A DNA stretch of 64,000 nt from Alloprevotella sp. OH1205_COT-284. GTDB taxonomy: Bacteria; Bacteroidota; Bacteroidia; Bacteroidales; Bacteroidaceae. Below the pieces are notes generated by a model. It ran no database searches and had not been told where the DNA came from. It was given only the letters and a program-made list of their open reading frames with translations. Positions 1-64,000 of this stretch are shown here, piece after piece (positions within the stretch are counted from its first letter, which is position 1; the number at the start of each line of letters is the position of its first letter). The stretch covers positions 1 to 64,000 of the forward strand of contig NZ_RQYI01000003.1 in NCBI RefSeq assembly GCF_003859795.1, read 5' to 3'. Both the position numbers and the translations under genes were made by a program.

Positions 1-17
1 AGAGTAGGTCGCCGCCA
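1..17 (+). rRNA. rrf: 3' end of 5S rRNA (partial)
   Basis: The first bases (AGAGTAGGTCGCCGCC) match the usual 3' end of Bacteroidales 5S rRNA and are followed at once by a strong terminator. The rest of the gene lies before the window, so the call rests on about 17 bases plus context. Confidence 0.6.
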
Positions 18-22
18 TTTTC

Positions 23-57
23 AGAGCCTTGTTTCAATATAAGAAACAAGGCTCTTT
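23..57 (+). terminator. Rho-independent terminator of the rRNA operon
   Basis: A perfect 13-bp stem (AGAGCCTTGTTTC, 23-35, with its complement at 43-55) has a 7-nt loop and is followed by TTTT. It sits directly after the 5S-like end. Confidence 0.85.
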
Positions 58-113
58 TACTATATATCGGTTGCTCTTTTACTATATACCGCTTGATCAT
101 TCTTGTTGAGGTT

Positions 114-133
114 TTGTAGAACTCCTTCTACAA
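114..133. promoter_or_regulatory. Perfect palindrome upstream of the GH25 gene
   Basis: TTGTAGAA and TTCTACAA flank a 4-nt centre. The palindrome lies about 77 bp before the chosen start of the lysozyme gene. It could be an operator or a short hairpin. No T-run follows, so a terminator is unlikely. Confidence 0.4.
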
Positions 134-209
134 AGTGGTTTTCGCTGATAAATATATTAGAGCATTTTGATGCTATGGAATGTGTATCCTTTATTTTGAT
201 AATGAAAAG

Positions 210-2024
210 ATGAAAAGTCTTTTGGGAAAGATTTTTATTACACTTGTTTTTCTCAGTTTTTGCTGGGTGATGGGACTTTATTTCCGCCGTGATAAGAGTT
301 GGGTTCGGAGTGTGGTGGAAGTGGAAATGGCTACATATTATACGCTTGAAAGCAATAATGCGTTTGCAAACGATGGTAGGAGTGAAAGTGATGACACGTT
401 CGAAAATAATAATGTGTTTGCCGGCAAGAGCAAGGATAAGTTTTATTTTTCGGAGTTGTTCGTAAAAGATCGTGTACAAGACGAAGAGGATAGCGTGACG
501 TTTTTAAGAAACTGTGCGTTGGAGGCAGATTCGGCCGAATTAAGACTTGTTTATACCGGTTTGCGAGTAAGTAGAGATGCGGAGATACAAGTTGTGCTTC
601 CTTCCATAGAGGATACGCTTCGCGGCGGAGTATTGGCGGATGTCGTTAAACGCAGTTTGCTGCGTATGGAAGAGGAGTTGAGCCGACAAGAGCGGTATTT
701 GAAAGAGTTGCGGTATTATGAGCGGACGCATTCGGTTGTAGATGCCGGTTACAATGAGGTGATGGCTTTTGCGATGCGTATGAAAACGGATTTTGTCCGT
801 CAAAAGCGTTTGTACGAAGCCTTGAAAAGACATTTTGAAGCCGGTGAACTCATGGCCGTGAAGCATTCTCGTTTTCGGGTGAATGGCGTGTCTTATCGCT
901 TAAAGGGTCAAAAGACCGGGTTGGCCATATTGCAACCGGAGGATTTAAGACTTCGGAAATTGGCTTTGGGAACGGGAAGGTTGCAAGAAGATTTGTTGCG
1001 TTATCCGAAGAAAAACAAATATCCCCGTTGGGAGGGATTTTCTGTTTGTGGAGCGAAAAGCAAGGCTTTCGTTCCTCCGTTTTCCAAGAAGCAGGAAATG
1101 GAATTTATGCGTTTTCGCGATTCGATCGGCACGCTTTTTTGCGTGAAATTGAATGAGGAACCGTTATTCGGAACGGCGATCGATAGAAGAGGTGCTTATT
1201 ATCGTGGAAGTTTCGACGAGGATTTTCGTCGTCATGGCTTCGGTTTCTCGATAGATGATGAATTGGTGAAATGCGGTATTTGGCAGCATGGTCGTTTCAA
1301 AGGCGAGCGTATGGTTTATACGTCCGATAGAATATACGGCATAGACATTTCGCGCTATCAACATGAGCATGGACGACGCAAATACCCCATCCATTGGAAC
1401 AGACTTCGGATTCGTCATTTGGGAACGCTGTCCGATAAGAAGATACATGGTGCGGTGGATTATCCCGTCAGTTTTGTTTTTATCAAATCGACGGAAGGGA
1501 CGAGTATTTACAATCGATATTATTTATCCGATTTGAGATCGGCTCGTCGTCATCGCATTCCTGCGGCTCCTTATCATTTCTTTTCCACTCATAGTGATGG
1601 GCGTGCACAGGCTCGTTTTTTTCTGAAAAAATCCCATCTCCGTATGACCGATCTCCCGGCCATGCTTGATGTCGAGCCGTCTGATGCGCAGATTCGGAAA
1701 ATGGGCGGTGCGGCGCGTTTGTTTTCCGAAGTGCTCGAATGGTTGCAAATTGTGGAGCGTGCCACGGGGCGTCGGCCGTTGCTTTATGTCAGTCAGACTT
1801 TCGTCAATAAATATATGGAGCATGCGCCCGAAGCGTTGAAGCGATATGATGTTTGGATTGCTCGCTACGGCGAGTTCAAACCCTACGTCAAGCTTCTCCT
1901 TTGGCAACTCTCTCCCGACGGCCGTGTCAATGGCATTCATGGGGATGTCGATATCAATGTCTTCAACGGAACGAAAGAAGAGTTTGAACGTTGGGTTTCA
2001 TATTCCGGAGCCTCTACTCCTTGA
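210..2024 (+). CDS. GH25 lysozyme-like muramidase with N-terminal anchor and MORN-like segment
   Basis: A 604-aa protein. The first 25 residues form a hydrophobic anchor or signal (GKIFITLVFLSFCWVMGLYF), followed by a charged, partly helical region. A MORN-like stretch (YRGSF...HGFGF...GIW..GRFKGE) lies at about 328-370. From about 375 there is a GH25 domain: GIDISRY (375-381), LDVEPS (about 486-491) with the acidic catalytic pair, and a terminal GDVDIN (578). GH25 enzymes hydrolyse the MurNAc-GlcNAc bond of peptidoglycan. The ATG at 210 was preferred to the ATG at 180 because the signal sequence follows it directly. The N-terminal 320 residues are unusually long for the family and unassigned. 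The gene stands alone, with nanA starting 115 bp downstream. Its target could be its own wall or a competitor's; the sequence does not decide. Confidence 0.82.
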   Translation: MKSLLGKIFITLVFLSFCWVMGLYFRRDKSWVRSVVEVEMATYYTLESNNAFANDGRSESDDTFENNNVFAGKSKDKFYFSELFVKDRVQDEEDSVTFLRNCALEADSAELRLVYTGLRVSRDAEIQVVLPSIEDTLRGGVLADVVKRSLLRMEEELSRQERYLKELRYYERTHSVVDAGYNEVMAFAMRMKTDFVRQKRLYEALKRHFEAGELMAVKHSRFRVNGVSYRLKGQKTGLAILQPEDLRLRKLALGTGRLQEDLLRYPKKNKYPRWEGFSVCGAKSKAFVPPFSKKQEMEFMRFRDSIGTLFCVKLNEEPLFGTAIDRRGAYYRGSFDEDFRRHGFGFSIDDELVKCGIWQHGRFKGERMVYTSDRIYGIDISRYQHEHGRRKYPIHWNRLRIRHLGTLSDKKIHGAVDYPVSFVFIKSTEGTSIYNRYYLSDLRSARRHRIPAAPYHFFSTHSDGRAQARFFLKKSHLRMTDLPAMLDVEPSDAQIRKMGGAARLFSEVLEWLQIVERATGRRPLLYVSQTFVNKYMEHAPEALKRYDVWIARYGEFKPYVKLLLWQLSPDGRVNGIHGDVDINVFNGTKEEFERWVSYSGASTP

Positions 2025-2039
2025 AAAAGATCGGCAAAG

Positions 2040-2070
2040 TTGGTTTGAAGAGAAATAAACCTTATCTTTG
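2040..2070 (+). promoter_or_regulatory. Bacteroidetes-type promoter for nanA
   Basis: TTG at 2040-2042 and TATCTTTG at 2063-2070 are 20 bp apart, which fits the -33/-7 consensus. The ATG of nanA follows about 70 bp later. Confidence 0.6.
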
Positions 2071-2139
2071 TCCTTGCTTGCGACAGGTTTTTCTCTGTTG
2101 GATACCTGTTGTTTTCTCATTTCACAATCTCAAAATCAC

Positions 2140-3054
2140 ATGGAAAAGATCAAAGGCCTTATCAATGCACCTTTCACTCCCTTTCACGAGGACGGCACTC
2201 TCAACCTCGCCCCGATACCCGAATACGCAGAACTTCTGCGACGCAACGGATTGAAAGGCGTTTTCATCAACGGCTCTTCCGGCGAGGGCTATATGCTCAC
2301 CGAAGACGAGCGCATCCGTTTGGCCGAAGCGTGGATGGCCGCTGCTCCCCATGACTTCAAGGTGATTGTGCACGTCGGCTCCACTTCGGTAGTGAGCAGT
2401 CGTCGTATGGCCGAGCACGCCCAAAGCATCGGGGCGTGGGGAATAGGTGCCATGGCCACTCCCTTTCCGAAAATGGCCTCTGTCGAGCAACTTTGCACCT
2501 ACTGCGAAACCATAGCTTCCGCCGCTCCGCAACTGCCCTTTTACTATTATCATATTCCGGCCTTCAATCAGGCTTTTCTCTCGATGTACGACTTCCTGCA
2601 AGCCGTCGATGGCCGTATTCCCAATTTCGCCGGCATTAAATACACCTTCGAGAGTCTTTACGAATACAATCGCTGTCGCCGTTACAAGGGCGGCAAGTTC
2701 GACATGCTCCACGGCCAAGACGAAACCCTCCTGCCCTGCTTGGCCATGGGCGGTGCCCAAGGCGGCATCGGCGGCACGACCAACTACAACGGTCGCTGCC
2801 TCTCCTCCATCATCGAGGCTTGGGAACAAGGGGATTTGCTGCGTGCTCGCGAGTTGCAAGACTTTGCCCAAGATGTCATCGACGTCATTTGCGATTTCCG
2901 TGGCAACATTGTCGGCGGCAAGCGCATCATGAAACTCATCGGTCTCGACCTCGGCCCCAACCGCGTGCCTTTCATGTCTGTCACGCCCGACGAGGAGAAA
3001 GAACTTCGTCGCCGTCTTGAAGTCATCGGCTTCTTTGAGCGTTGCAACCGATAG
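2140..3054 (+). CDS. nanA: N-acetylneuraminate lyase (DapA/NanA superfamily)
   Basis: A 304-aa TIM-barrel aldolase of normal NanA length. It cleaves sialic acid to N-acetylmannosamine and pyruvate in the cytoplasm. Visible motifs are the carboxylate-binding loop GSSGEGYMLT, the tyrosine region YYYHIPAF, and the Schiff-base lysine in FAGIKYTFE. Upstream in-frame codons exist, but MEKIKGLINAPFTPF is the family's usual N-terminus, so the ATG at 2140 was chosen. The gene has its own promoter and a strong terminator. Related lyases such as dihydrodipicolinate synthase share the fold, but the YYYHIP and KYTFESL segments favour NanA. An epimerase-family gene that could act on the next intermediates lies 29 kb away at 31465-32664. 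Confidence 0.88.
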   Translation: MEKIKGLINAPFTPFHEDGTLNLAPIPEYAELLRRNGLKGVFINGSSGEGYMLTEDERIRLAEAWMAAAPHDFKVIVHVGSTSVVSSRRMAEHAQSIGAWGIGAMATPFPKMASVEQLCTYCETIASAAPQLPFYYYHIPAFNQAFLSMYDFLQAVDGRIPNFAGIKYTFESLYEYNRCRRYKGGKFDMLHGQDETLLPCLAMGGAQGGIGGTTNYNGRCLSSIIEAWEQGDLLRARELQDFAQDVIDVICDFRGNIVGGKRIMKLIGLDLGPNRVPFMSVTPDEEKELRRRLEVIGFFERCNR

Positions 3055-3071
3055 TTTTTCATTCCCTTTCG

Positions 3072-3119
3072 AGGTCTGCCTGCGCAAATCTTTGTGCGGG
3101 GCAGACCTTTTTTCTTTTT
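3072..3119 (+). terminator. Rho-independent terminator after nanA
   Basis: AGGTCTGCC (3072-3080) pairs with GGCAGACCT (3100-3108). An inner GCGCA/TGTGC pairing extends the stem, and a run of T with one C follows (3108-3119). Confidence 0.85.
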
Positions 3120-3126
3120 CGCGATT

Positions 3127-4920
3127 ATGAAAAAAAGTTTTATCCTCTCTCTCCTTTTGGGACTTGCGTTTTTGCCGTCCTTGCTTTGGGCACATCCGGT
3201 CAGTGTCGAAGACGAGGCTGCTCTTTTGGCCGCTCGCGGCGACGTATTCCGTCTTCGTCCGCTTTATGACAGCATCTCCCAACGTCTTCCCCCTCACACC
3301 GATCTCTATTGTCGTTTTGCCTTTTCGCGTGCGGCCGGCGATCATCGCCGTGTGATCGAACTGATCGACAGTTTGGAGCGTCACCACGAGCGCAAACTCG
3401 ACGTGCGCGGACTGTTGGCGTTGGCCGGCGAGCGTTGTGCGGCGCTCCTTTCGTTGGGTGAATATGCCGCCCTCAGCGACTACTGCGACGAACGCCTTGC
3501 TTGGGCTCGTCGGCGCAGCATCAGACAATCGCGTCGCAAAGAGTTGAAAGCCTATCAAAGCATTGCCGTTGCTTTTGCTTCCCATCCGCCCATGCAGGTC
3601 GAGTGGACAAGCGACGCTTTCGTTTTGCCGCTCACGCGCGACTGGCCGCTTTTGCTCCCCGTGGCCGTCAATGATAAAGAGGCACAGCCTTTTCTCATCG
3701 ACACCGGCCATCGCCATACGCTCATCTCCGCCGCCGATGCCGCCGAGTGGGGTGTTTCTCCCTTGTCTGCCACGCTCCGCCTCTCCACCGCCCGCGGTTG
3801 GACAGAGGCACGTCCGGGCTTGATCGAACGTCTGAACATCGGCGGTTTGACGCTTCGCAATCTTATGGTTTTCGTCGTTGCCGACGATCTCGAAGCTCCC
3901 TACAACCGCTCGCTCGGCACCCATGTGTTGCAGCAACTCCATACGCTCACTTTTGCCGACACCGATTTGTCGGTGGAGCGTCGTTCCGCTTCTTTCCCAC
4001 CCGACACTCTCGGCGTTTCTCTTGCTTTTTCTCTCGACGGAGGCTTATGTCTTCAACCTGCCGACACCACGGCCGATCCGCTTCCGTTCAATCTCGCTCT
4101 GCCCGATACTATTGCCTCGTCTTCTTGTTTCGGCGCGTTGCAACTGCGTCGTGCCGACCGCACGATGTTGGACTTTTCCACGCTTCGGCTTCACCGCTCC
4201 GCCCCTCGCGATTATGTGCCGTTCACCGTCGATCGCTATCTTTCCCATTCCGACTATTTCGGACTGTTGCGCAACGAAGCCTCCCTCCTTTTTACTTCTT
4301 CCCCCGAAGAGGTGGCGCAAATGACGGCCACGCTCAATCGTTGTCTTGAACCTCGTCTTTCGCTCTCTTTGCCGCACGGCCTTCCCTCCACACTTCCGCC
4401 GCTTGAAGTGCTTTCGCCCGATTCCGCTGCTTTCGTGCCTTATCTTGATGTGGGGGGGCGGCAGGTTGCCACACTTCTCGCCGGCCGTTCGTTGCCTGCG
4501 GAGGTAACGCCTCTTCACCCGCTTTCTCAAATCCCCCTTTCGATCGTGCGTCGTTTCTCTCTTCCCGTTCACAAAGACGGGCAAGGACGGCAGTGGGCGC
4601 AAATCGACCACCTGTTGTTGGGCGATGTCGAGGTCAAACACTTGTTGTGTCTTGTCCATGCTTTGCCCACCGAAACGCTCACGCTCGGACTCGATGTGCT
4701 GACCCGATTGCCGGCCGTCGGTTTCGGTAGCGACGGTCTCACGTTTCATGCTGCTTCCGATACCGCCTCTGTCGGTTATGTGCGCCCCTATTTGCTTACC
4801 CCTTCGGGGGCGGTGGTCGAGATTTCTCCGTCTTTTTCTTCCGCCTCTTCTTCCCGCCAGCTCAAACCGGCCGATTTCATGGGCAAAACCATTGATTTTG
4901 CGCGGATGTTCATTCGGTGA
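3127..4920 (+). CDS. Secreted retropepsin-like aspartyl protease family protein
   Basis: A 597-aa protein with a clear signal peptide (KKSFILSLLLGLAFLPSLLWA). The first 150 residues are helical and resemble a repeat-type scaffold. Residues 189-200 read FLIDTGHRHTLI, the DTG motif of clan AA aspartyl proteases. The C-terminal third has a second sheet-rich segment ending in a LGLDVLTRLP motif, typical of predicted bacterial retropepsin-like proteins. A GTG codon in frame at 3094 lies inside the nanA terminator and was rejected. The substrate is unknown. It could be a periplasmic or surface protease, or a non-catalytic relative, because only one DTG is evident and a single-domain member would need to dimerise. 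It converges on the TolC-like gene. Confidence 0.7.
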   Translation: MKKSFILSLLLGLAFLPSLLWAHPVSVEDEAALLAARGDVFRLRPLYDSISQRLPPHTDLYCRFAFSRAAGDHRRVIELIDSLERHHERKLDVRGLLALAGERCAALLSLGEYAALSDYCDERLAWARRRSIRQSRRKELKAYQSIAVAFASHPPMQVEWTSDAFVLPLTRDWPLLLPVAVNDKEAQPFLIDTGHRHTLISAADAAEWGVSPLSATLRLSTARGWTEARPGLIERLNIGGLTLRNLMVFVVADDLEAPYNRSLGTHVLQQLHTLTFADTDLSVERRSASFPPDTLGVSLAFSLDGGLCLQPADTTADPLPFNLALPDTIASSSCFGALQLRRADRTMLDFSTLRLHRSAPRDYVPFTVDRYLSHSDYFGLLRNEASLLFTSSPEEVAQMTATLNRCLEPRLSLSLPHGLPSTLPPLEVLSPDSAAFVPYLDVGGRQVATLLAGRSLPAEVTPLHPLSQIPLSIVRRFSLPVHKDGQGRQWAQIDHLLLGDVEVKHLLCLVHALPTETLTLGLDVLTRLPAVGFGSDGLTFHAASDTASVGYVRPYLLTPSGAVVEISPSFSSASSSRQLKPADFMGKTIDFARMFIR

Positions 4921-5027
4921 TCGTTCATTTCTTTTTTCTTCCGACGAACTTTCGGGGCGTGTTGCTTTCGAGCGACACCGCCCCATTTTTGTTGAGTAGC
5001 GTTTCAGCTTGCTGTCGGAGGCGTGAT

Positions 5028-5090
5028 TTCTACTCGTTACTTAGAAAATTCTACTCGTTACTTAGATTTTTCTACTCGTGGTTTAGATAT
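5028..5090. repeat. Solo 21-bp tandem array (3 units)
   Basis: Three units at 5028-5048, 5049-5069 and 5070-5090 share TTCTACTCG at the left and TTAGA near the right, with an exact 21-bp period. The 338-bp gap between the convergent neighbours (4921-5258) otherwise holds only the hairpin at 5195-5227. Similar arrays lie at 14.5, 30.3, 40.3, 52.0 and 58.9 kb. Confidence 0.85.
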
Positions 5091-5194
5091 TCTCACTTGT
5101 CACATTGTTGTTTCTGTGACTCTCTTTGCTCAATTTCAGTGCAATGTAAAACCTCTTTTTCCCTCTGTGCAAGCAACAACAAACACCCCGACGA

Positions 5195-5227
5195 AACGCG
5201 CGCCACCTCAGCAGAGGAGCGCGCGTT
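5195..5227 (-). terminator. Hairpin downstream of the efflux operon
   Basis: AACGCGCGC (5195-5203) pairs with GCGCGCGTT (5219-5227), with an inner CCTC/GAGG pair. It lies just after the stop of the last operon gene, read on the minus strand. The following T-run is short, so the terminator call is moderate. Confidence 0.5.
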
Positions 5228-5258
5228 GAGCAAAAGATACTAAAAGGGACGAAAAAGG

Positions 5259-6566
5259 TTATTGCAGTGCTTCTCCCCGATAGAAGTCGAGAATTTTCGT
5301 TCGGAAGAGAAATTCGTATCTCGCGGCAATTCGGTCGGTTGCCGCGTTGAAATGTTTGTGGCGCGCTTCGTCAAATTCCGTACCGTTGGCTTTTCCGTTT
5401 TCATACTTTCGGGTGACGGCTGCCAATGCCGTTTCGGCTGCTGTTTCGGCCGCCTTGGCCGCTTTGTATTTTTGTTCGGCCGCACGAGCGTTGTAGAACG
5501 CATTTTGTATCTCCTTGAACAAGGCCTTTTTCTCTTCTTCGCGTTGCAGTTGCCTGTTAAACAAGGCAAGGCGTGCGCTGCGCACGTTGTTGCGTGTGGT
5601 GTGTGCGTTGAAGATCGGAATGTTCAGACTTAGGCCGATGCTCTGCGAGAAATTGTCTTTCAACTGTCGCCCGAATGCCATGTTGTTCACGCCCGAAGTG
5701 TTGTAGTAGTTCGTGCCGATGCCGGCATTGAGCGATAGTTTGGGCAGATAGTCGGTGCGGGCAATCCCCACTTCTCGTTCGGCCGCTTTGATGCGCAGAT
5801 CGGCTGCCCGGATCGCAGGCCGATCGCCGACCGAGAGGAGAAACGTTTCGTCGGGGCTGCCCATGACGGGGCGCAGTTCGCTCTCGTCGGGGCGGACAAC
5901 GGCGAGGCTGTCGGGCGTAGGAAATTCGAGCAGCTGCGAGAGTTCGAGCAATGCCAATCGATGATTGGTTTCGGCCTGCACGAGAGCCATGCGGTCTTGC
6001 GCGATGCGTGCTGCCGCCTCGGCCGCTTCCACTTCGGCTTTTTTGCCCGAAGCGATGGCCTGCCTGAGGCGCACGGCCTGCCGCTCGGCCAAACGTAGAT
6101 TTTCCTCCGATTGCGTCACGACGTCGGCCAGATACAACGTTTGCAGATAGGCCTGCGCCACTTGCAGCGACAGATTTTCGCGCAAACGTTCCACGTCGGC
6201 GGTGGCGGCGGCCAAATTCAGCCGTGCCCGTTCGCGTTCGTGCCCGATGCGGCCTCCCGTGTAGAGCGGCATCGATGCGCCGACCGAAAAGGAAGCCGAC
6301 GAGGTGTTGCGCGCCTCATAGGTGTTGTTGGCCGTCAGACCGCGTCCGAACGAAATGTGTTCGCCCACCGATGCGCTGACATGGGGCAGGCGCGCGTTTT
6401 TCGAGGAGTTAAGCCCGATTTCCTGTTGTCGTCGCGCGAGTTCGGCTTGTTGCATTTGCAGGTTTCGCTCCGTGGCGCGCGCTATGCACTGTTGCAGATT
6501 GAGCGGAGTTTGTGCCACCGCGTGGAGGGCGAGCACGAGGAAGAGAGAGAGAGCAAGGCGTTTCAT
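5259..6566 (-). CDS. TolC-like outer-membrane efflux protein
   Basis: A 435-aa protein with a signal peptide (MKRLALSLFLVLALHAVAQ) and two long alpha-helical coiled repeats of the OEP family. These form the channel-tunnel that links tripartite pumps to the outside. Typical features are NLQQCIARATERNLQMQQAELAR after the signal, the SVGASMPLYTGGR strand region, and a second SLSLNIPIFNAH strand region near residue 320. It is the last gene of the nine-gene operon and starts 27 bp after the stop of the adaptor gene, which points to a MacA-MacB-TolC type assembly. The exported substrate cannot be read from the sequence. Confidence 0.9.
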   Translation of the reverse strand: MKRLALSLFLVLALHAVAQTPLNLQQCIARATERNLQMQQAELARRQQEIGLNSSKNARLPHVSASVGEHISFGRGLTANNTYEARNTSSASFSVGASMPLYTGGRIGHERERARLNLAAATADVERLRENLSLQVAQAYLQTLYLADVVTQSEENLRLAERQAVRLRQAIASGKKAEVEAAEAAARIAQDRMALVQAETNHRLALLELSQLLEFPTPDSLAVVRPDESELRPVMGSPDETFLLSVGDRPAIRAADLRIKAAEREVGIARTDYLPKLSLNAGIGTNYYNTSGVNNMAFGRQLKDNFSQSIGLSLNIPIFNAHTTRNNVRSARLALFNRQLQREEEKKALFKEIQNAFYNARAAEQKYKAAKAAETAAETALAAVTRKYENGKANGTEFDEARHKHFNAATDRIAARYEFLFRTKILDFYRGEALQ

Positions 6567-6593
6567 GTTGTTGTCTTTGTCCGAATTTTGAAA

Positions 6594-7697
6594 CTACGGT
6601 TGTTGGTTTCCGCGGATGCGTTCTCCTTTTTTCAACCCTTTTTTGATGTGTATTTTCACGCCGTCCGACAGTCCGGTGCTCACCCTCCGCCGTTCAAAGG
6701 TTTGGGGGCGCGTTTCGGGCTTCGAGGTCAGCACATGCACGAATGTGCTGTCTCCCGAAAACTCCACGCAGGATTCGGGCACGGCCGGCACGCCGTCGAG
6801 ATGTTCGAGCAGCACTTCGGCGTTGGCGCTGTATCCGGATCGGATTTGCGTGTTGTGGCGGTTTTCAAATGCCCCTCTGATTTCAAACTGATTGGCGGAG
6901 TTGCTCGTTTTGTTCACCTGTGGAGCGATAAATTCGAGGCGGGCGTGAAAGTTTCGGTCGGGCATCGCTCCGATGCTGATGTTCATATCCATTCCTTTGA
7001 CGAGGCGTTCCACTTCGGTTTCGTCGATGTGTCCGCGAAAGATGAGGTCGTTCATGTTGGCCACCGTGGCGATGGTGGTGCCGTCGTTGAACGAGTTGCT
7101 CATCACCACCGAGTTGCCCACCTTCACCGGAATGTCGAGGATCAATCCGTCTATGGTCGATCGAATGAGGGTGGTGGAGTAGGCGGCCGTCGAAGCCGAA
7201 ACCCCTTCGCGTGCAATTTGCAGCGCGTCGTTGGCGTTGTCGAGTTCTTCTCGTTGGCGTTTCAGGGCGAGTTGCGCTTGTTCAAACTCCTCGGCGGCGA
7301 TGAGTTGGTCGGCAAACAGTTTTTGTGCCCGTTCAAAGTCCGTTTCGGCTTGTTTCAAAACCATTTTTGCCAATCGCACGCGGCTTTCGGCGGCATTGAG
7401 GGTGGGCATGTCGGGAATGACCTTGACCTTGGCGATCACTTCTCCGTGTTTCACGATCTGCCCGGCCTCTTTGTAGAGTTCGGCGATGATGCCCGAAATT
7501 TGCGGTTTAATGGCCACTTCGTTGCGAGGCTCTATGGTTCCCGTCACGATAGTGACCCGTTTTATGGTAGCCGTGTCTACTTGGCAAATGTCGTAGACCG
7601 TTTCTTGGGGTTGCGACTTTCGGTAGAGAAAGACGAACGTGCCGACAAAAAGGATGGCGATGAGCAGGCCGCCGATGATTTTGAAAAACTTTTTCAT
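6594..7697 (-). CDS. MacA/HlyD-family periplasmic adaptor subunit
   Basis: A 367-aa membrane-fusion protein. One N-terminal membrane helix (residues about 6-24) is followed by the lipoyl-like half NEVAIKPQISGIIAEL, a helical hairpin rich in Ala, Glu and Arg (about 90-190) and beta-barrel domains. It would bridge the inner-membrane transporter encoded upstream and the TolC-like channel encoded downstream. The 127-bp gap to the preceding permease is the longest inside this part of the operon. No internal promoter is obvious. It could serve either or both of the FtsX-type permeases. Confidence 0.88.
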   Translation of the reverse strand: MKKFFKIIGGLLIAILFVGTFVFLYRKSQPQETVYDICQVDTATIKRVTIVTGTIEPRNEVAIKPQISGIIAELYKEAGQIVKHGEVIAKVKVIPDMPTLNAAESRVRLAKMVLKQAETDFERAQKLFADQLIAAEEFEQAQLALKRQREELDNANDALQIAREGVSASTAAYSTTLIRSTIDGLILDIPVKVGNSVVMSNSFNDGTTIATVANMNDLIFRGHIDETEVERLVKGMDMNISIGAMPDRNFHARLEFIAPQVNKTSNSANQFEIRGAFENRHNTQIRSGYSANAEVLLEHLDGVPAVPESCVEFSGDSTFVHVLTSKPETRPQTFERRRVSTGLSDGVKIHIKKGLKKGERIRGNQQP

Positions 7698-7824
7698 GGA
7701 AAGTAGAGGTTTGGAAATAAAAAGGAGGATGAAGACGTGTGGTGAGGAGCGATGCGCCGCCGTGCTTCGGGTGTAGTTTTCGGAGTGTATGTGGAGGCGT
7801 CGTACCTTTTCGGGAGAGGGAGGA

Positions 7825-9069
7825 CTATTCGTCGCGAATGGCGTCGATGGGTTTCACGGCCAGTGCGCGCAAGGCCGGAGCAATGCCCGCCGTCGTGCCG
7901 AGTATCGAAAGGATACCCGCCGCTCCGATGGCCATGCCAAACGAAATTTGGAAATCGGGTGGTGTGGAGTCGGGCATTGCGGCCGTGATGCCGGCCTCGA
8001 CGCCGGCCAAAATGAGCACCGCCAAGACGATGCCGCTCAATCCTGCCGCCACGGTGAGCACTGCGCTTTCGGCCAAAATCTGCGAGAGGATGTTTGCCGG
8101 GCGTGCGCCGATGGCACGACGGATGCCGATTTCGGTGGTACGCTCCTTGACCACGACCATCATGATGTTAGAAACGCCGATGATGCCCGAAACGAGTGTC
8201 CCAATGCCGATGAGCCACACGAGCGTGTTGATGGCGTTGAAGAGCGATTGCACCATTTGGAAGAGGGTTTCGACGTTGACGCTCGTCAGGGCTTTTTTGT
8301 CGTCGGGAGCAACGGCATGGATTTCTTTGAGCAACCGCTCTACCTGCGGTTGGATGTCGGAGATGGTGTAGCCCGGCTGCGCGGTCAAGGCCAGCATGTC
8401 GATCTCCCTGCCGAGGTTTTCGAGGCGTTGAAGCGTGCTGAACGGCACGAGCACGGATCTGCCACTCGATCCGCCGACGCTCATGTTGCTCTCGTTGGAG
8501 GACACTCCCACCACCTGATAGTAAACGCCGCGCAGGGAGATGAATTTGCCGATCGGGTCGCTGCCGTCCGGAAAGAGCTTGTCTTTCACCTCGTGTCCGA
8601 TGACACAAACCTTCCGATAGGCCGAGAGATCGGCATCTTGCAGAAAACGACCGCTCGAAATCTTCGGGTTTTCGATTTGCGCATATTCGGGTCGAACACC
8701 TTTGAGCATTCCGTAAGCCTCCTTGTCTTTATACTTATAGGTTCCCCAGTAGAGAACGAGCGGAGTGACCACGTCCGCTCCCCTAATGCGGCTCTTGACG
8801 CGAGCCACGTCGGTCGTTTCCAGCGACCACGGGCGATTTGTCCGAAACCCTTTGTAAGGTTTCGAGGTGTTGTTGGGAAAGGCGATGTAGGAGTTTTGGG
8901 CGAAACCGTCGAAGTTGCGGTTCATCAGGTCTTTGAAGCCGTTGGCACCGCCCATGAGCAGCACGAGCATGAACACGCCCCAAAAGATGCCGAAGGCCGT
9001 GAGCAGCGACCGAGATTTGTTGCGGAGGAGGGTGCGGAAGATTTCCGACCATTTGTCTAAGTCAAACAT
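7825..9069 (-). CDS. MacB/FtsX-type ABC transporter permease
   Basis: A 414-aa protein with the MacB topology: one N-terminal helix (LLTAFGIFWGVFMLVLLMG), a large periplasmic domain (about 45-280), then three C-terminal helices with the conserved KERTTEIGIRRAIGA motif. The family uses ATP hydrolysed by a separate ATPase to drive periplasmic conformational change rather than classic transport. It lies 6 bp after a second permease of the same type, so the two could form a heterodimer with the ATPase at 10348-11058. This arrangement of paired permeases without a fused ATPase is common in Bacteroidetes. Confidence 0.88.
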   Translation of the reverse strand: MFDLDKWSEIFRTLLRNKSRSLLTAFGIFWGVFMLVLLMGGANGFKDLMNRNFDGFAQNSYIAFPNNTSKPYKGFRTNRPWSLETTDVARVKSRIRGADVVTPLVLYWGTYKYKDKEAYGMLKGVRPEYAQIENPKISSGRFLQDADLSAYRKVCVIGHEVKDKLFPDGSDPIGKFISLRGVYYQVVGVSSNESNMSVGGSSGRSVLVPFSTLQRLENLGREIDMLALTAQPGYTISDIQPQVERLLKEIHAVAPDDKKALTSVNVETLFQMVQSLFNAINTLVWLIGIGTLVSGIIGVSNIMMVVVKERTTEIGIRRAIGARPANILSQILAESAVLTVAAGLSGIVLAVLILAGVEAGITAAMPDSTPPDFQISFGMAIGAAGILSILGTTAGIAPALRALAVKPIDAIRDE

Positions 9070-9075
9070 AACGCT

Positions 9076-10323
9076 TCATTTGGTGTTGAGGGCTTCTATG
9101 GGCTTGACGCGAACGGCCTTTCGAGCCGGAAAAAATCCTGCGACAAGTCCCGAAACGATGAGCACGCCGAGCGCGCCGAGCGCGATGTGCAAATCGACCG
9201 TAGGATCGAGAAAGGTGTAGAATTTCATGTCGGCAATTTCCATGACCATTTCGCCGCTGCGGCGGTTCATCCACTCCGTGGCCACCACCCCGGCCACAAG
9301 GCCGATGTAGCCGAAGAAAGCGGTGATGATGACGCTCTCGGCGAGCACGCTCCGCAAGATGCTCCACGGCCGTGCGCCGAGGGCTTTGCGTATGCCGAAC
9401 TCGTGGGTGCGCTCCTTGACGGTGATGAGCATGATGTTGGAGATGCTCACCACGCCGCTGAGCAGCGTGAGCAGTCCTATCGTCCAAAGTCCGATGCGCA
9501 GCAGGCTCATGGCCTTGCCTTGCTCTTCCGATCCGGAGGAGGCTTTGTTGATCCAAACGGCTGTGGGGTCGTCGGGCGCGAAGCGATGTCGGGCGGCAAA
9601 AGAGCGGCGCATCGTGGCGTCAAATCGTTCGGTGGCCTCTTTGGTGTCGAGCCCGACGGTGCGCAGCAACAGTCGGTTCACATAGGGAGCTTTTTGGTAG
9701 ACGGTTTGTGCGGTGGTAAAGGGGATGTAAGAGGTCGTTTCGCCGAAATCGCCTCGTGTGGAGCGCACTCCGACCACGCGAAACACCAGCGAATCGACGC
9801 GCACCAATTGTCCCACGGCTTTGTCGGCTTCTCCGAAAAGCTCTTCGGCCACGGTTTGGGTGATGACCATCGTTTTGCGGCTTTCGCGCACGTCCGCCCG
9901 GTTGATGAAGCGTCCGGCCAGAAGCAGGATTTTCTCCATGTTTACATACTGCGGATATACCCCTTCGAGCGAGGCGCTCAGGGAGTGGGCATCGTTTGCC
10001 AGTTCATGTTGGCCGGTTTCGGTAATGGGCGTCACCTCCGAAATGTGTTGCGGCAAAGCCCTCTGCGTGGAGGCGATGTCGTTTTGGTCGAAGTTGATAA
10101 ACCGCCACTCTTTCAGTCCGTCGAAAGGCTTGGAGGTCTGCCCCGGATAGATCCGCACGGCGTCTACGGCAAACATGCTCATGTTGTTTTCAAAAGCATG
10201 GATCAGCCCGTTGCCCGCACCGAGGAGGAAGATGAGCAGAAAGATGCCCACCGACACGCTCAGACCGGTCAGTGCCGTTCGGAGTTTGTTTTGAAAAAGG
10301 TGGGTGAAGATTTCTTGAAACAT
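9076..10323 (-). CDS. MacB/FtsX-type ABC transporter permease (paralogue)
   Basis: A 415-aa protein with the same layout as its downstream neighbour: N-terminal helix (LTGLSVSVGIFLLIFLLGAG), MacB-type periplasmic domain, and the C-terminal motif KERTHEFGIRKALGARPWSIL followed by two helices. It shares clear sequence features with the 414-aa permease, so an old duplication followed by divergence into two subunits is likely. It starts 24 bp after the ATPase stop. The partner ATPase, adaptor and channel are all in the operon. Confidence 0.88.
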   Translation of the reverse strand: MFQEIFTHLFQNKLRTALTGLSVSVGIFLLIFLLGAGNGLIHAFENNMSMFAVDAVRIYPGQTSKPFDGLKEWRFINFDQNDIASTQRALPQHISEVTPITETGQHELANDAHSLSASLEGVYPQYVNMEKILLLAGRFINRADVRESRKTMVITQTVAEELFGEADKAVGQLVRVDSLVFRVVGVRSTRGDFGETTSYIPFTTAQTVYQKAPYVNRLLLRTVGLDTKEATERFDATMRRSFAARHRFAPDDPTAVWINKASSGSEEQGKAMSLLRIGLWTIGLLTLLSGVVSISNIMLITVKERTHEFGIRKALGARPWSILRSVLAESVIITAFFGYIGLVAGVVATEWMNRRSGEMVMEIADMKFYTFLDPTVDLHIALGALGVLIVSGLVAGFFPARKAVRVKPIEALNTK

Positions 10324-10347
10324 GACAGCAGATGTTGAGGAGGCCGA

Positions 10348-11058
10348 TCATTTCATCAGCTCTCCGAAAGGTCGGTTTGCGGCGGGGTCGTTGATTTCGA
10401 TGTGTTCGATCAGTCCGTCTTTGAGGTGTACGATTTTTTTTGTGCGATAGGCCACGCCGCGCTCGTGTGTCACGACGATGATCGTGCGCCCCTCGGCGTT
10501 GAGGTCGGCAAGGAGTTGCATCACCTCGCCCGACGTTGTCGAGTCGAGCGCGCCCGTCGGTTCGTCGGCCAGCAATATTTGCGGGTTGGTGATGATGCTT
10601 CGGGCAATGGCCACGCGCTGTTTCTGTCCGCCGGAGAGTTCGTTGGGCAGGTGGTGTGCGCGGTCTTTGAGGCCGAGCCGTTCGAGCTGTTCCATGGCGA
10701 GGGCGTTGCGTTTGCGGCGCGACACGCCTTGATAAAAGAGCGGCAGTGCCACGTTTTCCAAGGCATTCTTGTAGCCGATCAGGTTAAACGACTGAAAGAT
10801 GAAACCGATCATGCGGTTGCGATAGTCGGCCGCGCGTGATTCGGAGAGGTTTTTGATGAGCGTTCCTCCGAGGCGGTAGGTGCCCTCGTCGTAGTGGTCG
10901 AGAATGCCGAGAATGTTGAGCAAGGTCGATTTGCCCGAGCCCGACGCCCCCATGATGCTCACGAAATCTCCCTCTTCGATGTCGAGGTCGATGCCTTTGA
11001 GCACATGGAGCGGCTGTCCGGCGTGGTAGGTTTTGTGTATGTTTTCGAGGTGTATCAT
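10348..11058 (-). CDS. MacB/LolD-type ABC transporter ATPase
   Basis: A 236-aa cytoplasmic ATPase. Walker A is GASGSGKST at 37-45, the signature LSGGQKQRVAIAR at about 143-155, and Walker B ILLADEPTGALD follows. The IFQSFNLIGYKNALENVALPL segment is typical of the LolD/MacB group. The start at 11058 (MIHLENIHKTY) fits the family better than an upstream in-frame codon that would overlap the lipoprotein gene. It is placed to energise the two permeases that follow it. Confidence 0.92.
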   Translation of the reverse strand: MIHLENIHKTYHAGQPLHVLKGIDLDIEEGDFVSIMGASGSGKSTLLNILGILDHYDEGTYRLGGTLIKNLSESRAADYRNRMIGFIFQSFNLIGYKNALENVALPLFYQGVSRRKRNALAMEQLERLGLKDRAHHLPNELSGGQKQRVAIARSIITNPQILLADEPTGALDSTTSGEVMQLLADLNAEGRTIIVVTHERGVAYRTKKIVHLKDGLIEHIEINDPAANRPFGELMK

Positions 11059-11074
11059 GGCGTAATCGGTGCGG

Positions 11075-11899
11075 CTATTTTCGTTTGAACACATTCTTCA
11101 CCGAACCTCCCGACGACGCATCGGTGTTGGCCTGTTCGGCGTTGAGGGTGACCGATGCTCCGCTCGAAGCCGTGGCGGTGGCGGTTTTGAGGTGCAGGGC
11201 GGCAGCGTCGAGCGATGCTCCGCTCGATGCCGACAGTTTACCGTCGCTTGCATGGCCGGAGAGCGAGAGCGACGCTCCGCTCGAAACTTCGGTCGAGAGG
11301 TTGCCGCCGCCGATGCGTTGCAGTTGCACAGACGCGCCCGACGACACGTCCACAGCCGTGTGGCGCGTGCTGAAATGGTCGAGGAAGATGTTGGCCGCCG
11401 ACGAACTTTTGACCGAAACGGAGGTAGCCTCGAAGTTTCGGGCACGTATCGAACCGGCAGATGAAGCGCGAAACGACAAGGTGCGGGGGAGGTAGAAGTC
11501 TTCGCACACTTCGATAGAGGCGGCCGAGGAGGCTTGGTAGTCGACGATGTCGGCGGCCGAAACGGACACTGTGGTTTTCACCTTGTGCCCCAAGTTGGTC
11601 ACCTGCGGTTGATAGGCTATGATGAGCGTCTTGCCCTCCACGCGTATGTTGAGCAGGGTGGTGTCTTTTAGATTGGTCGTGACGACAACGCCCGCTTTGC
11701 CCCGCGTGTCGTGCGTGACTTCGATGCCCTGACGGGCTTCAATGGCGTTGAATGAGGGCAGGCCTTTCATGCGGAAAGTGGAGGAGTTTTCGACCACTTC
11801 GGGCGAAGCGGCCATTACCTTTACGAGGTCTGTGCAGCCAATGGTGAGCATGAGCACGAGGCTTGCAACAAGGGCGATGAGGAGAGAAGTGCGTTTCAT
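11075..11899 (-). CDS. DUF2807 (GIN-domain) lipoprotein
   Basis: A 274-aa protein with a lipoprotein signal (LLIALVASLVLMLTIGC) and a beta-helix-like body. The body is made of repeating short strands ending in SSGAS, SSAAS or SSGGS turns (for example VSSGASVQL, VSSGASLSL, ASSGASLDA, ASSGASVTL), which is diagnostic of the DUF2807 putative auto-transporter-head fold. Family members are usually small periplasmic or surface lipoproteins of unknown role. Its position between a GntR regulator and an efflux ATPase suggests a sensor or envelope-stress function, but this is inference. An in-frame ATG at 11980 would destroy the signal peptide and was rejected. Confidence 0.82.
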   Translation of the reverse strand: MKRTSLLIALVASLVLMLTIGCTDLVKVMAASPEVVENSSTFRMKGLPSFNAIEARQGIEVTHDTRGKAGVVVTTNLKDTTLLNIRVEGKTLIIAYQPQVTNLGHKVKTTVSVSAADIVDYQASSAASIEVCEDFYLPRTLSFRASSAGSIRARNFEATSVSVKSSSAANIFLDHFSTRHTAVDVSSGASVQLQRIGGGNLSTEVSSGASLSLSGHASDGKLSASSGASLDAAALHLKTATATASSGASVTLNAEQANTDASSGGSVKNVFKRK

Positions 11900-11980
11900 G
11901 ATGTGGGGAGATAGAGGAGTGAAACAAAAGAGAATGAACAATGCAAGGAGGGGGAGAGGTTTCCGGCCGATCGTGAGCAA

Positions 11981-12352
11981 CTATGTCTGCATCTTATCGA
12001 GAAGTTCTTTCAGCCGCGCGGTCACGGTGTCGAGCGAAATGTCGAGTTGGAGCATGTTGCGCGCCAAGTCGGGCAGTTGCTGTTTCAGAAAGTCTTCTCT
12101 TCGGGCGGAGTGAATGATGTCTTTGGCCTCGGGAGCCACAAACGAACCCAGTCCGCGCCGGTTGTAGATGATGCCGCGTTGAGCGAGGATGTCGAATGCC
12201 TTGACCGTGGTGTTCACGTTCACTTGGAGCAACACGCTGTATTCGCGCACGCCCGGCACTCGCTCGTCGGCCTTGTAGCGATCGGCCAGAATTTCGTCCA
12301 TCAATCGCTCGGCGATTTGGACATAGATGGGTTGGCCTTCACGGAAATTCAT
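11981..12352 (-). CDS. GntR-family transcriptional regulator, YtrA subfamily
   Basis: A 123-aa protein consisting of a winged helix (MNFREGQPIYVQIAERLMDEILADRY to GLGSFVAPEA) and a short two-helix tail. This length and layout define the YtrA subfamily. These proteins commonly repress ABC-transporter operons that contain their own gene and bind GTGTA-type inverted repeats. Here the gene is third in the operon, and a candidate operator sits at the promoter (14165-14186). It most likely autoregulates all nine genes. The ligand or inducing stress is unknown. Confidence 0.88.
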   Translation of the reverse strand: MNFREGQPIYVQIAERLMDEILADRYKADERVPGVREYSVLLQVNVNTTVKAFDILAQRGIIYNRRGLGSFVAPEAKDIIHSARREDFLKQQLPDLARNMLQLDISLDTVTARLKELLDKMQT

Positions 12353-12381
12353 GGAAAAGAGAGTGTTGAAAGGAAGAATAT

Positions 12382-13257
12382 TTACAAGCCGATGACCTTA
12401 TTGGCAATGGCATTGGCACGGGCAAAGCTGCGATAGGAGTACCACGTGCAGAAAACCGTCCAGAGCAGGCTGAGCACGATTTGGGTAATGAAGCCGGGAA
12501 AGACGTAGGGAGCCACTTTCACTTGTGTCCCGATGACTTCGATCGCTGCAACACGTTCCTGCCAGTCTATGCCGAACGCGGCGAGGAGGCCGATGCCCGT
12601 CACGAGAAGTATGATGAAAAGGAACACCGTCAGCGAAGTGAGGATGAAGGGTTGTCGGCGGAAGATCGTGCCGCCCAAGAGATATGTGCCCACGAGTGCC
12701 AACCATGCGGTGATTTGCGAACCATAGACCAATACCGTTGGTATGAAAACGTAGCCGTTGATCTTGCCGTCGTTCGTAAGGATTCTGCCGATTTCGGCCA
12801 CAAGGTGGGGAGTGACGAGGCCGTGCCCCTCGCCCAAAGCCTCGCGCACCGCCCAGCCGACCACGTCGGCTGCCACGAACGCCACGGGAATGACCGCCCA
12901 AAAGACTACGGTCGATTGGAAGAGGCGGCTGAGATATTTCTCAAACACCGTGGCCGGCACCATGAAGAAACTGATGCGCCTCTGTTTCGTTTTGAGATTG
13001 GAGAAAACGGTGCTTATCGCCCAAAGCAATTGCAGAAAGATGGTGAAAAGGGAGAGGGCAACGGCCGCCGGACACCAATATGTATCCGGATGAAACGCGG
13101 GGTTGTCGATGGTCTCGTAGGTGGTGACGAAGATGATTAGAAAATAGCCGAGGAAGAAGCCGAGGTAGTTGCGGAGATTTTCTTTTTTATGTTCGAAGAA
13201 ATCACGTTTGAGCAACAAACAGAAACGGCGGAAATCGAAATGAGAGGAAACAAGCAT
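12382..13257 (-). CDS. ABC transporter permease (ABC-2-like), partner of the YtrA operon ATPase
   Basis: A 291-aa integral membrane protein with about six hydrophobic segments (for example LGFFLGYFLIIFVTTY, VALSLFTIFLQLLWAISTVFSNL, VFWAVIPVAFVAADVVGW, LTVFLFIILLVTGIGLLAAF). The cytoplasmic segment RRISFFMVPATVFEKYLSRL is typical of Bacteroidetes ABC-2 type permeases next to YtrA regulators. It begins 13 bp after the stop of the ATPase gene, so the two are surely coupled. The ATG at 13257 was chosen over an upstream codon that would overlap the ATPase by 230 bp. The substrate is unknown. Confidence 0.75.
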   Translation of the reverse strand: MLVSSHFDFRRFCLLLKRDFFEHKKENLRNYLGFFLGYFLIIFVTTYETIDNPAFHPDTYWCPAAVALSLFTIFLQLLWAISTVFSNLKTKQRRISFFMVPATVFEKYLSRLFQSTVVFWAVIPVAFVAADVVGWAVREALGEGHGLVTPHLVAEIGRILTNDGKINGYVFIPTVLVYGSQITAWLALVGTYLLGGTIFRRQPFILTSLTVFLFIILLVTGIGLLAAFGIDWQERVAAIEVIGTQVKVAPYVFPGFITQIVLSLLWTVFCTWYSYRSFARANAIANKVIGL

Positions 13258-13270
13258 GACGTGCGGAGGT

Positions 13271-14128
13271 TTAGAGGTGAGAAACGTTGTCGGAAGATTG
13301 AGCCGCTTGCAGCAGGTCGGGCTGCCGGGTGAGTGCGTTGAAAAGCAGTTCAAGGTTGAGCGGTGTGTGTTGCAAACCGTTGCCGGGAGCAATGACCGCC
13401 GTGCCCACAATCGACGGTTCGGCGTAGAGCGCATCGCTCGTGTCGGCACCGAGAGGCCGCTGTTCAAAACTGAGCAGTTCGCAGATGCGCGCCGTCGACG
13501 CATCGGCCAGCAGGCGGTTGCCCTCGATCATGACGACGCGGTCGATCAGCGTTTCCACGTCGTGTACCTGATGTGTCGAAACGATAATCGTGCGTTCGTC
13601 CGACATCTGCGCCGACACCACACGGCGAAATTGCGCTTTCGAGGGGATGTCCAGTCCGTTGGTAGGTTCGTCCATCAGCAGGAGGCGCGTGTTGGTGGCC
13701 AGTGCAAAGCTCATGAACGCCTTTTTGCGTTGCCCCATCGAGAGCGAACCCAAATCGATGTCGGTCGTGAGTTCGAAATCCTCCAAGCTGCGACGCAACA
13801 CCTCTTCCGAAAATCGGGGGTAGAACGGGCGGTTGGTCTCCACATATCGGCGCAGACTCACCGGCGGCAACTCAAACTCTTCGGGCACGATGAAGATTTC
13901 GCTCAGCGTTTCGGGGCGGCGCAGTTCGGTGCGGATGCCTTCCATTTCGACAACTCCCTGTTGCGGCCGCAGCAGTCCGGCGATGAGATAAAGCAAGGTC
14001 GATTTTCCCGTTCCGTTTTTGCCGAGAAGCCCCACGATGTTGCCTGTGTCGATGCGCAAGGAGAAATTGTCGAACACCTTGGCGCCGCCTGCGCGGTATC
14101 TGAAATGGATGTGTTGAATGTTTAGCAT
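13271..14128 (-). CDS. ABC transporter ATPase, first gene of the nine-gene operon
   Basis: A 285-aa ATPase with Walker A GKNGTGKST, signature LSMGQRKKAF and Walker B LLLMDEPTNGLD, followed by a long C-terminal tail (about 75 residues) that may contact the permease. The FRYRAGGAKVFDNFSLRIDTG opening and the NGLDIPSKAQFRRVV segment fit the YtrB/BcrA-like exporters regulated by YtrA-type GntR proteins. The gene is preceded by a strong promoter and an inverted-repeat operator candidate. It probably works with the 291-aa permease; whether that system and the MacAB-type pump act on one substrate is unknown. Confidence 0.88.
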   Translation of the reverse strand: MLNIQHIHFRYRAGGAKVFDNFSLRIDTGNIVGLLGKNGTGKSTLLYLIAGLLRPQQGVVEMEGIRTELRRPETLSEIFIVPEEFELPPVSLRRYVETNRPFYPRFSEEVLRRSLEDFELTTDIDLGSLSMGQRKKAFMSFALATNTRLLLMDEPTNGLDIPSKAQFRRVVSAQMSDERTIIVSTHQVHDVETLIDRVVMIEGNRLLADASTARICELLSFEQRPLGADTSDALYAEPSIVGTAVIAPGNGLQHTPLNLELLFNALTRQPDLLQAAQSSDNVSHL

Positions 14129-14164
14129 GACCGTCGTTTTTGGGAGAGAAATATAGGTTTATTT

Positions 14165-14186
14165 GTGTAATATTGTAGTAGTACAC
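14165..14186. promoter_or_regulatory. Candidate YtrA-type operator GTGTA-N12-TACAC
   Basis: An inverted repeat with half sites GTGTA (14165-14169) and TACAC (14182-14186) lies just downstream of the -7 element of the operon promoter, over the expected transcription start. Its form matches what is known for YtrA-subfamily operators. Confidence 0.65.
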
Positions 14187-14188
14187 CG

Positions 14189-14220
14189 CGAAAGTAGGAA
14201 TATAAAGTCTGGCCTCCAAA
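14189..14220 (-). promoter_or_regulatory. Promoter of the nine-gene efflux operon
   Basis: On the minus strand TTTG (14220-14217) and TACTTTCG (14196-14189) are separated by 20 bp, close to the Bacteroidetes consensus. Confidence 0.65.
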
Positions 14221-14490
14221 TAAATCGGAAGAAAAATGACGCAGATCTCCTATTTTTAACTTATGATAAGTGTTGAGGATCGCCAAAGCAGAGCCTCCGG
14301 CACAAGGCATTCATGGCGACCGGTGTGTTGCAAGTCTGCCCGTGAACCGCCTCGACGGCGACAAGGCGTTTTGCCCCGAAACGGACAACAGCCGTTTTTT
14401 GCCCGGAGATTCATCTTGCGTTTCCCATTTCCGGTGTTCGCTGTCGGGGCGGGCTGGTCGGGAAAACACGCCTGCCCCCAACTTGGCCGC
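14221..14490. other. Intergenic stretch without a recognisable gene
   Basis: Between the operon promoter and the repeat region. The stretch has open frames on both strands, but they show no family signature, so I see no supported feature in it. Confidence 0.5.
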
Positions 14491-14553
14491 CACTACCTTT
14501 GAGGTAGGCGTTTCTACCTCAGAGGGAGAAAAGTCTACCCCCGACCGGGCGAA
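14491..14553. repeat. 21-bp tandem array beside element copy A
   Basis: Three units (14491-14511, 14512-14532, 14533-14553) with CTACC at the same place in each. The first contains the palindrome CTACCTTTGAGGTAG. The array ends 9 bp before the CG-rich tract of element A. Confidence 0.75.
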
Positions 14554-14562
14554 AAAACTCTT

Positions 14563-14955
14563 CTCTCGCGCACGCGCGCGTATCCCTGTATGATTACTTT
14601 TTGCTTTCACTGCCTTCGCAAAACGAGGTAATTCGATGATTGTCAGCCGTTTTCTTGCGAAGGCAAGTGAAGGCAAAATGAAAAGTCCTTTTGCAAGATT
14701 TTGAAAATCAGTTGATTGTTGCGTTTTTTTGCTTTCACCACCTCGCAAATGGACGTATTTCGTGCTGCAATGGCGGAAGGAGGTGAAGGCAAACCCCTCG
14801 TTTTGCCTTCACCGTATTGCGTTGATTTTCAGATGTCTAAAAAATACAAAAACCTTTTGCCTTCACTTGCCTTCGCAAGAAACCGTCTGATAATCATCGG
14901 ATTAAATCGTTTTGCGAAGGCAAAACGACAAAAATAAAAAAATAGGGGAGAAAAC
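14563..14955 (+). repeat. Structured dispersed element, copy A
   Basis: The order is: CTCTCGCG followed by alternating CG-rich sequence (14563-14580); hairpin 1 (14598-14678); middle hairpin (about 14730-14793) with an extra half site to 14812; hairpin 3 (14855-14926); and a tail of A-rich sequence then GGGGAGAAAACG. Hairpins 1 and 3 have 37 bp between TTCGC and GCGAA (14620-14656 and 14877-14913). Their centres are 257 bp apart. The right flank GCGGTTTCATCGAA is shared with copy B. The stems are made of tandem GYGAAGGCAR decamers. No protein start, ribosome site or conserved reading frame explains it. Confidence 0.9.
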
Positions 14956-15114
14956 GTTGAAAAGAGGCGGTTTCATCGAAGGCGCGACGGAGCGGAACGC
15001 GGAGGTCGGGCGGCGGAGCGGTCAGTCGGGAAGTTGAGGCTCGAAGCACTGTCGGAGTGAACGGGGGCGTCGCACGAGTTGTTTTTTTTTTGACAGGTGG
15101 ATTGCCTACAAAGA

Positions 15115-15158
15115 GTGTCCGACAAAAGTTTTTCAGACCAAAAAACTTTATCGGACAC
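15115..15158 (-). terminator. Long hairpin, probable terminator of yccF
   Basis: GTGTCCGAC (15115-15123) pairs with the GTCGGACAC-like end at 15150-15158 with one mismatch; the stem continues through AAAAGTTTTT/AAAAAACTTT. Read on the minus strand it lies about 170 bp after the yccF stop and is followed by TCTTTG. The rest of 14956-15327 shows nothing I can name. Confidence 0.55.
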
Positions 15159-15327
15159 CGAAAATAATACGAACAACGACAAACGGTGCAACCCTCCCAC
15201 TGCGTATGAAGAAAAAGGCAGCAACGACTGCAATCCGAGAGCTTGAAAAGGTGTGTTGCGCATGGCGCGTTGCCACCAACGAAAATGGTTGATGCGGAGC
15301 TGTCTTTTGAGTGAGGGGCTTTGGGGG

Positions 15328-15705
15328 TTAATTTTCCCAACTGATGTCGCGGCCGAAAGGAGAGAGGGCGAAGCCGGACATTTTGAAATGTTGGCGTCCC
15401 CATGGCAGGCCGATGACGGTCAGGCTGAGGAGCAGGCCGAAAAAGAGATGGAGCAGACAGGTGATGATGCCGCCCGTGAGCAACCAGATCACATTGAAAA
15501 TGAAAGAGAGGCAACCCGTGGAAGACGGATCGCGCCTCACTGTTGCCCCGAAAGGCCAAAGAGCAAGCAGGCCGAGCTTGAAAGTTTGCCAAGCCAAAGG
15601 CAGGCCGATAATGGTGACGGCCAAAGGAAGACTGCCGGCGAAATAGCCGAGAGCAGTCTCAAAACCGCCGAAAACGAGCCAAAGCAAATTTCCGATGATG
15701 CGCAT
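15328..15705 (-). CDS. yccF: YccF domain-containing membrane protein
   Basis: A 125-aa inner-membrane protein made of two copies of the DUF307/YccF unit. Each starts near GN(L/I)WL(V/L)xGG and contains a hydrophobic helix, TIIGLP or TVIGLPWG, then xxFKLGxxALxPFG. The start MRIIGNLLWLVFGG at 15705 is the family N-terminus, so the longer in-frame extension upstream, which overlaps the Nudix gene, was rejected. The role of YccF is unknown; it has been proposed as a small membrane component. It is divergent from the Nudix gene, with 63 bp between the two starts. Confidence 0.88.
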   Translation of the reverse strand: MRIIGNLLWLVFGGFETALGYFAGSLPLAVTIIGLPLAWQTFKLGLLALWPFGATVRRDPSSTGCLSFIFNVIWLLTGGIITCLLHLFFGLLLSLTVIGLPWGRQHFKMSGFALSPFGRDISWEN

Positions 15706-15768
15706 AGAATACAATGGGTTGTGAGGGTGAGGAAAAATGAGTAACTTCGCCGACAAATATAGGCAAAA

Positions 15769-16215
15769 ATGTTGAAATCGACAAACAAACACTATCATGT
15801 CGTGTGTGGAGTCATCCGCTGCGGCGACCGCTGTCTCTGCGTGCGACGAGGAGGAGGCGGACATCCGGCCACGGCATGGAAATGGGAGTTTCCCGGAGGA
15901 AAAATAGAATCGGGAGAAACTCCGCCCGAAGCCCTTGCGCGCGAAATCATGGAAGAACTGCGCCTGCCGATAGAGGTGGGGCGAAAGATCCTGACCGTCG
16001 AACACGAATATGCCGCGGAGGGAAACGCCGAGGGATTTCGACTGACGATGACGGCCTACGGTTGCACGGCAACCACGACCGACGTGCAGCTCACGGAGCA
16101 CTGCGAAAGCCGATGGGCATTGCCCGAAGAATGGAGCGAATGGGACTGGGCACCGGCCGACCGCCCTATCGTGAGCATTGTAGGCCGCGAACATTCAAAG
16201 ACCGCAAAACCATGA
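15769..16215 (+). CDS. Nudix hydrolase, MutT/8-oxo-dGTP diphosphatase-like
   Basis: A 148-aa protein with a full Nudix box at about residues 44-66 (GGKIESGETPPEALAREIMEEL). The HVVCGVIRCGDRCLCVRR start and the WALPEEWSEWDWAPADRPIV tail are typical of the MutT/NudG group, which removes oxidised nucleotides or CTP derivatives from the pool. It overlaps the next gene by ATGA (16212-16215), so translation is probably coupled. The exact substrate among the MutT group is not decidable from sequence. Confidence 0.85.
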   Translation: MLKSTNKHYHVVCGVIRCGDRCLCVRRGGGGHPATAWKWEFPGGKIESGETPPEALAREIMEELRLPIEVGRKILTVEHEYAAEGNAEGFRLTMTAYGCTATTTDVQLTEHCESRWALPEEWSEWDWAPADRPIVSIVGREHSKTAKP

Positions 16216-16544
16216 ACGATTGGAAACACCGACTCGGCATCGTGTATAGCACGGCGCAAAACCACAACTATCAGACCGACACACCCGAAGAACCCGAAAC
16301 CCTGCCGCCGGGAGAGCAGAAACTGCGCGTGAGGATCGAGCGCAACGGCCGCGGCGGAAAAACGACGACCCTCGTGAGCGGATTTGTAGGCACTGCGGCC
16401 GCCCTCTCGGCACTGGGCAAGGCGTTGAAATCCCGCTGCGGCGTGGGCGGAACGGCCAAAGACGGCGAGATATTGGTGCAGGGGGATTTTCGCGTGCGCG
16501 TTGTGGAGTTGCTCAAAACGATGGGCTACACCCAAACGAAATGA
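16212..16544 (+). CDS. SUI1/YciH-family translation initiation factor
   Basis: A 110-aa protein. The C-terminal 80 residues are a SUI1 fold (KLRVRIERNGRGGKTTTLVSGF, then LGKALKSRCGVGGTAKDGEILVQGDFRVRVVELLKTMGY), related to eukaryotic eIF1. YciH is thought to affect start-codon discrimination on the ribosome. The first 40 residues are low-complexity. The start was chosen at the ATGA overlap with the Nudix gene; a longer upstream frame would lie inside that gene. Confidence 0.9.
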   Translation: MNDWKHRLGIVYSTAQNHNYQTDTPEEPETLPPGEQKLRVRIERNGRGGKTTTLVSGFVGTAAALSALGKALKSRCGVGGTAKDGEILVQGDFRVRVVELLKTMGYTQTK

Positions 16545-16562
16545 CCGCCCTCTCCGATCGGA

Positions 16563-17711
16563 CTACGAAGAGGGCGGCGGCGTGGCGGCGGTGGCTTTTC
16601 GGACGGATGCCGAGGGGGCGGAAGGTGAACTTTCGGAAGATTGCGCCAAGCGGCGAATGGCCAAATGATGACCGGCCGCGGCGGCACGTTTGAACCACTC
16701 GACGGCTCGGACGGGGTCGGGCTGTCCCGTCCAACCCTCTTCGAGCCCTTGTCCGATGCGGTAGTGGGCATAAGGGTCTTGCCCCAAGGCATAGGCTTCG
16801 AATGCGTCGCGCAAAGAAATGGGCAGGGGAGGGCAGCCTTTGCGGTGGATGTCGCCCAAGTTGGAGGGGGCGTAGATCAAATCGCCGTGCTCAATGGCCT
16901 GCCCGAACCAATAGGCCGCCCGGCGGCCGTCTTGTTTGACGCCGATGCCCTCTTGATAGAGCGTGCCGATGTCGTTGAGCACCACGCCGTCGGCTTTCCG
17001 CAGGCCGCTCTCGTGGCGGCGTGCGATGTCGAGCAGCAACTCCACGTCGGCTTGCGAGAAACTCTGCCAAGTCACCGATCCGTCCGTTTGCCACGACTTC
17101 ACGCGCCCGATCGACACATGTTGCGGCACATCGGCTTCCAACTCCAACACCTCTTCTCCGTCGGTTTCAAAACCTACTTCGGTGGCTGTTTTCACCTTGT
17201 GGTGGCGGAGCAGATATTGTATGTAGCCGAAGATGCGCGGTGTAGACGACCGATAGCTCGTGCCGACAGTGGCCAATAGCTCGTTGTCGATAAACTGAAA
17301 GGGAACGAGCGGATTGTGCAGATAGTATCGCTTTCCCAAAGATAGATAGACTTTCACATAGGCCACGGCCTCGCCAATGGCTTCGGCCGTCCATGCCTCG
17401 TTGTAGCGTTTGAAGATGTCGGCGATGCCTTTCCCGCAGAGTTGCGCGCTGAGGCAGTCGGCCAAGTAGGGAAAGAGACGATAGTCTTCCCAAGCGGCCA
17501 AACCGTCCATGGAGAGTGTCGTGCCGTTTCGAGGATGTGTCTCGATGCAAAACACGGTGGTGGAGATTTCGGGCTGCCAAACGTAGTAGATTTTTTCGTC
17601 CGGAAAATCGGCACCCTGCGTCCAAGCATATTCCAAGGGAAGGCCGACAGAGGCGATCAGGCGCGGAAGATCGACATTCAGCGGAGAAGAGATGTGCAGC
17701 GTGTGTGTCAT
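16563..17711 (-). CDS. Sel1-repeat protein of unknown function
   Basis: A 382-aa protein, apparently cytoplasmic (no signal peptide). The N-terminal 220 residues are unassigned. The C-terminal part has Sel1/TPR-like helical repeats: LNDIGTLYQEGIGVKQDGRRAAYWFGQAIEHGD, SNLGDIHRKG, and YRIGQGLEEGWTGQPDPVRAVEWFKRAAAAGH. Such repeats mediate protein-protein contacts. The last 25 residues are Ser/Pro/Ala-rich and look unstructured. The ATG at 17711 (MTHTLHISSPLNVDLPRL) was preferred to an in-frame codon 144 bp upstream that lies in AT-rich leader sequence. It converges on the SUI1 gene with only 18 bp between the stops. The 243-bp gap upstream (17712-17954) shows nothing I can support. Confidence 0.75.
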   Translation of the reverse strand: MTHTLHISSPLNVDLPRLIASVGLPLEYAWTQGADFPDEKIYYVWQPEISTTVFCIETHPRNGTTLSMDGLAAWEDYRLFPYLADCLSAQLCGKGIADIFKRYNEAWTAEAIGEAVAYVKVYLSLGKRYYLHNPLVPFQFIDNELLATVGTSYRSSTPRIFGYIQYLLRHHKVKTATEVGFETDGEEVLELEADVPQHVSIGRVKSWQTDGSVTWQSFSQADVELLLDIARRHESGLRKADGVVLNDIGTLYQEGIGVKQDGRRAAYWFGQAIEHGDLIYAPSNLGDIHRKGCPPLPISLRDAFEAYALGQDPYAHYRIGQGLEEGWTGQPDPVRAVEWFKRAAAAGHHLAIRRLAQSSESSPSAPSASVRKATAATPPPSS

Positions 17712-17954
17712 GTCGTGGGAAAACTGAAAGATGAAAAGGCTTTTCGTTGGCGAAAATACTAACTTTCTCGTTTTCGACGGAAAGAGCGGCAGAAAACTTT
17801 TCAAAGAAACTGCGCAGGAAGCCACCGCCACCGCCTCAAAATGCGCCCCGACCAAGCTGTTGATGACGGCTTGATCGATAAAAATGATATTGGGGCAGAT
17901 GCACGATTTTGCGGCGGTCTTCTCTGTCGGCGTGTGCGGTGCAGACCATGAATA

Positions 17955-18000
17955 AAAAAGATCAATCCCCGAACGGCTCTTGGGAGCATTCGGGGATTGA
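17955..18000 (-). terminator. Rho-independent terminator of the 55-aa peptide transcript
   Basis: TCAATCCCCGAA (17962-17973) and TTCGGGGATTGA (17989-18000) form a perfect 12-bp stem. On the minus strand it is followed by TCTTTTTTATT. Confidence 0.9.
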
Positions 18001-18018
18001 CTTTCTGAGCAGGAACGA

Positions 18019-18186
18019 TTACTCTACATCGTCACTCCATGGGCTGTCGTATGACCACTCGGAGGTGTGTTGTTGAAGTTCGTCCATACATTTTTCGCTC
18101 GAAGTGAGCTGTTTGCTCATGGCCATAACGCCTTCGGTTGCGAAAGAGATGACCATCGTTTTCGGGGTTGTATATTGCTTTTTCAT
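18019..18186 (-). CDS. Small Bacteroidales-type peptide (55 aa)
   Basis: This reading frame starts MKKQYTTPKTMVISFATEGV and ends with an acidic, Trp-containing tail (EWSYDSPWSDDVE). The layout MKKxYxxPxTxVxxF, a MAxS motif near 25 and an acidic aromatic C-terminus is common in short, poorly annotated peptides of Prevotella and Bacteroides. It lies 20 bp downstream of the 667-aa secreted protein on the same strand and 19 bp before a strong terminator, so the two genes form a transcription unit. There is no obvious signal peptide. Function unknown. Confidence 0.75.
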   Translation of the reverse strand: MKKQYTTPKTMVISFATEGVMAMSKQLTSSEKCMDELQQHTSEWSYDSPWSDDVE

Positions 18187-18206
18187 GATGATTTTTTTAA
18201 CGTGGA

Positions 18207-20210
18207 TTATTGAACGAATTTCTTGCCGTTACGGAGATAAATGCCTCCTTTCACGGTTTTGGCCACACAGCGACCGCTCAAATCGAATACGGGTGTATTG
18301 TCAGTGGGAGTTTCCACGCTTTCAATGGCGGTGATGTTGTCGAATTCAAGCGTAAAGCCTTGAACACCGGAGTTGGTTTCAGTTTCTACTTGTGCGCGGA
18401 AGCCACGGCAATTCACGCCCTCACCCAAAAGTTTGAACTCCGCATTGGAGAGAACATAAGTGCTCTTGCCTGATGTTTGTGTACGTGTTTTCACGGAGCC
18501 GGTGAAAGCATTATCACTGATAGTTTCCCCTCCGGTGGTTACGGTCAGAGTGCAATCTCCTGTTCCTTTCAAGAAGAAAGGCGTGTTGGCAGGAATTGTT
18601 CCGTTCAAAGCGGTGAGGTTGAGGGTAGAGCCCGAAACAGAGCCTTTATAGGCCGTGGTGCCCTCGCTTACAGACACAGCAACGGGAGTGTAGAAGGTGG
18701 CTTCTCCATTGTGGAGAGTTACGGGAATTTCGGCTACGGATTCAAGTCTGAATTCGCATTTTTCCTGCTTGTTACCCTTTGCAACAGAGTTGTTAGTATT
18801 GTGAGTAAGATAAGTTTCACCACCTTGCAAAGTGTAGGTATCACCGTCTTCGACACGAATGGTCAATGCATCACCGTCGGCAGGAGTACCTCCAAGGTTT
18901 GCATTGTGCAGAGAATAACCATTGCTCAGAGCTACGAGATTCTTTTCCGATTCTCCGTTGTAGTAGAAAATGGTTTGTTCACCTTTGGTTGTACCCATTG
19001 TCAGAGCTGCTCCCTTATCTCCGGCAGTCAGATATTTTCCGGCAGGCCCTTGCAAACGATAGAAACCAGCCTTTAAGCGAGCTTGTGTTTTGGCAGTGTT
19101 CCAATTCTCTTTGGCCTCTGTCAGATTGGTTCCTTCCGAAACTGTAACTCCATCGTTTTGTGCTTTTACGGTAGCGATGGCCGCGTTATAGGCATTTTTC
19201 AAAATCTCTGCGGATTGAACTGTTTCTTCAATATTTTTGAGGTAAAAACGATTACCTTCATCTTCCGTTGTCCAATGATCAATTAGAACATTCTCTTCAC
19301 TCAGATTTATAAAACTATTATTCCCTCCTCCGTTTAGTTGAAGCTTGTAAGCATAGTTATTCATAGGAGTTTGAGCGTTACTTTTTGTCAGGGTGTAGAC
19401 CGGTACAGTAGTCAAGCGATTTCCGGTGCGATAATAGTCAGAGGCAACAAATTTTCCGGCACCATAGCTGTATAAATACTTTACACCGTCATCGGTAATA
19501 ATGGCAAATTTTTGATTAACATCGCCATCATTCCCCGTACCCGTCACATTTTTGAGTTTTCCTCTTTCTGTATCATAGGTAAGAGTGCCGCGGTTGCTTA
19601 TTACACGGAACGGTTTATTTTCATCGAAAGCAGGGTATTCATAATTATCGACCACTTCATAAACCTTAAAAACAGAAAAACCTCCTTGTCCAGACAGCCA
19701 CTTTGGTGCGGCATTGGTACGTTGACAGTTGAAAAAACAGTTATTTGCCACAGATTCTACAAAGCGTACATAAGTAGCGGTATTATCAAGCAGAGAAGTA
19801 TTCCACGCGACATTCTCTTTTGCGACATTATTTGCCGTAAAAAGTGCAGCTTCACTTTGATTGTCGGTCATGGCAACTAAGGAACCCGACCATGAGCCTT
19901 GTGGTTTTTTGATGTATTGGTTAGCTCCTACATTTTTTAAACGAAACTTATCCCCGGCAACTTCCACCTTAAATGTTGTGGTCGCTCCAAGAAAAGTAGG
20001 AGATCCCACAGATGCACCTTTTACATAATTTGAATTATTCGCATCATTGGCTTTGATGGCAATGAGCTTGCCATCAGTAATTTGTTCTTTCAATATCTCG
20101 TTTGTTATTGTATAGGCCATGGAGGGTTGTCCCCACGTTGGAAGGGTCAATCCAAACAGCATTAACAGGGCGAGACCAAAGAACCCCCTCGAAAAAAACT
20201 TTTTTCTCAT
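18207..20210 (-). CDS. Large secreted protein with repeated beta-rich domains and conserved C-terminal tail
   Basis: A 667-aa protein with a signal peptide (residues 1-27, ending LPTWG). Its body has several ricin- or lectin-like beta segments (FKVEVAGDKFRLKNVGANQYIKK; LKAGFYRLQGPAGKYLTAGDKGAALTMG; YSLHNANLGG). The C-terminus ends PVFDLSGRCVAKTVKGGIYLRNGKKFVQ, a tail common in Prevotella secreted proteins that resembles a shortened sorting domain. The gene is more AT-rich than its neighbours, which may indicate a different origin or relaxed selection. It has its own strong promoter and shares a terminator with the 55-aa peptide. A surface or extracellular carbohydrate-binding role is plausible but not proven. 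Confidence 0.72.
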   Translation of the reverse strand: MRKKFFSRGFFGLALLMLFGLTLPTWGQPSMAYTITNEILKEQITDGKLIAIKANDANNSNYVKGASVGSPTFLGATTTFKVEVAGDKFRLKNVGANQYIKKPQGSWSGSLVAMTDNQSEAALFTANNVAKENVAWNTSLLDNTATYVRFVESVANNCFFNCQRTNAAPKWLSGQGGFSVFKVYEVVDNYEYPAFDENKPFRVISNRGTLTYDTERGKLKNVTGTGNDGDVNQKFAIITDDGVKYLYSYGAGKFVASDYYRTGNRLTTVPVYTLTKSNAQTPMNNYAYKLQLNGGGNNSFINLSEENVLIDHWTTEDEGNRFYLKNIEETVQSAEILKNAYNAAIATVKAQNDGVTVSEGTNLTEAKENWNTAKTQARLKAGFYRLQGPAGKYLTAGDKGAALTMGTTKGEQTIFYYNGESEKNLVALSNGYSLHNANLGGTPADGDALTIRVEDGDTYTLQGGETYLTHNTNNSVAKGNKQEKCEFRLESVAEIPVTLHNGEATFYTPVAVSVSEGTTAYKGSVSGSTLNLTALNGTIPANTPFFLKGTGDCTLTVTTGGETISDNAFTGSVKTRTQTSGKSTYVLSNAEFKLLGEGVNCRGFRAQVETETNSGVQGFTLEFDNITAIESVETPTDNTPVFDLSGRCVAKTVKGGIYLRNGKKFVQ

Positions 20211-20320
20211 GATTTTGTGGTTTTGAAAATGTAATAAAGAATGTGATGTAAGACAAAGCCGGCGGCACGGAAAAGCGTTTGCTCCGGCAGAGGAAAAAGG
20301 ATAACCCTCTCTTTGCGAGC

Positions 20321-20352
20321 CAAAGATAGTTAAACGTCACTTAACGGCCAAA
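20321..20352 (-). promoter_or_regulatory. Promoter of the secreted protein-small peptide unit
   Basis: On the minus strand TTTG (20352-20349), 20 bp, then TATCTTTG (20328-20321): an exact Bacteroidetes promoter. The leader before the ATG is about 110 nt. Confidence 0.8.
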
Positions 20353-20527
20353 CTTTAAGCTTTGTTTTTTGTTTTTATGTCGTGTTTTCTCAAATAATGC
20401 CACTTTTGATATATTAATTTCGCATAAATGGATAGAGGAAAGTTTTTGACCTTTCGTTTTGCTGAACGGAGTTTCTATTTGAAGTTGTTGCTTGGCGAGA
20501 AAAACATTGCGTATCGTCAAGGAGGAT

Positions 20528-20558
20528 TTTGTTTGTTGCCACGAAAAGCATATTTTTG
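20528..20558 (+). promoter_or_regulatory. Promoter of the YitT-family gene
   Basis: TTTG (20528-20531), 19 bp, then TATTTTTG (20551-20558). The start codon is 40 bp downstream. The rest of the divergent region (20353-20527) shows no other feature. Confidence 0.65.
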
Positions 20559-20597
20559 CGGCTCATCGTTTTATTTCTTTATTTCAAATCTTCATTT

Positions 20598-21608
20598 ATG
20601 CCAACAACATTGTGGTTTTATTTTCGCGAGGCTATGCAGCCCGAAACGTTGAAGTCGATTGGCGGAATACTTCTCGGTTGTTTCGTGGCTGCCGTGGGCA
20701 TTGTCTTTTTTGTCAGTCCTTATGGTCTTGTGCCGGGCGGCGTGTTTGGCATTTGCATCGTGCTCCATGCCTTGTTGCCTGTTTTTCCGATAGGGATTTA
20801 TGCGTTGCTCATACAAGTTCCGCTATTGTTGGTGTCTACTCTGATTTTGGGCGGCCGGCTCGGACTTCGCACACTCATCTCTGTTTTTGCTCTTCCGATC
20901 ATGGTCGATTTGCTTTCGCTTTGGGCTTATCCCGATGCCGAGGCATTGCGTAAGCTCGACCCTTCGCGCATTTTGGGCGGTAGACTCGATATGTCGGAAG
21001 ATTTGATTGTCAGCAGTTTGATAGGAGGTGCACTTGTGGGAATAGGCACGGGATTGATCATTCGGCAGAAAGCATCAAGTGGTGGCAGTGATGTGATCGC
21101 GATGCTTGTACACAAACTCACCTCATTTCGTTTTTCCAATTGTTTGATGGCCGTGGACGGTTCGATTGTGTTGGCCGGCCTTGTGGTGATCGGCATGGGG
21201 TTCGGCCTTGCTGAGGGAGAAAGTGTGAGCTCGCGTTCGTGGATGCTGTCGTTTTATTCTCTGATCACGATGTATGTGCTCAACCGCAGCATCTCGATGT
21301 TGTTGAGCGGTGCCAAAGACTGCATGCTCGTACACATCATTTGCACGGAGGAAGACGCCTGCGTGTTGCGAAACTGGGTGCTGACGACGCTCGACCGAAC
21401 CGCCACTTGCACGCGCGCCAGCGGTTTGTATAGCGAGAAAGGAAAGGAGATTTTGCTCATGGTGGTGCGCGACAAGGAGTTGCCCGCCATTACCGACGGC
21501 GTCAAACGGCTCGCTCCGGAGAGTTTCGTCGTCATTACAGACGCCTATGATGTATATGGCTTTCGGTGGAAAGAGTTGCCCGACGCCGATACTTTTCGTC
21601 CTTTATGA
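20598..21608 (+). CDS. YitT-family membrane protein (DUF161 + DUF2179)
   Basis: A 336-aa protein. The first 230 residues contain five or six membrane helices with family motifs GILLGCFVAAVGIVFFVSP, LVPGGVFGI, ASSGGSDVIAMLVHKLT and FSLITMYVLNR-like helices. The cytoplasmic C-terminal DUF2179 domain follows (HIICTEEDACVLRNWVLTTLDRTATCTRASGLYSEKG). The function of YitT proteins is not firmly established; DUF2179 is a small alpha/beta domain thought to bind a regulator or ligand. ATG 20598 was chosen over one at 20529 because it gives the usual N-terminus and leaves room for the promoter. It converges on the FNT-like gene with a shared strong terminator. Confidence 0.88.
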   Translation: MPTTLWFYFREAMQPETLKSIGGILLGCFVAAVGIVFFVSPYGLVPGGVFGICIVLHALLPVFPIGIYALLIQVPLLLVSTLILGGRLGLRTLISVFALPIMVDLLSLWAYPDAEALRKLDPSRILGGRLDMSEDLIVSSLIGGALVGIGTGLIIRQKASSGGSDVIAMLVHKLTSFRFSNCLMAVDGSIVLAGLVVIGMGFGLAEGESVSSRSWMLSFYSLITMYVLNRSISMLLSGAKDCMLVHIICTEEDACVLRNWVLTTLDRTATCTRASGLYSEKGKEILLMVVRDKELPAITDGVKRLAPESFVVITDAYDVYGFRWKELPDADTFRPL

Positions 21609-21614
21609 GAAAAA

Positions 21615-21658
21615 CGACCGCCGCTTGCGATGCTCCGAGGCACTACAAGCGGCGGTCG
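21615..21658. terminator. Bidirectional terminator between yitT and the FNT-like gene
   Basis: CGACCGCCGCTTG (21615-21627) pairs perfectly with CAAGCGGCGGTCG (21646-21658). The T-run lies on the minus-strand side (TTTTTCTC), so it best serves the FNT-like gene and possibly also yitT. Confidence 0.8.
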
Positions 21659-21689
21659 AAAGTATTGTGGCGGCGTCCTTCGCGAGGCG

Positions 21690-22322
21690 TCAAGAAGCCT
21701 TCGGGGCGGCCGGAGCCATGGGGTCGAAAGGTTTTGGGAAAAGGCGCGGCAGGTTGCAGCCGATGAAGTTGCCCACGGTGATAGCCGGCAGATAGAGCAG
21801 GAGGCTGTCGATGTTGCAGAGGAGGAAATCGGTGGGGCAGGTGAGGATGTAGAACGTGTCGGCCATGCAGTGGGGAAAGCCGCAGAGAATGAAGAGCGGC
21901 ACGCCGAAGAGCAATGGCAGGAAGTTGTTGCGATAGCCGAAGGTGACGGCCACGGTCATGATGACGCCGCAGGCGATGGAGAGCAGACCGCTATTGAGAA
22001 TGCCGTTGGCCAAACGTTTCTCGATGATGTGTTGGGCAGCTTCGTTGATGGGCATGGAAGAGGCTCGCGTGAGCAGTGCGACGAGCAGGCAGCCGATGGC
22101 GTTGTAGAGGAAAATGGCGGCCAACTGTCCGCCCTCGTTGCGATGAATGAAACCGGCACGGCTGGTGTAGAGTTTGAGCCGATAGCCCACGATGCTGAGC
22201 AGACCGAATGTAAAAAGAACTGCGCCGGGCACACCACCCACCGCCAAATAAGCGAAACCGGCCAAACCGATGGCAGCACCTGCCGCCACCGACACACGGA
22301 AAAGATCGAAATGTGTTTGCAT
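21690..22322 (-). CDS. Formate/nitrite transporter (FNT)-like channel protein
   Basis: A 210-aa membrane protein with about six hydrophobic segments. Features shared with the FNT family are RVSVAAGAAIGLAGFAYLAVGG near the N-terminus, a central QLAAIFLYNAIGCLL helix, and the last helix AITVGNFIGCNLP, which resembles the FNT TxGNxxGG motif. It is shorter than most FNT proteins (about 260-280 aa), with a compressed C-terminus. A role in short-chain monocarboxylate or nitrite flux is likely from family knowledge, but the substrate is uncertain. Bacteroidales commonly carry this short form. Confidence 0.65.
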   Translation of the reverse strand: MQTHFDLFRVSVAAGAAIGLAGFAYLAVGGVPGAVLFTFGLLSIVGYRLKLYTSRAGFIHRNEGGQLAAIFLYNAIGCLLVALLTRASSMPINEAAQHIIEKRLANGILNSGLLSIACGVIMTVAVTFGYRNNFLPLLFGVPLFILCGFPHCMADTFYILTCPTDFLLCNIDSLLLYLPAITVGNFIGCNLPRLFPKPFDPMAPAAPKAS

Positions 22323-22444
22323 AGAGCGAGATGGAAGTTTTGAAAAGGGCGACGCCCCAATGTGGCAAATTGATAAATGCGCACAAAATTACGAAAAAAC
22401 GAAGAAATCGGGCGGGCATGCAGGAAGAAATCGGGCGAAAAGCA

Positions 22445-22452
22445 TATTTTTG
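22445..22452 (+). promoter_or_regulatory. -7 box directly in front of ogt
   Basis: TATTTTTG ends only 5 bp before the ATG at 22458. If this box is used, transcription starts at or within a few bases of the start codon, giving a leaderless or nearly leaderless mRNA. Confidence 0.5.
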
Positions 22453-22457
22453 TATTC

Positions 22458-22985
22458 ATGATTGATATGAACGACTGTCAGAAACATTTGTATGTTTCGC
22501 CGTTGGGCGATTTGCTGTTGGCCGGAAACGGAGCTGTGCTGAAAGGAGTTTGGTTTGAAGGACAGAAACATTTTCCGACCGCTGCGGAGAAATGGCCATG
22601 GGCTGCGGAGCATGTGCCTTTCGTGCGGCATACGTGCAAGTGGCTTGATGCTTATTTCGGAGGTGAAGCGTTGCCTCTTTTCCCCTTGTTGCAACCCGTC
22701 GGCACGGCATTTGAACGTATCGTTTGGGAGGAGCTTCTTCTGATTCCCGAAGGCAAGACCATGAGCTACAAAGCCGTGGCGGAACGTGTGGCGACCCGAC
22801 AGGATAAAAGCACGGCGGCGATACGTGCGGTGGCGGGTGCCATTGGACGAAATCCGATTTCTCTGCTCATTCCCTGCCACAGAGTGGTGGCCGCCGACGG
22901 TACGTTGCGCGGCTATGCCGGCGGTTTGTGGCGCAAGGCGGCGTTGCTCGCCCTCGAAACCGAACGAGTGAGAAGAATGGAGTGA
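22458..22985 (+). CDS. ogt: Methylated-DNA--protein-cysteine S-methyltransferase
   Basis: A 175-aa suicide repair protein that moves the methyl group of O6-methylguanine to its own cysteine. The active site is LIPCHRVVAADG (cysteine about 144), and the DNA-binding helix IPEGKTMSYKAVAERVA precedes it. The N-terminal domain (YVSPLGDLLLAGNGAVLKGVWFEGQKH) is of normal Ogt type; there is no Ada domain. The in-frame ATG at 22467 (MNDCQKHLY) is the alternative start and would leave a 9-nt leader after the -7 box. An upstream extension that would cross the promoter was rejected. Confidence 0.93.
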   Translation: MIDMNDCQKHLYVSPLGDLLLAGNGAVLKGVWFEGQKHFPTAAEKWPWAAEHVPFVRHTCKWLDAYFGGEALPLFPLLQPVGTAFERIVWEELLLIPEGKTMSYKAVAERVATRQDKSTAAIRAVAGAIGRNPISLLIPCHRVVAADGTLRGYAGGLWRKAALLALETERVRRME

Positions 22986-23149
22986 GGCCGCCGTTGCCGC
23001 TTTTTCTATCTTTAAGGCAGAAAGCTTTATCTCAAAGGTAAGGAAAACCACCTCCTGATCAATCGGAAAAGGTGCCTCCCGAAGAGGATTGTTGAAGGAG
23101 GATTGCAGGATTTATTCGTGTAAAAGCATTCACTATCAGCGAAAACCAT

Positions 23150-23157
23150 TATCTTTG
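23150..23157 (+). promoter_or_regulatory. -7 element of the DUF4143 ATPase gene
   Basis: TATCTTTG, with no clear TTTG at the usual distance upstream. It lies 70 bp before the start codon, with the palindrome at 23187-23204 in between. Confidence 0.45.
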
Positions 23158-23186
23158 CAAACGAACGAACATTTTTACTCGCCGGA

Positions 23187-23204
23187 TTGAACATTTTTGT
23201 TCAA
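23187..23204. promoter_or_regulatory. Perfect 18-bp inverted repeat upstream of the DUF4143 ATPase
   Basis: TTGAACA and TGTTCAA flank a TTTT centre. A partial copy (GAACATTTT) lies 20 bp upstream. The position between the -7 box and the start codon suits an operator or a leader hairpin. Confidence 0.55.
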
Positions 23205-23226
23205 ACGGATAAACATTCTATGGATA

Positions 23227-24417
23227 ATGGGATATAAAAGAGCACAGTATTCGGAAGTCATGACGCGCATCAACGAACCTCGCAGCAAGATGCAGGTCGT
23301 TGTCGGACCGCGTCAGGTAGGCAAATCCACCTTGATGGGTCAAGTGCTTGACGCTTGCGAGTTGCCCTATGACAGCTATTCGGCCGATGATGTCGTAGGT
23401 GCATCAGCCGACTGGTTGGCCGGTATCTGGCAAACTGCCCGTATGCGTATGGATATGCGTGGGGAGGGGAAGCGCCTATTAGTGGTAGATGAAATACAAA
23501 AGATAACCAATTGGAGTGAAACCGTAAAGGCGGAATGGGATCGAGACACTCGTGAAAAGCGAGGACTCGCAGTCGTCCTATTGGGTTCATCACGCATGTT
23601 GATAGAAAAGGGGCTCACCGAATCATTGGCCGGCCGATATGAGCTGATTCGACTGACGCATTGGAGCTTTCCCGAAATGAAAGAATGCTTCGGTTGGAAC
23701 CTCTACCAATATGTTTATTTCGGCGGATACCCCGGTGCTGCTGATTATATCGCTGATGAACGCCGCTGGAGAAACTACGTAAAAGACGCCTTGATTGAGC
23801 CATCCATCTCCAAGGATGTGCTGATGGATACTAAAATCATGAAGCCCCAGCTACTTCGCCAATTGTTTGAACTTGGCAGTAGTTATAGTGGTGAATTATT
23901 GTCGCTGACCAAGGTGGCTGCCCAGTTGCAAGACGCAGGCAATGTCACCACATTGGCCGGCTACCTTCATCTGCTGGACGAATGTGGTTTGCTGTGTGGT
24001 TTGCAGAAGTATGCAGAGGATGATGCTCGCAAATATAACTCGATTCCTAAATTTCAAGTTCACAATAATGCCCTGCGCAATGTGTATGCAGACAAGGATT
24101 ACATGGAGATGGCAGAAGATCCAAACGCTTGGGGGCGTTATGTGGAATCCGCCGTAGGAGCCTATATCGTGAGTCAAGCACAGATTTGTGATTATAAAGC
24201 TTATTATTGGCGTGACAGCCACGACGAAGTGGACTTTGTGCTTCATAGAAGAGAGAAGACAATCGCCATTGAGGTTAAAAGTGGAAGACGCACCACCAAC
24301 AAAGGCCTGCCTAAATTTGAGAAGGCTTACCACCCGCATCGCGCCTTTGTGGTTGGTTCCGGAGGCTTGTCATTTGAAGAGTTCTTATCCATGGATTTGA
24401 ATTTGCTCTTCAAATAG
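23227..24417 (+). CDS. AAA ATPase with C-terminal DUF4143 domain
   Basis: A 396-aa protein. The N-terminal AAA domain has Walker A GPRQVGKST (27-35) and Walker B RLLVVDEIQKI; an arginine-rich LLGSSRMLI sensor segment follows. The C-terminal DUF4143 region has a nuclease-like core DEVDFVLHRREKTIAIEVKSGR, reminiscent of PD-(D/E)xK folds. This family is widespread in Bacteroidetes; its role is unproven, and links to defence or DNA metabolism are speculative. The ATG at 23227 was chosen because MGYKRAQYSEVMTRINEPR is the family start. It has its own promoter and stands apart from its neighbours, consistent with a gene moved as a unit. Confidence 0.85.
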   Translation: MGYKRAQYSEVMTRINEPRSKMQVVVGPRQVGKSTLMGQVLDACELPYDSYSADDVVGASADWLAGIWQTARMRMDMRGEGKRLLVVDEIQKITNWSETVKAEWDRDTREKRGLAVVLLGSSRMLIEKGLTESLAGRYELIRLTHWSFPEMKECFGWNLYQYVYFGGYPGAADYIADERRWRNYVKDALIEPSISKDVLMDTKIMKPQLLRQLFELGSSYSGELLSLTKVAAQLQDAGNVTTLAGYLHLLDECGLLCGLQKYAEDDARKYNSIPKFQVHNNALRNVYADKDYMEMAEDPNAWGRYVESAVGAYIVSQAQICDYKAYYWRDSHDEVDFVLHRREKTIAIEVKSGRRTTNKGLPKFEKAYHPHRAFVVGSGGLSFEEFLSMDLNLLFK

Positions 24418-24502
24418 TTGTATATATAAGGAGTGCCACATCATCGGTGAGACTCTACGTTGTGGGGCTTTATTTATTGGCATTCGGCGTTTTCGCTTCC
24501 CT

Positions 24503-24537
24503 TTTGATGCTTACCACACAAAAAAGCCGTAACTTTG
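24503..24537 (+). promoter_or_regulatory. Promoter of the RlmD-type methyltransferase gene
   Basis: TTTG (24503-24506) and TAACTTTG (24530-24537) are 23 bp apart, slightly wide. The ATG is 24 bp after the -7 box. Confidence 0.5.
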
Positions 24538-24561
24538 CCACAGAAATATAGACAACAATAT

Positions 24562-25983
24562 ATGGCTCGCAAAAAGAAACCCCTCCCCCTTCTCGAAAAT
24601 ATTCTTATCACCGACGTGGCCGCCGAAGGCAAGGCCTTGGCCAAGATCGACGGACTGGCCGTGTTTGTGCCCTATGTCGTGCCGGGCGACGTGGTGGATT
24701 TGCAACTGCGTCGCAAAAAACACAGTTATGCCGAGGCCGAAGCTGTGCGCATACGTCAGTATAGCGAGAAGCGCAGCGAGCCGTTTTGCCGGCACTATGG
24801 CATTTGCGGCGGCTGCAAATGGCAGGTGCTGCCCTATGAGGAACAGCTGAAATACAAACAGCAACAGGTGACGGACAACCTCACGCGCATCGGCAAAGTG
24901 GAGTTGCCCGAATGCCGTCCCATTCTCGGATCGCGTCGCGACAGAGCCTATCGCAACAAGTTGGAGTTTGGTTTTTCCAACAAACGATGGCTCACGCTCG
25001 ACGAGGTGAAGAGTGGCGTGGAATTTGAGCGAATGGAGGCACTGGGCTTTCACATCTCGGGGGCGTTCGACAAAATTCTCGACATCGAAGAGTGTCATCT
25101 GATGGGCGACATCAACAACCGCATTCGCAACGGACTGCGCACGTTTGCCCTCGAACGCGGTTTGGCGTTTTACGACCTTCGCGCCAACCGCGGCCTGCTG
25201 CGCAACATCATGCTGCGCACCGCTTCGACAGGCGAGGTGATGTTGTTGGTGCAGTTTTGCATGATGACCGACCGCGACCGCGAGCAAGCACTCGAAGTGA
25301 TGGAGTTTTTGAAAACGACGTTTCCCGAAATCACCTCGTTGCTCTATGTGAACAACACGAAGTGCAACGACACGATCGGCGACCTCGACGTGGTGACTTA
25401 TGCCGGCACCGACTGCATCTACGAAGAGATGGAGGGATTGCGCTTCAAAGTGGGGGCGAAAAGTTTTTATCAAACCAACTCGGAACAAGCCTACGAATTA
25501 TATAAGGTGACGCGCGATTTTGCCGGATTGACGGGCGATGAACTGGTCTACGACCTCTACACAGGCACGGGCACGATTGCCAATTTCGTGGCCGGAAAGG
25601 CGCGCTTCGTGGTGGGGATAGAGTATGTGCCCGAAGCCATTGAAGATGCCAAGGTCAATGCCGGACTCAACGGATTGGAGGAGAAAACCTTGTTTTACGC
25701 CGGCGACATGAAGAATATCCTCACTGACGAATTTATCGACCGCCACGGCCGTCCCGACGTCATCATCACCGATCCGCCTCGCGCCGGCATGCACGCCGAC
25801 GTGGTCGGGGTCATTCTCAACGCCGCTCCGAAGCGCATTGTTTACGTGTCGTGCAATCCGGCGACACAAGCGCGCGACTTGCAACTGCTCGACAGCAAAT
25901 ATAAAGTTGTGGCGGTGCAGCCGGTGGATATGTTTCCGCAAACGCACCATGTGGAAAACGTGGTGTTGCTCGAACTCAGATAA
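24562..25983 (+). CDS. rlmD: 23S rRNA (uracil-5-)-methyltransferase, RlmD/RumA type
   Basis: A 473-aa enzyme that makes 5-methyluridine in 23S rRNA using SAM. Order: N-terminal TRAM domain; the iron-sulphur cysteine cluster CRHYGICGGC; the SAM pocket DLYTGTGTIANFVA; the motif TDPPRAGMH; and the catalytic cysteine in VYVSCNPATQARD. RlmC and RlmCD enzymes share this layout, so the exact uridine (1939 or 747) is not fixed by sequence. ATG 24562 gives the standard N-terminus. No partner gene is needed. Confidence 0.9.
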   Translation: MARKKKPLPLLENILITDVAAEGKALAKIDGLAVFVPYVVPGDVVDLQLRRKKHSYAEAEAVRIRQYSEKRSEPFCRHYGICGGCKWQVLPYEEQLKYKQQQVTDNLTRIGKVELPECRPILGSRRDRAYRNKLEFGFSNKRWLTLDEVKSGVEFERMEALGFHISGAFDKILDIEECHLMGDINNRIRNGLRTFALERGLAFYDLRANRGLLRNIMLRTASTGEVMLLVQFCMMTDRDREQALEVMEFLKTTFPEITSLLYVNNTKCNDTIGDLDVVTYAGTDCIYEEMEGLRFKVGAKSFYQTNSEQAYELYKVTRDFAGLTGDELVYDLYTGTGTIANFVAGKARFVVGIEYVPEAIEDAKVNAGLNGLEEKTLFYAGDMKNILTDEFIDRHGRPDVIITDPPRAGMHADVVGVILNAAPKRIVYVSCNPATQARDLQLLDSKYKVVAVQPVDMFPQTHHVENVVLLELR

Positions 25984-26048
25984 ATCCGATTTTCAGCCAC
26001 GCATCGCCATTCCTCTTGGCTCGCACTCACCTTCCCAAGACAAAGCCC

Positions 26049-26756
26049 ATGCCCACATCGCCCTCGACTGCCCGACTTCGCGAAAACCTATCGACCTATT
26101 TGGCCGCAGGAGATGCCGAGGCTTTGCGCGATCGGCTGAAAACGCTGCGTCATGCGGAGTTTAGGGCAGCCGGCGCAGTGATGTGCGAAGGCAGATTTTG
26201 GGAAACTGTGACCGAGGCGGAGTTTTGGCGTTTTTTTCTTGTGTTGGCCGCCGACAACGCCAAGGCCTATGTCGGCACTATGCTCAAAGCCGCAGCGGCA
26301 CGCCACTGCCACCGACCGTTGGTCTGCGAAGCGGAAGCGTTTCGGGCTTTTGCCCAAGACGTGGCTTCGGACATCGATCGTCGAAAAACACTCGACGCGC
26401 TCCTCCCTTTGTTTGACCAAGAAGAGAAGGTGGAGCGTTTGATGACGCTCTTTCGGGTGAACGAAGAAAATGATCGCGTGAGAGCGGGCTATCTGTTTAG
26501 AGCCGGCACGCCGGTGTGCTACTTCCTGCTTTTCCGATTGTTGAAAAAGTGGGAAGACGATGTGCCGACCCTTCGGCGTTTTGCCGTCGAGTTGATTCGC
26601 AAGGGCGACAAATCTTCGTTTAATTTGGCCTGCATTCTTCGAGAGTATTTCAATCTCGACGAAGTGCCGGGCACGTTTTCGCTCCGACTTCCCGCTTATG
26701 AACTTTCGCGCCTCGATGCCCACCCCGAGGCCTTTTTGAAAATCCTGCTCCGCTAA
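26049..26756 (+). CDS. Hypothetical protein, translationally coupled to the next gene
   Basis: A 235-aa protein that I do not recognise. It is helical, with many Arg, Ala and Leu (ARLRENLSTYLAAGDAEALRDRLKTLRHAEFRAAGAV), and has no signal peptide or membrane segment. A TTG at 26016 would extend it by 11 residues; the ATG at 26049 was chosen. Its stop codon TAA shares its last base with the ATG of the next gene (TAATG at 26754-26758), so both are likely made in a fixed ratio. The neighbourhood gives no hint of pathway. A cytoplasmic scaffold or regulatory role would be only a guess. Confidence 0.7.
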   Translation: MPTSPSTARLRENLSTYLAAGDAEALRDRLKTLRHAEFRAAGAVMCEGRFWETVTEAEFWRFFLVLAADNAKAYVGTMLKAAAARHCHRPLVCEAEAFRAFAQDVASDIDRRKTLDALLPLFDQEEKVERLMTLFRVNEENDRVRAGYLFRAGTPVCYFLLFRLLKKWEDDVPTLRRFAVELIRKGDKSSFNLACILREYFNLDEVPGTFSLRLPAYELSRLDAHPEAFLKILLR

Positions 26757-27031
26757 TGACACCTTCCTCCGAACTCGAAGATTTTGCCGATGCTCTTTTG
26801 AGTCATGTCGAAGCCGCATTGCGCGCTTCGGGAGAAACGGCCGACTATTCGCAAGAGGCGGTGTGCATCATTGATGCACGCAACCATCTTTTTGCCTCGG
26901 CCGGCGTTCATCGCACGGATGAGGAACGCGGCATTTATGCTCTGCGAGATCTCTGTGCACTCGACGACGAGAGCATGGAGTTGCGTCCCGACCGCATGAG
27001 GTGCAGAGCGGTGGGACGAGATTTTTTCTAA
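26756..27031 (+). CDS. Small hypothetical protein coupled to the 235-aa protein
   Basis: A 91-aa protein, acidic in the first half and with a central stretch SQEAVCIIDARNHLFASAGVHRTDEERGIYALRDLCALDDESMELRPDRMR. No signal peptide, membrane segment or metal motif is seen. The coupled start suggests a complex with the upstream 235-aa protein. I do not recognise the family. It is followed by a 69-bp gap and then the thioesterase gene. Confidence 0.65.
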   Translation: MTPSSELEDFADALLSHVEAALRASGETADYSQEAVCIIDARNHLFASAGVHRTDEERGIYALRDLCALDDESMELRPDRMRCRAVGRDFF

Positions 27032-27100
27032 GATTTTCTCCGACTTGATCTTCTTATTTTTCAACGTATCATCTTTGGCGTATCCTCGCCTTCAAAAAAA

Positions 27101-27526
27101 ATGACCATGACCGAATTTTTTCGCCATCGCACGCCCATACAGATCCGTTTCAACGATCTCGATTCTTATCAGCACGTCAATAACAACTCCTACTTCTCTT
27201 TTTACGATTTGGGGAAAGAGAGTTATTTTGCCGATGTCTTTCAGCACGATTTCCGCAGGCAATCCGTGGTGCCCCTCATAGCCAACATCAACGCCGACTT
27301 CATCGAACCGGTGGTGTATGGCGACGACATCGTGGTGGAAACGCGTATCAGTCACCTCGGCACGAAGAGCTTCACGCTTGAACAGCGCGCCGTAAATCAA
27401 AAGAACGGTCGCGTGGTATGCACTGCCCGAACGGTGATGGTGTGTGTGGATCTGAAAAAACAGGAATCGGTCGAAATCCCTGCCGAATATCGGGCGGCGA
27501 TTGAGGCCTACGAAGCCGGAAAATAA
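27101..27526 (+). CDS. Acyl-CoA thioesterase, 4HBT/YbgC-like hot-dog fold
   Basis: A 141-aa cytoplasmic protein. The 4HBT motif is RFNDLDSYQHVNNNSYFSFYDLGKESYF, with the Asp and His-Val-Asn-Asn elements used in catalysis. The following sheet FIEPVVYGDDIVVETRISHLG is typical. It would hydrolyse an acyl-CoA or acyl-ACP thioester; the chain length is not predictable. It lies 33 bp before the aroB start used here, so they may be co-transcribed, but no functional link is clear. Confidence 0.85.
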   Translation: MTMTEFFRHRTPIQIRFNDLDSYQHVNNNSYFSFYDLGKESYFADVFQHDFRRQSVVPLIANINADFIEPVVYGDDIVVETRISHLGTKSFTLEQRAVNQKNGRVVCTARTVMVCVDLKKQESVEIPAEYRAAIEAYEAGK

Positions 27527-27559
27527 TTGAGCAACAAACGCAAAACCGACACTCAAAAC

Positions 27560-28603
27560 ATGCAACACATCGTTTATGCCCAAAACATGGCGGCCGAACT
27601 CGCGCAAGCCATCGAACGAGAAGGAACGCCCGATCGATTGCTGCTGCTGACCGATGAAAACACACATCGCCTTTGTCGCCCGGTCATTGAAACGATTTTG
27701 GCCGGAGCGCACGAAATGGTGGTCGGAGCGAGCGATGTGCATAAAACGCTCGCCACGCTCGCCACGGTATGGGAGAAAATGCAGGAGGGCGGTGCGACGC
27801 GCCATTCGCTGATGATCAATCTCGGCGGAGGCATGATCACCGACCTCGGCGGATTTGCGGCGGCGACGTTCAAACGCGGCATACGCTTCATCAACGTGCC
27901 GACTACGTTGCTCTCAATGGTCGATGCGGCCGTGGGAGGAAAGACGGGCATCAATTTCGGCGGTCTGAAAAACGAAGTCGGGAGCTTTGCCGACGCCGAA
28001 ACGGTTTTGGTCAGCACCGAATTTCTCCGTACGCTCGATGCCGAAAACATTTGTTCGGGATATGCCGAAATGCTCAAACACGCCTTGTTGAGCAACAAAG
28101 AGATGTGGGTGCGCCACTTGAAGTTCGACCTCGCCACGCCCGACTTGGAGATGCTCCAAACGCTCGTGGCCGAAAGCATCGAGGTGAAACGCCGCATCGT
28201 GGCCGAAGACCCGCACGAGCGAGGGTTGAGAAAAGCACTCAATCTGGGACACACCGTGGGGCACGCCTTTGAAAGTCTGATGTTGGAAAAAGGCAGAGCA
28301 GTGTTACACGGATATGCCGTGGCGTGGGGTTTGGTGTGCGAACTCTTCATGAGTTGCGCGGAAGCGGCTTTCCCGACAGATGCGATGCAGGCTACCGTGC
28401 GCTTCATCTTCGACCATTATGGCCGTCCCGATTTCACTTGCGACGATTACGATCGGCTGCATGAATTGATGTTGCACGACAAAAAGAACGTGGCCGGACA
28501 GATAAATTTTTCTCTCTTGTCCGATGTGGGAAAAGTAGTGATCAACCGCCGCGTGGAGCGTAGCCTCGTTGATGAGGCTTTCGACTTTTTGCGAGAGGCT
28601 TGA
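27560..28603 (+). CDS. aroB: 3-dehydroquinate synthase
   Basis: A 347-aa enzyme, second step of the shikimate pathway: it converts DAHP to 3-dehydroquinate using NAD and a metal ion. The core LGGGMITDLGGFAAATFKRGIRFINVPTTLLSMVDAAVGGKTGIN is clear, as is the metal-ligand region LNLGHTVGHAFE. It is slightly shorter than E. coli AroB because the N-terminal part is trimmed. A TTG at 27527 touches the previous stop and would add 11 residues; the ATG at 27560 is preferred because MQHIVYAQNMA resembles the family start. A terminator follows at 28631. Confidence 0.93.
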   Translation: MQHIVYAQNMAAELAQAIEREGTPDRLLLLTDENTHRLCRPVIETILAGAHEMVVGASDVHKTLATLATVWEKMQEGGATRHSLMINLGGGMITDLGGFAAATFKRGIRFINVPTTLLSMVDAAVGGKTGINFGGLKNEVGSFADAETVLVSTEFLRTLDAENICSGYAEMLKHALLSNKEMWVRHLKFDLATPDLEMLQTLVAESIEVKRRIVAEDPHERGLRKALNLGHTVGHAFESLMLEKGRAVLHGYAVAWGLVCELFMSCAEAAFPTDAMQATVRFIFDHYGRPDFTCDDYDRLHELMLHDKKNVAGQINFSLLSDVGKVVINRRVERSLVDEAFDFLREA

Positions 28604-28630
28604 CCAACACCGACCGACACAGCAACCATA

Positions 28631-28666
28631 AGGGCGCATTCTCCAAACGACGAGGAGAATGCGCCC
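28631..28666 (+). terminator. Terminator after aroB
   Basis: AGGGCGCATTCTCC (28631-28644) pairs perfectly with GGAGAATGCGCCCT (28653-28666), followed by TGTTGT. Confidence 0.8.
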
Positions 28667-28682
28667 TTGTTGTCAAGATAGC

Positions 28683-28721
28683 GCAAGACACGTTGAGCCG
28701 GAGGGCATCGACGTGTCTTGC
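28683..28721 (-). terminator. Hairpin, probable terminator of mrp
   Basis: GCAAGACACGT (28683-28693) pairs with ACGTGTCTTGC (28711-28721), 34 bp after the mrp stop on the minus strand. The T-run is weak. Confidence 0.55.
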
Positions 28722-28754
28722 GTGTTGAAAGGCGGGAAAGGCGCGCGGCACCGG

Positions 28755-29858
28755 TCAATGCTGCGTGACTTCCACAATTTGCGTGGGAGCGAGTTCGAGA
28801 TTGCGTCGCTCGGTGGCCTCAACCACGGCTGCGGCCAAGGCGGTGAAAGCCTGCCCGGTGAGGGTGTCGGGATTGACGGCCACCGGCTCGCCGTTGTCGC
28901 CGCCGTCGCAGATGCTTTGCACAATGGGGATTTGGGCGAGAAGGGGGATGTCGAGTTCTTCGGCCAAGCGTTTTGTACCTTCGCGCCCGAAGATATAGTA
29001 GCGGTTTTGAGGCAGTTCGGCAGGGGTGAACCATGCCATATTTTCCACCAAACCGAGAATGGGCACGTTCACCTTCTCATTGCGATACATGTCGATCCCC
29101 TTGCGAGCGTCGGCGAGTGCTACTTGCTGGGGCGTGCTCACGACGACGGCTCCCGTTATGGCCAGTGTTTGGAGGAGGGTGAGGTGGATGTCGCTTGTGC
29201 CGGGAGGAGTGTCGAGAATGAGGTAATCCAATTCGCCCCAGTCGGCGTCGGCGATGAGCTGTTTGAGCGTGTTGGAAGCCATGGAGCCGCGCCAAAGGGT
29301 GGCCGTTTCGGCATTGACGAAGAAGCCGATCGATAGCAACTTGACGCCATATTTCAGTGCCGGAATGAGCAACTGCCGTCCCTCGACGACGTGGGCGTAG
29401 ATTTGTTCGTTTTCGAGGTGGAACATTTTGGGCACGGAGGGGCCGAAGATGTCGGCGTCGAGCAGACCGACGTTATAGCCCCGTGCGGCCAAAGCTACGG
29501 CCAGATTGGCCGAAACGGTGCTTTTGCCCACACCGCCCTTGCCGGAGGAAACGGCGATGATGTTTTTGACCTGTGGCAGGAGTTTGCCGGGTTCGGGGCG
29601 TTCGGATTGCTTGAACTTGGGGCTGATGTGTACCTCCACGTCGGGAGAAATTTCGCGATGAATGGTGGCTTCTATGGATTTGAAAAGACTCTTCATGAAA
29701 GGGTCGGGGTTCTTTTCGAACACGATGGAGAAGCTCACGTTCATGCCGTCAATGCGCGGGTCGTCCCAGAGCATTTGGGCTTCGATGAGATTTTTGCCGT
29801 TGCCCGGATAGCGCACTTGGGCGAGGGCATCGGTGATGAGTTTCGGGTATAGCGTCAT
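28755..29858 (-). CDS. mrp: Mrp/NBP35-family iron-sulphur carrier ATPase (ApbC-like)
   Basis: A 367-aa protein with an N-terminal MIP18/DUF59 domain (about 1-90) and a C-terminal ParA-like ATPase: deviant Walker A SSGKGGVGKST, then LLDADIFGPSVPKMF and ILDTPPGTSDIHL. It probably carries Fe-S clusters to apo-proteins. Most Mrp proteins have a CxxC pair after the ENM motif; here the segment reads VENMAWFTPAELPQNRYYIFG with no cysteines, a form I believe is common in Bacteroidetes. The start MTLYPKLITDAL at 29858 is the family start; an in-frame ATG at 29909 would add 17 residues of low-complexity sequence. Confidence 0.9.
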   Translation of the reverse strand: MTLYPKLITDALAQVRYPGNGKNLIEAQMLWDDPRIDGMNVSFSIVFEKNPDPFMKSLFKSIEATIHREISPDVEVHISPKFKQSERPEPGKLLPQVKNIIAVSSGKGGVGKSTVSANLAVALAARGYNVGLLDADIFGPSVPKMFHLENEQIYAHVVEGRQLLIPALKYGVKLLSIGFFVNAETATLWRGSMASNTLKQLIADADWGELDYLILDTPPGTSDIHLTLLQTLAITGAVVVSTPQQVALADARKGIDMYRNEKVNVPILGLVENMAWFTPAELPQNRYYIFGREGTKRLAEELDIPLLAQIPIVQSICDGGDNGEPVAVNPDTLTGQAFTALAAAVVEATERRNLELAPTQIVEVTQH

Positions 29859-29933
29859 GGTGAGTTGAGAAGTTGAGGCCGAGAGTGGCGAAATTGAACT
29901 TTCGGACATGGCCGTGTCGGCCGTCGGAGAAAT

Positions 29934-30239
29934 TCAGTCGAGGGTGTAATCGACCGCCACGCGAGTGTCGGCGATGAGCTTGGCACGCTCGGCGATTTTG
30001 AGATGTGCCGGATGATTGGCATATCGGGAGAGTGCCTCGATGTTGTCTACAACGACGGTGAGCACGGCGTCGAACGAAACCGGAGTGCGGAGCACGTCGA
30101 TGCCGCATTCGAGGCTTCTGATTTCGGGAACGACACCGACGAGGGCGTCGAGTTGCTGTTTCATCCAAGCGGCGTGCTGTGTCGCGCTTTGGCCTTCGGC
30201 GCCGTCTTTGAAGCGCCACATCACAATGTGTTTGAGCAT
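29934..30239 (-). CDS. Dabb (stress-responsive A/B barrel) domain protein
   Basis: A 101-aa single-domain protein of dimeric ferredoxin-like fold. The start MLKHIVMWRFKDGAEG and the later SFDAVLTVVVDNIEALSRYANHPAHLKIAE are typical of Dabb proteins. Catalytic or stress roles have been suggested in plants and bacteria, but the bacterial function is open. The in-frame extension upstream to 30296 lacks family similarity. It lies 75 bp before mrp on the same strand. Confidence 0.88.
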   Translation of the reverse strand: MLKHIVMWRFKDGAEGQSATQHAAWMKQQLDALVGVVPEIRSLECGIDVLRTPVSFDAVLTVVVDNIEALSRYANHPAHLKIAERAKLIADTRVAVDYTLD

Positions 30240-30309
30240 GGGGAGTAAGTGAGTGAGTCGGAGATGAAGGCGGAAAGGAGGGCGTTGTCGCTGCATGAGT
30301 CGCAGGATT

Positions 30310-30373
30310 TTCTACCTAAGACTTAGAAAATTCTACCTCTTAGTTGGAAAATTCTACCTCAGAGGTAGTTGCC
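30310..30373. repeat. Solo 21-bp tandem array
   Basis: Units start at 30310, 30331 and 30352, each beginning TTCTACCT. The last contains the perfect palindrome CTACCTCAGAGGTAG. It lies in a 434-bp gap between Dabb and the SDR gene (30240-30673). The rest of that gap shows no gene. Confidence 0.85.
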
Positions 30374-30673
30374 ACCGAAAGCGATGTGCTCTTTTCCGCA
30401 AAGCAAATTTACAAAGAAAAGCCTGATTAAGATGCCTGTATTTGTACTTTTCACTTGTTTTTGCGAGAAACAAGCTCCTTTTCTTTTTTCTTGCGTAATC
30501 ATTTGTGGAAGGGAGGTACGTGAGGAGGACAGAGCGTGGCGATGAGGAGGGAGGGCGATCGGTGTGATTGTCTTGGCCGCGAACAAAAACTTCTCTCTCT
30601 GCCGATCGTTCGCAAAGGAGGGGCGGGGCAGAGAGAGAAGGATGATCCGGGGCGGGAAAACGGGATAGGGCAA

Positions 30674-31414
30674 TCACTTGTGGCAATAGCCGCCGTTGAT
30701 TTCGAGAACGCTGCCGTTGAGGAAAGCGTTGTGGAGGCAGAACCTGACGGCGTCGGCGATTTCGTCGGTGTAGGCAAAACGAGCGACAGCCGTTTTTTGG
30801 AGGATGCGCTCACGGATTTCCTGTGGCTTGTCGCGCTGCCATTCGGTTTCGACAAAGCCCGGTGCGATGGCATTGACGGTCGTCGCGGTCTTTTCAAAGA
30901 CCTTGACCAAGTTTTGCGCCAAGGCATGGACGGCGGCTTTGCTCACCCCGTAGGCCAAGGAGGCGGCATGGGGGTGGATGCCCATTTGCGAACCGATGAA
31001 GACGATGCGGCTGCCGTTGGGAATGACTCCGAGAAGGTCGCGGATGAGAAAAACATTGCTATTGAGATTGACTCTCATGATGTGTTCCCACTCGGCGTCG
31101 GTCGTTTCGTCGAGCGATTTGCGGAGCGTCGTGCCGGCGTTGAGCACGAGGCAGTCGATGTGGTGCAGCTTTTTGAGAAAGGTTGCCAAATCGCTCATCT
31201 CGTCCGATGAGGCTTGGTCGGCTTTTACGATTTGTAGACGGGTGTCAAGGTGGTTGGGGGCGAAACCTTGTTGCAGCAAGGTTTCTCGGCATTGTCGGGC
31301 GGCTGTGAGGTCGCGCGCATAGGTGGCGACCACATAATAGCCCTCTCGGAGGAGCATGGCGACGATGGCGAGGCCGATGCCTTTGGTGCCTCCGGTGACG
31401 AGTGCATTTTTCAT
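30674..31414 (-). CDS. Short-chain dehydrogenase/reductase (FabG-like)
   Basis: A 246-aa Rossmann-fold oxidoreductase. Cofactor motif TGGTKGIGLAIV near the N-terminus; NAG in LVLNAGTTL; active-site Ser in FIGSQMG and YxxxK as YGVSKAAV; NAIAPGFVETEW after it. These are FabG-like features, so 3-oxoacyl-ACP reduction is possible, but SDR substrates cannot be inferred from these motifs. The gene follows the epimerase-family gene by 50 bp on the same strand, so it could also act on a sugar. ATG 31414 was chosen because MKNALVTGGTKGIG is the family start. Confidence 0.85.
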   Translation of the reverse strand: MKNALVTGGTKGIGLAIVAMLLREGYYVVATYARDLTAARQCRETLLQQGFAPNHLDTRLQIVKADQASSDEMSDLATFLKKLHHIDCLVLNAGTTLRKSLDETTDAEWEHIMRVNLNSNVFLIRDLLGVIPNGSRIVFIGSQMGIHPHAASLAYGVSKAAVHALAQNLVKVFEKTATTVNAIAPGFVETEWQRDKPQEIRERILQKTAVARFAYTDEIADAVRFCLHNAFLNGSVLEINGGYCHK

Positions 31415-31464
31415 GAGGGGAGAAGTTGGGAAATGTGACGTGGGGCGGAGAGGAGAAGAGGTGA

Positions 31465-32664
31465 TCAAACCGGACGTGCGGCCAGTTCTTCAAGCATCTT
31501 CCAGCATTGGAGCAAACCGCGCGGAACGTGGAAGCAACCTTTCCATTTGCCGCCTTTGAGTGTGAGCAACACCTCGCCGCGGCGGTTGAGATAGCCGTAC
31601 CATTCACCGTGCTCGGGATCGACGAAATGCGACCAAACGTAGTCGTGTACGCGTTTGAACCATGCCAAACACTCGGTGTTGCCGGTGAGCTGATAGCCTT
31701 TGAGCATGGTGATGAGGGTTTCGATGTGTACCCACCAGAGTTTCTGATCCCATTCGAGCTGTTGAAGCGGACGGCCGAGACGATCCATAAAGTAGAAGAT
31801 GCCGCCGTGCTCTTTGTCCCAGCCGTATTCGGCTTCGGCAATGGCGATGTGGCAGGCGCGTTCGATGAGTTCGGGACGGTCAAGCCGCTGCCCCAAGTCC
31901 ATGATGAACCACATGGCTTCAATGGCGTGACCGGGGTTGAGCAGACGGCCGTCCATGGAGTCGGACAACCGGTTGTCGATCGTGAGGTTTTCGACGATAA
32001 GCCCGAGTTCGGGGCGATAGAACACGTCCATCACCTCGTGAATGCAGGTTTCGATGGTGTTTTCGAGAAAGTCCTGTGGGAGAAGATGTTCGATTTCGAG
32101 TGCCACGTTGCACAGTATCATCGGCAGGGCGAAGCCTTTCATGGCGCGCGCTCCGGAGGCGGCTTTGTTCCAACGGCCTTTGGGGTTGTCTGTTTTTGAG
32201 AGCACGATGTCGAACGTGCGGCGCGAGATGTCGGCATACTCTTCGTTGCCCGTGGCAAGGGCGAGCTGTCCGAAAGCGATGACGGCAAACGTGTAGGAGA
32301 AAATGTTGTAGGGTTCCACGAGAGGGTTGCCCTCGCGGTCGAGAGCGAAATAGAAATTCAAGGCTCCGTCGTGGCCTTTTGTCTTCAAAAACTCCGCTCC
32401 CCGTATGGCGGCTTCGAGCCATTGGGCACGGGTTTCTTCGCTCACGTCGGGAGTGTGAACGGTGTTGTAGAGCTTGGAAAGCATCCACACTTCGCGCCCT
32501 TGCATCCACACGAATTTGTCGGTGTCGAAAACGCTGCCGTCGCGTTCGAGACAGTGAAGGTAGCCGCCATACTCGCGGTCTATGGAGTGTTGCATCCAAA
32601 AGGGCATGACGCGGTCGAGAAGTTCGCTTTTGTACTGGCGGGCAAGCTGTTTGAAATCGAGCAT
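31465..32664 (-). CDS. N-acylglucosamine 2-epimerase (AGE) family protein
   Basis: A 399-aa (alpha/alpha)6-barrel protein of the AGE/RnbP family. Key segments are MPFWMQHSIDREYGGYLHCLERDGS, KFVWMQGREVWMLSKLY, LLNPGHAIEAMWFIMDLG and WWVHIETLITMLKGYQLTG. Known activities are N-acylglucosamine 2-epimerase (GlcNAc/ManNAc), cellobiose 2-epimerase and mannose isomerases. In Bacteroidales such a gene is often part of sialic-acid use, and nanA is in this window, but the two are 29 kb apart. It has a near-perfect promoter and is followed by the SDR gene in the same direction. Confidence 0.82.
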   Translation of the reverse strand: MLDFKQLARQYKSELLDRVMPFWMQHSIDREYGGYLHCLERDGSVFDTDKFVWMQGREVWMLSKLYNTVHTPDVSEETRAQWLEAAIRGAEFLKTKGHDGALNFYFALDREGNPLVEPYNIFSYTFAVIAFGQLALATGNEEYADISRRTFDIVLSKTDNPKGRWNKAASGARAMKGFALPMILCNVALEIEHLLPQDFLENTIETCIHEVMDVFYRPELGLIVENLTIDNRLSDSMDGRLLNPGHAIEAMWFIMDLGQRLDRPELIERACHIAIAEAEYGWDKEHGGIFYFMDRLGRPLQQLEWDQKLWWVHIETLITMLKGYQLTGNTECLAWFKRVHDYVWSHFVDPEHGEWYGYLNRRGEVLLTLKGGKWKGCFHVPRGLLQCWKMLEELAARPV

Positions 32665-32689
32665 AAGAAAAGGTGTTGCGTTGTTTCGG

Positions 32690-32720
32690 CAAATTTACAA
32701 TAAACCCTTTTGACGGCAAA
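32690..32720 (-). promoter_or_regulatory. Promoter of the epimerase-SDR unit
   Basis: On the minus strand TTTG (32720-32717), 19 bp, then TAAATTTG (32697-32690). Confidence 0.75.
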
Positions 32721-32722
32721 AC

Positions 32723-32760
32723 AAAAAAGGAGTTTATGAGTCGGGCGACTCATAAACTCC
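32723..32760 (-). terminator. Terminator of rng
   Basis: GGAGTTTATGAGTCG (32729-32743) pairs perfectly with CGACTCATAAACTCC (32746-32760). On the minus strand it is followed by TTTTTT, 24 bp after the rng stop. Confidence 0.9.
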
Positions 32761-32783
32761 CAATGGGATGTTGCAGCACGAGG

Positions 32784-34364
32784 CTACTGATTTTCGCGTT
32801 CTTCTTTCATGTCGATCTCTTCGCCTTTGGCGTCGATGAATTTGTATTCGAGAAAAGCCAAACTTTGATTGGGAATGATTTTAATGCCCCAACCATAGTG
32901 GGCTTGCCAACGACGACGGAGAGAAACGAAGCCTTGATTGATGTAGGCGGCTACGAAAGGATGCACGTGAAGGTGGAATTTGCGAATACCTAAGTCTTCG
33001 GAAACCATGCGGATCTTTTTTTCGAGCGAGTCGGTGAAAAGGAAAGATGATTTGATCTTTCCCGTGCCTCCGCACGACGGACAGTCTTCTTCGATTTTGA
33101 CGTCCATGGCCGGACGCACACGCTGACGCGTGATTTGCATGAGGCCGAATTTGGACAGCGGAAGAATGTTGTGGCGGGCACGGTCTTTTTTCATGTTTTC
33201 GACCATGCGCTCGTAGAGCTTTTGGCGGTTTTCGGGGAGTGCCATGTCGATGAAATCGACCACGATGATGCCTCCCATGTCGCGCAGACGAAGCTGTCGT
33301 GCCAGTTCGTCGGCCGCCCCGAGATTGACGTCGAGGGCATTGACTTCTTGTCCTTCGGGACTTTTGCTGCGGTTGCCGGAGTTGATGTCTACAACGTGAA
33401 GGGCTTCGGTGTGCTCAATGATCATATAGGCGCCGTGCTTATAGGTGACGGTTCTGCCGAGCGACGATTTGATCTGCCGGGTGACGGAGAAATTGTCGAA
33501 AATCGGCACGCTGCCTTTGTAGAGCTTCACGACGTCTTTGCATTCGGGAGCGATGAGCGTGACATAGTCGCGCACTTCTTCAAACACCGATTTGTCATTG
33601 ATGTGAATGCTTTCGAACGAAGGGTTGAAAAGGTCGCGAAGAAGTCCGACCGTTCTGCTGGTCTCTTCATGAACAAGGGTGGCCTTGTCCTGAGGATCAC
33701 GGTTTTGGATCTTGGCAATGGCGCTTTCCCAACGTCCCACCAATATGCGGAGCTCTTGGTCGAGCTCTGCTACGCGTCGCCCCTCGGCCACGGTGCGTAT
33801 GATGACGCCGAAACCTTTGGGTTTGATGCTGTGAATGAGTTGTTTGAGGCGCGCTCTTTCTCCGTCGCTTTTGATTTTTGTCGAAACGCTGACTTTGTCG
33901 GTGAAAGGGATGAGCACGAGGTAGCGCCCGGCAAACGAGATTTCGCAAGAGAGGCGCGGCCCTTTGGTTGAGATGGGTTCTTTGACGATCTGCACCAATA
34001 CCTCCTGACCTTGTTTCACCGTGTTTTGGATCTGACCGTCTTTTTCGGTGTTGGGTTGTCGGGGCACTTTGTGGAGGGGGAGCGGTTTTCGCTTCCCGTC
34101 GCCGATAAGACCGAGGTAGTGTTCGAACTGCTTGTAGCGCACTCCCAAATCCAAATAGTGGAGGAAAGCGTCGCGTTCGTGTCCCACATTCACGAAGCAC
34201 GCATTGAGGCCGGGCATGATCTTGCGGATCTTGGCCAAATAAATGTTGCCCACAGAAAACTGCTCCGAACGCCCTTCTTTTTGGAACTCGACCAGACGTT
34301 TGTCTTCGAGCAGGGCGATCGAAATGTCATTCTTCCGGACATCTACGATTACTTCGCTTGTCAT
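32784..34364 (-). CDS. rng: Ribonuclease E/G family endoribonuclease
   Basis: A 526-aa enzyme of the RNase G type (no long C-terminal degradosome arm). It has an N-terminal S1 domain (GNIYLAKIRKIMPGLNACFVNVGHERDAFLHYLDLG), the catalytic core with VVDINSGNRS and GGIIVVDFIDM, and the Zn-link CPSCGGTG. It processes rRNA and mRNA. The start at 34364 gives MTSEVIVDVRKNDISIALLEDKRLVEF, the family N-terminus; an upstream ATG at 34397 is less likely. It ends in an acidic tail (DMKEERENQ). The genes for the 30-aa basic protein and HU lie upstream in the same direction. Confidence 0.92.
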   Translation of the reverse strand: MTSEVIVDVRKNDISIALLEDKRLVEFQKEGRSEQFSVGNIYLAKIRKIMPGLNACFVNVGHERDAFLHYLDLGVRYKQFEHYLGLIGDGKRKPLPLHKVPRQPNTEKDGQIQNTVKQGQEVLVQIVKEPISTKGPRLSCEISFAGRYLVLIPFTDKVSVSTKIKSDGERARLKQLIHSIKPKGFGVIIRTVAEGRRVAELDQELRILVGRWESAIAKIQNRDPQDKATLVHEETSRTVGLLRDLFNPSFESIHINDKSVFEEVRDYVTLIAPECKDVVKLYKGSVPIFDNFSVTRQIKSSLGRTVTYKHGAYMIIEHTEALHVVDINSGNRSKSPEGQEVNALDVNLGAADELARQLRLRDMGGIIVVDFIDMALPENRQKLYERMVENMKKDRARHNILPLSKFGLMQITRQRVRPAMDVKIEEDCPSCGGTGKIKSSFLFTDSLEKKIRMVSEDLGIRKFHLHVHPFVAAYINQGFVSLRRRWQAHYGWGIKIIPNQSLAFLEYKFIDAKGEEIDMKEERENQ

Positions 34365-34519
34365 GTGATCAGTGTTTATGGATTTTGGCGGCTCCAAAAT
34401 CCTGTTTTCTCGGAAGGGAAAACAAAATAGGGAGTAAACGGCCGTTTCTCTGAGGGGGCTTCGGAAAAATAAAGCAGTGACGCCTTCGCAAAGGGGTGAG
34501 GAGAAAGGCCTGTAAAGCG

Positions 34520-34580
34520 AAAAGTTAAAAGTCGAGGCTGTTTGCCATTGGCAAGAAGAGCACCGTGACTTTTAACTTTT
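34520..34580 (-). terminator. Long perfect hairpin after the 30-aa gene
   Basis: AAAAGTTAAAAGTC (34520-34533) pairs perfectly with GACTTTTAACTTTT (34567-34580). The 33-nt loop carries a small TTGCCA/TGGCAA hairpin. It lies 22 bp after the stop of the small basic gene, read on the minus strand. Confidence 0.6.
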
Positions 34581-34602
34581 CAGCCGTCAGCTGAGCCGTG
34601 GA

Positions 34603-34695
34603 TTACTTCTTGCTCTTGTGACGATTCTTGCGCAAACGCTTTTTGCGCTTGTGAGTGGACATCTTGTGTCTTTTCTTCTTCTTTCCGTTAGGCAT
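34603..34695 (-). CDS. 30-aa highly basic protein, candidate ribosomal protein
   Basis: The frame starts MPNGKKKKRHKMSTHKRKKR, ends NRHKSKK and is about 60% Lys, Arg and His. A protein of almost this form is present across Bacteroidetes genomes as I recall it, usually unannotated, and its composition fits a small rRNA-binding protein. It differs from the bTHX type (MGKGDxxTRRGKI). Assignment to a Bacteroidetes-specific large-subunit protein is possible, but I cannot verify it. It lies between the HU gene and rng, in the same direction, 111 bp after the HU stop and with its own hairpin downstream. Confidence 0.8.
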   Translation of the reverse strand: MPNGKKKKRHKMSTHKRKKRLRKNRHKSKK

Positions 34696-34806
34696 GGTTG
34701 AATAGGTTTAACTTATTAATAAACATGTATCTTTGGGTCATGCTCTTGGAGTGAGGTCGTTTGAAATGAAACTTGTCGGTCTGCCAAGAGCAACGACTTG
34801 CTGATT

Positions 34807-35082
34807 TTAGTTCTTGATTTTTGCAACAAATGTTTTGGCCGGCTTGAAAGCAGGGATGTTGTGCTCCGGAATGATGAGGGTGGTGTTCAATGAAATGTTG
34901 CGTGCGGTTTTTTGGGCGCGCTTTTTGAGGATGAAGCTGCCGAAGCCGCGCAAATAAACATTGTCACCACCGGCAAGAGAGTCTTTGACAGTTTCCATGA
35001 AAGCCTCAACAGATGCCAATACGGTGGCACTCTCGATACCGGTCTTCTTGGAGATCTCTTTTACAATATCTGCTTTAGTCAT
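34807..35082 (-). CDS. HU/IHF-family DNA-binding protein
   Basis: A 91-aa nucleoid protein. The start MTKADIVKEISKKTGIESATV, the loop VYLRGFGSFILKKRAQKTARNI and IIPEHNIPAFKPAKTFVAKI match HU/IHF proteins of Bacteroidetes. It bends and compacts DNA as a dimer in the nucleoid. It has a near-perfect promoter and may contribute to expression of the downstream small basic gene. It could in principle bind the hairpin-rich intergenic elements of this window, but that is speculation. Confidence 0.95.
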   Translation of the reverse strand: MTKADIVKEISKKTGIESATVLASVEAFMETVKDSLAGGDNVYLRGFGSFILKKRAQKTARNISLNTTLIIPEHNIPAFKPAKTFVAKIKN

Positions 35083-35132
35083 CTTATTGGTGATTTAGAG
35101 TTGTTTGAATGTCTTATGATTGGAATTGAATG

Positions 35133-35163
35133 CAAAGGTATAATTTTCAGTTGATTGCCACAA
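35133..35163 (-). promoter_or_regulatory. Promoter of the HU gene
   Basis: On the minus strand TTG (35163-35161), 20 bp, then TACCTTTG (35140-35133). The leader is about 45 nt. Confidence 0.7.
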
Positions 35164-35434
35164 GGCTTGTTGCGCTTTTTTGAACGTGATTTGTCACAAA
35201 TCGAAAAAAATGTGTCGTTCCTCCCCTTTGTGGAATTGAACTTGTCGAAATTTGCCAAGTCTGCCTGACAGCACGCCCATGCGGCAGGTGCGGCGGGTGA
35301 GTATCGGGAACAGGTCAAGAACATGTCGTGAGAATGTCGGAATCGGCTTCCGAAACACAGAATGCGAGCGAAACTTTCTTTGCTTTTATTCCCGTGTTTG
35401 CCGTTCCGAAGAGGAGGCGGTTGGCCGTTGGGGT

Positions 35435-35872
35435 TTAAGATTTGACGGCCATTTTTTCTACGCGCAGGATGTGTCGGCCGCCTTCGAAATCGGTGGCGAA
35501 AAATTCATCCATGATCGCTTCGGCTGTTGCGGTGTCGATGTAGCGTCCCGGCATGACCAATACGTTGGCGTCGTTGTGCAGACGGGTCATGCGGGCTATT
35601 TCGGGCATCCAAACGAGTGCCGCGCGGATGTGTTGATGCTTGTTGAGCGTCATTGAGATGCCCTCGCCGCTGCCGCAAATGGCAATGCCTCGGCGGCATT
35701 CGCCGTTTTTCATTCCCTCGGCCAAGGCGTGGGCATAGTCGGGATAGTCGCATGAGGCTTCGCTGTGAGTGCCGTAGTCTTTGAAGGAGATGCCTTTGCG
35801 CGAAAGGTAGTCTTTCACATATTGTTTGAGTTCAAACCCGGCGTGATCCGAGGCTAATCCTATGGTTTCCAT
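35435..35872 (-). CDS. rpiB: Ribose-5-phosphate isomerase B
   Basis: A 145-aa enzyme that interconverts ribulose 5-phosphate and ribose 5-phosphate. Motifs: LASDHAGFELK at the N-terminus (His/Asp substrate loop), GTHSEASCDYPDYA, the catalytic Cys in RRGIAICGSGEGISM, and the phosphate-binding RYIDTATAEAI near the end. Length matches the family. It lies 96 bp downstream of transketolase on the same strand, an obvious pairing for the non-oxidative pentose phosphate pathway, so co-transcription is likely. ATG 35872 gives METIGLASDHAG, the family start. The gap to the HU promoter (35164-35434) shows nothing clear. Confidence 0.94.
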   Translation of the reverse strand: METIGLASDHAGFELKQYVKDYLSRKGISFKDYGTHSEASCDYPDYAHALAEGMKNGECRRGIAICGSGEGISMTLNKHQHIRAALVWMPEIARMTRLHNDANVLVMPGRYIDTATAEAIMDEFFATDFEGGRHILRVEKMAVKS

Positions 35873-35968
35873 TGTGTCGATGAGTTTTGGAGAATTGAAA
35901 GAAGCAATGGATGGGCAGGGGTGCAAATCCATTGCTTCGCTGTGTGGTGTTGCTAAACGGAAAGGGGC

Positions 35969-37990
35969 TTATTCGGCAAGATAGGCTTTGACCTCCTTAT
36001 AGATGTTGTCGGGGGTGAAACCGAATTTTTCGTCCAACACGTTGAAAGGGGCACTGTGTCCGAAATGTTCGAGTCCGAAGATGCGTCCGGTGTCACCGGC
36101 CAATCCTTCGAAGATCACGGGAAGCCCTGCGGTGAGGAAGAATTTTTTGATGCCTTTCGGAAGCACCGATTCTCGATAGTCGGCGTCTTGGTTGCGGAAA
36201 AGTTGTTCGGACGGACAGCTGACTACACGTGCTTTGATGTTGTCTTGTTTCAACAGATCGGCGGCGGCCACGAGGGTAGACACTTCCGAACCGCTGGCTA
36301 CGAGCACCACATCGGGTTGTGCTTCGTGTACCACGACATAAGCCCCGCGGGCGGTTTGTGTGTAGTCCGTTCCCTCGGGCAGGTCTTTGATGTTTTGACG
36401 ACTGAATATCAGCGCGGTGGGTGTGTCGGTGTTTTCCATTGCCATGCGCCAGCATTGTGTGGCGTCGTGCACGTCGGCAGGGCGGAGCACACGCACGGAG
36501 TCGCGTCCGGAGTGGTTTTTGAGTTTCTCCATGAGGCGGATTTGCGCCTCTTGTTCGACGGGTTCATGGGTAGGTCCGTCTTCTCCCACGCGGAAAGCGT
36601 CGTGGCTCCACACGAATTTCACGGGCAGTTCCATGAGGGCGGCCATGCGTATGGCGGGTTTCATGTAGTCGGAGAATACGAAGAATGTGCCCATGGCCGT
36701 GATCATGCCGCCGTGGAGCGTGATGCCGATGCACACGCAGGCCATGGTCAGTTCGCTCACGCCGGCTTGCAGAAAACCTCCGGAGAAATCGTCGCGCCGT
36801 ATTTCGGTGGTGTGTGCGAGGAAACCGTCGGTTTTGTCGGAGTTGCAGAGGTCTGCAGACGAAACAATCATGTTTTTCACATGCTTCGAGAGCATGGAGA
36901 GGCATGCGGCCGAACCGTTGCGAGTGGGGCCGTCGGGCTTTTGTCGGATTTCGTCCCACGGGAGATCGGGCAGGCGTCCTGCCATCCAGTCGGCCAACTG
37001 TGCGGCTTTCTCCGGATTGGCCTCTGCCCATGCTTGTTCTTCGGCGCGACGTTGGCCGACGACGGATTTCAGTTCTTCGGCGCGTCGTGCATAGAGTTCT
37101 TTCACTTCGGGGCGGATGACGAACGGATCTTCGAGGTCGGCTCCGAGGTTGAGTATGGTGTTTTTGTAGGCATCTCCGCCGAGGGGTGCACCATGGGTGC
37201 GGCAGTCGCGTTCGTAGCTGCTGCCGTCGGCCTGTCGGGCTCCTTTACCCATGACGCAATGTCCGATGATGAGTGTCGGTCGTGCCGTTTCGGCGTTGGC
37301 TTCGCGGAGGGCTTTGCGAATTTGTTCGGGGTTGTTGCCGTCGATTTCGAGCACGTTCCAATTCCATGCACGATATTTCATGGCCGTGTCTTCCGAGATG
37401 ACGGCTGCCGTTTCGGTGGAGAGCTGTATTTCGTTGGCGTCGAAGAACATGATGAGGTTGTTCAGTCCCAAGTGTCCTGCGATGCGTCCTGCGCCTTGCG
37501 AAACTTCTTCTTGAATGCCTCCGTCGGAAATATAGGCGTAGATTTTTTCTTTCAGAAAGCCCGGATTTCCGGTACGGGCATAAAGTGCTTTTGCCGCAAT
37601 GGCCGCTCCGACGGCATAGGTGTGTCCCTGTCCGAGCGGGCCGCTGGTGTTCTCAATGCCGCGTTCGAAATTGACTTCGGGGTGTCCCGGTGTGACGGAG
37701 CCCCATTGGCGGAATGCTTTCAAGTCTTCGAGGGAGAACCGTCCGATGAGGGCGAGTTGCGAATAGAGCATCGGCGACATGTGTCCGGGGTCGAGGAAGA
37801 AGCGGTCGCGGCATTCCCACGTCGGACAATCGGGGTCGTAGGTGAGAAATTCGCTGTAAAGCACGTTGATGAAATCTGCGCCGCCCATGGAACCGCCGGG
37901 GTGTCCGGATTTTGCGCGTTCAACCATGCTGACCGCAAGAACACGGATGTTGTCGGCGGCAAGGTTGAGAAGTTGAGTGGAATTTTCCAT
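35969..37990 (-). CDS. tkt: Transketolase
   Basis: A 673-aa thiamine-diphosphate enzyme of the non-oxidative pentose phosphate pathway. Key segments: AKSGHPGGSMGGADFINVL, GPLGQGHTYAVGAAIAAK, ISDGGIQEEVSQGAGRIAGH (cofactor region, slightly divergent from the usual GDGxxxEG), and the C-terminal HDAFRVGEDGPTHEPVEQ and SGSEVSTLVAAADLL. It transfers two-carbon units between sugar phosphates. Length is normal. The ATG at 37990 fits the family; the extension upstream crosses the promoter. rpiB follows at once. Confidence 0.94.
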   Translation of the reverse strand: MENSTQLLNLAADNIRVLAVSMVERAKSGHPGGSMGGADFINVLYSEFLTYDPDCPTWECRDRFFLDPGHMSPMLYSQLALIGRFSLEDLKAFRQWGSVTPGHPEVNFERGIENTSGPLGQGHTYAVGAAIAAKALYARTGNPGFLKEKIYAYISDGGIQEEVSQGAGRIAGHLGLNNLIMFFDANEIQLSTETAAVISEDTAMKYRAWNWNVLEIDGNNPEQIRKALREANAETARPTLIIGHCVMGKGARQADGSSYERDCRTHGAPLGGDAYKNTILNLGADLEDPFVIRPEVKELYARRAEELKSVVGQRRAEEQAWAEANPEKAAQLADWMAGRLPDLPWDEIRQKPDGPTRNGSAACLSMLSKHVKNMIVSSADLCNSDKTDGFLAHTTEIRRDDFSGGFLQAGVSELTMACVCIGITLHGGMITAMGTFFVFSDYMKPAIRMAALMELPVKFVWSHDAFRVGEDGPTHEPVEQEAQIRLMEKLKNHSGRDSVRVLRPADVHDATQCWRMAMENTDTPTALIFSRQNIKDLPEGTDYTQTARGAYVVVHEAQPDVVLVASGSEVSTLVAAADLLKQDNIKARVVSCPSEQLFRNQDADYRESVLPKGIKKFFLTAGLPVIFEGLAGDTGRIFGLEHFGHSAPFNVLDEKFGFTPDNIYKEVKAYLAE

Positions 37991-38113
37991 AAGAAAAACA
38001 AGTCTGCTTGTCGAAAGCGTAGTGTTTGTTATGCTGTTTGGGTGTAGACACGTCAATAACGCAAAATACATGGCCGTTTTCGATATGTAATTTGCTGTGC
38101 GTCGTTCAAGAAG

Positions 38114-38144
38114 CAAAAGTACATATTTTTAAGCATTTAGCCAA
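38114..38144 (-). promoter_or_regulatory. Promoter of the tkt-rpiB unit
   Basis: On the minus strand TTG (38144-38142), 20 bp, then TACTTTTG (38121-38114). Confidence 0.65.
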
Positions 38145-38246
38145 GAGTTTGTCGGCTTTTTGAACAACGATGCGTTGAAAAAGACTTGCCGGCCGGAGAG
38201 CGAAGAGTGTTTGCCGGCGGCATTTCGGATACGGAAGGGCATCTTC

Positions 38247-39476
38247 TTACAGGCGTCCTTTCTCGTCGAGATAAGAGTCTTTGAAGCCGAGCAGATAGAG
38301 CACCCCGTCGAGTCCCATGGTGCGGATGCTTTGTCCGGCGTTGGCCGCGACGCGCGGTTTGGCATGAAAGGCGATGCCCAAACCGGCGGCGGCGAGCATG
38401 GGCAGATCGTTGGCACCGTCGCCCACGGCAATGGTTTGTGCAAGATCCACCTTTTCCACTTGTGCGATGAGTTTGAGCAATTCGGCTTTGCGCCGGCCGT
38501 CTACGATTTCTCCCAAATATCGACCGGTCAGACGGCCGTCGGCGTCTATTTCGAGTTCGTTGGCATAAACGTAGTCGATGCCGAACTTTTTGGCCAAATG
38601 ATGGCCGAAGAAGGTGAAGCCGCCACTGAGTATGGCAATTTTGTAGCCATAGCGTTTGAGCACATACATAAGTCGCTCCACGCCCTCTGTGACAGGGAGT
38701 TTTTCGGCAATTTCCCGCATGACTCCCGCGTCCAACCCTTTGAGCAGTGCCACGCGTTGCGTGAAGCTCTCCTTGAAGTCGATTTCGCCCTGCATCGCCC
38801 TTTCGGTGATGGCTTTCACCTCTGCGCCGACGCCGGCATATTCCGCCAATTCGTCGATGCACTCGGCTTGAATGAGGGTGGAGTCCATGTCGAAACAGAT
38901 GAGGCGGCGCATGCGGCGATACATGTCGTCGAATTGAAGGGAGCAGTCCATTTCGAGTTCCGAACTCAAACGCAGTAGTTTGGCTTGCAAGCCTTCGCGA
39001 GATTTGGGCGTGCCGCGGAGCGAAAACTCGACGCATGCCCTGACTTGGTCGGAACATTGTATGCGCGGCACTCGTCCCGTGAGGCGGTGTATGCCGTCGA
39101 TGTTCATCTCTTCTTCGGCCACCAAGCGGCTGACGGCTGCGATTTGTCTGGCTGTGAGGTGGCGCGCCAAAACGGTGAGAATAAAGCGGTTTTTGCCCTG
39201 TGCATTTACCCATTCGTCGTATTCTTCGGCTTCGATCGGCGAAAAACCGACGTGTACGCCCAATTCGGAGGCTTTGAACAACACTTCTTTCATGACGCGT
39301 CCGCCTGCTTCTTCGTCGGTTCGGATCAGAATGCCCAAGGACAGCGTGGAATGGATGTCGGCTTGTCCGATGTCGAGAATGTCGACGTCGTATTTGGCCA
39401 TGATGGCCATGAAACTTGCTGTCAGACCGGGACGATCTTCTCCCGTGATGCGAATGAGAATGAGTTCTTGCTGCAT
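38247..39476 (-). CDS. serB: Phosphoserine phosphatase with N-terminal ACT domains
   Basis: A 409-aa enzyme for the last step of serine synthesis. The N-terminal 190 residues hold two ACT-like regulatory domains (LILIRITGEDRPGLTASFMAIM and FILTVLARHLTARQIAAVSRLV). The HAD-superfamily phosphatase follows: DMDSTLIQ (nucleophile Asp), SGGFTFFG, and GDGANDLPMLAAAGLGIAF. Two-ACT SerB proteins occur in many Bacteroidetes. The start MQQELILIRITGEDRPG was chosen; an upstream frame extends into repeat-free leader sequence. Serine made here could feed serine palmitoyltransferase encoded 1.1 kb upstream. Confidence 0.93.
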   Translation of the reverse strand: MQQELILIRITGEDRPGLTASFMAIMAKYDVDILDIGQADIHSTLSLGILIRTDEEAGGRVMKEVLFKASELGVHVGFSPIEAEEYDEWVNAQGKNRFILTVLARHLTARQIAAVSRLVAEEEMNIDGIHRLTGRVPRIQCSDQVRACVEFSLRGTPKSREGLQAKLLRLSSELEMDCSLQFDDMYRRMRRLICFDMDSTLIQAECIDELAEYAGVGAEVKAITERAMQGEIDFKESFTQRVALLKGLDAGVMREIAEKLPVTEGVERLMYVLKRYGYKIAILSGGFTFFGHHLAKKFGIDYVYANELEIDADGRLTGRYLGEIVDGRRKAELLKLIAQVEKVDLAQTIAVGDGANDLPMLAAAGLGIAFHAKPRVAANAGQSIRTMGLDGVLYLLGFKDSYLDEKGRL

Positions 39477-39900
39477 GGAAAAACGAGTTGTGGAAAAGGG
39501 AAAAACAAACCGCTTTCGGGCTTGTCGGGCAAGGCTCGTCCGACCGGATACCCTAAAATATGGCGCGGCAATCGGGCGGTATGCCTTTCTTTTTGAACAT
39601 TTGAAGATGAAGACAAAAAGAAAAACCGAAGAGCGCGAATATAGAAAGATTTGCACAAACGGCCAAACTTTCGAGAACTATTTGCCGTTTTTTTCGTGTG
39701 TGGTTGCAGTGAGGGGTGAGGCGGTGCGCGGGATGACGACAAGATCGGAGGGCACGTTTCGCTACGCATTTGTCAAAATAAACCGTGCAACGCTCTTCCA
39801 AAACCATACCCTTTCGAGGGCTTCTTTTCTCATCAAACGCTCCGCCCTCCTGCTGTCATGGCAACTGCCGTGGCGTTTTCGATGAAACCGCCCGTTTTCG
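39477..39900. other. Intergenic leader of serB without recognisable gene
   Basis: Open frames in this stretch are extensions of the serB frame or short shadows. No clear TAnnTTTG box was found. Its only notable feature is that it borders element copy B. Confidence 0.45.
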
Positions 39901-40295
39901 ACGTTTTCTCTCCCTGTTTTTTTGTTTTTGCCGTTTTGCCTTCGCTAAAATGATTATCTCTTTGAAGATGAGAGTGTTTCTTGCGAAGGCAAGTGAAGGC
40001 AAACGCTCTGTCGATTTTGCGAGTGCTTGAAAATCAACGTAATACGGTGAAGGCAAAACGAGGGGTTTGCCTTCACCTCCTTTCACCATTGCGGTGCGAA
40101 GAACGGCCATTTGCGAGCCGGTGAAGGCAAAAAATCGCGTCAATCTGTTGGATTTCAGTGCGTTGTGAACGTTGTTTTTAATTTGCCTTCACTTGCCTTC
40201 GCTAAAAACGGGTTGATAATCATGCGTTTATCTCGTTTTGCGAAGGCAGTGAAAGCAAAATGTAATGACAAGGAGCGCGCGCGTGCGCGCGAGAG
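39901..40295 (-). repeat. Structured dispersed element, copy B (inverted)
   Basis: This is copy A in reverse: hairpin 3 at 39933-40003 (37-bp centre 39946-39982), a middle module at 40045-40132 with GAGGTGAAGGCAAA half sites, hairpin 1 at 40182-40260 (37-bp centre 40203-40239), and the alternating CG-rich tract at 40275-40295. Centres of the outer hairpins are 257 bp apart. Its left end shares GCGGTTTCATCGAA, read in reverse, with copy A. The centres differ in sequence from copies A and C, yet lengths are identical. Confidence 0.9.
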
Positions 40296-40329
40296 CGGTC
40301 GATTTTCCGAATTGTCAGGAGGCGGAATT

Positions 40330-40392
40330 TTCTACCTCTGAGTTAGAAATTTTTACTTCAAGGGTAGAGATTTCCGGCTCTGAGGCAGTTGT
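40330..40392. repeat. 21-bp tandem array beside element copy B
   Basis: Units at 40330-40350, 40351-40371 and a decayed 40372-40392. The first begins TTCTACCTC and ends TTAGAAAT. The array lies on the side of the CG-rich tract, as in copy A. Confidence 0.8.
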
Positions 40393-40527
40393 ATCCGTCT
40401 GCCTCGTTCGGTGAAGGGGACGTTCGCCGTCGAATGTGTTTTTTATCTCTGCGCCAATTCCGGTTTTGCGAAATGTCACTTGCCGGCAAATGTGGGCATG
40501 GGCTGCCGTTCGCGTCCGATGACAAGA

Positions 40528-40569
40528 GAAATCCGACACGTTCATCGGCAATGAAGCGTGTCGGATTTC
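40528..40569 (-). terminator. Terminator of the serine palmitoyltransferase gene
   Basis: GAAATCCGACACG (40528-40540) pairs perfectly with CGTGTCGGATTTC (40557-40569), 37 bp after the stop on the minus strand. Confidence 0.8.
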
Positions 40570-40606
40570 TTTGTGAAGTCTGTGCGGGCGTCGTGTGGCC
40601 GCCTGC

Positions 40607-41794
40607 TTATTTGAGTATCTCCAATTTGCGGAACACGCCGACGAGTGCCGCTACGGCGCGGTCGACTTGTTCGTGTGTGTGGTTGGCCATGAGGGCAATG
40701 CGCACGAGGGTGTCTGTCGGGTGGCAGGCAGGGGGCACAACGGGGTTGATAAACACGCCGGCTTCAAAAGCCATGGCTGTTGCGGCAAATGTTTTCTCCA
40801 AGTCGCGCACATAGAGGGGAATGATCGGGCTTTCGGTGTCGCCGATTTCAAAACCCTCTTCCTTGAAGCGTTTGAGGGCATAGTTCGTCACTTCCCACAG
40901 GGCTTCGATGCGTTCGGGCTCGCGTTGAATGATGCGCAGGGCTTCAAGGGCAGAGGCCGTTGAGGCCGGCGAATTGGAAGCCGAGAAGATGTAGGTGCGT
41001 GCCGTGTGGCGGAGGTAGTCGATGATGGTGCGGTCGGCGGCAATGAAGCCTCCGATGGCAGCCAAGCTCTTGGAGAAGGTGCCCATGATGAGATCCACCT
41101 CGTCGGTCAAGCCGAAATGATCGCAGACTCCGCGACCTTGTCGTCCGAACACGCCGATGCCGTGTGCCTCATCGACCATGACGGTGGCGCCGTATTTGTG
41201 TTTCAGTTCGATAATGGCAGGCAGGTTGCACAAATCTCCTTCCATCGAAAAAACACCGTCTACAACGATGAGTTTGAGGGCTTCGGGGTTGCACTTTTGG
41301 AGCTTGGCCTCCAAGTCTGCCATGTCGTTGTGTTTGTAGCGAAGTTGTTTGGCCATCGACAAGCGGCGTCCGTCCACGATCGAGGCGTGGTCGCGGTCGT
41401 CGCAGATCACATAGTCGTGAGGGCCGAGCAGGGCGGGAATGACACCGCTGTTCACGGTGAAGCCCGTGGAGAAACAGAGGGATTCTTCTTTGCCCACGAA
41501 TTCTGCCAATTCTTTTTCCAACTGCACGTGCAGGTCAAGCGTGCCGTTGAGGAAACGGCTTCCGGCGCAGCCCGATCCGTAGCGGCGCATGGCTTCAACT
41601 CCGGCCTCGATGACACGATCGTCGCCGGTCAGTCCGGTGTAAGCATTGGAGCCCAACATGATCACATGGTGGCCGTCCATTTCTACTTCTGTGCCTTGCT
41701 TGCCTTCGATTTCTCGGAAGTAGGGGTAAAGGCCTTTTGCTCTGACCTCGTTGGGGAGGGTGTACTTTGATAAGCGTTCGCGAAGAATATCCAT
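40607..41794 (-). CDS. spt: Serine palmitoyltransferase (alpha-oxoamine synthase family)
   Basis: A 395-aa PLP enzyme. The PLP lysine lies in GTFSKSLAAIGG; YGSGCAGSRFLNGT, FSTGFTVNSGVI and DEAHGIGVFG are the usual active-site segments. Its length and sequence resemble the Bacteroides and Porphyromonas enzymes shown to make 3-ketodihydrosphingosine. KBL and BioF paralogues have the same fold, but the opening MDILRERLSKYTLPNEVRAKGLYPYFREIEG and the absence of a Tdh neighbour favour Spt. It condenses serine with a fatty acyl-CoA at the inner membrane face. The divergent gene encodes a lipid kinase, supporting a sphingolipid role. Confidence 0.82.
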   Translation of the reverse strand: MDILRERLSKYTLPNEVRAKGLYPYFREIEGKQGTEVEMDGHHVIMLGSNAYTGLTGDDRVIEAGVEAMRRYGSGCAGSRFLNGTLDLHVQLEKELAEFVGKEESLCFSTGFTVNSGVIPALLGPHDYVICDDRDHASIVDGRRLSMAKQLRYKHNDMADLEAKLQKCNPEALKLIVVDGVFSMEGDLCNLPAIIELKHKYGATVMVDEAHGIGVFGRQGRGVCDHFGLTDEVDLIMGTFSKSLAAIGGFIAADRTIIDYLRHTARTYIFSASNSPASTASALEALRIIQREPERIEALWEVTNYALKRFKEEGFEIGDTESPIIPLYVRDLEKTFAATAMAFEAGVFINPVVPPACHPTDTLVRIALMANHTHEQVDRAVAALVGVFRKLEILK

Positions 41795-41899
41795 GATGAG
41801 TGTAAACAAACAGCCAAGGTGCAAAGAAACGGCGGAGCGCCATTCCCGAAAAATGATTTTCGTGCCCTGCTGTTGAGTGATATTGATGTATTCAGCGGA

Positions 41900-42011
41900 C
41901 AAAGTTACACAATTCCCCAAAGAAGTGTGCATTTAATCAATATTTTTTTGCAGTCGCTCGGATTTTGTATTCTCGTTTTGCTGTGTCAATATAAACTTTC
42001 TGCTAAATTTG
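41900..42011. promoter_or_regulatory. Divergent promoter region between spt and the lipid kinase
   Basis: On the minus strand TAACTTTG (41907-41900) could serve spt. On the plus strand TTTG (41977-41980) and TAAATTTG (42004-42011), 23 bp apart, could serve the kinase, with a leader of about 135 nt. The rest of the 356-bp gap (41795-42150) holds nothing else clear. Confidence 0.5.
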
Positions 42012-42150
42012 CAATGTTTTCGGCCGTCTGAGAGAATTTCCGCGAGAAGTCTGCGATCGGGAGACCGAAGCCTATCACTTGAAAATGCAGCCGAACGTGC
42101 AGTGCCGGAAGCGATGCTGCGGCCGATTCGAGCTTTGAAACAACAACGCT

Positions 42151-43221
42151 ATGCCTCATCATATTGTTTTTATTATCAATCCCATTTCGGGCACCGGACG
42201 CAAAGATGTCGTGGAAGAAGCCATCAGGCGACATATCGACGGCGATCGCTACGCGTGTGAAATACGCTACACGGAGCGAGCCGGACATGCCGCCGAAATT
42301 GCCCGTGAAGCGGCAGAAGCCGGTGCACACATCGTTGTGGCCGTAGGGGGCGACGGCACGGTCAATGAAGTGGCACGCTCGTTGGTACACACGACCACGG
42401 CTTTGGGCATCGTGCCCTGCGGCAGCGGCAATGGTTTGGCGCGTCATCTTCGTCTTCCTCTCGATGCCGAGGCGGCGGTGAAGGTGATCAATCAGGGCGT
42501 GGTGCATCGGTTGGACTACGGCCGCATCAACGGACAGCCTTTTTTCTGTACCTGCGGCGTCGGATTTGATGCCTTTATCAGTATGAAATTTGCCGAAGCG
42601 GGAAAGCGGGGATTGGTCACCTATGTTGAGAAAACCTTGAAAGACGGACTGCGCTACAAACCGCAAACCTATCGCATCACCGTCGATGGCAACGAGGGAA
42701 CGGCCGAGAGCTACGACGCTTTCCTCATTGCCTGTGCGAATGCCTCTCAATATGGCAACAATGCTTTTATTGCCCCCAATGCTTCGATGAAAGACGGTTT
42801 GCTCGATGTTATTATTCTCGAACCTTTCGGCGTGCTCGACACACCGGCCATCGTGATGCAGCTGTTCGGCAAAACTCTGCCGCAGAACTCTCACGTGAAG
42901 ACCTTGCGAACCCGACATTTGAAGATAGAGCGTCAGAAGGCCGGTGTAGCTCATTGTGACGGCGATCCGTTTCACACCTCCGAAACGATAGAGGTCGAAC
43001 TCATCCCCCGAAGTTTCAATGTGGTGGTCAATAAAACGGCCGATCTTGCCACTCGTCAAACGGAAGAGGAGGTCGACTTTTTGCAACAGATATTGGCACC
43101 GTTTCAATCTTGGGAACCGCTGTCCGACTTGAAACGTACGAGCGAAGAATTGCGCCGAAAAACAAGTCGGGAACTGCGGCGACTCAATGCCACAATATTG
43201 GAAAAACTGAGAAAACTCTGA
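42151..43221 (+). CDS. Diacylglycerol kinase/sphingosine kinase-family lipid kinase
   Basis: A 356-aa cytoplasmic kinase of the DAGK catalytic superfamily. Motifs: IINPISGTGRK near the N-terminus, ATP-loop VVAVGGDGTVNEVARSL, GIVPCGSGNGLARHL, and the metal-binding region DGLLDVIILEPFG. The last 50 residues are a charged helical tail (SEELRRKTSRELRRLNATILEKLRKL) unusual for the family. It would phosphorylate diacylglycerol or a sphingoid base. The divergent position next to spt makes a sphingolipid substrate plausible, but this is inferred from location only. ATG 42151 fits the family start MPHHIVFIINPISG. Confidence 0.85.
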   Translation: MPHHIVFIINPISGTGRKDVVEEAIRRHIDGDRYACEIRYTERAGHAAEIAREAAEAGAHIVVAVGGDGTVNEVARSLVHTTTALGIVPCGSGNGLARHLRLPLDAEAAVKVINQGVVHRLDYGRINGQPFFCTCGVGFDAFISMKFAEAGKRGLVTYVEKTLKDGLRYKPQTYRITVDGNEGTAESYDAFLIACANASQYGNNAFIAPNASMKDGLLDVIILEPFGVLDTPAIVMQLFGKTLPQNSHVKTLRTRHLKIERQKAGVAHCDGDPFHTSETIEVELIPRSFNVVVNKTADLATRQTEEEVDFLQQILAPFQSWEPLSDLKRTSEELRRKTSRELRRLNATILEKLRKL

Positions 43222-43295
43222 TCCTCGATTCGCCGGCAACTGCCGCCCGACGTGCGTCTTCCGAGTTTTGTAAACCCTTTTGACAGCCGAATAGC

Positions 43296-44948
43296 ATGCC
43301 TCGTTTCTCCTCCTTCTCTTCTTTCTTGTCCGCTTTCTTGCTGTTGCTCGTCTTCGGTCGGCCGATGGCAAAGGCGCAAACCGTTTCGGAAGAAAACGGG
43401 CGGAATGTGCGGCTCATGCTGGAAACGCAGACCACTGTCGGCGGAGGGATGCATACGCCGCTTTGGCTGAATGCCAACCGGTATGGCTTGGGAGGCCTCG
43501 CGCCCGACAACGGCTATTTGCGGTTGCAGATGTTGCGCCCGACCGTTTCCGACTCCGTGCGGCGTTTTCGCCACGGCGTGGGGTTTGATGTGGCTTTGGT
43601 ACATGGCGGTGTCGAACGTTTGCAAATTCAGCAACTCTACTGGGAAACCGTCCGCGGCTTGTCGGTGTTTACGATCGGACAGAAGCAACGAGAAACGGAG
43701 TTGAATCATCCCGAACTTTCCACAGGGGCTTTTGTGCTCGGAATGAATGCCCGCCCCGTACCCATGGCGAAATGGGCGTTGCGCGATTGGTGGAATATTT
43801 CCGGTTCGAAAGATTGGGTCGCCCTGAAATTGCATCTTGCCTATGGCATGCAGACCGACGGAAAATGGCAACGCGATTATCTGTCGGGGACGTCGCAACA
43901 CTATCCCATGTGGGCGTTGTATCATGAAAAATCGGGCTATCTTCGTTTGGGAAATCCTCTTCGGCATGCGCTCTGTTTTGTGGGCGGCTTGGAAATGGCC
44001 ACTCAATTCGGGGGGACGATCTACAACGGCGGAGGGTTTGACGGCATCGTACCGACGCCGATCAAAGGTGGGAAAGGCTTGAAAAACTTTTTCTATGCGC
44101 TCGTCGGAAAAGGGGGGAGCGATGCCACCGACGGAGCGGGCTACGGCAACTCGGCCGGCAACACGCTGGGGGCTTGGCGTGCCGCTTTGGACTACCGCAA
44201 CCGCCGACAGGGCTGGCACACCCGTTTGTACTACGATCACTTCTTTGAAGACGAGAGTGCCGCATTCGATGAATACGGTTGGTTGGACGGTTTGTGGGGA
44301 GTGGAAATCGGGTTGCCGCCCAATCCCTATGTCACCGATCTCGTGGTCGAACATGTACGCACCGACTATCAGAGCGGGCCGATATACCATGACCACACAG
44401 GGCAGGTGCCCGATCAAGTGAGCGGTGTAGACAATTACTATAACCACAACCTCTATCAAGGCTGGCAAAACTACGGCATGGCAATGGGCAATGCCCTTTT
44501 TGCCTCGCCGCTTTATAATGCCGATAGATCTTTGGCGTTTACGGCCAATCGTTTTCATGCCACTCATTTCGGAATGTCGGGAGATCCGTATTCTGGCTTG
44601 CACTACCGACTGCTCTATTCCTACTTGAAATCATGGGGCACTTATGCCGTGCCGTTTGCGGAAGTCGAGCGTCAGCATTCTTTCTTGTTTGAAACCTCTT
44701 ATCGCATCCCCTCCTCGCCCGGTCGACAACCCTCCCGGCGTTCGCCTCTGCTTTCTCCCTCGGAGGGCTGGCGTGTCAAACTGGGAATAGCTTTCGACAC
44801 CGGCAACAGGCTCGGCCGGCATCTGGGCGTTCAGCTCTCTGTGAGCAAAAGCGGTTGGCTGTTGCCGACCAAGTCGCGTGGGGCAAAACAACGTGCGGTT
44901 TCCGCCGTGACTGTCGGAGAGCCTCATCGAACACCCCTTGTTTTTTAA
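43296..44948 (+). CDS. Wzi-like capsule assembly/outer-membrane beta-barrel protein
   Basis: A 550-aa protein with a signal peptide (residues 1-28, ending AKAQ). The body alternates short amphipathic strands and aromatic girdle residues (LYWETVRGLSVFTIGQKQRETE, YGMQTDGKWQRDYLSGTSQHYPMWALYHEKSGYLRLG), typical of the Bacteroidales Wzi family (about 450-550 aa). Wzi proteins are outer-membrane lectins that anchor capsule. The C-terminal 60 residues are basic and appear low in structure. It sits between a lipid kinase and a lipoprotein in the same direction, with a 74-bp gap upstream, and a capsule locus is not visible here. Confidence 0.72.
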   Translation: MPRFSSFSSFLSAFLLLLVFGRPMAKAQTVSEENGRNVRLMLETQTTVGGGMHTPLWLNANRYGLGGLAPDNGYLRLQMLRPTVSDSVRRFRHGVGFDVALVHGGVERLQIQQLYWETVRGLSVFTIGQKQRETELNHPELSTGAFVLGMNARPVPMAKWALRDWWNISGSKDWVALKLHLAYGMQTDGKWQRDYLSGTSQHYPMWALYHEKSGYLRLGNPLRHALCFVGGLEMATQFGGTIYNGGGFDGIVPTPIKGGKGLKNFFYALVGKGGSDATDGAGYGNSAGNTLGAWRAALDYRNRRQGWHTRLYYDHFFEDESAAFDEYGWLDGLWGVEIGLPPNPYVTDLVVEHVRTDYQSGPIYHDHTGQVPDQVSGVDNYYNHNLYQGWQNYGMAMGNALFASPLYNADRSLAFTANRFHATHFGMSGDPYSGLHYRLLYSYLKSWGTYAVPFAEVERQHSFLFETSYRIPSSPGRQPSRRSPLLSPSEGWRVKLGIAFDTGNRLGRHLGVQLSVSKSGWLLPTKSRGAKQRAVSAVTVGEPHRTPLVF

Positions 44949-44960
44949 TGAAAGTAAGCT

Positions 44961-45407
44961 ATGAAAAAGATCTTAGGCCTGTTTCTTCTGCTGCTGTCGG
45001 CGGTGTTGTCGGGAGGATGCGACAAGGTGCCTCGAAACGGATGGCTGGACGGACAATGGCAATTGGTCGAGATGGATGAAACAGATGTGAAAGCGCAAAG
45101 AATTTATTGGCGTTTTCAGCTTGACCTGCTGCAATTCTATTCTCCCGTCGTCCGCCTTTCCACCGACATCAAACACAATGCCGTGATGAGCCGTTTCGAG
45201 CATCGTGGCCGACAACTGACGCTCCCCCATGCCTATCTGATCATTCGCAGCGAAGGGCGCGACAGCCTCATCACGCCTCAAATGAACATCGACCTTTCTG
45301 CTTTCGGAGTCGATCGCCTGCCCCTCACCTATCGTGTCGTTTCGGCCGAATCTCAAAGCATGGTGTTGGAAACGGATCGGCATCGCCTTGTTTTTAGAAA
45401 ATTCTGA
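44961..45407 (+). CDS. Lipocalin-like lipoprotein of unknown function
   Basis: A 148-aa lipoprotein with signal LGLFLLLLSAVLSGGC (lipobox LSGGC). The mature part begins DKVPRNGWLDGQWQLVEMDETD and has alternating strands ending RLVFRKF, reminiscent of lipocalin-like DUF domains in Bacteroidales. It follows the Wzi-like gene by 12 bp and is probably in the same transcript. A periplasmic or surface chaperone role would be a guess. Confidence 0.72.
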   Translation: MKKILGLFLLLLSAVLSGGCDKVPRNGWLDGQWQLVEMDETDVKAQRIYWRFQLDLLQFYSPVVRLSTDIKHNAVMSRFEHRGRQLTLPHAYLIIRSEGRDSLITPQMNIDLSAFGVDRLPLTYRVVSAESQSMVLETDRHRLVFRKF

Positions 45408-45488
45408 GAAAACCTCTTTTGAAATTACCGACCACTGTTCATTATTCCGACCATGACCGATCCTAATAATTATACCGACCATCATTCC

Positions 45489-47618
45489 ATGAGCATCATC
45501 CCACTCATCGCCCGACGTCTTTCTCTCCGAGAAACCCAAGTGGCCAATACGGTGAAACTCCTCAACGAAGGAGCCACCATTCCCTTTATTTCCCGCTATC
45601 GAAAAGAAGCCACCGGCGGACTCGACGAAGTGCAAATATCTGCCGTGGCCGATGAAAACACGCGCCTCGAAGAACTGCAACATCGCAAGCAATATGTGAT
45701 CGAAACCATTGAGACACAAGGGAAACTCACTCCCGAATTGCGCGCTCGTATCGAAGCCTCTTGGGAGGCCACCGAAGTCGAAGATATTTATCTTCCGTTC
45801 AAGCCCAAACGTCGCACCCGTGCCCAAGTGGCGCGAGAAAAAGGGCTTGAACCCTTGGCGCAAACCCTTCTTCTCAACCCGATGCAAAATCCGCACCAAG
45901 CGGCCGAAAAATATGTTTCCGACCTCGTGTCAAACGAAGAAGAAGCCTTGCAGGGAGCTCGCGACATCATCGCAGAGCAAATCAGCGAAGACGAGCACAC
46001 CCGCAACACGCTTCGCAGCATCTTTTCCCGTGATGCCGTCATCACTTCCAAAGTGGTGAAATCCAAACAAGAGGAAGCGGCCAAATATCGGGATTATTTC
46101 GATTGGAGCGAACCGCTCAAACGCTGTTCTTCCCATCGGCTGTTGGCCATGCGGCGCGGTGAGGCCGAGGGTTTGCTGCGGGTCGGCATTTCCCCTTCCG
46201 ACGAGGAAAAGGCGGCCGAGCGCGTGGCACGTCCTTATGTGAAGCGCGGAACGGCAACTGCCGAACAGCTCGAAATGGCGGCACTCGATGCTTACAAGCG
46301 TTTGCTCAAACCAAGCATAGAAACCGAATTTGCCAATCAAGCCAAAGAGCGCGCCGACGAAGAGGCCATACGTGTCTTTGCCGCCAACCTCAAACAGTTG
46401 TTGCTAGCCGCTCCGCTCGGACAAAAGCGCATCATGGGCATCGACCCCGGTTTGCGCACCGGTTGCAAAGTGGTTTGCTTGGATGCACAAGGCAATTTGC
46501 TGCACAACGAAACGATCTATCCGCACGCCCCCAAAAACGAATACAGCCGCTCCGAAATGACCTTGCGCCATTTGGCAGACAAGTTCAAGGTGGAAGCCGT
46601 GGCGGTGGGAAACGGCACGGCCGGTCGAGAAACCGAAGAATTGGTGCGCGGTCTCGGTCTCGAAGGGGTCGATGTCTTTTCCGTGAGCGAAGACGGAGCT
46701 TCGGTTTATTCAGCCTCCAAAATTGCACGCGACGAGTTTCCCGACCACGATGTCACCGTTCGCGGAGCAGTTTCTATCGGCCGCCGTTTGGCCGATCCGC
46801 TGGCCGAACTGGTTAAAATTGATCCGAAGTCCATAGGAGTCGGACAATATCAGCACGACGTTGATCAAGGGGCACTCAAAAAAACACTCGACCAAGTGGT
46901 TGAAAGTTGTGTAAACTCCGTCGGTGTCAATCTCAATACCGCCTCTCAACACTTGCTGATCTACGTCAGCGGACTTGGCACGGCTCTGGCCAAAAATATC
47001 GTAGATTACCGTGCCGAACACGGTTCTTTCCCCTCACGACAAGCTTTGCTGAAAGTGCCGCGTCTCGGAGCGAAAGCCTTTGAGCAGTGTGCCGGATTTT
47101 TGCGCATTGCCAACGGTAAAAATCCGCTCGACAACACCGCCGTCCATCCCGAACGCTACGCGCTTGTCAAGCAGATGGCCGAAGATGCCGGCCTTGACAT
47201 TCCCGCACTCATCGCCTCGCCCGAAGCACGCGCCGGCATAGACTTGAAACGCTATTGCTCGCCCGAAGTGGGGCTTCCCACGCTCAACGACATCATGGCC
47301 GAACTCGACAAACCCGGTCGCGACCCGCGCGGAACGGCAGAAGTTTTTCGTTTCGACGAAAACATTCGCACCATCGACGATCTCGAAATCGGCATGGTCC
47401 TTTCCGGCATTGTCACCAACGTCACCAACTTCGGAGCTTTTGTGGATCTCGGTATCAAAACGAAAGGCTTGGTACACGTTTCGCAGCTGTCTGATCGCTA
47501 CGTCAAAGATCCTGCCACGGTGGTCTGTCTTCACCAACAGGTCAATGTGCGCGTTTTGGAGGTGGACTACGAGCGCGGACGCATTTCGCTCTCCATGAAG
47601 TCTGTGAAACAACCCTAA
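45489..47618 (+). CDS. tex: Tex-family RNA-binding transcription accessory protein
   Basis: A 709-aa protein with a helical N-terminal region (STRYRKEATGGLDEVQI-like, starting MSIIPLIARRLSLRE), a YqgF/RNase H-like domain near 300-450 (GIDPGLRTGCKVVCLDAQGNLL, VGNGTAGRETE), helix-hairpin-helix segments (LNTASQHLLIYVSGLGTALAKNIVDYR), and a C-terminal S1 domain (GMVLSGIVTNVTNFGAFVDLGIKTKGLVHVSQLSDRYV). Tex affects transcription of some promoters and binds RNA. The ATG at 45453 would add 12 residues, but MSIIPLIARRLSLRETQVANTV matches the family start. Length is near 730-780 in other bacteria. Confidence 0.92.
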   Translation: MSIIPLIARRLSLRETQVANTVKLLNEGATIPFISRYRKEATGGLDEVQISAVADENTRLEELQHRKQYVIETIETQGKLTPELRARIEASWEATEVEDIYLPFKPKRRTRAQVAREKGLEPLAQTLLLNPMQNPHQAAEKYVSDLVSNEEEALQGARDIIAEQISEDEHTRNTLRSIFSRDAVITSKVVKSKQEEAAKYRDYFDWSEPLKRCSSHRLLAMRRGEAEGLLRVGISPSDEEKAAERVARPYVKRGTATAEQLEMAALDAYKRLLKPSIETEFANQAKERADEEAIRVFAANLKQLLLAAPLGQKRIMGIDPGLRTGCKVVCLDAQGNLLHNETIYPHAPKNEYSRSEMTLRHLADKFKVEAVAVGNGTAGRETEELVRGLGLEGVDVFSVSEDGASVYSASKIARDEFPDHDVTVRGAVSIGRRLADPLAELVKIDPKSIGVGQYQHDVDQGALKKTLDQVVESCVNSVGVNLNTASQHLLIYVSGLGTALAKNIVDYRAEHGSFPSRQALLKVPRLGAKAFEQCAGFLRIANGKNPLDNTAVHPERYALVKQMAEDAGLDIPALIASPEARAGIDLKRYCSPEVGLPTLNDIMAELDKPGRDPRGTAEVFRFDENIRTIDDLEIGMVLSGIVTNVTNFGAFVDLGIKTKGLVHVSQLSDRYVKDPATVVCLHQQVNVRVLEVDYERGRISLSMKSVKQP

Positions 47619-47633
47619 ACACATCTCATTGCC

Positions 47634-48065
47634 ATGACCGACGAATTTTATATGCGTCAAGCACTTCAAGAAGCAGAGAATGCCGCCCGTCGCGACGAAG
47701 TGCCGGTGGGCGTTGTGGTGGTGTGTCGTGACCGCATCATCGCCCGCGGACACAACCTCACCGAAACGCTGTGCGACGTGACGGCTCATGCCGAAATGCA
47801 GGCCATCACAGCGGCAGCCGACGCCTTGGGAGGGAAATATCTCAACGAATGCACGCTTTATGTGACGGTCGAACCTTGTGTCATGTGTGCCGGAGCAATA
47901 GGTTGGGCGCAAGTGGGGCGATTGGTCTATGGGGCGGCCGACCCCAAACGAGGATATGCGGTTTATGCTCCCGATGCGCTCCACCCCAAGACCGAAGTCG
48001 TGTCGGGAGTTCTCGAAGAAGAATGCAGTTGCCTGATGCGTGATTTTTTCAAAAAGAAACGTTGA
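47634..48065 (+). CDS. tadA: tRNA-specific adenosine deaminase
   Basis: A 143-aa cytidine-deaminase-fold enzyme that makes inosine at the wobble base of tRNA-Arg(ACG). The zinc site is HAEMQAI (His and catalytic Glu) and PCVMCAGAIGWAQV. The C-terminal basic helix CLMRDFFKKKR binds tRNA. It follows tex by 15 bp. The length and motifs match TadA rather than riboflavin or CMP deaminases. Confidence 0.93.
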   Translation: MTDEFYMRQALQEAENAARRDEVPVGVVVVCRDRIIARGHNLTETLCDVTAHAEMQAITAAADALGGKYLNECTLYVTVEPCVMCAGAIGWAQVGRLVYGAADPKRGYAVYAPDALHPKTEVVSGVLEEECSCLMRDFFKKKR

Positions 48066-48095
48066 TCCTCGCCGTTTATCTCTTGATTTTCTTTC

Positions 48096-48503
48096 ATGTC
48101 TTTTCATAACGAACTCGGACGCATGGGCGAAGAGGCCGCGGCCTTTTACCTTATGGAGCGCGACTATCACATCTTGGAGCGCAACTGGCGGCTTCATCCG
48201 CTCGAAATAGATCTCATCGCCGAAGACTTTGGCGAGATCGTGTTTGTGGAAGTGAAAACACGTCGCGACGATCGTTTGGCCGATCCCGAAGCAGCCGTGG
48301 ATCGTCATAAACAGGAGCGCATTTCGCAAGCGGCATTGGCCTACCTTCATCGCAAACGCTTGACGCAATCCCCCTTTCGTTTTGACATCATCACCCTCGT
48401 CGGCACGTCTTCTCCTTTTACGATAGAACATTTCAAAAACGCCTTTCCCCTTCGTCGTCCTCACGGGCATTTCACACATGGTCTCGAACACCTTTTCCGC
48501 TAA
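48096..48503 (+). CDS. yraN: YraN/UPF0102 endonuclease-like protein
   Basis: A 135-aa small protein with a PD-(D/E)xK-like core: LGRMGEEAAAFYLMERDYHILERNWR, then EIDLIAEDFGEIVFVEVKTRR, which carries the D and ExK residues. The family's cell role is poorly defined; a DNA-repair nuclease has been proposed. It overlaps the start of birA by 26 bp, so the two are coupled. Confidence 0.9.
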   Translation: MSFHNELGRMGEEAAAFYLMERDYHILERNWRLHPLEIDLIAEDFGEIVFVEVKTRRDDRLADPEAAVDRHKQERISQAALAYLHRKRLTQSPFRFDIITLVGTSSPFTIEHFKNAFPLRRPHGHFTHGLEHLFR

Positions 48504-49242
48504 TCTTCCCCCTCATTGGCATCACATGCATTGCCCTGTTGTCGTTTCCACAATGGAGATGTTGAAAGGCATTCTGCCCGCGGAAGGAGAAGTGTTTTTG
48601 GTCACGGCCGACGAGCAAACCGCAGGGCGCGGTCAGCGCGGCACGTCGTGGGAAAGCGAAACGGGCAAAAATCTCACGTTCAGTTTTTTGTTTCGTCCTT
48701 TTCGCGTGAAAGCCTCCGAGCTGTTTTTCCTTTCCGAAATCGTTTGTCTGGCAGTTGCCGCCACGCTCGACGCCCATGTTGAAGGCATTTCGGTGAAATG
48801 GCCGAACGATGTTTATCGCCACGACCGAAAAATCTGTGGCATGTTGCTCGAACACACCCTGTCGGGAAGCGACATTTCCACCACACTGGTCGGCATCGGT
48901 ATCAATGTCAATCAACCGAGTTTTCGCAGCGATGCCCCCAACCCCGTTTCGATACGGCAGATCACGGGGCACGACACCGATCTCTCCGCGTTGCTCTCCG
49001 ATTTCGTTGGCCATTTTGAAAACCTTTATGCCTTGTGGTGTAAAGGTGGGCGCGCAGACATCGCCCAAACCTATTGGCAACGGCTCTATCGTCGGCAGGG
49101 TTTCCATGACTATGAGGATGTGCGCACGCAAGAGCGTTTCCAAGCCGAAATCGCGGCCGTTGCTCCCAATGGAAGGCTCACGTTGCGGCTTCCGCAGGGG
49201 GAAGAACGTACTTTTGCTTTCAAAGAAGTGTGTTTTCTCTGA
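48478..49242 (+). CDS. birA: Biotin--[acetyl-CoA-carboxylase] ligase
   Basis: A 254-aa monofunctional enzyme without the DNA-binding N-terminal domain of E. coli BirA. The biotin-binding loop GRGQRGTSWESETGKNLTFS is intact, and VKWPNDVYRHDRKICGMLLE is the catalytic lysine region; a short C-terminal SH3-like domain follows. It attaches biotin to carboxylases. The start at 48478 overlaps yraN; a later ATG at 48526 (MHCPVVVSTMEM) is an alternative. The gap to the MATE gene is 82 bp. Confidence 0.9.
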   Translation: MVSNTFSANLPPHWHHMHCPVVVSTMEMLKGILPAEGEVFLVTADEQTAGRGQRGTSWESETGKNLTFSFLFRPFRVKASELFFLSEIVCLAVAATLDAHVEGISVKWPNDVYRHDRKICGMLLEHTLSGSDISTTLVGIGINVNQPSFRSDAPNPVSIRQITGHDTDLSALLSDFVGHFENLYALWCKGGRADIAQTYWQRLYRRQGFHDYEDVRTQERFQAEIAAVAPNGRLTLRLPQGEERTFAFKEVCFL

Positions 49243-49324
49243 ACGCAATGCACCCGTCGGCGGCAACGTGTTGGCAACAAACCCTCTGTTTGAAACTGAA
49301 ACCATATCTCCTTTTCTATAAAGC

Positions 49325-50623
49325 ATGATCCTCCGCATAGCCGTTCCCTCCATTATCTCGAACATCACCGTGCCTTTGCTCGGCCTTGTCGATACCGCCA
49401 TCACCGGACATCTGGGAGCGGCCGCATTCTTGGCCGCCATAGCCGTCGGTACGACGTTGTTTTCCACCACCTATTGGCTCTTCAATTTTCTGCGTATGGG
49501 CACAGGCGGCCTCACCGCCCAAGCCCTTGGTGCGGAGCAGGGAGAGGAGTGTGTGGCACTTTTGTGGCGTTCGCTTGTGTTGGCTGGCAGCCTCGCCGTG
49601 TTGATATTGTTGTTTCAGTATGCCATTTTGCATGTCGGTCTCTCTTTCATGTCCGCCACCGACGAAGTGCAAATGCTCGTTCGCTCCTATTATCGCATTC
49701 TCGTTTGGGGCGCACCGCCCACACTCGCGCTCTTTGCGCTGAACGGTTGGTTGTTGGGCATGCAAGACGCACGTGCGCCGATGTGGACGGCCATTGTGCA
49801 AAACGTGGTCAATATCTTTGTCAGTCTTATTTTGGTTGTCGGCTTGGGGTGGAAAATGGAAGGCGTAGCTCTCGGCACGCTCATAGCCCAATGGGTGGGA
49901 GCCGTTTTGGCTTTTGGTTTTGCATGGCGCATTGTGTGCCGTCGGCAGCTGTCGGCCACCGGTTCGTCCGTATTCGGACATGCCGCTCGTTGGCGGGAAC
50001 TTTTTGTGGTCAATCGCGACATTTTCTTTCGCACGCTTTGTTTGGTGGCCGTCATGTTTGCTTTCACCTCTTTCGGGGCGCGACAAGGCGAAACCCTCCT
50101 TGCCGTCAATGCACTGCTGATGCAGTTTTTCCTGATCGTGAGCTACGTGATGGACGGCTTCGCCTATGCCGGCGAGGCCATTGGCGGCCGTTTGTGCGGT
50201 GCGGCCGATCGCAGCGGTTTTTGGCAGCTCACCCGCCGCCTTTTCGGCTGGGGCATTGGCTTTGCTCTGTTTTTCACGCTTTGTTTTGCTCTCGGCGGAC
50301 GCGCCTTTTTGCATTTGCTCACCGACAATGACACCGTGCGTGTTGCCGCCGTGGAATATCTGCCCTATGTCGTCGCCATGCCTTTGGTGGGCTTTTCGGC
50401 ATTTCTCTTGGACGGCCTTTTTGTCGGCACGACCTCCACGCGTGCCATGCTCATGGGAGTGGGTGCGGCTTCCGTTGTCTTTTTCGGAGTCCATGCTCTG
50501 TTTTCTCCGGGCAGCGGCAATCATGCCCTTTGGACGGCCTTTTTGTGTTATCTCGGCGTGCGCGGTGTGATACAAGGCTTTTGGCTGCCCAAGATAGTGC
50601 GACAAAAGTTTGTCGTTTCATAA
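49325..50623 (+). CDS. MATE-family multidrug/organic cation exporter
   Basis: A 432-aa inner-membrane protein with twelve predicted helices. Family segments include RIAVPSIISNITVPLLGLVDTAITGHLG at the N-terminus, GLTAQALGAEQGEE, FALNGWLLGMQDARAPMW and GYVM-like AFAYAGEAIGGRLCGAADRSGFWQLTRR. The order and length fit the DinF-like MATE group. It exchanges sodium or protons for drugs or organic cations; the true substrate is not predictable. It has no terminator of its own before the pyrH promoter. Confidence 0.9.
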   Translation: MILRIAVPSIISNITVPLLGLVDTAITGHLGAAAFLAAIAVGTTLFSTTYWLFNFLRMGTGGLTAQALGAEQGEECVALLWRSLVLAGSLAVLILLFQYAILHVGLSFMSATDEVQMLVRSYYRILVWGAPPTLALFALNGWLLGMQDARAPMWTAIVQNVVNIFVSLILVVGLGWKMEGVALGTLIAQWVGAVLAFGFAWRIVCRRQLSATGSSVFGHAARWRELFVVNRDIFFRTLCLVAVMFAFTSFGARQGETLLAVNALLMQFFLIVSYVMDGFAYAGEAIGGRLCGAADRSGFWQLTRRLFGWGIGFALFFTLCFALGGRAFLHLLTDNDTVRVAAVEYLPYVVAMPLVGFSAFLLDGLFVGTTSTRAMLMGVGAASVVFFGVHALFSPGSGNHALWTAFLCYLGVRGVIQGFWLPKIVRQKFVVS

Positions 50624-50640
50624 AGTAAAACGTATTTTTG
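50609..50640 (+). promoter_or_regulatory. Promoter of pyrH
   Basis: TTTG (50609-50612), 20 bp, then TATTTTTG (50633-50640), a close consensus match. The -33 box lies inside the 3' end of the MATE gene. Confidence 0.75.
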
Positions 50641-50665
50641 CAATCCATAGTTCAAAACCTTATTT

Positions 50666-51373
50666 ATGAAATTCAAAAGAATACTCCTCAAACTCAGCGG
50701 CGAGAGCCTTATGGGCGAACAAGGGCACGGCATCGACACGAAACGTTTGAACGAATATGCCTCTCAAATTCGCGAGGCGCAAGCCATGGGCATACAAATC
50801 GGCATCGTCATTGGCGGCGGCAACATTTTTCGCGGATTGAGCGGTGCGGGCAAGGGCTTCGATCGCGTAAAGGGCGACCAAATGGGCATGTGTGCCACGG
50901 TCATCAACAGTCTTGCCCTTTCCTCGGCACTCGATGCTGCCGGAGTGAAAAATCGAGTGCTCACCGCCATTCGCATGGAACCGATCGGTGAGTTCTATTC
51001 CAAGTGGAAAGCTATTGAATCCCTCGAACGCGGCGAAGTGGTCATCATGAGTGGCGGAACGGGAAATCCGTATTTCACCACCGACACCGGTTCTTCGCTT
51101 CGCGGCATTGAAATCGAAGCCGATGTGATGCTCAAAGGAACCCGTGTGGACGGAGTTTACACGGCCGATCCCGAGAAAGACCCCACTGCCGTGAAGTTTT
51201 CCGACATTTCCTATGATGAGGTGCTCGCTCGCGGACTTCGCGTGATGGACATCACCGCCACCGCCATGTGTAAGGAAAACAATTTGCCTATCTATGTCTT
51301 CAACATGGATGTCGTGGGCAACCTGCGCCGTGTGCTTTCGGGTGAAGACATTGGCACCTATGTGCATGCCTAA
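50666..51373 (+). CDS. pyrH: UMP kinase
   Basis: A 235-aa hexameric kinase that makes UDP from UMP. Segments: FKRILLKLSGESLMGEQGHGID (P-loop-like start), IGIVIGGGNIFRGL, DQMGMCATVINSLALSSALDAAG, GTGNPYFTTDTGSSLRGIEIEADVMLKGTRVDGVYTADPEKDP, and a conserved C-terminal NLRRVLSGEDIGTYVHA. Length is normal. It has its own promoter and a terminator. The frr and tsf genes that often flank pyrH elsewhere are absent here. Confidence 0.96.
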   Translation: MKFKRILLKLSGESLMGEQGHGIDTKRLNEYASQIREAQAMGIQIGIVIGGGNIFRGLSGAGKGFDRVKGDQMGMCATVINSLALSSALDAAGVKNRVLTAIRMEPIGEFYSKWKAIESLERGEVVIMSGGTGNPYFTTDTGSSLRGIEIEADVMLKGTRVDGVYTADPEKDPTAVKFSDISYDEVLARGLRVMDITATAMCKENNLPIYVFNMDVVGNLRRVLSGEDIGTYVHA

Positions 51374-51507
51374 TGACGGTTTCGCAAAAGCACACCGATT
51401 GATAAAAATGAAAGGAAAGACGGCGAGGCTCTTATCGAAAGATAGCAGCCGGAAAAGAAAACAACGTATTGCCGTCCGGTAAACTTCAATACTGCATAAA
51501 GATTTTT

Positions 51508-51548
51508 GAGGCCGCATCAAAACCCGTGAGTTCGGATGCGGCCTCAAT
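51508..51548 (+). terminator. Terminator after pyrH
   Basis: GAGGCCGCATC (51508-51518) pairs perfectly with GATGCGGCCTC (51535-51545). A weak T-rich stretch follows. Confidence 0.75.
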
Positions 51549-51569
51549 GTTTATTTCTTGAAATCGTCG

Positions 51570-51870
51570 AAAAACCTACACTGCGCCTTGCATGTTTTTG
51601 AATTTCAAAAAGATATAAGTGTAGGCAGGCACTTTGCCTATATACATGGGAAACGATTAAGTCTATGATGCACAGGCAAAAAGGAATGTAGACGTTTTTT
51701 CCGAAAACCTACACTGCCTACACGGTTGGGATTTCGGGCATCTGCACGCTTTTTCGATGTGGTGTGTAGATTGTAACAACGAATGTAGTTTTTTTTTGTG
51801 TTGTCTACATTTGCAACGAATTGTATTTCTGTGGTTTAACCCATGCAGTGTAGACAATGTAGATAAAAAG
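51570..51870. repeat. Inverted-repeat-rich element D with GTGTAGGCAG-type core
   Basis: Repeated sites CCTACACTGC, GTGTAGGCAG, AATGTAGAC, CCTACACTGCCTACAC, TGTCTACATT and GCAGTGTAGACAATGTAG occur as inverted pairs over 300 bp. The last reads as two tandem decamers, like the GYGAAGGCAR pair of elements A-C but with TAGAC or TAGGC as core. No CG-rich tract is present. No reading frame with a family signature lies here (51549-52171). Confidence 0.7.
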
Positions 51871-51980
51871 AAGAAAAACTCCTTGTAGAGGCTGAAAGTT
51901 GCTTTTTTTACGAAGAACGGCCTCACTTTTTCATCGTTTTTTTCGGATATACTTTGATGGGTCGAAACGCATCTTACCTA

Positions 51981-52017
51981 AGGGGGAGTGCGAACGGAGT
52001 AACGAGTAGAAAAAACT
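51981..52017. repeat. Decayed 21-bp array beside element D (inverted)
   Basis: Read on the minus strand it begins TTCTACTCGTTACTC, the same start as the solo array at 5.03 kb, followed by one degenerate unit with CTCCCCCTTAGG. Confidence 0.55.
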
Positions 52018-52171
52018 ATCGCAGACCTAAATTTCACAAGTTCCCATGTTTTTCTCTTTTCGGTGGTTGGGGGAATGTCCGAAAAAGAGTGTAGCCCCAA
52101 GATCATGCTCCAAGGTCATGCCCGACGGAAAGCGCGGAGGTGTGATCTCGTCATTCGGTCGAAAGAAACGT

Positions 52172-53128
52172 TTATCTTCGTCCGCCGACGATTTGCACAC
52201 CGTTTTGTTGGCGGACGCTGCCGCCTTGCGAGGTGTTGGAATTTTGGTTGTCGGTGCGCGAGCCTCTTGCCGGAGAGTTGGAAGAGCGGTGTTGTGTCGG
52301 ATCTGAGGAGTTTTGCGTGTTGCGGTTTTCGGAGCGATTGCCGAAACTTCCGCCTCGGGTTTCTCCGCCTCCGTTGCGTCCTCCTTGCATCGTCCCGCCG
52401 ATGCGTGAGGATGAGCCGAAATCGTTGCGACGACCGGTGTTGCGTTGGTCGTTGGGATAGGCCTGTTCGCCATAGCGAGGTGTGATTTGTCTGCTGTGGG
52501 AGTGACGGCGGCCGTCGTTTTGGAAGGAGTCGTTGCCTCTGCGTCCGGAATAGACGGGAGATGAGGAGTTGCGATAGGTGTCGTATTCGTGCCCGTTGCG
52601 ATAGTCGTAGCCGCCTCGGAAATCGGGCGAGTAGGCGTCGCGCATGCCGCCTCTGCGACCGCTGAATACCATGCCGCGATAGGGCGACGGGGTGTCGTAG
52701 TGGCGATATTCCCACCTCGAACCGCGATAGCGGGCATAGACCAAGGGGCGATCGTAGTAGAAATAGTCGGGACGGTGGTAGTAGTCGTAGATGACGAACA
52801 CAAAGGAGTTGCGATGCCACGAGAGGGGACGGAAGAAATAGTTGATCGAGCGGAACAGATCGTATTGCCAATCGAAGAGAATGTAGCGCAGATCCGTGTC
52901 GCGGTAGTCCCAATAGCTTCCGTAGAGGTCGTAGCGGTGGTCTATGGAGAGGAAGTAGTCGAGGTTTACTTCGTAGACGCGCTCATATTGTTCGGCCGTG
53001 AGATTGAGCTCATAGGCCATCTTGTCGGTCAGGAAATAGGCATATTGGCGAGCCTTTCGATAGCCCATGGCGTTGGCAACCATTGCACTTGCAAGGAGGA
53101 TGACGAAAGAGAGTAGCAGTCGTTTCAT
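52172..53128 (-). CDS. Secreted Tyr/Arg-rich low-complexity protein
   Basis: A 318-aa protein with a signal peptide (MKRLLLSFVILLASAMVANA). Residues 22-70 are a helical ordinary domain (KARQYAYFLTDKMAYELNLTAEQYERVYEVNLDYFLSI). Residues 70-140 are extremely rich in Tyr, Asp and Trp (YDLYGSYWDYRDTDLRYILFDWQYDLF). The rest is disordered Gly, Arg, Ser and Asn repeats (GGRNGGGETRGGSFGNRSENRNT). The composition suggests an exported fibre or adhesive protein, or an RNA-binding type tail, but no family was recognised. It converges on pyrH with 798 bp between. Confidence 0.72.
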   Translation of the reverse strand: MKRLLLSFVILLASAMVANAMGYRKARQYAYFLTDKMAYELNLTAEQYERVYEVNLDYFLSIDHRYDLYGSYWDYRDTDLRYILFDWQYDLFRSINYFFRPLSWHRNSFVFVIYDYYHRPDYFYYDRPLVYARYRGSRWEYRHYDTPSPYRGMVFSGRRGGMRDAYSPDFRGGYDYRNGHEYDTYRNSSSPVYSGRRGNDSFQNDGRRHSHSRQITPRYGEQAYPNDQRNTGRRNDFGSSSRIGGTMQGGRNGGGETRGGSFGNRSENRNTQNSSDPTQHRSSNSPARGSRTDNQNSNTSQGGSVRQQNGVQIVGGRR

Positions 53129-53276
53129 GGTCGTCGTTTTTAGATGTTATCAATCATGAGGGTATGCCGCAAATGTCGGAAAGAATTTCAAAACTGCAAG
53201 GGAAAACAGAAAAACAATGGCATTGTTTTAGGTTTTATTTTCACTTGACGCGTCTTTGTTTGTCGTTTCTTGCATT

Positions 53277-54119
53277 TCACGTGAGTTCGAAGAATCCCGA
53301 TGGCACTCTCCGTTTCAGCACATGAAGGCGGGGCTGCGGTGCGAAAGCGAGTTGGGCGAGAGCGGTTTGTATGGTTTTTCGTGCCAATTCGGGGTGATTG
53401 TTTTCTTCGCTCAGATGACAGAGCCAAATGTTTCGGGTGGCAGGTGTGAGATGTCGGAGGAGGGCTTCGGCCGTTAGTCGGTTGTCCATGTGTCCGCGTC
53501 CGCCCGATATGCGTTTTTGAAGATAAAGGGGATAGGGGCCGTTGGCCAACATTTGGCTGTCGTAGTTGGCTTCGATGACGAGATGTCGGGCTTGCCGCAC
53601 GAAAGGGGCCATCTCGTCGGTGAACTGTCCGGCATCGGTGATGAGGCAAAAGGTGGGAGAAGGGTCGCCGTCAGTGGCCGAAAAGAGGCTTTCGCTTGTT
53701 TCGGGACGAATCAAACTGATGAAATAGCCGTTGTTTTCGCTGGCATCGTGAGGCACTCGGAAAGGCGTGATGCGGAAATTACCCACTTCAAAAGGCGTGC
53801 CGGGCGTGGTGTGGCGTTGGTGGGCGGGCATCACCTTTTTGGTCATGAAGCGGTTGCGCTGCATGCCTTCGTGTACGGGCGAAGAGGTGTAGACGGGAAT
53901 GTGAAATTCTGTCGAAACGGCACCCACGGCTTTGACGTGGTCGGTGTGGTCGTGGGTGACGATGATGGCGCCGATCGTAGGGATAGTCAGCCCATAGTCG
54001 CGCAGGTGCTTTTTGAAAGCTCTGATGCCGATGCCGAGATCGATGAGAATGGCCGTTCCGAGAGATTCAAGATAGTAGCAGTTGCCGGAGCTTCCGCTTC
54101 CGAAGCATATAAATTTCAT
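53277..54119 (-). CDS. MBL-fold metal-dependent hydrolase, WalJ/YycJ type
   Basis: A 280-aa metallo-beta-lactamase-fold protein. Metal motif VTHDHTDHVKAV, FCLITDAGQFTDEM and LVIEANYDSQML are characteristic of the WalJ/YycJ group, with a C-terminal LCHLSEENNHPELA. In Firmicutes the family is linked to cell-wall control and DNA repair; the role in Bacteroidetes is open. ATG 54119 gives MKFICFGSGSSGNCYYL, the family start. It follows tamL by 57 bp on the same strand. Confidence 0.85.
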   Translation of the reverse strand: MKFICFGSGSSGNCYYLESLGTAILIDLGIGIRAFKKHLRDYGLTIPTIGAIIVTHDHTDHVKAVGAVSTEFHIPVYTSSPVHEGMQRNRFMTKKVMPAHQRHTTPGTPFEVGNFRITPFRVPHDASENNGYFISLIRPETSESLFSATDGDPSPTFCLITDAGQFTDEMAPFVRQARHLVIEANYDSQMLANGPYPLYLQKRISGGRGHMDNRLTAEALLRHLTPATRNIWLCHLSEENNHPELARKTIQTALAQLAFAPQPRLHVLKRRVPSGFFELT

Positions 54120-54176
54120 GTGTGAAGGTGCAGAGTGAGAGGTGTGAAAAGAGAGGAGAGGGGGCACGATTTCGGG

Positions 54177-56465
54177 TCAAAAGGGCAGACCGACGGCGAA
54201 GTGCAAAGCAAAGTCGCGATTGAAATCGGGAGAGAAAAGAGGGTAGTGGAGTTTTCCCGAATAGGCCGGATTTATGGCTTTCATACCTCCGTCGAAGCGC
54301 AAGATGAAATAATTCAGATTGAGGCGCAACCCCAATCCGTAGGCCACGGCAATTTGCCGGTGCAGAGTGGCGAGTTGCAGCCGTCCGCCCGATTGATGAG
54401 CATAGTTGCGGGTGTTCCAAATGTTGCCCGCATCGACAAAGGCCGCTCCTTCGAACTTCCAAAAGAGGAAACCCCGATATTCGACGGAGAGGTCGAGTTT
54501 GAGATTGCCGGTTTGGTTGATGAAGTCGATCTTGCCGTCTTTTCCCACATAGGAGCCGGGGCCGAGTGTGCGAACGCTCCAACCACGCACGGAATTGGCA
54601 CCTCCGGCGAAATACCGCTTTTCATAAGGGATGATGTCGGAGTTGCCATAGGGCACGGCGATGCCGAAAGCGGCATGGAGCGCAAGCGAGGAGTGCTCGT
54701 TGAAGCGAAAACTCTTGGAGTAGTCGAAATCAAATTTGAGATATTGGGAGTAGGGTATGTTGAAAATGGCATAAGCACCGTGGTTGTTGCGCCGCATGCG
54801 CGAGAGGTGGGACAGGCCGTAGAGTAGGTTGCCTGCGCTCTCGAAGTTGAAACGGATCTGATAGCCGTTGGTTTGATAGAGATTGTTGGTTTTTCGTTCG
54901 CGCAGGGAGTTGTAGGTCAGCCCGTAGGACGACTTCATGATGAAGATGTTTTCGTAGGAAGAGCGCAACACGGCGTAGCGCGGGTCGTCGCCGTTGAGAT
55001 ATTCGTTGCGAAACGTTTCGGAAATCCAAGGCATGAAGACGTAGTTGAGCGAAACGATGTCTAAACGATGTCGCAGATTTGGGCGCGTGTGCCGGTTCCA
55101 GTGAATGCTCCATGCCGCCGTGAGCAACCGTCGATGAAATTCGGGGCGATTTTGGGAGTTGTAGAGCAACGAGAGGTCGGAAGCCCCTTTGTAGCGTCGC
55201 AGTTGCTCTTCGCCGATCGGGAAGGGGAGAGTGGGGTAGCGCAGTGTGGCTTCTGCGCCATATTCGATGTAGTCTTGGTGGGTGTAGCCTTCCAGTCGGC
55301 GAATGGCCTCGTAGGCACCGCGGAGTTTAAGCGTGAGCTGTTCTGCGCTGTGGAGCAGATTGCGATGTGTGTAGGTGAAAGTGGCCGCACCGCCCAAATC
55401 GCCGGCGGTGTTGGTGCCTTCGATGTCGAAGCTCACGCCGTGGGGCTTGTTGAGTTTCACGAAAACGTGGGCGTCGAGTGTGGAGTCGGCGGGAAGAGGC
55501 TGAGGATAGTGAATGGTGGAAAACCCGATAGCTCCCAAGCCGCTGAGATTTTGATAAGAGTATTGTGTGGCGACGTCGCGATAGAGGCTGTCGGCCTGAA
55601 TGAAAAGATTGCGAAAGTAGATGCGGCGATTGATGCGTTGCCGACCGTCGGTGACGAAATGGATGTTGCGATAGAAGGTGGTGTCGCGATGGGCACTTTC
55701 GCCGTGGTTCTCGTGAAGAAAGATCTTTCCGATGCGATAGGCTCGGTAGGGCGGAAGAGAGTCGCTGCGCTGCGGCCTGCGGAAGTGGAGGGTGAGGTCG
55801 ACGGCTTGGCTGTGGGCAATGGTGTCGGCCGTATAGCTGACAAATTCGTTGTTGATGTTGTAGTAGCCGTTGTTTTGAAGCCTGCGAATGATGCGTGTGC
55901 GCTCTTCTTCGAGCAATGAGAGGTCGAGCGGCATGCCTCGATAGAGGAGCGATCGTGCGGAGTCGGCCATGACGATGCGGCGGAGGGTGTCGTTGTCGAA
56001 ACGCCGTTGTAATTGCTGCACGTAGGATCGCTTTCCGGGATGCATGCGATAGGTGAGGTGCAGGTGTCGGCCGCGGCGCATGGTATCGGCTTCGACGGAG
56101 GCTTGCAAATATCCTTTTCCGCGGAGGGCTGCCACGAGCGAAGAGCGCGAAAAGTGCATCAGAGTGTCGTTGAAAGCAACGGGGGCTTCGCCGATGCGGT
56201 GCATGAGGCGATTGAAAGGATGATGCGGGTTTGTGCCCGACAAACAGTAGATGCCGAGGGGCACTTTGGCCGTGCTCAGCCAACGCGTGTTGGCCTCTTG
56301 GCGGATATGGAGGCGATAGTCGGAAGGTTTGATGTCGGGGGCATCGCTTTTCAGATGCACCGATGCCAAGAGATACTTGTCGTCCGAAAGAAAGCGCACG
56401 GGAGAGCAGGACGAAAGCCCGATGACAAGGAGAAGAAGAGAATAGAGGGGGTGCAAAAACTTCAC
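54177..56465 (-). CDS. tamL: TamL, lipoprotein-type Omp85/BamA-family assembly protein
   Basis: A 762-aa outer-membrane protein. The N-terminus (LYSLLLLVIGLSSC) has a lipobox, the feature that marks TamL of Bacteroidetes. Three or so POTRA-like domains occupy about 25-370, then a 16-strand barrel with the Omp85 landmark YFAGGANSVRGWSVRTLGPG (about 620). It probably works with TamB to insert or transport envelope components. It is divergent from the TrmH-family gene. No tamB is in this window. Confidence 0.88.
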   Translation of the reverse strand: MKFLHPLYSLLLLVIGLSSCSPVRFLSDDKYLLASVHLKSDAPDIKPSDYRLHIRQEANTRWLSTAKVPLGIYCLSGTNPHHPFNRLMHRIGEAPVAFNDTLMHFSRSSLVAALRGKGYLQASVEADTMRRGRHLHLTYRMHPGKRSYVQQLQRRFDNDTLRRIVMADSARSLLYRGMPLDLSLLEEERTRIIRRLQNNGYYNINNEFVSYTADTIAHSQAVDLTLHFRRPQRSDSLPPYRAYRIGKIFLHENHGESAHRDTTFYRNIHFVTDGRQRINRRIYFRNLFIQADSLYRDVATQYSYQNLSGLGAIGFSTIHYPQPLPADSTLDAHVFVKLNKPHGVSFDIEGTNTAGDLGGAATFTYTHRNLLHSAEQLTLKLRGAYEAIRRLEGYTHQDYIEYGAEATLRYPTLPFPIGEEQLRRYKGASDLSLLYNSQNRPEFHRRLLTAAWSIHWNRHTRPNLRHRLDIVSLNYVFMPWISETFRNEYLNGDDPRYAVLRSSYENIFIMKSSYGLTYNSLRERKTNNLYQTNGYQIRFNFESAGNLLYGLSHLSRMRRNNHGAYAIFNIPYSQYLKFDFDYSKSFRFNEHSSLALHAAFGIAVPYGNSDIIPYEKRYFAGGANSVRGWSVRTLGPGSYVGKDGKIDFINQTGNLKLDLSVEYRGFLFWKFEGAAFVDAGNIWNTRNYAHQSGGRLQLATLHRQIAVAYGLGLRLNLNYFILRFDGGMKAINPAYSGKLHYPLFSPDFNRDFALHFAVGLPF

Positions 56466-56488
56466 GGAGCAAGAGATTATTTAATATG

Positions 56489-56526
56489 CAAAGATAGATA
56501 ATTTCAGAAAAATGTTTGTAGCTTTG
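56489..56526. promoter_or_regulatory. Divergent -7 boxes between tamL and the TrmH-family gene
   Basis: Minus strand: TATCTTTG (56496-56489) for tamL. Plus strand: TAGCTTTG (56519-56526) for the methyltransferase. No consensus -33 box is obvious for either. Confidence 0.5.
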
Positions 56527-56562
56527 CAGGAAATTTGTGCGTATCGTAAGCAAAGAATAGGA

Positions 56563-57330
56563 ATGCTTAGCAAAAATAAATTGAAATATCTTCGGCAGCT
56601 GGCTCAAAAGAAGCACAGAGATGCCGAGGGCGTTTTTTTGGCAGAAGGGCCGAAGGTGGTGGAGGATTTGCTGCCTCACTTCGACTGCCGATTGCTCTGC
56701 GCGACGAAAGCATATCTTCAACGAATGCCTTCGATAAAAGCCGGAGAACTATTGGAAGTGACGCAACGCGAACTCGAACAAGCCTCGCAACTGAAAACAC
56801 CGAGAGAGGTGTTGGCCGTTTTCGGACAGCCGAAACCGATGTCGGGCACAACGCTCTCCGACGTGGCACGGAAAGAATTGGTGCTGATGCTCGACGGCGT
56901 TCAGGATCCGGGAAACGTGGGGACGATAGTGCGTATTGCCGATTGGTTCGGCATTGAGCATGTGTTTTGTTCGGAGGACACGGCCGATGTCTTTGCCCCA
57001 AAAACCGTGCAAGCCACAATGGGAGCAGTGGGGCGGGTGAAGGTGACGTATGGAAACCTGCCGGAGATGCTGGATGCTCTTCCCGAAACAATCGCAATCT
57101 ATGGCACCTTTCTCGATGGCGAGAACCTGTACGAACGCCCGCTTTCGTCGAACGGCGTGATCGTGATGGGCAGCGAAGGGCAGGGCATATCGGACGCAGT
57201 GTCGGAAAGGGTGAATCGCCGTCTTCTGATTCCCAATTTTCCTCCCGATCGCCCCACCGGCGATAGCCTGAACGTGGCTGTCGCCACAGCCGTGACCTGT
57301 GCGGAATTCAGACGAAGAACGAGCGGATGA
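56563..57330 (+). CDS. TrmH/SpoU-family RNA methyltransferase
   Basis: A 255-aa enzyme of the SPOUT superfamily. N-terminal substrate-binding domain (KNKLKYLRQLAQKKHRDAEGVFLAEGPKVVEDLL), then the knot domain with motif 1 LDGVQDPGNVGTIVRIADWFG, motif 2 GVIVMGSEGQGIS, and motif 3 IPNFPPDRPTGDSLNVAVATAV. It 2'-O-methylates a ribose in rRNA or tRNA; the target nucleotide is not predictable. ATG 56563 gives MLSKNKLKYL, the family start. Confidence 0.9.
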   Translation: MLSKNKLKYLRQLAQKKHRDAEGVFLAEGPKVVEDLLPHFDCRLLCATKAYLQRMPSIKAGELLEVTQRELEQASQLKTPREVLAVFGQPKPMSGTTLSDVARKELVLMLDGVQDPGNVGTIVRIADWFGIEHVFCSEDTADVFAPKTVQATMGAVGRVKVTYGNLPEMLDALPETIAIYGTFLDGENLYERPLSSNGVIVMGSEGQGISDAVSERVNRRLLIPNFPPDRPTGDSLNVAVATAVTCAEFRRRTSG

Positions 57331-57421
57331 GATGGGCGGAAAGATAAAGAACGCCGCGTTTTTCGCACCTTTCGATCGGTAGACGAAACGAAACTCCCGA
57401 TCATGTTTTGAAGTTTTTTTT

Positions 57422-58687
57422 ATGACAGTATTTTCACTTTTGTTTGTCGGTATGTTGAACATGCTCGCGGTGGCATCGCTCTTGGTGATGTTGCTCTCTG
57501 TGACGATTTTGTATTTCACACGTTGGAAAGCCTACGAAAAGGTGGTGCAGCTGGCCGAAGAGCAGGCTTTGCGCACCGTTTCTCTCGAAAAGAACAGGCC
57601 CGAAGCATCGGCAGCAACCTCTGGGAGGAGAGAGAAAACTCCCGCCGTTTCGGTCGTTGTGACCAGTGAGGGCGAGGGGGCTTTGATCAAACGCAATTTG
57701 GAGTCTTTGCTCAATCAGCGACTGGCCGATTTCGAGGTGGTCGTGGCCAATGCTTCGAGTGAAGAAGACGAAACGTTTATCGTGGTGAGCGAACTGCAAA
57801 AAAAATATCCGCATCTCCGACAAACCTTCGTGCCGAAAGTGCATCGCAATATAGATCAACACAAACTGGCACTCACTTTGGGCATTCGCTCGGCCAAAGC
57901 CCCTTGGGTCGTGGTGATGCTGCCCGATGATGTCCCCGAGAGCCGAGATTGGCTCTATCATCTCTCCACGCATTTCACGAACGATAAAGACGTGGTTTTC
58001 GGATATTCCAACTACGATAACAGCATCGGAAGTCCCGGCCGCCGAGCCGTTTTTCAGAATGGAAAACGCTTTTTGCAGCAGGCTCAGGCCGCCTTGGAGG
58101 GAAAGGCCGTGGGCTGTGGAGGAACGAACGTGGCTTTTCGGCGCGAGTGGTTTTTGCAAAGCGGCGGTTTTGTGGACAGTCTTGAAGTGCCCTATGGGGA
58201 GTGTGCTCTTTTGGTCGATGCCCGTGCCCAAGAAGGACGCGTCGCGGTGGAATTGCATCCCGATGCCGTGACGCGCAGAACCCTGCCCAATGCTTCCGTC
58301 TTGACGGAGCTCTACAACGTGGCCGATGATATTTTCTCGCGTTTGCAAGGGCGTGTTCGAGGCGTGTTTGTAAACGATGCCGTCGCCGGTGTCGCCATCT
58401 ATGTCGCATGGCTGTCGGTTGTGCTTTTCGTGTGCGCAAGATGGTTGTTTTTCGGCACCGTGGAGTGTGCCTTCTTGACAGCTTGGGGAGTGGATCTGCC
58501 ACAAGAAACGCCTCATTACGAATGGGCATATCTGGCCTTGGACCTTCCGGCCTTGTTGCTGGGTGTCGTGTTGCTGTTGGCACCGATTTGGGCGGCGAAG
58601 CGTTGGTGTACCGCTTTGAACGAACGAAACTTCGGCATCTATGTCTGGTGGTTTGAGTTGTTGCAACCTTGGCGAAACTCCCATTGA
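57422..58687 (+). CDS. Membrane-bound family 2 glycosyltransferase
   Basis: A 421-aa protein with an N-terminal helix (residues 4-31), a GT-A domain and two C-terminal helices (about 322-345 and 373-396). GT2 landmarks: VSVVVTSEGEGALIKRNLESLL, LPDDVPESRDWL in place of DxD, and GYSNYDNSIGSPGRRAVF. It probably transfers sugar from an NDP-sugar to a lipid or envelope polymer. It follows the methyltransferase gene by 91 bp. The donor and acceptor are unknown. Confidence 0.85.
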   Translation: MTVFSLLFVGMLNMLAVASLLVMLLSVTILYFTRWKAYEKVVQLAEEQALRTVSLEKNRPEASAATSGRREKTPAVSVVVTSEGEGALIKRNLESLLNQRLADFEVVVANASSEEDETFIVVSELQKKYPHLRQTFVPKVHRNIDQHKLALTLGIRSAKAPWVVVMLPDDVPESRDWLYHLSTHFTNDKDVVFGYSNYDNSIGSPGRRAVFQNGKRFLQQAQAALEGKAVGCGGTNVAFRREWFLQSGGFVDSLEVPYGECALLVDARAQEGRVAVELHPDAVTRRTLPNASVLTELYNVADDIFSRLQGRVRGVFVNDAVAGVAIYVAWLSVVLFVCARWLFFGTVECAFLTAWGVDLPQETPHYEWAYLALDLPALLLGVVLLLAPIWAAKRWCTALNERNFGIYVWWFELLQPWRNSH

Positions 58688-58781
58688 TTTTTGCAAATAG
58701 GTGTTTGAGGGCGCAGCAAAGCCAAACCTTGGCAAAACACTTTTCATATTGATCGTTTTACCCCTCGAAATCGATAAAGAT

Positions 58782-58820
58782 AACCGCAATCGTTGAGCTT
58801 TCGACTCTTTGATTGCGGTT
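58782..58820 (+). terminator. Terminator after the glycosyltransferase gene
   Basis: AACCGCAATC (58782-58791) pairs with GATTGCGGTT (58811-58820), followed by GCTCTTTG. The loop contains TTGAGCTTTCG, shared with the hairpin at 59740-59786. Confidence 0.7.
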
Positions 58821-58930
58821 GCTCTTTGTGGACGATCGTTGTTTTCGGGAGTGAGGAGTTTTGCCACACCCTCCTTTTGATGTGCCTGCCGTTGTACGAT
58901 GATACCCACCGAAGAGGCAGAGTGATTTGG

Positions 58931-59069
58931 CTCCAATGCCGAAAAACTTTCTTCCAACGTAGAAAAATTTTCTTCCAATGTAGAAAAACTTTCTTCCAAC
59001 GTAGAAAAATTTTCTTCCAATGTAGAAAAACTTTCTTCCCATGCAAAAAGATTTTCCTCCCATGCAGCG
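58931..59069. repeat. 21-bp tandem array with 42-bp higher-order period, beside element copy C
   Basis: Seven units, six of them full or nearly full: 58931-58950, 58951-58971, 58972-58992, 58993-59013, 59014-59034, 59035-59055 and a partial one after. Each has CTTCCAAyGTAGAAAAA-type sequence. Units 2 and 4 are identical, and so are units 3 and 5, so a 42-bp pair has been duplicated. The array lies upstream of the CG-rich tract of copy C. Confidence 0.9.
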
Positions 59070-59171
59070 TTTTCACCGCTCGAAGCAGCCACCGCAAGCG
59101 GACATGCCGACAACGCATGTCGAGCATTTCGCACCATGCCGTTTCTCGCTCCGCCATGCTTCGGCATACCC

Positions 59172-59571
59172 CTCTCGCGTACGCGCGTGTACGCGCGCGC
59201 ATTCCCTTATGTTGTATTTTTGCTTTCACTGCCTTCGCAAAATCGACCAACTTGCTGAATTTCAGGGAGAAAATTGCGAAGGCAAGTGAAGGCAAAACGA
59301 AAAATGAAATTGCAATACGTTGACAATCAGATTGATGAACTCGATTTTTGCCTTCACCTTCTCCGTTTTACCCTTTCTACCCCGATAATTGCGGAAGCAA
59401 GTGAAAGCAAACAGTGGGTTTTGCTTTCACCGGAGATGGCTGACAATCAGACTGTTATTTTTCTGTTTTTCATGTTGCCTTCACTTGCCTTCGCAAGTTT
59501 CTCCCTGAAATTCAGCAAGTTGGTCGATTTTGCGAAGGCAAAACAGCGAAAAATAAAAATATAGGGTGAAA
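59172..59571 (+). repeat. Structured dispersed element, copy C
   Basis: CTCTCGCG tract at 59172-59200 (here 28 bp of alternating purine-pyrimidine), hairpin 1 at about 59221-59297 (37-bp centre 59239-59275), middle module at about 59347-59431, hairpin 3 at about 59475-59543 (centre 59495-59531), A-rich tail and GGGTGAAAACG. Centres of hairpins 1 and 3 are 256 bp apart. The centre of hairpin 1 is the reverse complement of that of hairpin 3 at 36 of 37 positions. Total length is as in copies A and B. Confidence 0.92.
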
Positions 59572-59662
59572 ACGGCCGTTTTCGGCCGTCTTGCCTCTGT
59601 CGGGCGCAAGTTTTTGGGCAAGACAGGAAGTGTCCGAAAAAGTCGGTAAGCACTTTCGGACA
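59572..59662. repeat. Three successive hairpins after element copy C
   Basis: ACGGCCG/CGGCCGT (59572-59589), GTCTTGCC/GGCAAGAC (59588-59624) and TGTCCGAAA/TTTCGGACA (59631-59662). The last resembles the GTGTCCGAC hairpin at 15115-15158 to the right of copy A. Confidence 0.6.
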
Positions 59663-59739
59663 TCATCGTGTTTGGAGGCTGGGCTTACTCGGTTTTCCAA
59701 ACCCTCTATGTCCGCCAACAGCACATTGTCGTCTGTAAA

Positions 59740-59786
59740 CAACAACCGCATTCAAAGAACCGAAAGCTCAATGAATGCGGTTGTTG
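59740..59786 (-). terminator. Terminator after the glsB-like gene
   Basis: CAACAACCGCATTCA (59740-59754) pairs perfectly with TGAATGCGGTTGTTG (59772-59786). On the minus strand TTTACAG follows. The sequence is an inverted near-copy of the hairpin at 58782-58820. The stretch 59787-59917 shows nothing else. Confidence 0.75.
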
Positions 59787-59917
59787 TGAGAGAGGTGAAA
59801 ATGATTGATATGGAAAGTGGTTTGCCAAGAGAACACTTGGGGATAAAAACAACGCTTTTCATCATCAACTTATCTGACGTCCGAAATGGGCGGCTTATCG
59901 TCGAGATCGAAGAGGAA

Positions 59918-60892
59918 TCAGGGTTTCTTCTTGAAAAAGAAATCGTGAATGTGTGAGAGCGAGTCGAGGTCAAGACAGCTCTCGATGTGCCGCTTGCGTT
60001 TGTCTTCGAGAATTTCGTCGACAGCAATCAGAATGCTTGTTTCCTCGACGTTGCCAAATTCGTGATTGACGGCAGTGCCGAATACGCGCATTGTGGGAGA
60101 AAGGTTCATGTAGGCATTGACAAGCGGAGGGATGTTGACGCCTCGTTCGCGCACGGCCTTGTTCAAAACTTTGTAGTCGGTGCGGAAATCATCTTCCACG
60201 AAAATCTTGTTCAACTCTTCTTGTGACATTTCGAGGCGAACGGGATGATTGGCCGTGACGAGCCCGTCTCTGTCGCCGAAATGACGTTGTAAGAAATAGA
60301 GAATCATATCGCGTGCCGGTCGGTCGAAAGAAGGGTACATGGTCATCTTTCCGAAAAAATATTTGAGATCGGGAATGATGACAGTCAATGCTCCAAGACC
60401 GTCCCAAAGGTTGTCGAGCGCATAAAGGCTTTTGGCGAGGTTGCGAGTGCTTTGGTATTCGAGGGTGACGAAAGAACGGCCGAGCTCAACGGTTTGGGGA
60501 AGGAAGTTTTCGATGAAATTTTCTGAAAACTTGAACATGTGCCCGGTTGCCAAGTGGGGCTGTCCGTCGGGCGAAAAACGGATGTCGCCGGGAGGAAGGA
60601 AACGATAACCGCCCAAAATCTCTTCTTCGTCGGGATTCCAAACGATGAGTTGGTAGTAGGGATGTTCGCAGGTGTCAAAATCGTCTAAGTCGAATGCGAA
60701 GCCCGTACCGCCTCCGGCTGCCCGAAAGGCAATTTCGCGCAGTCGTCCGATTTCACGCATCACGTTGGGGGCATTGTGGTGGGTGATGATGTATATGTCG
60801 TTGCCCGCTTTGTTGGTTTTTCGAAGTTTACGCTCCGGCGTGAGCTCCGATTTCAAAATTTCTCGTGGGATAGGGGCGATGATTTCTTCCAT
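59918..60892 (-). CDS. glsB: GlsB-like N-acyltransferase (OlsB/GNAT family)
   Basis: A 324-aa protein of the hemolysin-like/OlsB acyltransferase group: GRLREIAFRAAGGGTGFAFDLDDFDTCEHPYYQLIVWNPDEEEILGGYRF, then VELGRSFVTLEYQSTRNLAKSLYALDNLWDGLGALTV and a tail ending HDFFFKKKP. In Bacteroides thetaiotaomicron the adjacent pair glsB-glsA makes glycine lipids: GlsB N-acylates glycine with a 3-hydroxy fatty acid, and GlsA adds an O-acyl chain. Here the matching acyltransferase gene lies 41 bp upstream on the same strand. The start MEEIIAPIPREIL was chosen; an in-frame extension would overlap the neighbour. Confidence 0.78.
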   Translation of the reverse strand: MEEIIAPIPREILKSELTPERKLRKTNKAGNDIYIITHHNAPNVMREIGRLREIAFRAAGGGTGFAFDLDDFDTCEHPYYQLIVWNPDEEEILGGYRFLPPGDIRFSPDGQPHLATGHMFKFSENFIENFLPQTVELGRSFVTLEYQSTRNLAKSLYALDNLWDGLGALTVIIPDLKYFFGKMTMYPSFDRPARDMILYFLQRHFGDRDGLVTANHPVRLEMSQEELNKIFVEDDFRTDYKVLNKAVRERGVNIPPLVNAYMNLSPTMRVFGTAVNHEFGNVEETSILIAVDEILEDKRKRHIESCLDLDSLSHIHDFFFKKKP

Positions 60893-60933
60893 AGAATAGA
60901 GGTGCGTGGTGCGGTGATGAGAGAGGGGCTGTG

Positions 60934-61770
60934 TCAGGATGTTCGAGCGTTGAGTTGATAGACGGTGTCGCGTACGACTGCTGCCCATTCGGTCGGGGTT
61001 TTGTCTTTCGTGAAACTTTGCCACGGAATGGGTTTCCCGATTTTGAGCGTGAAGGTCTTGTTTTGACTTTTGTACAACTCATCGACCAAATAGAGCATGG
61101 CGATATTGAATTTGATGCCGAGGCGTTTGGACACATTGGCCAAACGGTAGAAAAAGTCGGAGTTGCGCCCTTCGAGATAAATGGGAACAACGTCGCGGTG
61201 GCTTTCGATGCTTTTGGTGACGAAAGTCTTTTTCCACTCCACATCTTGAATGATGCCGTCGATTTTGCGAGAACATAGTCCGGCGGGAAACATGATGAGG
61301 TGGTTGTTGCTATGAAAAGCCGTTTCCACCATTTTGGGAAATTCGCGACTCTGCTTGCCGGTTTTGTTGATCGGAACAAAAAAAGGAGCAATTCCGGTGA
61401 GATTCATCAAAAGATCGTTGGCAAGAAAGCAAATGCGCTCGTTGTAGCGTCTACCCAAAAACGAACCGAGCATGATGCCGTCCGCACCTCCCAAAGGGTG
61501 GTTGGAAACAAAGGTAAAACGGCGGCCGTCGGTGTCGTCGGGAAGATGTTCCAACCCTTCGATGTTGAGATGAAGCCCCAGATATTTCAGACAATCTTCC
61601 ATCCAAGTCACACCGACGGTTTCTCCTTCTTTCAAAATAAAATCATTGATCCAGTCTTGGTGAATGATGCGTTTGAGATAATTGACAAGAAAACGAGGAA
61701 CAAAACGAGAATTTTTACCCATTTTGCTTTCGAGAACTTGGTCGATGTTGATCGTTTTGGGGTGTGACAT
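60934..61770 (-). CDS. glsA: GlsA-like O-acyltransferase (PlsC/LPLAT superfamily)
   Basis: A 278-aa membrane-associated acyltransferase. The catalytic histidine motif is SNHPLGGADG, where His and Asp are five residues apart, as in hemolysin-like lysophospholipid acyltransferases rather than the four of classic PlsC. The phosphate-binding-like MFPAGLCSRK and VPIYLEGRNSDFFY segments follow. With the GlsB-like gene it forms a probable glycine-lipid operon. ATG 61770 is the first start in the frame. The exact acyl acceptor rests on the neighbour, not on the motif. Confidence 0.78.
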   Translation of the reverse strand: MSHPKTINIDQVLESKMGKNSRFVPRFLVNYLKRIIHQDWINDFILKEGETVGVTWMEDCLKYLGLHLNIEGLEHLPDDTDGRRFTFVSNHPLGGADGIMLGSFLGRRYNERICFLANDLLMNLTGIAPFFVPINKTGKQSREFPKMVETAFHSNNHLIMFPAGLCSRKIDGIIQDVEWKKTFVTKSIESHRDVVPIYLEGRNSDFFYRLANVSKRLGIKFNIAMLYLVDELYKSQNKTFTLKIGKPIPWQSFTKDKTPTEWAAVVRDTVYQLNARTS

Positions 61771-62162
61771 ATTGAAAAAAGAAACAATCTGTGAATTACA
61801 TTGCCGAGAAGAAAGAATAAATGCTTTTTGCGTTCACTGTCTGAAATAATTCTCTTTGAAACTACTGCAAAAATAATAAGAAAAAATCGCAATTCGTAGC
61901 ATTTATCGGCTTTTTTGAAAATAAGAGAGTATCTTGTCGCCAATAGTAAAACGGAAATGGAAAATAGGAGACTTTTGCAAAAGCCTCCATAGGGTAAAGA
62001 TACAAAAAAAGAAAGAATTGACAAAATAAACAAAGAAAATAGTTTTGCAGAGGTCTCATTGTTGTACCGACGTGCCAAAGAAAGCCTTGCTGCATCCTTG
62101 ACGGTGTTCTTGGAGTAACTCCCCATGGATCTTCCGCTGATCCCTCAAATCTGCACAAACAA
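61771..62162. other. AT-rich stretch without a supported gene
   Basis: Between the glsA-like start and the tRNA terminator. A CAAAAATA motif at 61868-61875 reads TATTTTTG on the minus strand and might be a -7 box for glsA, but no -33 box fits. Open frames here are short and without signature. Confidence 0.4.
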
Positions 62163-62193
62163 AAAACGCATCGACTTTTAATCAATGCGTTTT
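62163..62193 (-). terminator. Terminator of tRNA-Val
   Basis: AAAACGCAT (62163-62171) pairs perfectly with ATGCGTTTT (62185-62193). On the minus strand the stem end runs into TTTTTTG, 11 bp after the tRNA. Confidence 0.85.
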
Positions 62194-62203
62194 GAAAGGG
62201 CTG

Positions 62204-62278
62204 TGGGCGCTGACGGATTCGAACCGCCGACCCTCTGCTTGTAAGGCAGACGCTCTGAACCAGCTGAGCTAAGCGCCC
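62204..62278 (-). tRNA. tRNA-Val (anticodon UAC)
   Basis: Cloverleaf on the minus strand: acceptor GGGCGCT/AGCGCCC, D arm GCTCAGCTGGTTCAGAGC, anticodon loop CTTACAA in stem TCTGC/GCAGA, T arm GGCGGTTCGAATCCGTC, discriminator A. The 3' CCA is not encoded. The 75-nt length is normal. Confidence 0.95.
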
Positions 62279-62602
62279 CTTGCCTTCATTTCTGAATTGC
62301 GATGCAAAGGTAAGCACTTTTTCTTTTACCTCCAAAAAAAACGAGAGTTTTTTTCTTCAAAACCGCTCTTTTTTTCAAACGAAAGGTTTAAGCACTCTTT
62401 TTACATCTTATAAAAAGGATTTTGACATCCGACAGCGACAATTTCAAAACGATCTTCGTCGCAGGATGTCGTAAAAGAATGCCATAAAGGAAACGCAATA
62501 TCCCCACAGAGATGACGAAGCAAAAGATTTTTCAAGACAGAAGCAACGATAGTCAAGCGTTTTTTTGTATTTTCGCTTTTCGGAACACGCATCTTCCTCA
62601 TC
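62279..62602. other. AT-rich leader region before pyrK
   Basis: Divergent region between tRNA-Val and pyrK. TATTTTCG at 62567-62574 is a near match to the -7 box, 28 bp before the pyrK ATG, but no clear -33 element is found. No gene is supported. Confidence 0.4.
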
Positions 62603-63385
62603 ATGAAAAAATACGTAAAAAAACTCTGTGTCAAAAACGTGGAATTTCTGCGCGAAGACTACATTTTGCTTCGTTTATCCGATCCCCACGACACTCTCCC
62701 CGAAATGTTGCCGGGACAATTCGTACAGATCGCCGTAGAAGGTTCGCCCGCCACCTTTTTGCGCCGACCGATCTCGATCAACTTTGTCGATAAAGAGAAA
62801 AACGAATTCGATCTCCTCATTCATGCCGTAGGCGACGGAACTCGTGCATTGACGCGTCTTCAAGAAGGCAACACGCTCAGCTGCATCTATCCTTTGGGAA
62901 ACGGTTTTCGCATTCCTCCCATTGATGAGGGCAAGAAAAAGTTTCTTTTAGTGGGCGGAGGAGTCGGTACGGCACCGATGCTCCTCTACGGACAATGCCT
63001 AAAAGCTGCCGGCCACGAACCGACTTTTCTATTGGGAGGACGCAGCCGACGAGATATTCTCGAACTCGAACGCTTTGAAAACATCGGCCGCACTTTCGTG
63101 ACGACGGAAGACGCCGGCATGGGCGAAAAGGGTTTTGTGACGCATCACTCCATTTGGCAGACCGAAACCTTCGACAGCGTGGCAACCTGCGGTCCCAAAC
63201 CGATGATGATGGCCGTCGGCCGAATGGCTCGCGCCCGACAAACGGAATGTTTCGTTTCGTTGGAAAATCTCATGGCTTGCGGTGTGGGAGCTTGTCTGTG
63301 TTGCGTAGAAAAGACCGTGAAAGGTAACGTCTGCGTATGTACGGAAGGTCCGGTGTTCAACATTAACGACTTAACTTGGGAATAA
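62603..63385 (+). CDS. pyrK: Dihydroorotate dehydrogenase B electron-transfer subunit
   Basis: A 260-aa FAD/2Fe-2S protein that passes electrons from dihydroorotate oxidation in PyrD to NAD. It has an FAD-binding RRPISINF, the nucleotide region LLVGGGVGTAPMLLYG, and the cysteine cluster CGVGACLCCVEKTVKGNVCVCTEGPVF for the 2Fe-2S centre. Its stop and the pyrD start codon touch (TAAATG), so the two are coupled. Length is normal. Confidence 0.94.
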   Translation: MKKYVKKLCVKNVEFLREDYILLRLSDPHDTLPEMLPGQFVQIAVEGSPATFLRRPISINFVDKEKNEFDLLIHAVGDGTRALTRLQEGNTLSCIYPLGNGFRIPPIDEGKKKFLLVGGGVGTAPMLLYGQCLKAAGHEPTFLLGGRSRRDILELERFENIGRTFVTTEDAGMGEKGFVTHHSIWQTETFDSVATCGPKPMMMAVGRMARARQTECFVSLENLMACGVGACLCCVEKTVKGNVCVCTEGPVFNINDLTWE

Positions 63386-64000
63386 ATGGCACAACTCGCA
63401 ATCAACATAGGCAACCTGTCGCTCCGAAATCCGGTCATGACGGCTTCGGGGACTTTCGGGTATGGTTTGGAATTTACCGATTTCATCGACCTCAACCGCC
63501 TCGGTGCATATATCGTAAAAGGCACAACTTTGCTTCCGCGACAAGGCAACGACTATCCCCGCATGGCCGAAACGGCTTCGGGAATGCTGAACTGTGTCGG
63601 CCTGCAAAACAAAGGGGTGGACTACTTCTGTAAGGAGATTTATCCGCAACTCAAAGATTTCAAATCGCACGCCATTGTCAATGTGAGCGGCTCGACGCCG
63701 GAGGACTATGCCGAGTGCGCCGCAAGGGTGGCCGAGCTTGAAAAAATTCCGGCCATTGAGCTGAACATCTCCTGCCCCAATGTTCACGACGGCGGAATGG
63801 CTTTCGGCGTATCGTGTGCCGGTGCCGCCTCCGTTGTCAAAGCGGTCAGAGCTGCCTATCCGAAAACGCTGATCGTGAAACTCTCTCCCAACGTGACGGA
63901 CATCTCGGAAATCGCACGTGCCGTCGAAGCCGAAGGAGCCGATTCGGTATCTCTCATCAACACCCTTATGGGCATGAGCGTAGACATCGAGCGACGCAAG
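63386..64000 (+). CDS. pyrD: Dihydroorotate dehydrogenase B catalytic subunit (partial)
   Basis: The first 205 codons; the gene runs past the window edge. Class 1B features: [54 protein letters not shown] and [16 protein letters not shown], with the active-site cysteine region after NISCPN. It oxidises dihydroorotate to orotate with FMN and needs PyrK for NAD. Start ATG directly follows the pyrK stop. Fumarate-dependent class 1A enzymes differ in these segments. Confidence 0.95.

Follow-up and report, generated by a model that had tools for sequence, protein, structure and literature searches.

Some bacteria of the genus Alloprevotella carry about 40 to 55 copies per genome of a composite DNA site, and this family of chromosome sites is real and extends well beyond the three copies in which it was first noticed. 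The copies keep a minimum distance from each other, crowd on the origin side of the chromosome, share many positions between two species and are conserved in short arms that show no covariation. The explanation we favour, and consider rather probable, is that each element groups together binding sites for a putative protein that organises the origin-proximal chromosome, either in the manner of Noc and SlmA or by setting domain boundaries. The window, i.e., the whole stretch of 64,000 nucleotides that was analysed, belongs to the genome of Alloprevotella sp. OH1205_COT-284 (G000 below), a draft of 2.3 Mb in 93 contigs.

The first-pass annotation described three copies in the window, A, B and C, with a common order of parts, and both the positions and the order were confirmed when the window was read again. 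Their features are:

14563..14955, + strand: element copy A
14563..14583, + strand: copy A alternating purine-pyrimidine CG tract
14599..14621, + strand: copy A double arm, TTTTGCTTTCACTGCCTTCGCAA
14657..14677, - strand: copy A double arm, inverted
14694..14718, no strand: copy A dyad CAA-N5-TGAAAATCA-N5-TTG, matching the consensus form
14724..14739, + strand: copy A single arm, middle module
14773..14793, - strand: copy A double arm, middle module, inverted
14801..14814, + strand: copy A single arm
14823..14831, no strand: copy A half-dyad TGATTTTCA
14857..14878, + strand: copy A double arm, TTGCCTTCACTTGCCTTCGCAA
14880..14904, no strand: copy A dyad around CTGATAATCA
14914..14926, - strand: copy A single arm, inverted, then A-rich tail
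14966..14978, + strand: GGCGGTTTCATCG, directly 3' of copy A
39901..40295, - strand: element copy B, 80% identical to A
40238..40260, - strand: copy B double arm
39981..40002, - strand: copy B second co-directed double arm
59172..59571, + strand: element copy C, more divergent, about 69% identical to A
59218..59240, + strand: copy C double arm
59475..59496, + strand: copy C second co-directed double arm

As had been noted, all three copies lie in gaps of more than 1 kb (about 1.2-1.4 kb between long open reading frames taken as genes), the gap of copy B being less sure because one of its neighbours has no Pfam match. When copy A was compared with its own genome, it returned itself (E 1.7e-205), copy B (2.7e-89) and many further matches; 40 of the 76 candidates were scored, so that the count of 55 copies given below is a lower bound. 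The 22-base motif, with up to 3 mismatches allowed, was found at 59 places in G000, and its reversed control at none. Among 56 fetched places, 55 align to copy A, 54 of them over at least 378 columns and one (L049) over 305; the remaining place (L062), at a contig end, fails to align. Non-self identities of these copies to A or C range from 66.7 to 88.5%. The copy number of three was thus corrected to at least 55 in the source genome, and pattern searches of related genomes revealed four more Alloprevotella carriers. Many copies share sequence beyond the ends assigned to the element: GGCGGTTTCATCG follows on the 3' side in 34/55 G000 copies and a CTACCTC-GAGGTAG palindrome precedes on the 5' side in 40/55 (mismatches allowed in both counts). 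The palindrome of copy A is at window positions 14498-14530, and upstream palindromes were seen in G010 too. Copy C (59172-59571) and the copy L055 are 88.5% alike, and their two halves are inverted matches of each other (71% across some 330 bp), which looks like copying by conversion. The view that this intergenic repeat family is unlike those described has held: it matches no Rfam family and no plasmid, phage or viral sequence, and no description of it was found in the open-access literature searched.

Carriers are confined to 5 of 58 genomes of the genus, namely G000, G003, G007 (oral taxon 473 F0040), G010 (Lung230) and G036; the other 53 have 0-5 arm-like places each, the same level as in controls, and the element is therefore not essential to the genus. 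With a stricter pattern, 399 genomes of the family in 30 genera were searched, and matches occurred only in G000, G003, G007 and G010; this pattern misses diverged arms, since G036, which is among the 399, scored 0. Among the matches listed in a wider genome scan was one Blastocatellia metagenome-assembled genome, which was taken as a chance match because the motif stands alone there, unaccompanied by another arm, and directly follows a reading frame that opens with ATG.

The G000 element, about 390 bp long, consists of the CG tract, seven placements of the motif TTTTGCYTTCAC-TTGCCTTCGCAA on both strands, and the A-rich tail, and between the placements lie dyads of the form CAA-N4-CTGAAAATCA-N5-TTG. 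The motif positions are nearly invariant, and many of the positions between them vary freely. The arm motif is a direct repeat at 9-10 bp, and it occurs in inverted pairs. In G003, G007 and G010 the element is symmetric, running from a CG tract through a spacer, arm, interior, inverted arm and spacer to a second CG tract. All four relatives, G036 included, have inverted arms of about 22 bp next to alternating CG tracts. The arm is TTTTTGCTTTCACAACCTTCAC in G003 and G007, TTTTTGCCTTCACTGCCTTCAC in G010 and TTTTGCYTTCACTGCCTTCGC in G000; that of G036 is more variable, about TTTTRCYTCCAYTGCTTCCAC. Such a species-wide change of the arm suggests either co-evolution with one factor or concerted evolution. 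The alternating CG tracts are 13-27 bases long in the 54 G000 copies measured and 10-29 bases in 77 G003 tracts, as against 3-13 in flanks. The idea that the tract is kept purely for its alternation was tried and found weak: orthologs show a transition/transversion ratio that goes up from 0.57 to no more than 1.02, and indels or N-gaps put several of the pairs compared out of register. Gaps of Ns flanked by a duplicated arm were seen inside three G007 elements (L071, L077 and L036) and are likely an assembly artefact at repeats.

The inverted arms were originally read as hairpins, and one of the roles proposed for the element was a structured RNA. A structured RNA or a cruciform-forming DNA, in which the stems themselves are the functional part, would explain why the arms can pair: when 42 defined pairs were scored in 54 G000 copies, all of the 55 but L049, pairing was possible in 95.0% of cells, compared with 37-50% when the partners are slid. 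Pairing is, however, equally 95.0% when partners are shuffled among copies (250 of 500 shuffles reach the observed value), and covariation is 0.072 as observed against 0.071 as shuffled, in a test whose power is limited because many pairs barely vary; a further test of this kind agreed. The covariation term of RNAalifold amounts to -0.69 of -34.55 kcal/mol. The hairpins are inverted copies of one motif without the compensatory change of RNA stems, and there is no sign that stems as such are kept. In the relatives the arms stand 140-650 bp apart around drifting interiors, and at the gathering threshold no curated Rfam family other than a tRNA was found in the whole window. With no covariation, no fixed gene orientation and symmetric forms in relatives, the RNA role is not supported, and stems as the functional part are regarded as very improbable. 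The sole Rfam match is a tRNA gene at window positions 62204-62278 on the - strand.

Conservation is concentrated in the arms. In 16 ortholog pairs between G003 and G007, the arms agree at 97.7% of 736 ungapped bases, compared with 79.7% for the interiors and 79-81% for the flanks. A second set of 25 pairs (one further pair was skipped, and some are misregistered) gave 98.2% for the arms, 36 of 50 being identical, 72.7% for the interiors and 68.3% for the flanks. The arm values are biased upwards because the arms were found by a pattern with up to 3 mismatches. For about 29 of 42 G003 elements, an element is present at the corresponding place in G007; 2 are ambiguous, 8 have no usable partner in the compared DNA, and 3 have no counterpart, the nearest G007 element being 1.4, 3.8 and 6.7 kb from the predicted place. 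At least 6 G007 elements have no G003 counterpart, and the sites therefore turn over. The candidate places found in an empty-site search between the two genomes lie on rearranged and possibly mis-scaffolded DNA. Deep conservation of position was considered and set aside: some neighbour gene within 2.5 kb is common to 15/55 G000 copies and G003 elements, and to 14/55 and G010 elements, figures that may reflect chance.

The elements are never close to each other. Among 170 spacings in five genomes the smallest is 5.6 kb, with the lists of G036, G010 and G007 being partial, so that closer neighbours could exist there. For these counts, arms within 0.8-0.9 kb were merged as one element; lone arm-like matches with 4-6 mismatches (e.g., G003 1,155,170 and 1,980,754) and one-mismatch pattern matches unlike the arm (G003 631,556, 850,137, 1,366,574 and 52,218) were excluded. 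The 43 gaps on the G003 circle have a minimum of 11.5 kb (uniform-circle P 0.0002), and none of 3 x 20,000 density-matched simulations reached this floor, about 11-13 gaps below 11 kb being expected. In G000 the minimum of 34 within-contig spacings is 9.1 kb, where 12 spacings below 9 kb are expected and 0 of 20,000 simulations reached the floor. The minimum in G036 is 5.6 kb for 26 spacings among 40 elements, again reached in 0 of 20,000 simulations; this list is partial because 84 arm-like places were counted and 57 listed, against 40 elements used. The observed minima are 9.7 kb for 38 spacings in G007 and 6.4 kb for 30 spacings among 46 located elements in G010 (partial list).

Within elements, the distance from arm to arm is 164-698 bp in G003. 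In G036 it falls into clusters at 180, 190, 201, 210 and 222 bp; the G007 clusters are at 202, 213, 224, 235, 296, 316, 338 and 360 bp. After each cluster had been collapsed, and with the period fixed at 10.5, sizes up to 400 bp gave phasing P values of 0.0014 (G036), 0.0024 (G007), 0.11 (G003) and 0.07 (G010), and a combined P of 0.0008 without G007. The test was prompted by the sizes themselves and the 400-bp cut was our own choice; for sizes up to 800 bp the phasing weakens (G003 0.24, G007 0.10). Helical phasing of this kind fits two arms that are bridged.

The layout on the chromosome is biased towards the origin. Of the 43 elements located in G003, 42 lie at 0.437-2.055 Mb; the other, which is complete, is at 2.550 Mb. 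The parS consensus is matched perfectly at 1.621 Mb and with one mismatch at 1.568 Mb, in agreement with the GC-skew minimum at about 1.7 Mb; the GC-skew maximum at about 0.25 Mb marks the predicted terminus (53 sampled stretches). The dnaA gene is elsewhere, at 1.08 Mb (C6:1,082,352), some 0.5 Mb away from both the parS-like matches and the skew minimum. Sites like parS also occur on element-bearing contigs of G000, G007 and G010. From origin to terminus, the G003 counts per fifth are 14, 20, 3, 5 and 1, which places 34/43 elements in the two fifths nearest the origin, and in none of 100,000 uniform simulations was the mean distance to the origin as small. The widest interval between neighbours measures 0.65 Mb (P 0.0006), and a 1.145-Mb arc with the predicted terminus holds 1 element, where the simulated minimum for such an arc is 5 (3,000 genomes); the arc is only nearly empty because of the element at 2.550 Mb. 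The bias is lopsided: elements extend for 0.46 Mb to one side of the origin, with a single further one at 0.96 Mb, and for 1.16 Mb to the opposite side. G003, like G000, is a draft whose order may be wrong in places.

G000 has the same layout. For its element-free contigs C2 and C24, 15/15 gene matches are in the near-empty G003 arc, at 0.09-0.38 Mb (five stretches read, with matches from three of the five), compared with 1/28 for element-bearing loci (Fisher 1e-10). Element loci of G010 gave 6/63 matches in this arc, and contigs G007 C2, with no listed element, and G010 C2 gave 5/5 and 6/6. Some results are less in line with this layout: G010 C2 has one likely element, three stretches of G010 C3 read without an element gave 1/16 matches in the arc, G007 C16 is empty at 100-220 kb yet matches G003 at 0.90 Mb, and G007 C17 gave 9/13 matches in the arc.

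These results bear on the two other ways in which such a family could be understood. A non-autonomous mobile element of MITE or REPIN-like type, another role proposed at first, would take the arms as transposase sites, the spacing as target immunity, and the origin bias as the outcome of gene dosage or of a preference in insertion. In keeping with mobility, there are dozens of scattered copies that end in inverted arms, elements have been gained or lost between G003 and G007, and only 5 of 58 genus genomes are carriers; two copies are 88.5% alike, by which copies may still arise. Yet the roughly 29 of 42 positions common to two species whose flanks are only 68-81% alike, the spacing floor, and interiors that drift while the arms stay conserved speak against it. 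No internal gene was seen in the 164-698 bp between G003 arms, 54/55 copies are near full length, and a phage or plasmid origin was rejected after plasmids, phages and viral contigs had yielded no match. The RAYT-type domain PF01797, the sole transposase domain searched, is absent from G000, G003, G007 and G036; one was found in G010, and it is present in 5/6 non-carriers searched. REPINs are described in PMC3116915 as random in extragenic space. A REPIN or REP-RAYT identity was rejected with PF01797 lacking in four of the five carriers and the placement non-random in both spacing floor and origin bias. Mobility is thus disfavoured, and we consider it unlikely.

A local role in gene regulation, as terminator, promoter or mRNA-end element, would agree with the finding that 54/55 G000 copies overlap no credible reading frame and that convergent gaps (13) outnumber divergent ones (6). 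All contexts occur nevertheless, with 23 tandem gaps besides these among the 42 G000 copies for which both neighbours were called (13 lacked a neighbour call), and a gene-orientation rule tried on the G000 copies was discarded. The neighbours of the window copies, which include an ABC transporter protein, a YccF protein, an aminotransferase, a glycosyltransferase and a GNAT protein, have no function in common, and local regulation predicts neither the spacing floor nor the origin bias. We rate it as very unlikely. Among the three roles put forward by the first-pass annotation, a nucleoid-protein site is the best fit.

In the favoured explanation, the element would be a cluster of double-stranded DNA sites for a putative sequence-specific protein or protein pair, which would recognise the arm, where two half-sites lie on the same strand at a distance of about 9-10 bp. 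The inverted arms, two in the relatives and several in G000, would be bridged, and the adjacent alternating CG tract might turn into Z-DNA or take up supercoils. Since the elements are at least about 6-11 kb apart, crowded towards the origin and scarce around the terminus, they would most likely set the origin half apart, either for segregation and nucleoid occlusion in the manner of Noc and SlmA sites or as domain boundaries; the protein, the bridging, the role of Z-DNA and the cellular function are what we infer here. A stronger version is more tentative, possible but in our estimate doubtful: a dedicated sequence-encoded chromosome-partitioning system of paired, helically phased sites with Z-DNA-prone tracts, at least 6-11 kb apart on the origin side and held away from the terminus, all copies of which co-evolve with one DNA-binding protein. 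If true, this would amount to a system for domain boundaries or division occlusion with no described counterpart.

Among known systems, domain boundaries and the nucleoid-occlusion sites that avoid the terminus come closest in their apparent way of working, but by sequence the elements qualify neither as Noc/SlmA sites nor as REPINs or structured RNAs. There are about 70 Noc sites in B. subtilis and 24-52 SlmA sites in E. coli, under-represented in the terminus region, and no spacing floor like that of the Alloprevotella elements is described for them in the portion of PMC4726725 consulted. The G003 elements likewise are dozens of dispersed sequence-specific sites that avoid the terminus; they differ from the single short palindromes of those systems (14 bp for Noc) in being 200-400-bp composites with paired arms, CG tracts and species-specific arms. 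Topological domains of E. coli and Salmonella are about 10 kb, near the spacing floor of the elements, and bridging proteins can insulate loops, but the sections of PMC10642903 consulted describe no dedicated repeated boundary sequence, and the Alloprevotella elements are mostly confined to the origin side. REPINs with their RAYT transposases are similar as inverted doublets of a short conserved intergenic sequence in dozens to hundreds of copies, and differ in that the Alloprevotella elements are non-randomly placed, have positions common to species and lack a RAYT-type domain in four of five carriers. The matS sites of MatP are likewise dispersed sites of a chromosome macrodomain, and their layout, inside the terminus domain, is the reverse of that seen here. 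A literature search on Bacteroides nucleoid occlusion and FtsZ returned matches that, judged by title, concern other subjects. The spacing floor, the origin bias and the conserved arms make it testable what sets the borders of domains of about 10 kb in bacteria and how Bacteroidota keep division off the nucleoid: element DNA is a ready bait for the putative protein, and the element positions predict sites of contacts or occlusion.

Two minor observations concern what surrounds the elements of G003 and G007. Another short intergenic repeat, with runs of AAAACGTCGGAGATTTT and AAATGTCCGACATTTTT type, recurs around them in both genomes (e.g., L253, at about 1.712 Mb; L042-type DNA). Near the origin, gene-order breakpoints between the two genomes fall at G007 elements that are absent from G003 (L099, L106 and L147, G007 C14:72-128 kb, versus L251-L253, G003 1.656-1.716 Mb), where mis-scaffolding is possible.
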